Shown: one piece after another, positions 1 to 30,007 of the stretch | Position numbering within the stretch: position 1 is the first letter of the stretch | Layout: every line of letters begins with the position of its first letter | IMG/VR virus record: IMGVR_UViG_3300023281_002225 | Coordinates: 1 to 30,007 of that record | Reading direction: 5' to 3' (one strand) | DNA length: 30,007 bases | DNA from: a virus | Translations under genes and position numbers: made by a program | The notes under the pieces: generated by a model | Told to the model about the DNA's origin: nothing | The model's database searches: none | The model's input: the letters and a program-made list of their open reading frames with translations, nothing else

Positions 1-300
1 TGCTTGTCCTGCAAGGTTTATTACTGCATTGGACGTTAAGGTTCCAACACTATTTAATGTTGCTTGTCCTGCAAGATCAGTTATAGCATCAGCAGTTAGA
101 GTTCCAATACCGTTTAGTGTTGCTTGTCCTGCAAGGCTTGTTACTGCATCAGCAGTTAAGTTTCCAATGCCAGCTAATGTCGCTTGTCCTGATAAGGATG
201 TAATAGCGTTTGCTGTCAAAGAACCAATGCCTTCTAATGTTCCTTCTCCACCTACAGTTAAATCTACATCACCAGTTAAACTTCCAATTCCATTTAGTGT
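1..300 (-). repeat. 60-bp tandem coding repeats
   Basis: The string tgcttgtcctgcaag or a close variant recurs at 1, 61, 121 and 181, with a more diverged copy near 301. This gives an exact 60-bp period, or 20 residues per unit, in the minus-strand gene. The copies differ mainly at silent or conservative positions, so the array is a protein repeat. It probably continues beyond the left edge. Confidence 0.85.
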
Positions 301-1314
301 TGCCTGTCCTGCAAATTCTACAACTCCGTCAGCAATTACTATTCCATTACATGCGACTTGTGAAAATCCTTGTAGAGTTCCTGTAATATCTCTTACGCCA
401 AAGGCGAGTATATCTCCAAGGCCACTTAAAGTCGCTTCTCCGCCAACTGCTAAATCAGGTGTTGCTGACAGTGCTCCAGTACCTTGTAGTGTTGTTTCTC
501 CAAATGCGAATAATCCACCAATAGCATTTATAGTTCCAGTGCCTTGAAGACTTGCCTCACCTGGAATTCCGCCAAGATCTACTGTTCCGTCAGCAGTTAT
601 AGCTCCTGTTCCTTGAAGGATAGCAACGCCTGCCTTTAGGTTTGCACCTATAGCGGTTACAGTTCCACTGCCTTGAGAATTTACAATACCTGTGTAAGTA
701 ACTATCCCATTCGCATCGACACATCCACCAGCGTTTCTTTCAAATGATTCATCATATTCACAGAGATCAAAACTGCCACTACCAATGTTTGCAACTCCGT
801 TTATCGATAATCCGCCAAGAGCAGTTACAACTCCTGTTCCTTGGAGATTTGCCTCGATTGCTATAGTTCCATCAGCAGTCAGAGTTCCTACACCTATTAG
901 CGATGCACTGGGAGTTTCCAAAACAATGACTTCTAAATATTGTTGACTTACACGAACCGTGCCATCTCCACCACCAACTACTTCAACAACTTGCTGTGTA
1001 ACTCGTGCAGTTGGATCAGCAGTTTCTCCAACTACTTCAACAACTTGCTGTGTAACTCGTGCAGTAGGATCGGCAGTTTCACCAGCAACTTCAACAACTT
1101 GTTGTGTTACTCTTGCAGAGGGATCGGCAGGAAAACCTGCAATTTCTATAGGCAACTGCGTGAATCTAGCTTCCCCTGTTCCTTCTATTGCGGCATCGGC
1201 GGTAATAGAACCCGATCCAGATGGATTAGATATAGCAAGTATTGATCCACCACTAGAATTTGCGAATATACTTCCGAAGCCAGATAAATTGGCAATTCCA
1301 AATACGTCAGCCAT
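1..1314 (-). CDS. Repeat-rich virion structural protein, 3' end outside window
   Basis: The frame is open from an ATG at 1314 to the left edge, giving 438 codons with no stop, so the gene continues outside the window. AAGGAA lies just upstream of the ATG. The start of the protein is glycine-rich. Residues about 58-115 hold three 18-residue repeats with the core ARVTQQVVEV, a motif I associate with phage structural proteins. The rest is built from glycine-rich repeats of the type ATLxGxGxLTADA. At the distal end these become regular 20-residue units, encoded by 60-bp DNA repeats. A stretch near residues 175-200 has cysteines. The same repeat type returns in the gene at 7118-7705. A tail-fibre or appendage role with a beta-rich repetitive fold is inferred. 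No enzymatic motif is visible. Confidence 0.8.
   Translation of the reverse strand, partial: MADVFGIANLSGFGSIFANSSGGSILAISNPSGSGSITADAAIEGTGEARFTQLPIEIAGFPADPSARVTQQVVEVAGETADPTARVTQQVVEVVGETADPTARVTQQVVEVVGGGDGTVRVSQQYLEVIVLETPSASLIGVGTLTADGTIAIEANLQGTGVVTALGGLSINGVANIGSGSFDLCEYDESFERNAGGCVDANGIVTYTGIVNSQGSGTVTAIGANLKAGVAILQGTGAITADGTVDLGGIPGEASLQGTGTINAIGGLFAFGETTLQGTGALSATPDLAVGGEATLSGLGDILAFGVRDITGTLQGFSQVACNGIVIADGVVEFAGQATLNGIGSLTGDVDLTVGGEGTLEGIGSLTANAITSLSGQATLAGIGNLTADAVTSLAGQATLNGIGTLTADAITDLAGQATLNSVGTLTSNAVINLAGQA
981..1142 (-). repeat. Three 54-bp tandem coding repeats
   Basis: Three copies of a 54-bp unit start at 981, 1035 and 1089. The first 30 bases of copies 1 and 2 are identical, while copy 3 has diverged more. 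Each encodes an 18-residue unit containing ARVTQQVVEV followed by a GETADP-type linker. The near-identity of copies 1 and 2 suggests a recent duplication. Confidence 0.85.
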
Positions 1315-1355
1315 TTATTTCCTTCTAGAATAAGCAATAGTTTTTAGATATATCG

Positions 1356-1363
1356 TATTTATA
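1356..1363 (-). promoter_or_regulatory. T4-type late promoter (TATAAATA), leftward
   Basis: An exact TATAAATA on the minus strand lies about 42 bp before the ATG of the leftward repeat protein. It sits back to back with a rightward copy at 1373-1380. Octamer identity and placement support the call, and the gp55-like sigma gene at 17304 supplies a likely reader. Confidence 0.7.
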
Positions 1364-1372
1364 CGGTTCAAG

Positions 1373-1380
1373 TATAAATA
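1373..1380 (+). promoter_or_regulatory. T4-type late promoter (TATAAATA), rightward
   Basis: An exact TATAAATA ends 22 bp before the ATG at 1403. It heads the rightward block of structural genes. Together with the leftward copy at 1356-1363 it forms a compact divergent late promoter. Confidence 0.72.
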
Positions 1381-1402
1381 CTAAAGATAAGTGAGGTTAT
1401 AT

Positions 1403-2491
1403 ATGGTGCTTCGATTTTTAGAGGGTTTTGATAGTTATGGAACTTCTGGAAATATAAACGCTTTATTGCAACGAAAGTGGGAAACGGCTGATCCAGAAAG
1501 TGCGGGGAATTTATCTTTAGCTACAGGTTATTCTGGAGGTTTTGCTTTAGAGGTTGCTACTAATGCTTTAGGTGTACAGCATATTTTTGGAAGCAGACCT
1601 AGCGAGATTGTTGTTGGATTTTGGTGGAAAACTAACAGTGTTTCTGGAACATCTAATGAATTTGTTCGTTTTCATGGTGATGGTATAAATCAGTTCCATA
1701 TAGGCGTTGAACAAACTGGAACTGTTTTTAGAGTTACTAGAGATGGCTCGGTTTTGGCAACAGGAACGGAAGTTATTGCAGTAGATACGTGGTATTTTTT
1801 AGAACTTAAAGGGATTCCAGCTAATTCAGGTGGAACTGCTGAATTAAGAATAAATAGGAATGTAGATATAAGTTTTTCTGGAGATACATCAATAGACAAT
1901 TCAACGACATTTTCTGCTGTTTCGTTTTTTGGAGGATTTACTAGAACTTATCAATTTGATGATATTTATATCATTGATGCTACAGGAAGTGTGAACAATG
2001 ATTACTTAGCATCTTCTTTTGGAGATATTAAAGTAAAAGCTTTGTTTCCAAATGGGGCAGGAAACTCTACAGAATTGAGTGTTGTTGGTGCTGCTAGCAA
2101 CTATTTAGCCACAGGTGTTTCTACACCTGATGATGATACTTCTTATGTAGAAAGTAGCACAACTGCTCGTGATACTTATGAAATAGAAGATTTAGATGTG
2201 TCTGGCGAAATTATTGGTGTTCAGAATTGTATTTCACATAGAAAAGACGCAATGAGTAATGAAATCATTTCATCTGTTGTAAGAACTGGTGGAACTGATT
2301 TTGTAAGCAATGCTGAATTTATGTTGGTAGATTATAAAAACACATGTGTTGTATTTGATCAAAATCCTGATACATCTTTAGATTGGACAGCATCAGACAT
2401 AAATAGTATTGAAATAGGAATTGATATTTTCAGACCAGTAGTAACTCTTCAAGGTACGGGAACAGTTACTTCTGTTGGAACTGTAACTTAG
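1403..2491 (+). CDS. Virion structural protein, lectin-like fold, paralogue 1 of 3
   Basis: This 362-residue protein is the first of three tandem paralogues. The ATG at 1403 is preferred over an upstream in-frame GTG at 1391. It follows a GTGAGG ribosome site and gives MVLRFLEGFD, matching the MVLIALEGFD start of the next copy. The N-terminal half looks like a concanavalin/LamG-type beta sandwich (WYFLELKG, a short AELRINR strand, then FDDIYIIDATGS). A second conserved module reads KVKALFPNGAGN followed by a DDDTSYVES segment. This two-part layout is known to me from phage tail-associated proteins. It could bind glycans on the host or decorate the virion, but this is inference. It is the most diverged of the three and has an extra threonine/valine-rich end. 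Confidence 0.8.
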   Translation: MVLRFLEGFDSYGTSGNINALLQRKWETADPESAGNLSLATGYSGGFALEVATNALGVQHIFGSRPSEIVVGFWWKTNSVSGTSNEFVRFHGDGINQFHIGVEQTGTVFRVTRDGSVLATGTEVIAVDTWYFLELKGIPANSGGTAELRINRNVDISFSGDTSIDNSTTFSAVSFFGGFTRTYQFDDIYIIDATGSVNNDYLASSFGDIKVKALFPNGAGNSTELSVVGAASNYLATGVSTPDDDTSYVESSTTARDTYEIEDLDVSGEIIGVQNCISHRKDAMSNEIISSVVRTGGTDFVSNAEFMLVDYKNTCVVFDQNPDTSLDWTASDINSIEIGIDIFRPVVTLQGTGTVTSVGTVT

Positions 2492-2499
2492 GAGGAAAA

Positions 2500-3549
2500 A
2501 TGGTACTAATAGCTTTAGAAGGATTTGATCATCATGGTTCTAGCGATGCTGATTTAGATGATTATCTTGGTAGAAAACATGCAAGTGCGTTTGGAACTTG
2601 GGAGGCTGTATCTGGACGGTTGGGCGGATTAGCAGCAGCTACAAATTTTACATCTGATGATATTTATGTTCAAATGAAGGATGTTAACACATTTGAAGTA
2701 ATAATTGGTTTTGCTATTAAATTTCGTGAAGTCAATGCTAACAATCCTGACACTTTGATTCATTTTTTGAATAGAACTGGAGTTTCTGTTGCTTCATTTC
2801 ACAGAGGTGCATCTGGCGATCCCCGTTTGCAGAGTGCGAACAATACCATTTATACAACTTCGGAAAAATGGAGTCCATTTCTTTGGAACTATTTTGAAAT
2901 AAGAGTTTTGTCTGGAACAAATAATTCTAATGGAGAACTTGAATTACGGATGAATGGAAAGACAATTATTGATGCAACAGGTGTTGATACGTTTCAAAGT
3001 ACAGTCAGTAGAGGTACGGCAAATATTGTTGTGGGAGGTTCTGATCATTTTGATCCAATATTTGACGACATTTATGTTTTAGACACTACAGGTTCAGTGA
3101 ACAATGATTTCTTAGGTGACATAAAAGTAGAAGCCCTTTTCCCAGACGGAGCAGGAAACACCACAAATTTTTCTGTCACTGGTGCCGCATCAAATTTTAC
3201 TGCTGTTAGTGATAATCCTGTTGATGATGATACCTCTTACATAAGTTCCTCCACCGTTAGCAATAAAGACACATACACTTATGACGATGTTTCTTTAATT
3301 ACTAGCAATGTAAAAGGATTGGTGATTCATACTTTAGGTAAAAAAGATGGAGCAGGCGATAGAGTTATAAAACCAGTTATTCGCTCTGGAACTACAGATT
3401 ATGACCAAGCTGAAATTTATTTACCTTATGGCGAGACTGATGAATATGCTTTTGATTCTCAACCAATCGATGTAGATCCTGACACAGCTATAGCATGGAC
3501 CGTATCAGGTGTAAACAGTGCTGAATTTGGAGTTAAACTAACAACATAA
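2500..3549 (+). CDS. Virion structural protein, lectin-like fold, paralogue 2 of 3
   Basis: This 349-residue protein starts MVLIALEGFDHHGSS. A strong AGGAGG site overlaps the stop of the preceding gene, so translation is probably coupled. It shares with the third copy the blocks EKWSPF.WNYFEIR, NGELELRMNGK, a DHFDPIFDDIYVLDTTGSVNN block and EALFPDGAGNTT, plus a C-terminal DDDTSY module. The N-terminal half is predicted to be a concanavalin-like beta sandwich. No glycosidase catalytic pair could be recognised, so binding rather than cleavage is more likely. The function is inferred from architecture and location. Confidence 0.8.
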   Translation: MVLIALEGFDHHGSSDADLDDYLGRKHASAFGTWEAVSGRLGGLAAATNFTSDDIYVQMKDVNTFEVIIGFAIKFREVNANNPDTLIHFLNRTGVSVASFHRGASGDPRLQSANNTIYTTSEKWSPFLWNYFEIRVLSGTNNSNGELELRMNGKTIIDATGVDTFQSTVSRGTANIVVGGSDHFDPIFDDIYVLDTTGSVNNDFLGDIKVEALFPDGAGNTTNFSVTGAASNFTAVSDNPVDDDTSYISSSTVSNKDTYTYDDVSLITSNVKGLVIHTLGKKDGAGDRVIKPVIRSGTTDYDQAEIYLPYGETDEYAFDSQPIDVDPDTAIAWTVSGVNSAEFGVKLTT

Positions 3550-3557
3550 GGAGATGT

Positions 3558-4586
3558 ATGACACTTTTATTTTTAGAAGGATTTGAACATCATGGAAGTA
3601 CTAATGCTAATTTAGACAGCACCTTGACAAGAAAATATTTCAGTCGCACTGGTGCTTGGGAAATACTTTCTGGAAGAAGTGGTGGAAATGCTGCTAGTGG
3701 AAATTTTACAAGTGATGACATTACAATTGAATTCACAACTGAAACAGAAATTATAATTGGATTTGCTATGAAATTTCGTGAAATCAATGCTAATAGTGCA
3801 GATCCTTTAGTTCGATTTTTGAATCCAAGTGGATCACATATAAGTTCATTTCATAGAGGTACATCTGGCGATCCTCGTTTAATATCCAACGATAACACTC
3901 TCTATACCAGTAGTGAAAAGTGGAGTCCATTTACTTGGAATTATTTTGAAATAAGAATTGTGGCAGGAACAGATAGTTCTAATGGCGAACTTGAACTGAT
4001 GATGAATGGCAAGCAAATTATAAATGAAACAGGAGTTGATACGCTTGCCATAACCCCAGGTGTTGCCAGAATAAATTTCTCAGGAAGTGATCACTTTGAT
4101 CCAGTTATTGATGATATTTATATCATCAATACGCAAGGTTCAGTAAACAATACTTTTTTGGGTGACGTTAAAGTAGAAGCAGTGTTTCCAGACGGAGCAG
4201 GAAACACCACAGATCTCTTACCAACAGGTGCAGCATCAAATCATGAAGCTGTTGATGATAATCCTTTTGATGATGATACTTCGTATGCGTCATCCTCTAC
4301 ATTTGAAGATAAGGACACTTATACAGTTGCTAATCTTTCTGACATCACACAAGGAATTGTTGGAGTTCAAATGCTACCTAACGCCAGAAAAGCCATAGCA
4401 ACAGGTACTAGAGCTTTGACTTCTGTAGTGAGATCTGGAACCACTGATTATGATCAAACAGAGTCAAACCTTACTACAAGTTATGATTATTACCCAGCTA
4501 TTGTAGAACTCGATCCAGATACAGGATCGGCTTGGACTGTAAGTGGATTCAATAGTGCAGAATTTGGATACAGGATAAGCGTATGA
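3558..4586 (+). CDS. Virion structural protein, lectin-like fold, paralogue 3 of 3
   Basis: This 342-residue protein follows 8 bp after the second copy, with AAGGAG ahead of the ATG. It is closer to copy 2 than to copy 1. Shared landmarks include FLEGFEHHGS, EKWSPFTWNYFEIR, NGELELMMNGKQII, DDIYIINTQGSVNN and KVEAVFPDGAGNTT. It ends with a beta-rich module (WTVSGFNSAEFGYRISV) whose last strands match the end of copy 2. Its stop overlaps the next start as ATGA, placing it in one operon with the gene at 4583. Confidence 0.8.
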   Translation: MTLLFLEGFEHHGSTNANLDSTLTRKYFSRTGAWEILSGRSGGNAASGNFTSDDITIEFTTETEIIIGFAMKFREINANSADPLVRFLNPSGSHISSFHRGTSGDPRLISNDNTLYTSSEKWSPFTWNYFEIRIVAGTDSSNGELELMMNGKQIINETGVDTLAITPGVARINFSGSDHFDPVIDDIYIINTQGSVNNTFLGDVKVEAVFPDGAGNTTDLLPTGAASNHEAVDDNPFDDDTSYASSSTFEDKDTYTVANLSDITQGIVGVQMLPNARKAIATGTRALTSVVRSGTTDYDQTESNLTTSYDYYPAIVELDPDTGSAWTVSGFNSAEFGYRISV

Positions 4587-4969
4587 CCCAACAAGTTTAT
4601 AGAGTTTATTATGAAGATAATGGACAAGTTGATATTTTTGAAATGGGTGGAATAAGTTTTTGTATTCATCAAGTAAATTTAGTTTCTTTCGATGCAGATA
4701 GTGGTGGACAAGATGTTGAAATTTCTCAACTCCCAGGCGGAATTACAGAGATAAAAATAGAACTATTAGATGATGTAGTTGGATGTAACTGGAAATGGGA
4801 TTTTTCAAGTATTGAGCCAGGAAATGAAATTGCTTTGATTTCTATCCCTACAGGCGAAAGTAATCCCACTATATTAGAAGGCAGCATTGTGAGTCAAAAT
4901 GGTAAAATTTTGACTATAGATCTGTCAGCACTTGCAGTAGGAACAACACATATTAGGTTCAACCAATAA
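4583..4969 (+). CDS. Hypothetical beta-rich protein in the structural operon
   Basis: This 128-residue protein begins within the stop of the previous gene (ATGA). I do not recognise a family. The sequence alternates hydrophobic and polar residues in short strands, contains ISQLPGGITEIKIEL and a tryptophan-containing VGCNWKWDF segment, and ends THIRFNQ. It has no signal peptide or membrane segment. Its tight coupling to the lectin-like genes suggests a small virion or assembly component. Confidence 0.65.
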   Translation: MTQQVYRVYYEDNGQVDIFEMGGISFCIHQVNLVSFDADSGGQDVEISQLPGGITEIKIELLDDVVGCNWKWDFSSIEPGNEIALISIPTGESNPTILEGSIVSQNGKILTIDLSALAVGTTHIRFNQ

Positions 4970-4984
4970 AATGACACAGTTTAC

Positions 4985-4992
4985 TCTAAATA
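4985..4992 (+). promoter_or_regulatory. Late-type promoter variant (TCTAAATA)
   Basis: TCTAAATA differs from TATAAATA at one base and ends 21 bp before the ATG at 5014. The 12-mer TTACTCTAAATA recurs exactly at 5848-5859 before another gene. The repeat and the matching spacing argue for a real element. The flanks form a small CTCT...AGAG inverted repeat. Confidence 0.5.
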
Positions 4993-5013
4993 AGAGCAAA
5001 AAGAGGATGTAAT

Positions 5014-5811
5014 ATGGTAGACACAGTACGATCACTTTCTGACTTGCAAACGTTGTTGGCAACTAATTCATCAGGTGGAATTAGTGCTCAAGATTTGAGA
5101 GATTTATTAGTTTCAACTTATTCAAGTGAAGCTCACGCTAATCTTGAAAATGGAAAAACATCTACAGATACTCCTGATGATGATTTTGATACGGGATCGC
5201 TTGATGTAAAATGGACGGTTGTTGATGGATCTTCTGGGACAGTTGGATTGCTATCAAATGCTTCATCTAATATTTACGATTTATCAACCAGACAAGGAAA
5301 TTTATTGCTTCAAACTTATGAAAGCAACAAAGTCACACTAAGACAAGATTATACGCTTCCAGATGGAAATTGTATAATTATGGCTATCAATAGTGCTGTG
5401 TGGAATGATAATGGTGTTACAAATAATGAAATACAAGTTGGCATTTCATTAAATCAATCTACAACTGAAATATTTCCAACTGATGGGTTTGCCCTGTTGC
5501 ATGATACAGTAAGCACAACTGCATCACAAATACTTGCTGCTGATGGCAATACTACTTTTGGATCTAGTGGATATGGCGTAATTTGGGGTCATACAACTTA
5601 TTTTAGAATTTGCAGAAGCGGCTCAACATATTATGGTTTTTATAGTTTTGACGGGATATCTTGGTCTGGTTGCGGCAGCACTACAAGTGGTATAGGTGCA
5701 TATGATAGAATTTGGATTTTTAACAACAGCAGCACTGGAGCTTTTAATCCAAATCCCATCGCAACAGTAAAATGGATTAGACAAGGCAGCAATGGAGTAG
5801 ATCCTTGGTAA
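5014..5811 (+). CDS. Virion structural protein with concanavalin-like C-terminal domain
   Basis: This 265-residue protein has an N-terminal module SLSDLQTLLATNSSGGIS followed by QDLRDLLVS, a small domain I recognise from many phage fibre-type proteins. A longer beta-rich domain starts near residue 55 (DDDFDTGSLDVKWTVVDG) and resembles concanavalin-like or DUF1349-type sandwiches. Aromatic strands such as TYYGFYSFDGISW follow. The start is an ATG with an AGAGG site. It has its own late-type promoter. Tail appendage or surface-binding function is inferred. Confidence 0.72.
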   Translation: MVDTVRSLSDLQTLLATNSSGGISAQDLRDLLVSTYSSEAHANLENGKTSTDTPDDDFDTGSLDVKWTVVDGSSGTVGLLSNASSNIYDLSTRQGNLLLQTYESNKVTLRQDYTLPDGNCIIMAINSAVWNDNGVTNNEIQVGISLNQSTTEIFPTDGFALLHDTVSTTASQILAADGNTTFGSSGYGVIWGHTTYFRICRSGSTYYGFYSFDGISWSGCGSTTSGIGAYDRIWIFNNSSTGAFNPNPIATVKWIRQGSNGVDPW

Positions 5812-5851
5812 TGGAGAATGATGGTAAATTTAGTAAAATGTAATAAATTAC

Positions 5852-5859
5852 TCTAAATA
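5852..5859 (+). promoter_or_regulatory. Late-type promoter variant (TCTAAATA)
   Basis: This is the second exact copy of TTACTCTAAATA, 18 bp before the ATG at 5878. It sits in an ACTCTA-AA-TAGAGT inverted repeat. An AGGAG ribosome site follows. Confidence 0.5.
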
Positions 5860-5877
5860 GAGTAGGAGATTTTAATA

Positions 5878-6306
5878 ATGACAGATATGAGCGATTACCT
5901 AGAAGGTCAATTAATTGACCACATTTTTAGGACTTCTACTTTTACTAAACCTACTACTATTGCTATTACGCTTTGTACGGCTGCAACTTTGGATTCTGAT
6001 ACTGGAGCTACCATTACAGAAGTTGCTAATAGTTTTGCATATGCTAGACAGACTCTAAACCCTCTAGACGCAAACTGGGACTCACCTACAGCCGGTGACG
6101 GTTTAACTAGCAATTTAGCCACTATTACGTTTCCTACTGCTAGCGGCGGTTCTTGGGGCATTGTGACGCATGTGGCGATTACTGATTCATCTACATATGG
6201 AGCAGGAAACCTATTATTTCATGGTGCAATAGATTCAACCGCCACTGTCAGCGATGGAGATACTTTCATATTTTCTGTTAATGACCTAAAAATTACTTTC
6301 GATTAA
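5878..6306 (+). CDS. Phage structural protein, short tail-associated family
   Basis: This 142-residue protein begins MTDMSDYLEGQLIDHIFR, then a beta-rich body with ITEVANSFAYARQTL, SWGIVTHVAITD and NLLFHGAID. This layout of a short helix, a TEV..YARQ block and a WG.VTH block matches a common uncharacterised family of small phage structural proteins. An ATG three codons later (MSDYLEG) is also possible. The same general layout is seen in the intron-bearing gene at 25132-25770, so the two may be distant paralogues. The stop overlaps the next start (TAATG). Confidence 0.68.
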   Translation: MTDMSDYLEGQLIDHIFRTSTFTKPTTIAITLCTAATLDSDTGATITEVANSFAYARQTLNPLDANWDSPTAGDGLTSNLATITFPTASGGSWGIVTHVAITDSSTYGAGNLLFHGAIDSTATVSDGDTFIFSVNDLKITFD

Positions 6307-6512
6307 TGAGCGTTCAACATAAAAGACACATTACAAAAGCCATTACATGGCGTATATTTGCCACTACAGATACATTCATAATTAGTTGGATCATTACAGG
6401 CAGCATTTATGCTGGATTGTCTATAGGATTTATTGAATTCTTTTCAAAAATGCTATTTTATTACATACATGAAAGAGCTTGGTATAAAACAAAATGGGGA
6501 ATAACTGAATAA
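6306..6512 (+). CDS. DUF2061-type small membrane protein
   Basis: This 68-residue protein carries the signature of the DUF2061 family: an N-terminal KAITWRI, two hydrophobic segments (about residues 17-35 and 37-52) and a C-terminal YYIHERAWYKTKWG. The length equals that usual for the family. It overlaps the upstream gene by one base. DUF2061 proteins are predicted inner-membrane proteins of unknown function, best known from bacteria. Its presence in a phage structural operon is unusual and could reflect acquisition from a host. Confidence 0.8.
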   Translation: MSVQHKRHITKAITWRIFATTDTFIISWIITGSIYAGLSIGFIEFFSKMLFYYIHERAWYKTKWGITE

Positions 6513-6555
6513 TTGGACTTTTTTTAACCAGTTAAACAGTTCTATAATAAGCATT

Positions 6556-7134
6556 ATGAAGGAAGAACGAGAAATAGAAGATATAGTTGGAAATCTAAAA
6601 CAAAGCGAATCTCGTAAAAAAGGCATAAACTCTGGCGATAAAGGGGATCGTGGTGAGAGAGAAATATGTGATATTTTCAATAAACACTTTATGAGACTTC
6701 TTTCTGAAAACATCAAATGGGGTCGATTTAATCGAGTTATAGGATCAGGTGCATTTGGCCATAGAGCACTTTCTGAATCAGGAAAGGAAGCTAGTATTGG
6801 GGATATTCTTTGCCCTACAGGATTTAGATTCGTTCTTGAAGCTAAATTAGGATACAACGATGCTAATATAGAATTATTTGGCATTGCAGATAAAGGGAAC
6901 GCTATATTAGATAATTTTCTAAAACAAGTTGAAGATGATGCCTCTAGATCTGAAAATAAAATGCCTATGTTATTGTGGAGAAAAGATCGCAAAAAACATA
7001 TTGCTTTTTTAAAAACAAAAAATCTTCCTAAAAGAAGATACAAATATTCTCTAAAATACAGAGATTGGACAGCTATACCTTTAACGGAATTGTTAAAAGA
7101 AGATAATGACTTTTTCTTTATTCTTTCTGACTAG
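6556..7134 (+). CDS. Predicted PD-(D/E)XK nuclease
   Basis: This 192-residue protein has the ordered motifs of the PD-(D/E)XK fold: an early acidic helix (GDRGEREI, E34), a glycine/serine loop (NRVIGSGAFG), IGDILCP (D83), LEAK (E95, K97) and a later QVEDDA helix (Q124). The arrangement resembles Holliday-junction resolvase-like and RecB-like nucleases found in phages. Substrate and role (recombination, host DNA breakdown or defence) cannot be read from the sequence. The ATG is preceded by TATAATAA at 6543-6550. The 3' end overlaps the convergent gene at 7118 by 17 bp. Confidence 0.7.
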   Translation: MKEEREIEDIVGNLKQSESRKKGINSGDKGDRGEREICDIFNKHFMRLLSENIKWGRFNRVIGSGAFGHRALSESGKEASIGDILCPTGFRFVLEAKLGYNDANIELFGIADKGNAILDNFLKQVEDDASRSENKMPMLLWRKDRKKHIAFLKTKNLPKRRYKYSLKYRDWTAIPLTELLKEDNDFFFILSD

Positions 7135-7705
7135 TTGGGATTCCAATTACAGGTTGACCAGATAATCTTTGATCATTCAGCCATAGTTTTCTATTGCATA
7201 CCGTGATTGCGGCAACCCATGCACCTTTTTGTGATTGCCCTTCTCTGAATCTCCAACCTACACGATCTTGTTCACACATAGATTCACACAGAATTCCAAT
7301 TTTATCATTGGCTAATAGCCAAGGTGGATCAGTATCACAAAATTCTTGACTACATGAAACATTTGGAAGAATCAAACAAGGATCAGTTATTATAGAAACT
7401 CCAGCTAATTCCACAGAACCATCTACAATGACTATTCCAATACCATCTAGATTTGCATCGCCACCTATGTTAAGCAAAGCATTTGCAGACAAAGATCCAA
7501 TTCCATTTAAACTTGAAATTCCACCTAATAAAAGACTTGCAGTTGCATTTATACACCCGCCAGCAGTTTTGCTAAATGCAGAACTAAATGGACATAGGCT
7601 ATATTCGCCTTGTCCTATAAGACCTTCTGCACAATAAGTCATTATTGCATCAGCAGTTAAATCCCCAATACCATCTAGATTTGCATTACCTATTACTTCT
7701 GCCAT
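7118..7705 (-). CDS. Glycine-repeat virion protein, paralogue of the 1-1314 product
   Basis: This 195-residue protein begins MAEVIGNANLDGIGDLTADA, the same repeat type as the left-edge gene. Further repeats are LLLGGISSLNGIGSLSANA and GGDANLDGIG. The second half is different. It is cysteine-rich (about residues 120-148) and ends with a short domain containing VGWRFREGQSQKGAWVAAITV. This suggests a repeat stalk carrying a different tip from the large protein, which is inference. There is no strong ribosome site close to the ATG; AAAGGAA lies about 15 bp upstream. Confidence 0.75.
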   Translation of the reverse strand: MAEVIGNANLDGIGDLTADAIMTYCAEGLIGQGEYSLCPFSSAFSKTAGGCINATASLLLGGISSLNGIGSLSANALLNIGGDANLDGIGIVIVDGSVELAGVSIITDPCLILPNVSCSQEFCDTDPPWLLANDKIGILCESMCEQDRVGWRFREGQSQKGAWVAAITVCNRKLWLNDQRLSGQPVIGIPTSQKE

Positions 7706-7761
7706 AGATTTAAATACATTCCTTTGTTAAAAAGAGCACGATTTTAGCAATATGCGTACTT

Positions 7762-7769
7762 TATTTATA
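7762..7769 (-). promoter_or_regulatory. T4-type late promoter (TATAAATA), leftward
   Basis: An exact TATAAATA on the minus strand lies 57 bp upstream of the ATG at 7705. It is within the 115-bp gap after the sulfotransferase-like gene, and separates that gene from the repeat protein. Confidence 0.68.
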
Positions 7770-7820
7770 TATGATTTGCTGCGATAAGATGGAAAGACTT
7801 GGTAAAACAAAGATCTTTTT

Positions 7821-9044
7821 CTAACTATCCTTGTGTTTTTCAAAGAATTTTTTATCTCCTCTGACTTGCTTATAGTGATTGTTGCATTCATCTAAAGTAA
7901 CTAATCCCATTGCAGAACAATTGATTTTAGGACGTATGATATTATCTAGATCCCAAGGAAGTTCTATTTCTTGTATTTCTTCCGACTCTTTATAGAGAGG
8001 ACAATCTGTACAAATCATGTTAGACGATTTTCTTCTACGCATTGATTCAAGCATATTTTTTCTTAATTTAGGTTTATGCTTAGATAAATAATCTCTTCTT
8101 AAAGGCACATTCATTGGCCAAAAACTTTCGTCACAAATCCATTGTCTGTTTTCTGGATTATTTTTACGACTTTCTTCATAATCTAAAATACGAGCTTCTA
8201 CAGCTTCTTTAGTAAAAACATCATCTTTGAAAAAAGCATACAAGTCTTGAACCAATTCCCATTCTTCTACATTGTCTTCTGGCATTTCTGGTATAGCACT
8301 CCGACGACGATCTGAATCTATGTTTAATGTAGCCATTTCAATAGATGTTTTTGAAGGGTCTTCTTTTAAAAAATCAACTATAGATTGGATTGTTTTTGTT
8401 GTTTTAAAAATCATATCATCATAATCAATACGTAATATTTCTAAATTATTATTCATCGGTTTAGATAACCAATTTGAAAATCTAGATGCTGAAGCCAAGT
8501 ACCTTGTAGGAGATATTTCATTTTCTGGAGACACAAATGCCATCTCATCTCCAACATTTGTTGCTACACTTACTTGACCTTGAAGATGTTTTTGCGACTG
8601 AGCAATATGCAATGGATCTCTTAAACACAAAACAATCTTAGAACTTTCTAGAATATCTCGATCTGTATTCATCAATCCATTCCAAATGACTTTAACAGCA
8701 TGATCTTTGTGTTGATTGACAATATCTGCGTAAGTAGATACAGTATATTCTTCGCCCTTATCTTTGGCTGTTGTTTTTTTATTTCTCTCTAATCCATTCA
8801 ACACACGAGGCGTGATTCCTTTCATCACTAAGCCGCCAATTTCCCAAAACTTTTCATTCATCCATTTGGACTTCTCTCTACGAAGCCGTTCTTCTAAATT
8901 TTCTTCCCTGTCCTCTTTGATTCGAGCCTGTTCCCTGCGTTCTTCTCCAGGTTGCTCTTCTCCCCAGATTTCAAATCCCAACAAACGAATTGTCTCCATC
9001 ATTAGTGATGTTCCGCTTCTTGGTTCTCCAGTAACTATAATCAT
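7821..9044 (-). CDS. Sulfotransferase-like P-loop protein
   Basis: Reading from the ATG at 9044 (TTTGGAG ribosome site) gives 407 residues. An in-frame ATG at 9074 lacks such a site. The N-terminus MIIVTGEPRSGTSLMM is the 5'-phosphosulfate-binding loop of PAPS-dependent sulfotransferases. A later KIVLCLRDPLHIAQSQ resembles the 3'-phosphate-binding motif. A charged helical insertion follows at residues 30-65. The C-terminus has a cysteine cluster (CTDCP plus two later cysteines), possibly metal-binding. It could sulfate a host or virion glycan or a small molecule. The acceptor is unknown, and a PAPS-independent P-loop function cannot be excluded. Confidence 0.7.
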   Translation of the reverse strand: MIIVTGEPRSGTSLMMETIRLLGFEIWGEEQPGEERREQARIKEDREENLEERLRREKSKWMNEKFWEIGGLVMKGITPRVLNGLERNKKTTAKDKGEEYTVSTYADIVNQHKDHAVKVIWNGLMNTDRDILESSKIVLCLRDPLHIAQSQKHLQGQVSVATNVGDEMAFVSPENEISPTRYLASASRFSNWLSKPMNNNLEILRIDYDDMIFKTTKTIQSIVDFLKEDPSKTSIEMATLNIDSDRRRSAIPEMPEDNVEEWELVQDLYAFFKDDVFTKEAVEARILDYEESRKNNPENRQWICDESFWPMNVPLRRDYLSKHKPKLRKNMLESMRRRKSSNMICTDCPLYKESEEIQEIELPWDLDNIIRPKINCSAMGLVTLDECNNHYKQVRGDKKFFEKHKDS

Positions 9045-9087
9045 ATTATCTCCAAAGTTATACATTATATACAAGTTATAGGAGCAG

Positions 9088-9114
9088 AAATACCCCGCTA
9101 TAAGCGGGGTATTT
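9088..9114. terminator. Bidirectional hairpin terminator
   Basis: A perfect 12-bp stem (AAATACCCCGCT with AGCGGGGTATTT) encloses an ATA loop. The A/T ends provide a short T run on both strands. It lies between the stop of the coiled-coil gene at 9142 and the start of the sulfotransferase-like gene. Confidence 0.85.
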
Positions 9115-9141
9115 CTTGCAATTATATCTAGAAATCTTACC

Positions 9142-10305
9142 TTAACTAAGGTGATTTTTGATAGATTGAGATATTTTTTTCAATTCATTTTTTTTGTTAG
9201 ACAAATTCGTTTTTAATTCTTGTACAACTTCTTCTGCATCATTTCGTTTTTTGTCTGCATTTACTCTTAATGGTGCAAGTTGTGACAAGCTGTCATTTAA
9301 AACTTGTATTGCAGATCTATGTCGCTTTTCTTCCATTGTTTTAGCGTCATTTATTTCTTTAAGCTTTCTTTCAAGATCTCCACTAGTTTGCAATTCTTCA
9401 AGTCTTTTAGACTCTTCATTTATTAGTATTTTTAATTCTTCTACTTCTTCTTCAGTTTCACCATGTAAAACTGATAGTTCTGTTAATTTTGTTTTAGGAA
9501 CAAAACTTTCAGTTTCTTCTGTTTCATCACTTTCTTCTATTTCCATTAATTCTTCATCATATTCAGTAAACAGTCTACTCCTAATCTCTTTAGGAATATT
9601 AGCGTTTCTTAATGCTTCACGACCTTTTTCTGTAACATGATACAGACCACCATCTTTGTTATAGCTAGTTTTAACATAGCTATTGTTTACTAAACCAAGA
9701 GACACGCTAGCAACTATTTTGCTTGTATTATAATCAGAATATTCATCGCATCTTAATTCACTTGCGATAGAAGCACTCACATCATCGTAAGTAGATAATC
9801 CGTTGCCAGGATTAGATACGATTGCTGTAGCAATAAGTGCTTTTAGAGCCACATCTTTGTCTTCTGCTAAGTACTCATAAGTACATTCATCTTGTGTAAC
9901 TTGGAGAAATGTTTTTTCTTTTTGAGTTTGTTTGTTATTTACTGAACGAACAAACTTTAAAGTTTTTATATTAACTTGCCTTAAAATGGTATTAACATCA
10001 GACACCATTAGTCCAGAAGGTGGACATATGAGTATTTCCCAACAACAATCATTCCCTGCTGGCTTAGTTTTAACTCGCAACACAGTTGTGGGGCCTTTTT
10101 GTTCTTCTATTCGCACAGAGAATCGTTCTTCGGCCTTACATTTGACTTTGCGATCAAACCAAACACGCCATTCTCCACTCCATTTTCCATCAAGAGCGTC
10201 ATTTACATTGTTTAAAACTGTTTTTAACACTTTTGAACATGGTGCCGATGCCATATTGTCTTTTTGTTTTGCAGGATAAAGTTCGATTTTTATATCAATT
10301 GACAT
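9142..10305 (-). CDS. Hypothetical protein with winged-helix-like middle and C-terminal coiled coil
   Basis: This 387-residue protein starts at an ATG after TAGGAG. Residues 1-130 form a mixed alpha/beta region with several cysteines and tryptophans (KWSGEWRVWFDRK, CCWEILICPP). About 145-230 resembles a winged helix: a helical part (YDDVSASIASEL) and a wing-like GGLYHVTEKGREAL. After an acidic linker, residues 275-387 form a long charged coiled coil. I do not recognise the family. Together the parts could suggest a DNA- or protein-binding scaffold. It lies 170 bp downstream of a leftward late promoter and ends before a strong terminator. Confidence 0.65.
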   Translation of the reverse strand: MSIDIKIELYPAKQKDNMASAPCSKVLKTVLNNVNDALDGKWSGEWRVWFDRKVKCKAEERFSVRIEEQKGPTTVLRVKTKPAGNDCCWEILICPPSGLMVSDVNTILRQVNIKTLKFVRSVNNKQTQKEKTFLQVTQDECTYEYLAEDKDVALKALIATAIVSNPGNGLSTYDDVSASIASELRCDEYSDYNTSKIVASVSLGLVNNSYVKTSYNKDGGLYHVTEKGREALRNANIPKEIRSRLFTEYDEELMEIEESDETEETESFVPKTKLTELSVLHGETEEEVEELKILINEESKRLEELQTSGDLERKLKEINDAKTMEEKRHRSAIQVLNDSLSQLAPLRVNADKKRNDAEEVVQELKTNLSNKKNELKKISQSIKNHLS

Positions 10306-10389
10306 GCTTACTCCTAAGTTAAAATGAATAATACATTAAAAGTGTAGTTCAAAAAAAAGTGGATGTAAAGCAAAAATTTAGTTATTGTA

Positions 10390-10397
10390 AATAAATA
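10390..10397 (+). promoter_or_regulatory. Possible late-type promoter (AATAAATA), rightward
   Basis: AATAAATA differs from TATAAATA at the first base. There is no rightward gene for more than 3 kb, but a set of hairpins and a strong terminator follow within 120 bp. It is proposed as the promoter of a small RNA. The region is AT-rich and a chance match is possible. Confidence 0.3.
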
Positions 10398-10474
10398 CAA
10401 TTGGAGGATCGTTTTTTCACGGAAGAAGTCCGACGATCAGAAGCTCAGGTATCCTTTGTGCTCTACCTGAGCTT

Positions 10475-10482
10475 TATTTATA
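10475..10482 (-). promoter_or_regulatory. T4-type late promoter (TATAAATA), leftward
   Basis: An exact TATAAATA on the minus strand lies directly after the leftward terminator at 10486-10516. It would restart transcription into the gene at 9142-10305, giving a leader of about 160 nt that contains two hairpins. Confidence 0.6.
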
Positions 10483-10485
10483 AAG

Positions 10486-10516
10486 AAAACCCACCACGCA
10501 TAGCGTGGTGGGTTTT
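10486..10516. terminator. Bidirectional hairpin terminator
   Basis: A perfect 14-bp stem AAAACCCACCACGC/GCGTGGTGGGTTTT encloses an ATA loop. It ends the leftward baseplate/tube block. Its stem is identical to the core of the terminator at 25071-25103. Confidence 0.9.
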
Positions 10517-10546
10517 GTCCTTAATATAGTGAGCAAAAAGGACCAC

Positions 10547-11095
10547 TTACTTCCATTCCATAGCTTTTAAGCTTTCATACTTAATCACTATGGTTGATTC
10601 AAATTCAAATTCTTCAGAGTCTTTTATGTGTTTTGCTGTAACAGATTTTATTTGGAGATTGTCTAACACATATATTTCTTGTGGAATCCAATCTTTATTA
10701 GTAACTTGTTTTTCTTTCCAGATATATCCATGAGGCATTTTTTTGTTTGTGTAAAAATCTTTAAAATGAATAAAATGACCTTTTGCAATAACTTCAAGTT
10801 CACCTTCATCTTGCCAGTTTAGTCTTTTTATTTTATCTGAATAAACTGGTTGTATGGGCATTTTTATTTCTTTGATTATAATTTTATTTTTAACAGGAAG
10901 AAAGTCTAAAGTAATTCTTTGTTTAGCTTTATCTCTTTCTTTTAGTGTAGGTCTAGAAAATACATTTTTGATATTAGGAACGCTACCTGGGTATAAGTCT
11001 CTGTTGCTATGTCCAAACCAACTTTGTTTGTCAAGTTCAGCACATTCCTGCATTTCATCGTTTAATGCTTTTTCTAGCCAAAAGTTACCACTCAT
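10547..11095 (-). CDS. Putative tail-tube or baseplate tube-like protein
   Basis: Reading from the ATG at 11095 gives 182 residues. GGAGA precedes it, and the stop of the upstream gene is one base away, so translation is coupled. The start MSGNFWLEKA resembles the MNNFWLDKED of the neighbour, and the end (FEFESTIVIKYESLK) resembles the last strand of gp19-like proteins. In T4, gp48 and gp54 are tube-like baseplate proteins, so such a role is plausible next to gp26-like, but this is inferred. Residues 50-66 (VPNIKNVFSRPTLKERD) share 13 of 17 positions with a segment of the tail sheath. Confidence 0.55.
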   Translation of the reverse strand: MSGNFWLEKALNDEMQECAELDKQSWFGHSNRDLYPGSVPNIKNVFSRPTLKERDKAKQRITLDFLPVKNKIIIKEIKMPIQPVYSDKIKRLNWQDEGELEVIAKGHFIHFKDFYTNKKMPHGYIWKEKQVTNKDWIPQEIYVLDNLQIKSVTAKHIKDSEEFEFESTIVIKYESLKAMEWK

Positions 11096-11096
11096 T

Positions 11097-11669
11097 TTAT
11101 TCTCCATAAACAGTTTTGCATTGATCAATTTGTAATTTAATATCTATTTCCATTAATTCGGAAGCAGTAAAATCTAAACATGAAAAATTAATTTCACTTG
11201 GCCAACACCCTTTTAATTCTAATGTTTCTAAAGTTTCATACTGCGAACTATGGACAGGACTACCAAATATTCGATTGCACGCATCTGCTTTATATTTTTC
11301 GTTTGCTCTTTTAAGTATTAATTTAGCTGGAACTTTGAATGATTTAGCATGATTAACCCAACCATCTCTGTGATCGCTAGATTTCATATACTCAGTGCAA
11401 TCTGCCATCCATTTGTAAAATTTATCTATGTGTTCTGGTGACATGCAATCATCATTATAGCTAAATTCTAATGGACTCCATTTTTGTCTTCCTGGAATAA
11501 CATATTCACTGCCATCTTCACCTGTTAAAACAACTTCTTCCATAGTTTGTTCAGGGCGTGATTTTATATTGACAAGAATACTGGAACCAGCTATTTCTAG
11601 AACCCAACGATGTTTGCGTCGCCAAGTAATCTTTTCTTCATCTTCTTTGTCTAGCCAAAAATTATTCAT
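11097..11669 (-). CDS. gp19-like tail tube/baseplate tube-family protein
   Basis: Reading from the ATG at 11669 gives 190 residues, with TAGGAG just upstream. The longer in-frame extension overlaps the preceding gene and is rejected. The layout follows the two tube proteins at 18206 and 18852: KHRWVLEI near the N-terminus, SRPE, IPGRQKWSPLEFSYND, then ELKGCWPSEINFSCLDFTA and ELMEIDIKLQIDQ. These correspond to the tube family's PGK.W.P...YD and FGDLDYS..E...TLRYD blocks. It may be a tube initiator such as gp54 or gp48, given its position beside the gp26-like gene. Confidence 0.65.
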   Translation of the reverse strand: MNNFWLDKEDEEKITWRRKHRWVLEIAGSSILVNIKSRPEQTMEEVVLTGEDGSEYVIPGRQKWSPLEFSYNDDCMSPEHIDKFYKWMADCTEYMKSSDHRDGWVNHAKSFKVPAKLILKRANEKYKADACNRIFGSPVHSSQYETLETLELKGCWPSEINFSCLDFTASELMEIDIKLQIDQCKTVYGE

Positions 11670-11676
11670 GATACTC

Positions 11677-12423
11677 CTACGTGTATATTTGTAGTTGTTG
11701 TTTATCTGAAATGTAGCAGGACTCTCCAAATTGCATTTCAAACCAAACATTGTATATTCCACAATCTAATTCTAATGCCTCTGTGTCTAAGAAATACGCT
11801 CCCAATTGAAGCTCCCGAAATGTAATATCTGCTTTATCTACAACAAGTTTTAAATCTTCTTCTTGAGGCATACATTCTACACATGCCATTTCTATAGAGA
11901 TTTTTAACGGAGATACAATTGCTAAATTGCACAGGTATCTTTCTAAATCACTAGCTCTTGGCACGTTAGGAATGATGTCAATCTGTAAATATCGTTTAGA
12001 TCCGGCTCTTAGTTTATTTGGTCTAAAAGCGAATGAAAAATCATAAATTATAGGAATAGGAGATGTATACCATAAGTCTGGATAAACCTGAAATGGTTGT
12101 TCGGCTTTTGTGACAGGATCACAATCTCTAGTTATCAAATACCATACATCGACATATTTTCCGATTGTATAGCAAAGTGGCTCTAAATCCACAGTAACAG
12201 AATAGTGTCCCTCATCAACGAGACACACATCTGCTGAATCTACAGTTTCGACTAATCGTCTACCGTCTGGATTCGTTTCACTTACCTCAGTAGGGTCGAG
12301 GAAGTAAATTTCTACCTTCTCCACTGAACTGACGTTAGTACGATTATTTGAGTTATAAACAATGAGTCTTAAAGTAAGATCATCGCTTATAACTGGATTT
12401 TGATTTCTTTCCTTGTCTGCCAT
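11677..12423 (-). CDS. Hypothetical virion protein of the baseplate/tube block
   Basis: This 248-residue protein lies between the 54-residue gene and the tube-like gene, with a 7-bp gap before the latter. It is rich in beta strands and aromatics: LRLIVYNSNNRTNV, VEIYFLDPTE, the central VDVWYLITRDCDP and the C-terminal GIYNVWFEMQFG. This pattern suggests two or more immunoglobulin-like or jelly-roll domains. I do not recognise a named family. Gene order suggests a tail or baseplate component. Confidence 0.6.
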   Translation of the reverse strand: MADKERNQNPVISDDLTLRLIVYNSNNRTNVSSVEKVEIYFLDPTEVSETNPDGRRLVETVDSADVCLVDEGHYSVTVDLEPLCYTIGKYVDVWYLITRDCDPVTKAEQPFQVYPDLWYTSPIPIIYDFSFAFRPNKLRAGSKRYLQIDIIPNVPRASDLERYLCNLAIVSPLKISIEMACVECMPQEEDLKLVVDKADITFRELQLGAYFLDTEALELDCGIYNVWFEMQFGESCYISDKQQLQIYT

Positions 12424-12440
12424 ACTCTATCTATCTATAA

Positions 12441-12605
12441 TTACCTTGTTTTCGATTTACGTTTAGCAGATTCTACTGCTTCTTGTTCTTTGTTCTTTTG
12501 CTGAACAAACCTTTCAACGAACCATTTACGTTCGTGAATAAGCATTTTCATGGCAATCTTAGGGTCCATTTGTAAGTGGTATAGGAAGAAGAATTTTTCT
12601 TCCAT
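12441..12605 (-). CDS. Small protein after gp26-like gene (possible hub assembly factor)
   Basis: This is a short gene of 54 residues. It starts at an ATG with GGGAGAG 5 bp upstream and begins MEEKFFFLYHLQMDPKIAMK. The middle reads ERKWFVERFVQQKNKEQE and the end is basic. The WfveRf..Q..kE pattern resembles small tail-assembly or baseplate-hub assembly chaperones that follow the hub gene in T4-like and other myoviruses (T4 gp51 has such a role). The similarity is too short for certainty, but the ribosome site and tight spacing make it a convincing gene. Confidence 0.65.
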   Translation of the reverse strand: MEEKFFFLYHLQMDPKIAMKMLIHERKWFVERFVQQKNKEQEAVESAKRKSKTR

Positions 12606-12637
12606 TAAACTCTCCCAGAGATTTAAACTAGATGATA

Positions 12638-13720
12638 CTAGCCCATTTTCTGATTCCTCTTTGCTCTTGGGAAGAAAAAATTTGCTTCGAGTGGTAACTC
12701 GATTTCAAATTCGCTCATTGTAAAAGGACTTGTAATTTCTATTTTTGTATCTACGCCAAATGGTGGATCATTGACCACAGTTCTAAGGTAGGCTACATCA
12801 TTAATAGGCAGTCTTTTTAGTAGTTCACGAAGTTCATGTTTATCGCTAATTCCTTCAATTTGCTCTACAAGCAAAGCTGTTCTATAAAGCAATGTATCGT
12901 CTGACTGTCCAGACATATCAAATTCTTTAATTCTTCTATCTCTATAGTCTTGAACCTGTTTTTCATCATTTCCTTGCGACAGTCTATAGGTGAAATTAAA
13001 TCCAGTTGTAGGCAATGTATCTACTAGATTCCCCAAACTGAAATTATCAGGACAATAATCTACATTTAATAGGTCTAACTGAATGGTTTCAGCGAATGGC
13101 TTATCTGTTTCTGGACATCTTATTTCTACGTCATATTGAGGCGAATAAGATATACCTCTAAGATAAATTAGGATATAAGTTCTATCAGCAGATAGGAATT
13201 GTTCAGTTGGGTATGATTCTTTCATACATCTTTTGAAAATCATATCTAAAGCTTGTCCTTTTTTGACAAACTTAGGTGTAGCTAGGATTTCTTCTTCTGA
13301 ACCTGTCATAGCTCTAATGTTAATTACTCCATCTGGAGGGCCATTAGATCCATCATAAAATCTACCTTTTGATGGCAATTGTATTTCTTCATAGATACTG
13401 GTAAAATCGCCAATTTTATCAACTAATTCTTCAAAGCTTTTACTTCCTGTAACTCTCATGTCTGTTTTAGGGTTTACAGGCCGCACGTCTGGTTGATTAC
13501 CTCTATTTTCAAGCATTTTCTTAAATTCAGGAGGCATATTTCCTTCAACTTTAATACCACTATCTGGATTAAGAAAAGGTTTATTGGAAGTAGGTTCTTC
13601 TACGTTAGCAGCTTCTCTAATCTTTGCAATATTTTCTAATTTTGCTTGATTTTCTGCGGGACTGCTAATTTCTGTTGTATCTATACTCTTTTTTTGTGGA
13701 CGGTATGTATCGTCTGGCAT
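12638..13720 (-). CDS. 26: Baseplate hub protein, T4 gp26-like
   Basis: This 360-residue protein starts at an ATG after TAAGGAG. Residues 1-105 are polar and probably disordered. The conserved part begins near 112 with EIQLPSKGRFYDG, then INIRAMTGSEEEIL, a KFVKKGQALDMI helix, RTYILIYLRGISYSPQYDVEIRCP and, near the end, SPFTMSEFEIELPLEANFFFPR. This order of LPS.G..Y, MT..EE.IL, R..SY...Y...i.CP and a final FF.P motif is typical of the T4 gp26 baseplate family (T4_baseplate). The long N-terminal extension is unlike T4 gp26 (208 residues). It heads the leftward baseplate/tube block. Confidence 0.8.
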   Translation of the reverse strand: MPDDTYRPQKKSIDTTEISSPAENQAKLENIAKIREAANVEEPTSNKPFLNPDSGIKVEGNMPPEFKKMLENRGNQPDVRPVNPKTDMRVTGSKSFEELVDKIGDFTSIYEEIQLPSKGRFYDGSNGPPDGVINIRAMTGSEEEILATPKFVKKGQALDMIFKRCMKESYPTEQFLSADRTYILIYLRGISYSPQYDVEIRCPETDKPFAETIQLDLLNVDYCPDNFSLGNLVDTLPTTGFNFTYRLSQGNDEKQVQDYRDRRIKEFDMSGQSDDTLLYRTALLVEQIEGISDKHELRELLKRLPINDVAYLRTVVNDPPFGVDTKIEITSPFTMSEFEIELPLEANFFFPRAKRNQKMG

Positions 13721-13759
13721 TATGACTCCTTATAGAATTTGAATATAGGTTAAATTAGT

Positions 13760-14122
13760 ATGCTTGTGATAAATCTCCAGAATATAGAAGATCTTGTATT
13801 TCAAGATAGAAACCTTCAAAAAGAATTGCCTGAATTTAGGCAGCATTTTGATCAATGGAGGCTATCTCAAATGACATCATCTCTTCGTTCTCTCGGAAAG
13901 CGTTCAATTTTGGACGTATTAAACTCTTTGGAAGGACATATTGATGTATTATCTAGGCATTTTGGTACGTCAATTACTATAAATAAGTTAGATTATCATA
14001 CAGTCAAAGATCGTGTAATTCCGTTGGACAACTGTGAGGAAGAATTAAATCAAATTGAAGGGTACGAAAACTTTTCAATTTCTAGAGATGACGATAAATT
14101 ATATGTATGCTTTTGGAGGTAA
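13760..14122 (+). CDS. Hypothetical protein
   Basis: This 120-residue protein is divergent from the gp26-like gene. It is helical in the first 85 residues (including FRQHFDQWRLSQM and KRSILDVLNSLEGHIDVL) and ends with strands (NFSISRDDDKLYVCFWR). The general plan recalls the product at 15143, but no clear homology was established. The TAA stop overlaps the ribosome site of the next gene. Confidence 0.6.
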   Translation: MLVINLQNIEDLVFQDRNLQKELPEFRQHFDQWRLSQMTSSLRSLGKRSILDVLNSLEGHIDVLSRHFGTSITINKLDYHTVKDRVIPLDNCEEELNQIEGYENFSISRDDDKLYVCFWR

Positions 14123-14124
14123 AA

Positions 14125-14361
14125 ATGGCAGCGAATAGTGTAACAGGGGTAGGAAAAGGGAATAAAGCAAAGACAAAAACATCAAGCATCAGTTCGCAAG
14201 GTGTGTTTGATATATTTTCGCTATTCGATGCAGAAACTATTGATAAAGTTAAAAGTATAATTCAGGCAATAGATCCTGAAAAAGTTGGAGCAGTCATGGA
14301 TATGATTGATCCTGAAAATAATGAAATTCAGTTAAAAATAGATTTGAGTATTAAAAAATGA
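14125..14361 (+). CDS. Small hypothetical protein
   Basis: This protein has 78 residues from the ATG at 14125, which has a good GGAGG site 5 bp upstream. An in-frame ATG at 14107 is less likely because it lies inside the preceding gene. The first 30 residues are small and basic (GKGNKAKTKTSSISSQ). The rest is helical and acidic (IFSLFDAETIDKVKSIIQAID). Its stop overlaps the next start (ATGA). Confidence 0.6.
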   Translation: MAANSVTGVGKGNKAKTKTSSISSQGVFDIFSLFDAETIDKVKSIIQAIDPEKVGAVMDMIDPENNEIQLKIDLSIKK

Positions 14362-14771
14362 TATTAGTATTACTTTTCGTGTTAGGTGTGATAGGCGTTA
14401 CTCACATTATTGTAGATCCAGCCGCAATTGTACAAAAACCTAGAAATTGGTCCGAGAAAAATTTGCCTGTATGGTTTAATGATCTAATTTCATGTTACCA
14501 ATGTTGTGGATTTTGGATCGGTGTTATTTTAGGTATTCCTATGTTTCTCTCTGTGATAGGGCTACATTGGCTAATTGGATTGCCTTTACTTTTCTTTACA
14601 TGTGGTGGAGCAGGAAGTTTTGTTGCCACTTTAAGTGCTGTGTATCTTAATTATCTAGAATCTCAAAGCGTTATAGATATTTCAGACACAGAAATCGTTA
14701 ACAATTTAGAGAAAATTCAAGATGGTATAAACATCTTGTTAGAAGTTTCTATTACTGACGAAGAGGAATAA
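14358..14771 (+). CDS. Membrane protein with CxxCxGFW motif (DUF1360-like)
   Basis: This 137-residue protein has hydrophobic segments at about residues 1-18, 53-75 and 77-95, so two or three membrane spans are likely. Between the first two lies LISCYQCCGFWIG, a Cys-x-x-Cys-x-GFW signature like that of DUF1360 and related small phage membrane proteins. The C-terminus is acidic and probably cytoplasmic. Function is unknown. It is translationally coupled to the gene before it, and starts one base before the next gene's spacing (stop and ATG are adjacent). Confidence 0.65.
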   Translation: MILVLLFVLGVIGVTHIIVDPAAIVQKPRNWSEKNLPVWFNDLISCYQCCGFWIGVILGIPMFLSVIGLHWLIGLPLLFFTCGGAGSFVATLSAVYLNYLESQSVIDISDTEIVNNLEKIQDGINILLEVSITDEEE

Positions 14772-14772
14772 A

Positions 14773-15192
14773 ATGGCAATTAAACTATATCAGCTTTATT
14801 GCGAATATTGTCATTGGAAAAGAATTACAGATGGTTCTGATATTCAAGATTTAATTGAAATTAAAAAGTCTTCTATTCAAAGAAACATTCCTAAATTAAA
14901 TCCAGCTACTAAAGAAGTTATCCCTTCAAAGTTTAAAAAACAACCTAAAAAGTTTAAATGCAAAGAATGTGGTCGTCCAGTTTCTCCTAAAAAAATAGCT
15001 GATCCACAAGCTTTAATTAATCAAAAATTAGAAGAAGAACAACGTGCAGAACGCATAAAATTGGCCGAGGTAGAAGAAGAAAGAAAACTAAAAGAAGTCA
15101 TTTCTAAAGCTGAAAAAGATTCAGAGGAACGAAGAAAACAAAATGGCAAAAAGATCAATCCGTATGATGGAAGTGAAGCAAGCTCTTCATGA
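14773..15192 (+). CDS. Zinc-ribbon protein with charged helical tail
   Basis: This 139-residue protein has two Cys-x2-Cys knuckles, YCEYCHWKR near residue 10 and KCKECGRPVS near residue 62, which should form one zinc ribbon. Residues 75-130 are a highly charged helix (EEEQRAERIKLAEVEEE). RAGGAATAAA-type spacing ahead of the ATG gives a reasonable ribosome site (GAGGAA). The ribbon may bind nucleic acid or protein. No specific family is assigned. Its 3' end overlaps the next gene by 50 bp. Confidence 0.65.
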   Translation: MAIKLYQLYCEYCHWKRITDGSDIQDLIEIKKSSIQRNIPKLNPATKEVIPSKFKKQPKKFKCKECGRPVSPKKIADPQALINQKLEEEQRAERIKLAEVEEERKLKEVISKAEKDSEERRKQNGKKINPYDGSEASSS

Positions 15193-15526
15193 TGAAAGAT
15201 TTAGAGAAACTTTACCAGAATCTCTAAAAGAAAAAGTAGAAGAATTTGTCAAAAATCCTGGTTGTGCTTGCAATGTACCTCTTTATAGAGAAATCCTTAA
15301 AAACTGTAAATCACAGTTGGAAATGTATTATCCAGGAATTGAAATTTCTGATGAAGCAGAAGAAATTAAAAGACTTGCAGAAAACAATTGGACTGTAATT
15401 AGTTGCAATATTAGAGAGTTAGAAGGCAAGCTTAAAAAACTTTCACCTGGAAGAAAACAGATAGCTGTTTCTCGTTTTCAAGACCAAGTTACGGTAGTCG
15501 TAAATGAACTAGACATTATCTATTAG
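15143..15526 (+). CDS. Hypothetical phage protein with NPGCACN motif
   Basis: This 127-residue protein overlaps the zinc-ribbon gene by 50 bp when read from 15143. A start at 15164 (MMEVKQ or MEVKQ) would reduce the overlap, but no strong ribosome site decides between them. The sequence contains KNPGCACNVPLYREI, which I have seen in hypothetical proteins of T4-like environmental phages. The end is a beta hairpin (FQDQVTVVVNELDIIY). No function can be assigned. Confidence 0.6.
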   Translation: MAKRSIRMMEVKQALHDERFRETLPESLKEKVEEFVKNPGCACNVPLYREILKNCKSQLEMYYPGIEISDEAEEIKRLAENNWTVISCNIRELEGKLKKLSPGRKQIAVSRFQDQVTVVVNELDIIY

Positions 15527-15541
15527 ATTTTTTCCTACTTC

Positions 15542-15549
15542 TATAAATA
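15542..15549 (+). promoter_or_regulatory. T4-type late promoter (TATAAATA)
   Basis: An exact TATAAATA ends 19 bp before the ATG of the PAS gene, with an AAGGAGG ribosome site in between. It is in the intergenic gap after the gene at 15143. Confidence 0.72.
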
Positions 15550-15568
15550 TACTAACAAGGAGGCATAG

Positions 15569-16105
15569 ATGAAGGACACTACTAGTTCGATTTATAATAT
15601 TGATAACCTTACAGACGCAAAGACAAAACTTGAAGAATATCAAGACATATTCAACGGATTGCCTATTGGTCTTTATAGAACAAGCATAAAAGATGGCCTA
15701 TTTTTAAAGGCAAATCCTGAACTTGCAGAAATGTTAGGGTATGAAAATGTTGACGATCTGCTCATTAATGCAAAGTCAAGTGAGTTCTATTGGAACGAAA
15801 CTGACAGAGAAAAATTTCTTAATGTGTTAGACACAATTGGCAGTATTCGCCACTATGAATTGCCTATCAAAAATGCAAATGGTAAAAAATTATGGGTGCT
15901 GATAACTGCTAGACTTAATAAAGAAAGAGGCTATTTAGAAGGCTCTTTAATGAATATAACTGAAAAGAAAGAATTAGAAGATAGGTTGGAAGAATACAAA
16001 ATGGAAGAGGCTAAACACTTATGTAAAATTAACCTCGCTGCAAAACAAAGAATACAAGAAATTGATGAAGTTCATGATGAATGTTTAGTTCATGATGTTT
16101 TATAA
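15569..16105 (+). CDS. Stand-alone PAS-domain protein
   Basis: This 178-residue protein has a PAS domain at about residues 24-132. The signs are FNGLPIGLYRTSIKDGLFLK, the helix NPELAEMLGY, LPIKNANGKKLWVLITARL, and the closing GSLMNITEKKELE. A charged helix follows to about 165, as in the linker between PAS and kinase, but there is no kinase, cyclase or DNA-binding domain. PAS domains sense ligands, redox state or light, or mediate dimerisation. Which applies here is unknown. The gene has its own exact late promoter and a strong ribosome site, so it is expected late in infection. Its 3' end overlaps the convergent glycosyltransferase by 16 bp. Confidence 0.8.
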   Translation: MKDTTSSIYNIDNLTDAKTKLEEYQDIFNGLPIGLYRTSIKDGLFLKANPELAEMLGYENVDDLLINAKSSEFYWNETDREKFLNVLDTIGSIRHYELPIKNANGKKLWVLITARLNKERGYLEGSLMNITEKKELEDRLEEYKMEEAKHLCKINLAAKQRIQEIDEVHDECLVHDVL

Positions 16106-17055
16106 TATTTTTTTTGATTCAATATACTTTCACAACTAGTTATCATCTTCTCTGGATAGTCTTTATATTTAGAAATTTCAATTGGCCAAAGATCATCATT
16201 TGATCTTTGGCCACCTAAAATTATACCATTCTCATAAATTGATTTTGCTTTTTTATATTGATCTTTGGCGTAATAGATGTCACCTAATAAACACCAGAAC
16301 TCAGCCATCAATGGATTGGCTGCAATGCAAGTCAATATTTCTCTAGAAGCTTCTCCAAAGTTTTTTAACTCTTGAACATGAAACTTGATTGAAGCAATGT
16401 AATATCTCATCATAACAGCCGATATGCCTTTTGAATTTCTACTAATGTATAATTCTGCTGCTGGTATAAATTCTTTGTATCTTTTTTTAGATAGCAGAAA
16501 AAACGCCTGATAATAATATGGTTCATTTGATATTGGTGAAGTTTTTAACCATTCTTTTAGCTTATCTTCAACATTATTTGTTTGATTCTTTCCACCATAA
16601 GAATAAAATATTAAATTATTTAATACTTTACTGATCTCTGCATCTAATGTTTCATAAATTGGATTGCGAAATTTTATATTGGCATCTTTGTGCCATAATT
16701 TAATCTCTTTTGTGATGCTTTCTCCATGAAACACTTTGCCTCCATATACATTAGGTATACCAGAATTAATAACCTTATTAATATCTTCATATCCAGCAGC
16801 TAATATTTCCCAAGGTTCAATATATAGAATCCAACCTGTTACATCTTTCAAAAGTTCGTTTTTTTCGTAACTTCTTTCATTATCAGGGTTTACGGTCTTA
16901 ATAACAGCACCACTTTTCCTGCATATAGACCGCGTTTTATCTGTTGAATTCACATCGCCAACAATAAGATTTATATCTAATGGAGATAATGAATCAAGTG
17001 TGTTTTGTAATGTTCCTTCATTGTTGTGAGTCAGAATTAAGGTTGTTAGTGACAT
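16090..17055 (-). CDS. Family 2 glycosyltransferase with TPR-like tail
   Basis: This 321-residue protein begins MSLTTLILTHNNEGTL and has the nucleotide-binding pattern VGDVNSTDKT (D34, D39) of GT-A family 2 enzymes. The usual metal-binding DxD region reads ILYIEPWEIL (residues 76-85), so the canonical aspartates are missing. Residues about 170-275 are helical with TPR character (AEFWCLLGDIYYAKDQYKKA). Such GT2 plus TPR proteins modify peptides, lipids or glycans. The target here is unknown and could be virion or host surface. It overlaps the upstream small gene by 38 bp. Confidence 0.78.
   Translation of the reverse strand: MSLTTLILTHNNEGTLQNTLDSLSPLDINLIVGDVNSTDKTRSICRKSGAVIKTVNPDNERSYEKNELLKDVTGWILYIEPWEILAAGYEDINKVINSGIPNVYGGKVFHGESITKEIKLWHKDANIKFRNPIYETLDAEISKVLNNLIFYSYGGKNQTNNVEDKLKEWLKTSPISNEPYYYQAFFLLSKKRYKEFIPAAELYISRNSKGISAVMMRYYIASIKFHVQELKNFGEASREILTCIAANPLMAEFWCLLGDIYYAKDQYKKAKSIYENGIILGGQRSNDDLWPIEISKYKDYPEKMITSCESILNQKKYYKTS
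16183..16213. repeat. Perfect 13-bp inverted repeat inside the glycosyltransferase gene
   Basis: TGGCCAAAGATCA at 16183-16195 is repeated in reverse complement at 16201-16213 with a 5-base loop. It encodes part of the segment GGQRSNDDLWPIEI. There is no T tract, so it is not a standard terminator. It could be an RNA hairpin or chance. Confidence 0.75.
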
Positions 17056-17212
17056 TATTAAATTTAGTTTCTATTAAATGATCTATAGCATTGACTTCCT
17101 GTTCCATTTTAGCGTCTTCATAACATTTTTTTAAATCCTTATAAGCTTTTTGGCTATCAGGGTTCTCTAATATAGCTACCAACGCTGCAATAGTGTTTGA
17201 CCAGAAGTTCAT
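17018..17212 (-). CDS. Small helical hypothetical protein
   Basis: Reading from the ATG at 17212 gives 64 residues, beginning MNFWSNTIAALVAIL and continuing ENPDSQKAYKDLKKCYED. A longer frame from 17269 adds a cysteine/aromatic stretch that looks non-coding. There is no clear ribosome site at either ATG. The gene overlaps the start of the glycosyltransferase by 38 bp, which suggests co-translation. No family recognised. Confidence 0.5.
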   Translation of the reverse strand: MNFWSNTIAALVAILENPDSQKAYKDLKKCYEDAKMEQEVNAIDHLIETKFNNVTNNLNSDSQQ

Positions 17213-17266
17213 ACTACTAATATAGTGAAGGCAAGAATGAAAGAAAATCCAGCACCTCAAACAGTA

Positions 17267-17274
17267 CATAAATA
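17267..17274 (+). promoter_or_regulatory. Late-type promoter variant (CATAAATA)
   Basis: CATAAATA differs from TATAAATA at the first base and ends 29 bp before the ATG of the late sigma gene. CTTGGAG follows as ribosome site. If real, the sigma factor would be partly self-activated. Confidence 0.45.
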
Positions 17275-17303
17275 CCCTTTTTTTCTTAACTTGGAGATAC
17301 TAT

Positions 17304-17867
17304 ATGGCGACAGAATATCTAAACAACAGAGTGTTTGAAAATGTAATTGCGACATTTCAAAAATCTAGAAAAGATATTGCAAAGTATGAATTAATTGTTG
17401 AAGACATGTGTGAATCAGTAGAAAGAGCAAAAGTTATAAAGACAAATCCAAAATCTGACATGTTGTTTGAAATGTTAGAAACAAGTGAAACAGCCTTTAA
17501 AACGGCAAGTGACAACTATACAGACTCTCAGAATCAGTTGGCTAACTTGTTTAACATATTAGCTGTGAATATAGTTAATTATGCTAGATTTCAAAATATT
17601 GACCCAGATGATGCTGTGCAAGAAGGCGTTTTAATCTGTTTTGAAAAAATAGATCGTTTTGATCCTAGAAAAGGCAAAGCATTTAACTATATGACAACCT
17701 GTGTTTTGAACCATTTTCGGCAATTATATAGGTCACAACGTAATTATCAAGAATTAAAAAAGAAATATCTAAATCATATTCAAATGAAAATTAACATGCA
17801 CTTAATTAAAAGCGGTAAAGATGTGTGTGTTCCTATGACAGGTATTAGAGATTGGAATAGAAACTAG
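17304..17867 (+). CDS. 55: Late transcription sigma factor, T4 gp55-like
   Basis: This 187-residue protein has nearly the length of T4 gp55 (185). The first 75 residues are helical. Residues 84-155 carry sigma region 2: LAVNIVNYARF, then DPDDAVQEGVLICFEKIDRF, DPRKGKAFNYMTTCVLNHF and RQLYRSQRNYQEL. There is no region 4, as in gp55. In T4, gp55 directs host RNA polymerase to TATAAATA late promoters with the sliding clamp gp45 and co-activator gp33. Exact TATAAATA octamers at 1356, 1373, 7762, 10475, 15542 and 23048 fit this role. Confidence 0.85.
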   Translation: MATEYLNNRVFENVIATFQKSRKDIAKYELIVEDMCESVERAKVIKTNPKSDMLFEMLETSETAFKTASDNYTDSQNQLANLFNILAVNIVNYARFQNIDPDDAVQEGVLICFEKIDRFDPRKGKAFNYMTTCVLNHFRQLYRSQRNYQELKKKYLNHIQMKINMHLIKSGKDVCVPMTGIRDWNRN

Positions 17868-17918
17868 ACTTGAATGGCTGAATAGTATTCGTTACACTTT
17901 TTTTTGAGGATGGAGTAT

Positions 17919-18155
17919 ATGAAAAGTTCAATGTTGGAAAATATCGAAAGACAAGAGTTGATTCAAAAGTTGGTTAAATGTGGCCAAAGTAAGTTAGTTG
18001 AAGCACTATTAGATAATGAAGCTAAAGTCTATACCAAAAAAGGAAGACTTAACAAAAGTGGTGCTTGTAGAGTTCTGGGTTGGAAAACTAAAGAACTAGA
18101 AGACGCTCTGTTAGAATGTAGGGAAATTTTAGAAGGCGATGTAGAGAATAATTAG
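17919..18155 (+). CDS. Small protein downstream of the late sigma factor
   Basis: This protein has 78 residues from the ATG at 17919, chosen because GGAG lies 3-6 bp upstream. The in-frame TTG at 17904 precedes that site. The sequence LVKCGQSKLVEALLDNEAKV followed by KGRLNKSGACRVLGWKTKEL looks like a helix-turn-helix. It might act as a gp33-like co-activator or a separate sigma region 4-like module, because it is the next gene after gp55-like. This is a positional inference only. It ends just before a strong terminator shared with the convergent tube gene. Confidence 0.65.
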   Translation: MKSSMLENIERQELIQKLVKCGQSKLVEALLDNEAKVYTKKGRLNKSGACRVLGWKTKELEDALLECREILEGDVENN

Positions 18156-18164
18156 TGATCAAAT

Positions 18165-18199
18165 AAAAATCCCCTCGTGCAACGCACGAGGGGATTTTT
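18165..18199. terminator. Bidirectional hairpin terminator between convergent genes
   Basis: A perfect 16-bp stem AAAAATCCCCTCGTGC/GCACGAGGGGATTTTT encloses an AAC loop. It has T tracts on both strands and serves the rightward sigma operon and the leftward tube gene. Confidence 0.93.
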
Positions 18200-18205
18200 A
18201 TGCTT

Positions 18206-18748
18206 TTATTCTTCCACATAAGCCCTGTCGTATCTCAATGTAACATCGACAGTTACTACTTCAGAATCGCCGTAATCTAAATCTCCAAATTCTATATTCT
18301 CAGGCCAAGCATGATCATAGATCCATGTTTCTACAACTTCACCACAACCATCTAACATTTCTAATTTTACTTTAAATTTATATGTACTTGTAAATCTTGC
18401 TTTCCATTGCTGGCCTGGCTCTGAAGCATTGGGGTCATATATTCCAGAGTCATTCTTTCCATCTTTTTTTTTCCCCGCAGTTAACCATTTCCAAATAGGG
18501 CTATCTCCACCATGTTGAATTTCATAAAAAGTTAAATTAATTGGTTTCCAATCTGGTTTGCCTGGATAATGAATTGATTCATTGAGATGTTGAGCTTCAA
18601 TTGTTTTGAAACTAAGATTAGGTCTAGCGGATTTTTTAGGTGGCAATATCTCATCTATAACTCCAAGTTCGTCAATAGATAATCTCCATCTGTATTTCCT
18701 TTTGTGACAAACATCACCTCCTAATGCACCTAATCCCATTTCAACCAT
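18206..18748 (-). CDS. Tail tube protein, gp19-like (copy 2)
   Basis: This 180-residue protein begins MVEMGLGALGG, followed by KRKYRWRLSI, ARPNLSFKTIEA, YPGKPDWKPINLTFYE, a LEMLDGCGEVVETW strand and FGDLDYGDSEVVTVDVTLRYD. These are the landmarks of T4 gp19-type tube proteins, which stack as hexamers inside the sheath. It differs from the copy at 18852 by an insertion of about 20 residues near position 90-115. It stands alone between two terminators and has its own promoter-like element, so it may be expressed at a different level from the main tube gene. Confidence 0.82.
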   Translation of the reverse strand: MVEMGLGALGGDVCHKRKYRWRLSIDELGVIDEILPPKKSARPNLSFKTIEAQHLNESIHYPGKPDWKPINLTFYEIQHGGDSPIWKWLTAGKKKDGKNDSGIYDPNASEPGQQWKARFTSTYKFKVKLEMLDGCGEVVETWIYDHAWPENIEFGDLDYGDSEVVTVDVTLRYDRAYVEE

Positions 18749-18763
18749 AATATTGCCTTTATA

Positions 18764-18771
18764 TATTTAGG
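18764..18771 (-). promoter_or_regulatory. Possible late-type promoter (CCTAAATA), leftward
   Basis: CCTAAATA lies 16 bp before the ATG at 18748, just after the terminator at 18777-18806. It has two mismatches to TATAAATA but shares TAAATA. Its position after a terminator makes a promoter necessary here. Confidence 0.35.
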
Positions 18772-18776
18772 AAAGA

Positions 18777-18806
18777 AAACAGGTTGGGCGTATGCCCAAC
18801 CTGTTT
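18777..18806. terminator. Bidirectional hairpin terminator
   Basis: A perfect 13-bp stem AAACAGGTTGGGC/GCCCAACCTGTTT encloses a GTAT loop. It closes the gp15-sheath-tube transcription unit. Confidence 0.9.
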
Positions 18807-18851
18807 CGTTTTATTATAAACACATTCAATTTTATCCTTAATCCTGCTCTG

Positions 18852-19418
18852 TTAAGAACCTGAATTACAAGGAGTACAACAAGGGGCAATCCCACCTGCT
18901 GGGCAAATTGGAGTGTATTTAACTTGATCGTAACGAAGAGTTAATTCAATAGTAACTTCTTCTGAATTAGAGTAATCTAAATCTCCAAAGTTAATAGTTG
19001 TAGGCCACATGCCTTCCATTTCCCAACGTTCCATTGGGGAACCACAACCGTCGAATAGAGTTAGTGTTCCGACTGCACCATATTCACTTCTTTTTGAAGC
19101 TTGCTTCAATCCAACTGGATCGGTGAAGTCATAAACTGTTGCTAACCAACTATAAAGGTCTAGGTTGTCAGTTTGGTTGACATCGTAGTATGTAACCGTA
19201 ATAGTTTCCCAAGTTCCTTTTCCAGGAATCCAGGTTTTGCCATGACGGAAATTAATTTCTGTCTCTTCGACGCTAATGTTTGGCCGTGAAGCCAATTTAA
19301 CAAAGTGTTCAGGAATTGTACCGCTACACCCTGTTAAAACTGTAAAGGTCCATCTGAACTTTCTTTTAAAAACTAAATCGTTTCTAGTTCCAATTTCCCC
19401 TAATCCCATGTCTGCCAT
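18852..19418 (-). CDS. 19: Tail tube protein, gp19-like (copy 1, next to sheath)
   Basis: This 188-residue protein starts at an ATG after AGGAGAG, 12 bp after the sheath gene. That is the T4 gene order 18-19, so it is probably the main tube subunit. It has KRKFRWTFTV, ASRPNISVEETEI, WIPGKGTWETITVTYYD, LTLFDGCGSPMERW and FGDLDYSNSEEVTIELTLRYD. The length is close to T4 gp19 (163) plus a C-terminal extension. That extension (TPICPAGGIAPCCTPCNSG) has four cysteines, which is odd for a tube protein and absent from copy 2. Confidence 0.87.
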   Translation of the reverse strand: MADMGLGEIGTRNDLVFKRKFRWTFTVLTGCSGTIPEHFVKLASRPNISVEETEINFRHGKTWIPGKGTWETITVTYYDVNQTDNLDLYSWLATVYDFTDPVGLKQASKRSEYGAVGTLTLFDGCGSPMERWEMEGMWPTTINFGDLDYSNSEEVTIELTLRYDQVKYTPICPAGGIAPCCTPCNSGS

Positions 19419-19430
19419 AATTCTCTCCTA

Positions 19431-21809
19431 TTAGAAATTATCTGCGTTCTCTGTGAAACTGCCTGTTCGATGTAAACTAAACTCAAGGAACATGAACTCA
19501 ACGGCTCTAGTTGGTTGAACACCAATTCTAGCTCTGAACTCGTTACGGTCGATAACATCTGGCGTATTTAGAGCTTCGCTTGCATCGATGATGAAATCTG
19601 TAATACCTCTACCAACTTGGATTTCTCTCAAGATGTTAGTAGCAATAGTTACAAATGTGTTTCTAAACAATTCATCATTTGGATCGAACAATAGAGATCT
19701 AGAAGCAGAACGTATTCTTTTTTCTGCTACAAAAAGCATACGACGAACATTGACACGATCTAATGCAGTCGGTTGTCTTTGCAATGTTTTTTGGCCCCAT
19801 ACCAAAAAACCCTCGAAGTCGATGAAACTAATAATTGGATTAATAGCATTTCTATTACCATACATTAGGTCACGTTCTTCTAGTGTTGGACGATTAAACA
19901 CATCCAAGATATTAGGAACTACACCACGAGTTTCCCCTGCTGGTGCGAACCAAGGTGCTGCGAATTGATCATTTCTAGCATATACTGCCATGACTGATCC
20001 TGATGGTGGAACCCATACGTCAACACGATTAAATGTGTCACGCATTTTCAACCAAGGCCAGTATAATGCAGCAAAGTCACTATCAAATCTAACGCTATTT
20101 AATGGATGAACACCATTTTGCCAATCAGTTATTTCATTAACAGTTAGGCCAAATGGAGGATCAACGATTGCTAAACAGTCTTGTCTAAAGACTTCACAGA
20201 ACTCAATCATAGCTAGCACAACGCTAGTCGATGGGTGTCCTGGAATAGCAATAAGGTCAATATCGATTTGCTCTGGTTCAGATAAAGCGAATAGACCAGT
20301 GAATCCTAAAGAACTACCAATCAATAAATCGTCTTGTTCATCTGGATCTGCTGGAATACCATCGCTACCACCAGATAGATCATAAGTTCCATCTAATGGA
20401 GGTGCAGGTGTTCCTGTATTGTCCATAGCTCTGATCCAATCAGAAACAACAGCTAAGAATGTTTCCACATAGAAGCGACTAGTTTGATCTTTAGTTAGAC
20501 CGCCCCAGGTTTCTACTTGGATTCCGTTGTTGAAAATATCTAATATGAATGTTCCATTACGAATGTCATTTGTTACGACGACTTGTGTTCCATTACCATC
20601 GATACCGGCTGTATCAGCAGCTAATATGAAAGTTACATCGCCAGTTGTGTTTGCATCACCTATTACAATACCGTAGGTAGTAATAGCAGCATCACCAGAT
20701 ACACCACTTGGACTTGCACCTTCTGCTGTTATGTTATCAAATCCAAAGATTGCGTTAGCGGTACTTTCGGATTTAACTAACAATTTAGCATCACGTCCAT
20801 GATGAAGTGTAGTCAAGGTGATATTGTCACCTGTTGCTGACGCTTCAAATCCACCTGGAATTGTTCCGGCAGTTATTTGGTCGTTAATTTCTGTTACAAT
20901 TTCAGCAGTAGTATTTACAAGACCTTCTAGATCTTCTAGATCTACAACTTGTACAACATTATCGATTAGAACATTATCTGTTCCATCAACAACAATTTGT
21001 AAGTTCAAATCTGTAAGACCAGTAAAGTCCCAAGTTCCTGCTGTTTGATAACCATCGTTTGGATAGCGATCATTACTTCCTGTTGTAGAAGCAAGTGTCA
21101 TAGCTGATCCAAGTCCAGTTACATTTCCGTCGAGTACTGCACCACCATAGATAGCATCTTGTACGGATACCATTTCTAATGATGAATCAGGACCAAACGC
21201 GAAAGTAGTTCTTACTGCAATCCTGCTGTCAGTAGTACAATAGAATTCAATTCCATCGATTTCTGGATCAAGTTGCAAGTTAAGGTCTTCTACTAATTGC
21301 AAACATGAGTATGGGGTTCCTGTTAGTGGTGCTTCTCTGTCTGCATCAGCTAAAACAACAAGTGTCTTAGATGCTAGAACACCATTCAGTCTCCATCTAA
21401 AAAATGAAACAGTTGAAAACGAATACGTTTCAGCCGTATCAGATATAATATTTATTTGACCACCAGCAGATGGTACGTCTACTGTTGCAGTGTCTGCCTT
21501 TTCATTATCTACTTCATCTTCTACGCCTACCCTAACTACAAACAATTCATTTGCAACCAACAAGTATTGTTGAGCAGCATAAATTAGATAAGGATCTCCA
21601 ACCTCTGGATGTGGAAAACCAAACACTGTATTTAACTGTCTGTTATTTTGGATTAACGTAGGAATGTTAATAGGCCCTTTCGAGGCGAATCCAACTAGTC
21701 CTGCACGGTGAAAAGATTGCTCAGGAGGTACAAAGCTTAAATCCTTTTCCGCGATTCTGACTGAAGGTGAAATCGTGCTCGATGGCGGGAATCCCCTAAG
21801 TATAGCCAT
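19431..21809 (-). CDS. 18: Tail sheath protein, gp18-like
   Basis: This 792-residue protein starts at an ATG after GGGAGAG. The N-terminus (SPSVRIAEKDLSFVPP, AGLVGFASKGPINIPTLI, then a FGFP...PYLIYAAQQYL block) and the C-terminal third are typical of contractile sheaths. The latter includes CLAIVDPP, YWPWLKMRD, VWVPPSGSVMAVYARND, AINPIISF, LVWGQKTL, NVRRMLFVAEKRIRSASRSL and the final RTGSF segment. Sheath subunits contract around the tube to drive injection. T4 gp18 has 659 residues. The extra length is in the middle (about 110-500), which is threonine/aspartate-rich and beta-like, so it probably forms surface domains. Confidence 0.95.
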   Translation of the reverse strand: MAILRGFPPSSTISPSVRIAEKDLSFVPPEQSFHRAGLVGFASKGPINIPTLIQNNRQLNTVFGFPHPEVGDPYLIYAAQQYLLVANELFVVRVGVEDEVDNEKADTATVDVPSAGGQINIISDTAETYSFSTVSFFRWRLNGVLASKTLVVLADADREAPLTGTPYSCLQLVEDLNLQLDPEIDGIEFYCTTDSRIAVRTTFAFGPDSSLEMVSVQDAIYGGAVLDGNVTGLGSAMTLASTTGSNDRYPNDGYQTAGTWDFTGLTDLNLQIVVDGTDNVLIDNVVQVVDLEDLEGLVNTTAEIVTEINDQITAGTIPGGFEASATGDNITLTTLHHGRDAKLLVKSESTANAIFGFDNITAEGASPSGVSGDAAITTYGIVIGDANTTGDVTFILAADTAGIDGNGTQVVVTNDIRNGTFILDIFNNGIQVETWGGLTKDQTSRFYVETFLAVVSDWIRAMDNTGTPAPPLDGTYDLSGGSDGIPADPDEQDDLLIGSSLGFTGLFALSEPEQIDIDLIAIPGHPSTSVVLAMIEFCEVFRQDCLAIVDPPFGLTVNEITDWQNGVHPLNSVRFDSDFAALYWPWLKMRDTFNRVDVWVPPSGSVMAVYARNDQFAAPWFAPAGETRGVVPNILDVFNRPTLEERDLMYGNRNAINPIISFIDFEGFLVWGQKTLQRQPTALDRVNVRRMLFVAEKRIRSASRSLLFDPNDELFRNTFVTIATNILREIQVGRGITDFIIDASEALNTPDVIDRNEFRARIGVQPTRAVEFMFLEFSLHRTGSFTENADNF

Positions 21810-21824
21810 AGTTTCTCTCCCTTT

Positions 21825-22037
21825 TTACATTTCTGTATTTGGTATATACCTTGTCGAAATCAAACCTTGCTTTTTAGCACGGTCAATGTATTCTGTCGTT
21901 CTTTCGTCCTCTAGTATGCGAACATTATGTCCAGCACCCACGCCTGGAATATTTAGGATCGTAAAAGATCGAGGGGCTTTCCTCGATTTTACGATTAGAG
22001 ATACAGGCGATCTCTGTCTATTCGTTATTTCGATCAA
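21825..22037 (-). CDS. Small hypothetical protein between gp15-like and sheath genes
   Basis: This 70-residue protein starts with TTG at 22037, overlapping the stop of the upstream gene (TTGA). AAGGAG lies about 8 bp before, which supports the unusual start, and there is no in-frame ATG near it. The sequence is basic and beta-like (SLIVKSRKAPRSFTILNIPG). A KSRKAPRSF-encoding stretch forms an imperfect hairpin in DNA. No family recognised; the position suggests a tail role. Confidence 0.55.
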   Translation of the reverse strand: MIEITNRQRSPVSLIVKSRKAPRSFTILNIPGVGAGHNVRILEDERTTEYIDRAKKQGLISTRYIPNTEM

Positions 22038-23032
22038 TTTTCAAACTCCTTGATAGTTTCTTCTAATCTTCCTAAAACCTCAGTCGCTTCTTCTAGATCA
22101 GTATTGTTAAGAATATCCACCTTGGTTTTCAAAACAGCCTTTTTCCTTATTAGAGGTTGAGGTATATAAGTTTTAGCAGTCATTTGAAACTGAAACTTGA
22201 TGACTCGCATCTTCTCATCCCCTGGTTCTATTTCCAGGTTATTATTAATTGAGTCTAAACTTACTATAGTTTCCCACGACACACCACGTACTCTTATGTA
22301 TGCAACCGGAGAGAATTTTGTAAGTATTTGCTCTATGATTTGATCCATATCTTCCATATAAAACGTCCATCCATAAAGGGTATATCCTATGTCTACAGGT
22401 ATACCTCTACTGAATCCCATCACAGTGCTATTTGGTATTCCGCCTTCGTTCATCGTGAATCCAGGCTTATTGGTTTTCATATAATTAACGGCTTTATGAT
22501 ATGTATATCTGCTTTGATCGAACTGTATGTCGTTAGAATAAATTGCTAACATAGGCAGTTTTATCCTATCCACCACAAGACTATCGTCTTTTCGTATGTT
22601 GTCTTGTAGCACATATGCTACTGCTCTTTCTTGGGTTGCCCAGATGATAGGAACTGGATGGGCTTTGCCATCTTCATCTAATACTACTAAGTTACGGAAT
22701 AGATCTAGCATCGCTTCATCTGCACCTCTAAGGGCTTTAGAATATCGATACGCAACACCCCTTTTAGGATTTCGCAAATCGTCAACAATTTGACCAGTCT
22801 GCATAGGGTCGCATTGAGCTTCTTGTCCAATTCCTACCTTTTTAGTACTTGCGTCTTCTAGCCAACCATTAGTTGGAAGTTGAGATACATCTTTTTGAGA
22901 AGACATCGGAATAGGTGTAGGACAATTAGGACTAGGTTCATCTATATTTACAGATGCTTGCAAGGGACTTATTTCATTACATTCATTAAGTCCCTTGATT
23001 GGATGGTTCCCTGGGTTTACAATATCACTCAT
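22034..23032 (-). CDS. 15: Tail sheath stabiliser/completion protein, gp15-like
   Basis: This 332-residue protein has a polar, probably flexible N-terminus (1-95). The conserved part starts at ALRGADEAMLDLFRNLVV, then VPIIWATQERAVAYV, VDRIKLPMLAIYSNDIQFD, YTYHKAVNYM and a C-terminal domain ending in FQMTAKTYIPQPL. This matches the gp15 pattern: a helix with LF..I, VPI.Y...E, LP.M....I.YD..R. In T4, gp15 caps the sheath and tube and joins them to the neck. An exact late promoter lies 16 bp upstream. It is followed by the 70-residue gene, sheath and tube. Confidence 0.7.
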   Translation of the reverse strand: MSDIVNPGNHPIKGLNECNEISPLQASVNIDEPSPNCPTPIPMSSQKDVSQLPTNGWLEDASTKKVGIGQEAQCDPMQTGQIVDDLRNPKRGVAYRYSKALRGADEAMLDLFRNLVVLDEDGKAHPVPIIWATQERAVAYVLQDNIRKDDSLVVDRIKLPMLAIYSNDIQFDQSRYTYHKAVNYMKTNKPGFTMNEGGIPNSTVMGFSRGIPVDIGYTLYGWTFYMEDMDQIIEQILTKFSPVAYIRVRGVSWETIVSLDSINNNLEIEPGDEKMRVIKFQFQMTAKTYIPQPLIRKKAVLKTKVDILNNTDLEEATEVLGRLEETIKEFEN

Positions 23033-23047
23033 ATATATTTTATTCCT

Positions 23048-23055
23048 TATTTATA
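23048..23055 (-). promoter_or_regulatory. T4-type late promoter (TATAAATA), leftward
   Basis: An exact TATAAATA on the minus strand starts the gp15-sheath-tube unit, ending 16 bp upstream of the ATG at 23032. The gap to the divergent gene at 23068 is only 35 bp. Confidence 0.72.
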
Positions 23056-23067
23056 GGTATGTAATTA

Positions 23068-23979
23068 ATGTCAAAAAACACTAATCAAGATATAGAAGTC
23101 CAATGGCGTAGCTGGTATAAAGGCGAGCCACCTAGACCTATAAGATTGCAAATACCAGGATGGGCAGGTAACTCACATGATCATAAAGAAGGGTGTCCAC
23201 CTCAACCTTGGCATTGTCCACCTTTTGTCGCAGGTTCTACTTATGGCCTAGAACTTATATATCCATTTGAGAATGAATGTCATGTTGTAAGAGAGAATGG
23301 CAAAATAATATTTAAAGGAAATTTTTTGGACGAATCTCCTTGGGCAGATAATAATGCTGAACCGCCTTTTTCCGCCTTTGCACCAGATCATTATGGTTTT
23401 ACATCCTCTATAGATATAAAACCTCCACCTGGATATGCGATCAGACTAGAACCGCATCCTAGATTCTTTACAGATCAAACAGGGACTGTTCCAATTGGTG
23501 TGCCTGGACATTTACAAGAATGGTGGGGAAGAATTTTCTTTGTTGCTTTTAAAGCACCTTATGAAGGACAAACCCATATATTCAGAAAAGGTGAGCCTTA
23601 TGCTCAAATTTTAATAGTTCCACAAAAAATAAATTATAATATAACTAAAATGAGCGATGAAGAAGCTCATAAACGAGCCGATCAAGAAATCTCAATTTCT
23701 AGACTAGGTAGCGACTTTATAGCAAATCACTGCTGGAAAGATCATCTAGGTCATAAATTCGATGATAAATATAAAGTACTTAGTGCTGCTTTTGCAAAAG
23801 ATGGGCAAGCAGGCATAGACAAAACAATTCAAGAAGCAAAAGAAAAATCAAACCAGAATAAAAAAGAAAATATTGAGAGGCAATCTAACTCTTATAAAAA
23901 GAACACAAAAGTTAAGCATAGATTAATTAAGGCAAAACGTGGTAAGATCAAAAATAAAGATAAAAAAAAGGAAGAATAG
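23068..23979 (+). CDS. DUF6065-like protein with lysine-rich tail
   Basis: This 303-residue protein is divergent from gp15-like. Residues 20-200 contain CPPQPWHCPPFVAGSTYGLEL, EPHPRFFTD, LQEWWGRIFFVAFKAP and FRKGEPYAQILIVPQ. This resembles DUF6065 proteins (uncharacterised), but the match is from memory and weak. Residues 205-245 are polar, with cysteine and histidine, and the last 60 residues are very basic. The stop follows an A8 run (23962-23969). The +1 frame stays open from there to 24103, giving a possible longer tail if bases were lost or ribosomes slip. No ribosome site is evident ahead of the ATG. Confidence 0.65.
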   Translation: MSKNTNQDIEVQWRSWYKGEPPRPIRLQIPGWAGNSHDHKEGCPPQPWHCPPFVAGSTYGLELIYPFENECHVVRENGKIIFKGNFLDESPWADNNAEPPFSAFAPDHYGFTSSIDIKPPPGYAIRLEPHPRFFTDQTGTVPIGVPGHLQEWWGRIFFVAFKAPYEGQTHIFRKGEPYAQILIVPQKINYNITKMSDEEAHKRADQEISISRLGSDFIANHCWKDHLGHKFDDKYKVLSAAFAKDGQAGIDKTIQEAKEKSNQNKKENIERQSNSYKKNTKVKHRLIKAKRGKIKNKDKKKEE

Positions 23980-24095
23980 CCGAAAAGCGTTCATAGCCGA
24001 AACTAAAGAACTCTTTCCAAAGCCTATTCTTCCTCTTAAATTCTTTTCAAAAGTGCATAAACCAAAGACAGATATAGAATTTGTTTTTAATAAAA

Positions 24096-24368
24096 CTACT
24101 TAGCTACGTCTGCGACTTTTTTGCCCTTTTTCTTAGCACACTTAAAAGGTGCTTCTTCCCCATTATGAGCAATGTGGCCTGGATAATCTCCACTGCCTAA
24201 TTTGCCTAGATCATCTACATGACTTCTAACGCCGCTAGAAATATCGTCTTTATGACCTTTTACCATAGATTTGCCACGAGGACTATGCGGCTTGCTTGCT
24301 GCTGCTCCTTGTGGTAGTTTTTCTTCTCTGAGTTTAATCCACTCATTAAATTTAGGAACTTGAACCAT
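24096..24368 (-). CDS. Small basic hypothetical protein
   Basis: This 90-residue protein starts at an ATG after GGGAGGA. It begins MVQVPKFNEWIKLREEKLPQG and continues with a basic, glycine/serine-rich region (PHSPRGKSMVKGHKDD) and a lysine-rich end. The short N-terminal helix FNEWIKLREE resembles those of the genes at 28378 and 29483, and the capsid-targeting peptides of T4 internal proteins. An internal head protein is a possible role, by inference. Confidence 0.6.
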   Translation of the reverse strand: MVQVPKFNEWIKLREEKLPQGAAASKPHSPRGKSMVKGHKDDISSGVRSHVDDLGKLGSGDYPGHIAHNGEEAPFKCAKKKGKKVADVAK

Positions 24369-24406
24369 GTTAGTCCTCCCTTTTGGGTTTTTCTTTTTTT
24401 TATTAA

Positions 24407-24478
24407 TTATGCTTCCAAGAACCTTGGAAGTCGGCTCACCTTTTGAATGAACACTGTGATCGCCACCGCCTCATTCAT
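24407..24478. other. Structured non-coding segment with two hairpins
   Basis: The 143-bp gap between the genes at 24368 and 24512 is less AT-rich in its centre. It has an 8-bp stem CTTCCAAG/CTTGGAAG with an AAC loop (24412-24430), and TGAATGA/TCATTCA (24444-24450 with 24471-24477). On the minus strand a 23-codon frame starting at 24478 spans exactly this segment but has no ribosome site. It could be a leader element of the gene at 24096 or a remnant of an insertion. Confidence 0.4.
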
Positions 24479-24511
24479 GTAAATATGTAGTATTCATAGT
24501 TGTTTTTCTAG

Positions 24512-25045
24512 TTAAATCTTAAAATCTGGTTTTTTCTGTGTCACATTGCCTTCGCCTGTTGTGATTGATTCTTGGAATCTTTCACAAAGAAGTTTCATTC
24601 TTATTTGACCCCAAAGCTTAAATTCACCAGCGTTTCTCTGGATAATACGCCAATCTTCTCTCTTGTGTGGAGTGAAAATTCTAGAGCCTATTTTAGGAGC
24701 GTGTCCGATTGCCTCTGTCGTTGCATCAAAATTAACTTCAAATACCATTTCGTCAGGCGAATCAATACCAAACATATTTTGGTAGTTTTGTGAAGGTATA
24801 GGTTCATAGATTGCAAACAACTCAATTGGGTTGTTTGAAAATATTTTTCCACGATCTTCACGATAAAGCGGATCTAATGTGCCAGATTGAATCATGACTT
24901 CATAATAAAATATAGGAGATCCACCAATCTTGATTAGCTCCTCATCCCATTGATTGAATAAACAATGCTCAGGATTAGCAGGGTCAAATTGTTGTAGACT
25001 TCCTGTCGTGTTGTACGGTGTTCCATCTAAATTTCGTAATGCCAT
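24512..25045 (-). CDS. 14: Neck protein, gp14-like
   Basis: This protein has 177 residues from the ATG at 25045; an in-frame ATG at 25069 sits at the foot of the terminator. The sequence CLFNQWDEELIKIGGSPIFY, then YREDRGKIFSNNPIELFAIYEP, the FGIDSPDE block and VFEVNF follows the gp14 pattern: an N-terminal helix, (I/V)YY, ED...F, IE.Y, FGI..D. gp14 closes the head-tail neck together with gp13 in T4 (256 residues). It is shorter here, so a partial or diverged form is likely. No clear ribosome site was found. Confidence 0.6.
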   Translation of the reverse strand: MALRNLDGTPYNTTGSLQQFDPANPEHCLFNQWDEELIKIGGSPIFYYEVMIQSGTLDPLYREDRGKIFSNNPIELFAIYEPIPSQNYQNMFGIDSPDEMVFEVNFDATTEAIGHAPKIGSRIFTPHKREDWRIIQRNAGEFKLWGQIRMKLLCERFQESITTGEGNVTQKKPDFKI

Positions 25046-25070
25046 ACAAGTATATATTAGATGTATCATG

Positions 25071-25103
25071 AAAAACCCACCACGCGATGCGTGGTGGGTT
25101 TTT
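25071..25103. terminator. Bidirectional hairpin terminator
   Basis: A perfect 15-bp stem AAAAACCCACCACGC/GCGTGGTGGGTTTTT encloses a GAT loop. It ends the intron-bearing gene and precedes the gp14-like gene. Its stem core is the same as that of the terminator at 10486-10516. Confidence 0.9.
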
Positions 25104-25131
25104 TGTCTTCTATTTTATTTTCAAACACCAA

Positions 25132-25770
25132 TTAATCTAATGTTATCTTAGGCGTTATTGCTATGTCTCCACCTGAGTCAGGCAATGTAAATGGAGCACC
25201 ACTAAAGCGTTCTACCCAAAGTAAATTATTACTTATATCAGTTACATAATATCCATATGGACCAGCACCAGTAGTAAAACTGAATGTAACACCACTATAA
25301 ACTGCGGTTGTTACTCCAGAAGCTTGTGTAGTTGTCCAAGTTGATGAAGTCAATGTTACTGCTGCATAACCTGCTTCAACAGATTCAGTTGGACCACCAG
25401 AAGAACCTTCATTTGGGGTAGTATCATCTGGCGTTAAGTCATTTGAATATAAATGCAGTACTGGATCGCCTGCTGCTGTAATTGCTACAATATATTGTAG
25501 CATTAAAATTTCGCCTACATCCTATTATTCCAATCAGTTTCCTGTGGTATGGACTATATCTTCATCCTATTCCAAATAGGATGTTGGGAGCTATTGTGGT
25601 AATTAAGAAGACTTTACTTCTCCACTAGTCTCTGCACCTTCCTGCGGTGTACCGCAGACTTGGCTCAGGATTGCCCTCGACTTAACGTTAGGGTTTCCCT
25701 GAATTCACCCAATCCACTTATATGATTACTCATATAAGGCCCAATGCTACTTAGGTACTACTAAGGCCAT
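25132..25770 (-). CDS. Small virion-type protein interrupted by a group I intron
   Basis: Joining 25764-25770 (ATGGCCT) to 25132-25517 gives 131 codons and a protein of 130 residues beginning MALGEILMLQYIVAITAAGD. AAGGAG lies 5 bp before the ATG at 25770. The body reads PVLHLYSNDLTPDD, AGYAAVTLTSSTWTT, GPYGYYVTDISNNLLWVERF and ends DIAITPKITLD. This layout is common in small phage structural proteins and resembles the product at 5878. Without splicing, ribosomes would read MALVVPK and stop in the intron. An ATG at 25503 would give a shorter product but lacks a ribosome site. Confidence 0.8.
25518..25763 (-). ncRNA. Group I self-splicing intron, probably subgroup IA
   Basis: On the minus strand, in order: P1 pairs exon GGCCU (with the expected U.G at the splice site) and intron GGGCC. 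P2 is CTTATATGA-GTAA-TCATATAAG. Core element P (AATTCAGGGAAACCC, 25691-25705) pairs with Q (GGGCAATCCTGAG, 25664-25676). P6a is CTGCGGT/ACCGCAG. R includes GCAGAGACTA (25626-25638 region). P7.1/P7.2-like hairpins are GTGG...CCAC around AGAAG...CTTCT. P3 is TTGGG/CCCAA and P8 is CATCCTATT/AATAGGATG (25563-25583). S contains AAGATATAGTCC (25551-25562). P9 is CAG-GAAA-CTG. The last base is G. The extra P7.1/7.2 pairs point to subgroup IA, the usual phage type. It has no internal ORF. Confidence 0.93.
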
Positions 25771-25832
25771 GTTTTCTCCTTGTTTTTATATCTAGAGTTA
25801 TTTTTTATGTAGATTTTATATTTTCATTATAG

Positions 25833-25838
25833 TATAAT
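25833..25838 (+). promoter_or_regulatory. Possible host-type promoter for the endonuclease gene
   Basis: TATAAT at 25833-25838 is a perfect -10 hexamer, 19 bp before the ATG. The -35 position (TAGATT at 25810-25815, spacing 17) is weak. The segment is very AT-rich, so the call is tentative. It would allow expression before the late phase. Confidence 0.35.
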
Positions 25839-25857
25839 AAAAATACTTTATCCTTGT

Positions 25858-26868
25858 ATGGAACAAAAAATGCCAATAACTAAACCATCTAAAAAAGAAT
25901 TAATCGAAGTTATGTTTGATAAAACTAACTTAGAAGCCGCAAAATACTTCAATGTGTCCAAAAGTACAATTGTTAGATGGCTTAGTTTTTATAACTTAAA
26001 TTATTATGATTTGAAATATCCTAATATTCCAAAAGAACCAAATAAAGAACAATATGATTTAATCATTAGTTGTTTGCTTGGAGATGGTACATTAGACAAA
26101 CGTGGAAGATTTAAGCTAAAACTAAAAAAAGAATCAGAAAGCTATCTTTTAGAAGTCTATAATTCTTTAAAGCCCTTTACCGTTAGTAATATTGTTTATG
26201 ATAAACAAAAATGCCCAACTAGAATAAAAGGTAAAGTAGATTATTCAGATAAAAATTGGAATGGGAAATGGACTGAATGTTGTTACTTCTATACTCCTGG
26301 ATTTTCATTTTTAAAAGAACTAAGAAAAAAATGGTATCCTAAAAATAAAAAAATTGTTCCAAAAGATTTAAGTTTAAATTTAGAAATGATTGGACACTGG
26401 TATATGCAAGATGGTTGCAATAATCAATCAAAAAAAACAATTACATTTCATACTAATTGTTTTTCTGAAAAAGAAGTTAATTTTTTGATAGATCAATTTC
26501 CTTGTGTTAAACCAGAAAAATCATTTTCTAATAATTACCCAATCATACGGTTTGGTGCAAGGAAGTATTATAATTTTATAAATTTAATTAAACCATATGT
26601 CAGTGATTGTTTTGATTATAAGATTGATACAAGCAAGTGCATTAAAACAAAAAAAGGATATGGTGCTTGTAAATTAAATATGGATAAAGCCAACAAAATA
26701 AGGGTCTTGTATGCAACTGATAAATATACTCAACAAAAATTAGGCAAAATGTTTGGGGTAAGTCAACCTTTAATAGGCAGAATAATTAATAATAAAGTTT
26801 ATAAATCTTATAAAGCAGATTTATGTTTTGGAGGTTCAGCCGATGTCATTTTTCTTCCTAATGGATAG
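25858..26868 (+). CDS. LAGLIDADG homing endonuclease next to the group I intron
   Basis: This 336-residue protein (or 332 if translation starts at the ATG at 25870, which has GGA about 8 bp upstream) has two LAGLIDADG helices. They are IISCLLGDGTL (residues 69-79, D76) and LEMIGHWYMQDGC (175-187, D185). The N-terminus (13-43) and C-terminus (277-313, AKLGKMFGVSQPLIGRI type) look like helix-turn-helix units, as in some modular homing enzymes. Such enzymes cut intron- or gene-free alleles so that the element is copied in. The gene is outside the intron and on the opposite strand. The last residues read into the convergent gene at 26836 by 33 bp. Confidence 0.87.
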   Translation: MEQKMPITKPSKKELIEVMFDKTNLEAAKYFNVSKSTIVRWLSFYNLNYYDLKYPNIPKEPNKEQYDLIISCLLGDGTLDKRGRFKLKLKKESESYLLEVYNSLKPFTVSNIVYDKQKCPTRIKGKVDYSDKNWNGKWTECCYFYTPGFSFLKELRKKWYPKNKKIVPKDLSLNLEMIGHWYMQDGCNNQSKKTITFHTNCFSEKEVNFLIDQFPCVKPEKSFSNNYPIIRFGARKYYNFINLIKPYVSDCFDYKIDTSKCIKTKKGYGACKLNMDKANKIRVLYATDKYTQQKLGKMFGVSQPLIGRIINNKVYKSYKADLCFGGSADVIFLPNG

Positions 26869-27420
26869 CTTGTAATCTTCTAATTTTTTGTCTACATCAG
26901 CTTCTTTTGCGGCCTCTAATAGTTGAGTTTCTATGTCTTCTTTGCCTTTTAGCTTAATATCTACATTGCTTTGAATATTGGACATTAGTTGCTGTCGTTC
27001 TAAATTTTTAACTCTATCTCTCATGCGAGACAGTTCTTCGGTAATCATTTCGCTTTGGTGTCTGGCAATATCATATTGTTTTTCTAGCTTTTTAAGCTTA
27101 TCTTCATAATTTGAGATACTCTTGATAAGGCGTTTGGCTTCATCATCATTATCTTCTGTAATAGATTCTTCAATTTTTGTCTGAACTCTTTCTATAGTAG
27201 ATTTTATGCTTTCTATGTCTTTTGAAAGTTGAGAAGACAGAACTCTGCTTGTTTTAAGAGCTTCTTCCATTTTTTTTGCTTCATCGATTATATCACGACG
27301 TTCATCTTCTCTTGGATCTTTAGAAGATTCATTGAAAAGCATTAAAGTAATTATTTTGGGATTAATAATCAGGATTCCCATGATAATTAAGATCAATACT
27401 AAAACTAAACTTTGTAACAT
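26836..27420 (-). CDS. Membrane-anchored coiled-coil protein
   Basis: This 194-residue protein starts at an ATG after GGAGG. Residues 1-31 form one hydrophobic segment (LVLVLILIIMGILIINP), probably a membrane anchor or signal. From residue 35 to 175 it is a long, charged coiled coil (IIDEAKKMEEALKTSRVLSS, NYEDKLKKLEKQYDIARHQS). The plan recalls PspA/Vipp1 helices, but no specific signature is seen. It could be a spanin-like or membrane-associated factor; function unknown. Its 3' end overlaps the endonuclease gene. Confidence 0.6.
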   Translation of the reverse strand: MLQSLVLVLILIIMGILIINPKIITLMLFNESSKDPREDERRDIIDEAKKMEEALKTSRVLSSQLSKDIESIKSTIERVQTKIEESITEDNDDEAKRLIKSISNYEDKLKKLEKQYDIARHQSEMITEELSRMRDRVKNLERQQLMSNIQSNVDIKLKGKEDIETQLLEAAKEADVDKKLEDYKLSIRKKNDIG

Positions 27421-27443
27421 TTTAACCTCCGTTTTTAAATACG

Positions 27444-27451
27444 AATAAATA
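27444..27451 (+). promoter_or_regulatory. Possible late-type promoter (AATAAATA)
   Basis: AATAAATA lies 49 bp before the ATG at 27501. It has one mismatch to TATAAATA. A later GTAAATAC is closer to the gene but has more mismatches. Tentative. Confidence 0.3.
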
Positions 27452-27500
27452 TAGTTACAGGATCAATTTAACAAATGAGAATATTAAGGTAAATACATAT

Positions 27501-28091
27501 ATGGCATTAAAAAACAAAGATGGAAGTGTTTACAAGTTAAAAAGCCCTAATCCTCTTACAAGAAAACAAGATAAAGCTTGGGATGCAGAGAAAATTGTTC
27601 TGCATAATTTTAAGTGGAAAGAGACTAAAGTGGATGATATTCCGTCTTTATCATCTAAAACTCCAATTATTGAAGATAGATCAGAGCCTGAACCAGAAGC
27701 TGTAATTCCACCTGTTGTGGAGACTATAAAAGTAGAAACTCCAGAACCTCAACCAGAATCTAGATTTAAAGTTAAAGTCTGGATGTACTGTTTACCAATT
27801 AAATTAGATACATTTAAAGATAATTTATATGGTGATACTTATCAAAAAAGATCTTATGGTGAGAAATTTGCATTTGAATCCATTATGGTTGAAACAAGCG
27901 ATATGGCAATTAGGTTTTGGACAAGTTCAGAAGCTAATTTAACTTCTGGATCTATCGTTTATCCATATCAATATAATGATGGTCAAAAATATGGCGAATT
28001 CCGATGGTGGGCAATTCAGGCAATTGAAGAAAAAGCTGGCGGTTTACTTGTAGAAGCTACGCCTTCTGTAGAACAACCAGATTTTAGTTAA
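27501..28091 (+). CDS. Hypothetical phage protein with ALKNKDGS start
   Basis: This 196-residue protein begins MALKNKDGSVYKLKSPNPLT, then a RKQDKAWD block and LHNFKWKE. A proline/glutamate-rich linker (about 60-92) follows. The C-terminal domain (92-185) has KVKVWMYCLP, FAFESIMVETSDMAIRFWTS and EFRWWAIQAIEEKAGG. It appears to be a two-domain protein with a flexible joint. I recall similar hypothetical proteins in large T4-like phages, with no known function. It converges with the gene at 28088 (4-bp overlap). Confidence 0.6.
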   Translation: MALKNKDGSVYKLKSPNPLTRKQDKAWDAEKIVLHNFKWKETKVDDIPSLSSKTPIIEDRSEPEPEAVIPPVVETIKVETPEPQPESRFKVKVWMYCLPIKLDTFKDNLYGDTYQKRSYGEKFAFESIMVETSDMAIRFWTSSEANLTSGSIVYPYQYNDGQKYGEFRWWAIQAIEEKAGGLLVEATPSVEQPDFS

Positions 28092-28381
28092 AAAATACTG
28101 GGAACATCTTTCTTTTCTTCTGGTGCCACTACATCTAATTTATACCCAAGATTTTCCATATTCTCTTTATATTGTTCAGCAGCTTTTAAATATCCGCTTT
28201 CAAACACTACGGCTACAAATTTAGCAAATTCTTCAATATCCTTCTGAGTTACTAGATTTGCAGTTGATCTTGTTAAAATCTCATCGTGCTCATGATACTT
28301 TTCTGGAATCATATCAAAAATATATTTCTTCAAAGCATGGGTCTGTTGGCCAGCTAGCATATTCATCATATCTTGGTTCAT
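28088..28381 (-). CDS. Small helical hypothetical protein
   Basis: This 97-residue protein is mostly helical (MMNMLAGQQTHALKKYIFDM, LVTQKDIEEFAKFVAVVFES, YLKAAEQYKENMENLG). It starts within the stop of the 58-residue gene (ATGA), so the two are translationally coupled. The family is unknown to me. Confidence 0.6.
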   Translation of the reverse strand: MNQDMMNMLAGQQTHALKKYIFDMIPEKYHEHDEILTRSTANLVTQKDIEEFAKFVAVVFESGYLKAAEQYKENMENLGYKLDVVAPEEKKDVPSIF

Positions 28382-28554
28382 TTTTTCTTCTTTCTTTTAG
28401 GTTTTTTCTTAGTCCAATTTTTAATTGGATCACCTTCGATGCTTTTTCCGCTTGAACCTGGTGCTCCCCACCAATTAAAAGTCCCTTTAGCTTTAGGGTC
28501 GTAAATGGCTTCTGTCTCAGATAACCATTGTTTAAAACTTAGTTTTTCATTCAT
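28378..28554 (-). CDS. Small basic protein with FKQWLSE start
   Basis: This protein has 58 residues from the ATG at 28554. A longer frame to 28704 would overlap the divergent gp13-like gene and is rejected. It begins MNEKLSFKQWLSETEAIYD, has FNWWGAPGSSGKS in the middle, and ends in a block of lysines and arginines (KKPKRKKKK). The N-terminal helix plus strongly basic end suggests a nucleic-acid-binding or internal head protein. There is no clear ribosome site. Confidence 0.55.
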   Translation of the reverse strand: MNEKLSFKQWLSETEAIYDPKAKGTFNWWGAPGSSGKSIEGDPIKNWTKKKPKRKKKK

Positions 28555-28576
28555 AGTATGTCTATATATGGTTACT

Positions 28577-29476
28577 ATGGGAAGTTGCGGAAATAATACA
28601 TTGGCGGTAAGTCGCCCAACACAAGACGCTATGTCGTCCATGCAGTGTGCATCTGTATGTGGAGATAGCGATCTAGGACATGCTGATCCTCTCGATAAAA
28701 ACAAATTAGGGCCACGCCCAAAACGTGAGAAGGTCAGACAACAAATTAGAGATTACATTCTTAATATGCTTGGTGCTCCTATCCTTAAAATAGAAATGGA
28801 CGAGCAAAATATTGATTTTTGTATCGATCAAGCACTAAAAGTTTTTGAGGATTACGCTGGACGTGAATATTATTCATATCATGTGTTTATGTCTACTCCA
28901 GGCCAAAGCGTTTATAAAATGCCTCCTGATGTAGGATTGATTAGAAATGTATTCTATAAAGAGCAAGGTAATTTTGCCTTCCAAGCTAGTGACCTTGATG
29001 GTGCAATTCCGATTGAATATTTTTATCCTGGTGGTTCATATGCCAGCATTCAGGGTGGATTGATTGATCCAGTCCAACCAATTTGGGGCCGAATGGGAGA
29101 ATGGGTGCTCTACAAGCAGTACGAACAAATGTATAGCCGTGTTAGTTCTAATTTAGGTGGCTGGGAATGGATTGGAGGACTTGGAACTATTAAACTATAT
29201 CCAATTCCATACAAAGTACAAAGAGTTATGGTTCACTACTTGCAAAAAAACAAAGATTGGTGTGATGTTACTCAAGCAATGCAAGAAGGTGCTTTGAGCT
29301 ATGCTAAAGAGATTTTAGGTAGAGTTAGAAGTAAATATCCTTCACCTCCAGGTCCAGGCGGTGGAATGCAATTGGATGGACAACAACTATTACAAGAAGC
29401 CAAAGAAGAACGTCAAAAATGGTTTGAAGATCTTCTTTACAAATTTGGCGATATACCTCCAATCACTATGGATTAA
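28577..29476 (+). CDS. 13: Neck protein, gp13-like
   Basis: This protein has 299 residues from the ATG at 28577, with alternatives at 28568 and 28505. The last would add residues antisense to the gene at 28378. Residues 1-48 are polar with four cysteines (SCG..., MQCASVCG). The conserved part starts REKVRQQIRDYILNMLGAPI, then LKIEMDEQNIDFCIDQAL, KVFEDYAGREYYSY. This is the gp13 pattern of LGAPv..I...D.Qid..IdeAl..y...y. The length agrees with T4 gp13 (309). gp13 and gp14 complete the head neck. The C-terminus ends in a charged helix. Confidence 0.7.
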   Translation: MGSCGNNTLAVSRPTQDAMSSMQCASVCGDSDLGHADPLDKNKLGPRPKREKVRQQIRDYILNMLGAPILKIEMDEQNIDFCIDQALKVFEDYAGREYYSYHVFMSTPGQSVYKMPPDVGLIRNVFYKEQGNFAFQASDLDGAIPIEYFYPGGSYASIQGGLIDPVQPIWGRMGEWVLYKQYEQMYSRVSSNLGGWEWIGGLGTIKLYPIPYKVQRVMVHYLQKNKDWCDVTQAMQEGALSYAKEILGRVRSKYPSPPGPGGGMQLDGQQLLQEAKEERQKWFEDLLYKFGDIPPITMD

Positions 29477-29482
29477 ATAATT

Positions 29483-30007
29483 ATGAATTTTAAAGAGTTT
29501 GAAGATTTATCTAATATTGATGAAAACATGTCTTTAGAAGAATGGCTAGAGAAGGCTATTCCTTTGGTGGAATATGTTAAGCCTAGTCGTTATAGCGTTG
29601 AAGTCAATTATCGAAGTAAAATCGATGAAATGATGGATGCTTTTGCTAAAATTGCTCTTGGTTATGTTAGTGCCGCTTTAAAAGGGGATGGTTTTCACGT
29701 CAAACATGTCTATGATGAAAGCCCTATTAGGATTTTAGTTTCTAGTAGAAATTGGGACGATGGAGAATGGTGCGGTGTAGTTAATTTCAATCCTAAACAT
29801 GAAGGTGGCTCTTTTATACTTTCAAAAGGATTCTACAATAAAGACCGTAGAACTATTTCTATTCAATCTAGCAAAAAATGCGAAGGCAATTCTGCTACTG
29901 ATATTGCGAAACAACTTAGAGAAGCAATGCACGAATTAAGAGACAAATCAGATCGTCATACTCTAAAATTAAAAGGTGTTCCACTAAAAAGAGGTCCAAA
30001 AAGTTAA
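29483..30007 (+). CDS. Hypothetical protein with FKEFEDL start
   Basis: This 174-residue protein begins six bp after the gp13-like gene and ends exactly at the window edge with TAA. It starts MNFKEFEDLSNIDENMSLEEW, then a helical region (SKIDEMMDAFAKIALGYVSA). The C-terminal half is beta-rich (HVYDESPIRILVSSRNW, CGVVNFNPKHEGGSFILSKG) and ends with basic residues. I do not recognise the family. Being next to neck genes, it may be a virion or head-assembly protein. Confidence 0.65.
   Translation: MNFKEFEDLSNIDENMSLEEWLEKAIPLVEYVKPSRYSVEVNYRSKIDEMMDAFAKIALGYVSAALKGDGFHVKHVYDESPIRILVSSRNWDDGEWCGVVNFNPKHEGGSFILSKGFYNKDRRTISIQSSKKCEGNSATDIAKQLREAMHELRDKSDRHTLKLKGVPLKRGPKS

Follow-up and report, generated by a model that had tools for sequence, protein, structure and literature searches.

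Stand-alone PAS proteins are already known in bacteria, in which the short LOV proteins (PpSB1-LOV, PpSB2-LOV, PF5-LOV and SBW25-LOV) consist of a PAS fold with an N-cap and a C-terminal helix, and no output domain. To our knowledge, phage proteins that act on signal transduction in bacteria are few. The case found in the open-licence literature, VqmA of vibriophage VP882, is a complete PAS-HTH regulator, by which a phage-encoded PAS protein listens to host chemistry (PMC8284805). An overview of jumbo phages describes a divergent NAD-linked receiver (cREC) and leaves the PAS domain unmentioned (PMC7824862). Short phage proteins named 'PAS domain' are also found in BFVD for uncultured Caudovirales (A0A6J5KZZ3, 169 aa, and A0A6J5NY05), annotated by domain name only.

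The stretch of DNA analysed herein (the window; 30,007 nt) is a viral record without close relatives among cultured phages. IMG/VR contains 61 relatives of its tail sheath, which are 47-80 % identical to it, and gene order is strongly conserved across the relatives found in this way; the sequences point to a lineage of large, uncultured T4-like/jumbo phages. The features of the locus are as follows.

15143-15526, plus strand: g15143, a conserved 127-aa protein (alignment A1; 230 relatives in viral contigs), the upstream border of the slot
15542-15549, plus strand: T4-type late promoter TATAAATA, exact match, 19 nt before the ATG
15557-15563, plus strand: ribosome-binding site AAGGAGG, from the sequence
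15569-16105, plus strand: stand-alone PAS protein of 178 aa, the slot gene (ORF, Pfam, AlphaFold2)
15632-15964, plus strand: PAS domain, residues ~22-132 (Pfam PAS_9/PAS_8, AlphaFold2 model, PDB fold matches)
15959-16096, plus strand: C-terminal helix, residues 131-176 (46 residues; AlphaFold2 model)
16019-16054, plus strand: conserved tail motif within the helix, residues 151-162, LCKINLAAKQRI (leave-one-out HMM)
16090-17055, minus strand: g16090, convergent, the downstream border of the slot (PHROG 13126, synteny)
17304-17867, plus strand: gp55-like late sigma factor (Sigma70_r2, 30.3 bits; PHROG 234 late sigma, 5e-7)

The downstream border gene displays a weak glycosyltransferase-2-like N-terminus and TPR, both below curated Pfam cut-offs. 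Elsewhere in the window, three tandem paralogous genes at 1391-4586 (FLEGF...DDIYIIDATGSVNND...), probably encoding virion surface proteins, have no homologue in the loci of the 61 sheath relatives, and an ORF between late genes at 25858-26868, homing-endonuclease-like by eye (CLLGDGTLDKRG...), is missing from the relatives' loci.

The preliminary description had read a well-formed PAS domain from the sequence, and this is borne out by both Pfam and structure prediction. The 178-aa protein scores 28.8 bits for PAS_9 (cut-off 27) and 24.8 bits for PAS_8 (cut-off 21.8), and AlphaFold2, supplied with 13 aligned sequences, returns a canonical PAS fold (pLDDT 88.2, pTM 0.70); a usable model required this alignment with relatives, the single window sequence giving a poor one (pLDDT 49). 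The model consists of an N-cap helix (5-30), the PAS core (34-129) and one long C-terminal helix, with nothing more. Compared with the PDB by Foldseek it matches 325 chains at E<=1e-3, the best of which are bacterial PAS/LOV domains, and VIA-align places PpsR first (Z 15.4, 113 residues, rmsd 2.3), with a Colwellia PAS domain at Z 14.5 and the short LOV proteins at Z ~13-14 over 125-140 residues. A phmmer search of PDB sequences with the window protein yields no PAS match at E<=1, and the link to solved structures is therefore one of fold. PHROGs likewise contains no significant family for the protein. Eight residues of the PAS family are invariant in 14 sequences (P32, T38, G43, N49, L56, G57, E124 and G125). 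What the protein is and the family to which it belongs are both virtually certain.

Two familiar kinds of PAS sensor can be set aside. A LOV photoreceptor is rejected on the basis that residues 1-151 have no Cys and no GxNCRFLQ motif, the only cysteines being C152 and C172, in the tail. A FixL-type heme sensor is rejected in the same manner, as the axial His of the F-alpha helix is missing; helix 77-90 has no His, and the sole His of the PAS core, H95, lies in model strand 92-101.

With regard to expression, the exact late promoter and strong ribosome site read at the outset are both present, upstream of a gene whose phage also encodes a gp55-like sigma factor. These are the marks of a T4-type late gene, and late transcription is thus predicted; by analogy with T4 biology, gp55 would be the reader of the promoter. 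The TATAAATA octamer occurs 9 times in the window against 3.8 expected, a count reached in 2 of 100 shuffles. Across 16 slot genes of different phages the exact T4 octamer is confined to the window and is not enriched, but in 14 of the 16 TATATA or ATAAATA occurs no more than 50 nt from the start, compared with 2.2 in dinucleotide shuffles (as many in 0 of 1000). Slot genes therefore usually travel with a late-type promoter of their own.

Single-protein searches with the window PAS protein returned nothing from viral contigs or the phage collection, PAS_9 was absent from all 48 sheath-found relative records, and in most sheath-found relatives the stop codons of g15143 and g16090 abut with nothing between them. 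Together, these searches suggested a one-off insertion, a view overturned by a survey of the slot itself. A profile search of viral contigs with g15143 recovered its 230 relatives. In two scans, 84 distinct slots between g15143 and g16090 were identified, the contents of which were assigned from gap size and the ORF inside. The slot is empty in 49 of the 84; 13 harbour PAS or PAS-PAS proteins (L100, L102, L110, L111, L118, L124, L130, L132, L147, L152, L204, L228 and L249, with one identical protein in L111 and L124), three a CheY-like receiver only (L041, L133 and L187) and one a receiver-PAS fusion (L258), the others carrying different cargo. A further PAS-PAS protein, in L151, adjoins g16090 at a contig end.

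At least 12 distinct phages, all belonging to one lineage, thus have a PAS homologue at this position, on contigs as large as 532 kb (L110), 245 kb (L152) and 223 kb (L132), and some of these homologues are equally short. At least one Pfam model is above cut-off for PAS in L100, L102, L110, L111, L118, L130, L132 and L152, and for receivers in L133 and L258. When whole records are searched, PAS_9 occurs in 15 of 36 related records, and every match lies in the slot apart from one family member, a two-PAS protein that the L125/L126 phages encode at another site. A profile search with alignment A8 added no new contigs. The distance from the slot to gp55 is ~1.2 kb in the window, and gp55 is close by in nearly all loci; the PAS protein is a member of a phage family that has a fixed slot near gp55.

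Other occupants of the slot are varied. In one clade the signalling gene is replaced by ~95-aa minus-strand proteins (EEIVEIEA...ARKRC...DWRDEF; L036, L038, L040, L043, L050, L117 and others), whilst L139 (6385-7593) harbours a methyltransferase-like gene of 403 aa and L125 (~4132-7420) a 3.3-kb insert comprising one dehydrogenase-like gene and one that is sulfotransferase-like, all three named by eye. Amongst the two-PAS slot proteins, the first PAS looks LOV-like with the photoactive Cys lost, as L152 (3632-4432) and L151 both display GRNANFLR at the position of the LOV GxNCRFLQ motif.

The receiver modules score 69 bits in L041, 36.8 bits in L133 and 50.6 bits in L258, and the PAS part of the L258 fusion scores 93 bits against the window PAS. 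Three of the four slot receivers have lost the phospho-acceptor Asp, which is kept in L041 and replaced by Ser in L133 and L187 and by Asn in L258; it is present in two other phage receivers, L143 and L179. L041 and L258 have visibly similar receivers (GDEM.AV..L..GA.DY.PK), and the stand-alone form could for this reason be derived from a receiver-PAS protein or have given rise to one. Outside the slot, L143 (1486-1887; record of L006) is a canonical stand-alone receiver (72 bits) adjoining a gene that by eye resembles g6556. In L182, a histidine kinase gene (673-1842) with an ETR1_N-like N-terminus (92.8 bits, cut-off 27), HisKA and HATPase_c is overlapped by a stand-alone receiver gene (1809-2180); the pair lies at ~32.3-33.5 kb of G051:C1, the 244,986-bp phage contig of L152, on which tail genes are present.

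The preliminary description also held that the PAS domain is followed only by a helix and that the protein has no output domain. Both statements stand in part. A single helix does follow the PAS domain in the model, and Pfam gives no HisKA, HATPase_c, GGDEF or HTH match in the window protein, that is, no catalytic or DNA-binding domain; the same is true of every slot protein, in none of which is HisKA, HATPase, GGDEF, HTH or any kinase, cyclase or DNA-binding output found. The last part of the helix is, however, a conserved sequence motif, and this helical tail may be an output surface. The family pattern is roughly [LMI]xx[LIV]xxx[ILVMA]xx[KR][ILM], in which the eighth position is hydrophobic or A, and I162 is invariant in alignment A3. 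By leave-one-out HMM, 14 of 16 tails are equalled by no more than 2 of 1000 shuffles (1 of 1000 for the window tail), the exceptions being L171 (24 of 1000) and L102 (167 of 1000), a distant PAS protein that does not share the tail. The receiver-only protein L041 also carries it (11 of 3000 shuffles; a score as high in 0 of 2268 other gene tails from the loci), but in L133 (78 of 3000) and L187 (245 of 3000) the tail is not convincing, and a universal tail for all receiver-only proteins is not supported. A shared tail is accordingly well supported by sequence for the PAS family and one receiver protein, and it is quite probably functional.

The presence of a PAS or other signalling module at one address, in some cases with a common end piece, suggests that these phages tap signalling proteins of the cell. 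A role as sensor or decoy acting on host signalling, as first proposed, becomes more plausible in light of the receiver domains and the receiver-PAS fusion in the same slot. We tentatively favour the reading that the gene encodes a late, output-less adaptor, decoy or mimic of REC/PAS-type signalling proteins that acts in trans. The product would be a late-made, soluble and probably dimeric PAS adaptor, of a family built from an interchangeable module (PAS, PAS-PAS, REC or REC-PAS) and then the helical tail, such that it resembles a REC/PAS signalling protein in which the enzymatic or DNA-binding end is replaced by the tail. A search of 36 related records for a phage kinase partner gave HATPase_c in just one of them. 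Since the family lacks both an output domain and a linked kinase, and its PAS modules alternate with receivers most of which cannot be phosphorylated, the signalling modules would seem to serve for docking or dimerisation and the tail to be the working end. Action would most likely be in trans, with the PAS or REC part docking on, or sensing through, signalling proteins of the infected cell, most simply REC/PAS-type proteins of the host, and the tail altering or recruiting the partner, making it a decoy or adaptor as opposed to a complete signalling system. Against this stand the 49 of 84 slots that do without the gene, the lack of a clear tail in L133, L187 and the distant L102, the non-signalling cargo, which makes the slot partly a general insertion site, and the closeness of the slot to gp55, which would equally suit a target within the phage. 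The stronger proposition, that of a phage-specific adaptor family with one effector tail behind swappable modules, rewiring host two-component and PAS signalling by subunit mimicry, is possible but rather doubtful.

An autonomous phage sensor, in which the PAS domain binds a small ligand or reads redox or energy state and the tail directly regulates a phage machine (for example gp55-dependent late transcription or lysis timing), is a serious but somewhat unlikely alternative. It would explain why eight PAS-family residues never vary, it accords with a slot near gp55 in nearly all loci and with a late-type promoter belonging to the slot gene, and phage VqmA provides a precedent as a PAS ligand sensor (PMC8284805). 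Alternation with receivers of which most lack the phospho-acceptor speaks against any one ligand, however; convergent genes also lie between the slot gene and gp55, and many phages possess gp55 but no slot gene.

The late promoter would also suit a structural or assembly adaptor, a PAS dimer with a helix serving as a minor virion or scaffold component, as would the tail-gene surroundings in the window (the sheath, two tube-like genes and a T4_baseplate-family protein). This is nonetheless improbable, since the gene is missing in more than half of the close relatives that share these tail genes, others swap it for receiver domains, and no virion protein family matches convincingly in Pfam or PHROGs.

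Pairwise dN/dS for the PAS genes is 0.07-0.13 (NG86, pairs with usable dS), similar to or somewhat above that of neighbouring genes, which indicates strong purifying selection at the sequence level. When a tree is built from four neighbouring genes, phages with a signalling gene turn up on various deep branches, interspersed with phages whose slot is empty, a pattern that either an old gene lost many times or one gained repeatedly would produce. That the slot merely collects host-derived signalling fragments as passengers of no lasting function would fit its patchy distribution and its minus-strand, methyltransferase-like and 3.3-kb cargo, but is very unlikely for a gene with dN/dS of about 0.1 and a spread over deep branches, a conserved tail, retained promoters and a family member kept at a second site in L125/L126.

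If the adaptor reading is true, a swappable-sensor family with one tail constitutes a natural domain library plugging into bacterial two-component and PAS signalling, at one genomic site across a widespread jumbo-phage lineage, and a 178-aa gene with its own promoter offers a testable entry to the ways in which virulent phages, late in infection, read the signalling of their host or silence it. In the open-licence literature there is no description of a phage slot whose occupants switch between PAS, receiver and fused proteins and have a tail in common. Of the described systems, the BFVD proteins are also short phage PAS proteins, A0A6J5KZZ3 aligning with the window protein over 166 columns (TM 0.66, 22 % identity), although slot, tail and REC exchange are not described for them in open-licence papers. 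Bacterial CheY-like single-domain receivers and REC-PAS proteins have their domains in common with the L041 and L258 slot proteins, but most receivers of the slot are without the phospho-acceptor Asp, and none is joined to an output domain. The short LOV proteins share the stand-alone architecture and are among the nearest full-length solved structures to the window protein; they are, however, bacterial, at 15-19 % identity, and with no Cys in the window PAS core, LOV photochemistry is not expected of it. VqmA is likewise a PAS protein encoded by a phage, yet it belongs to a temperate phage and ends in an HTH DNA-binding domain, which the window protein does not possess.
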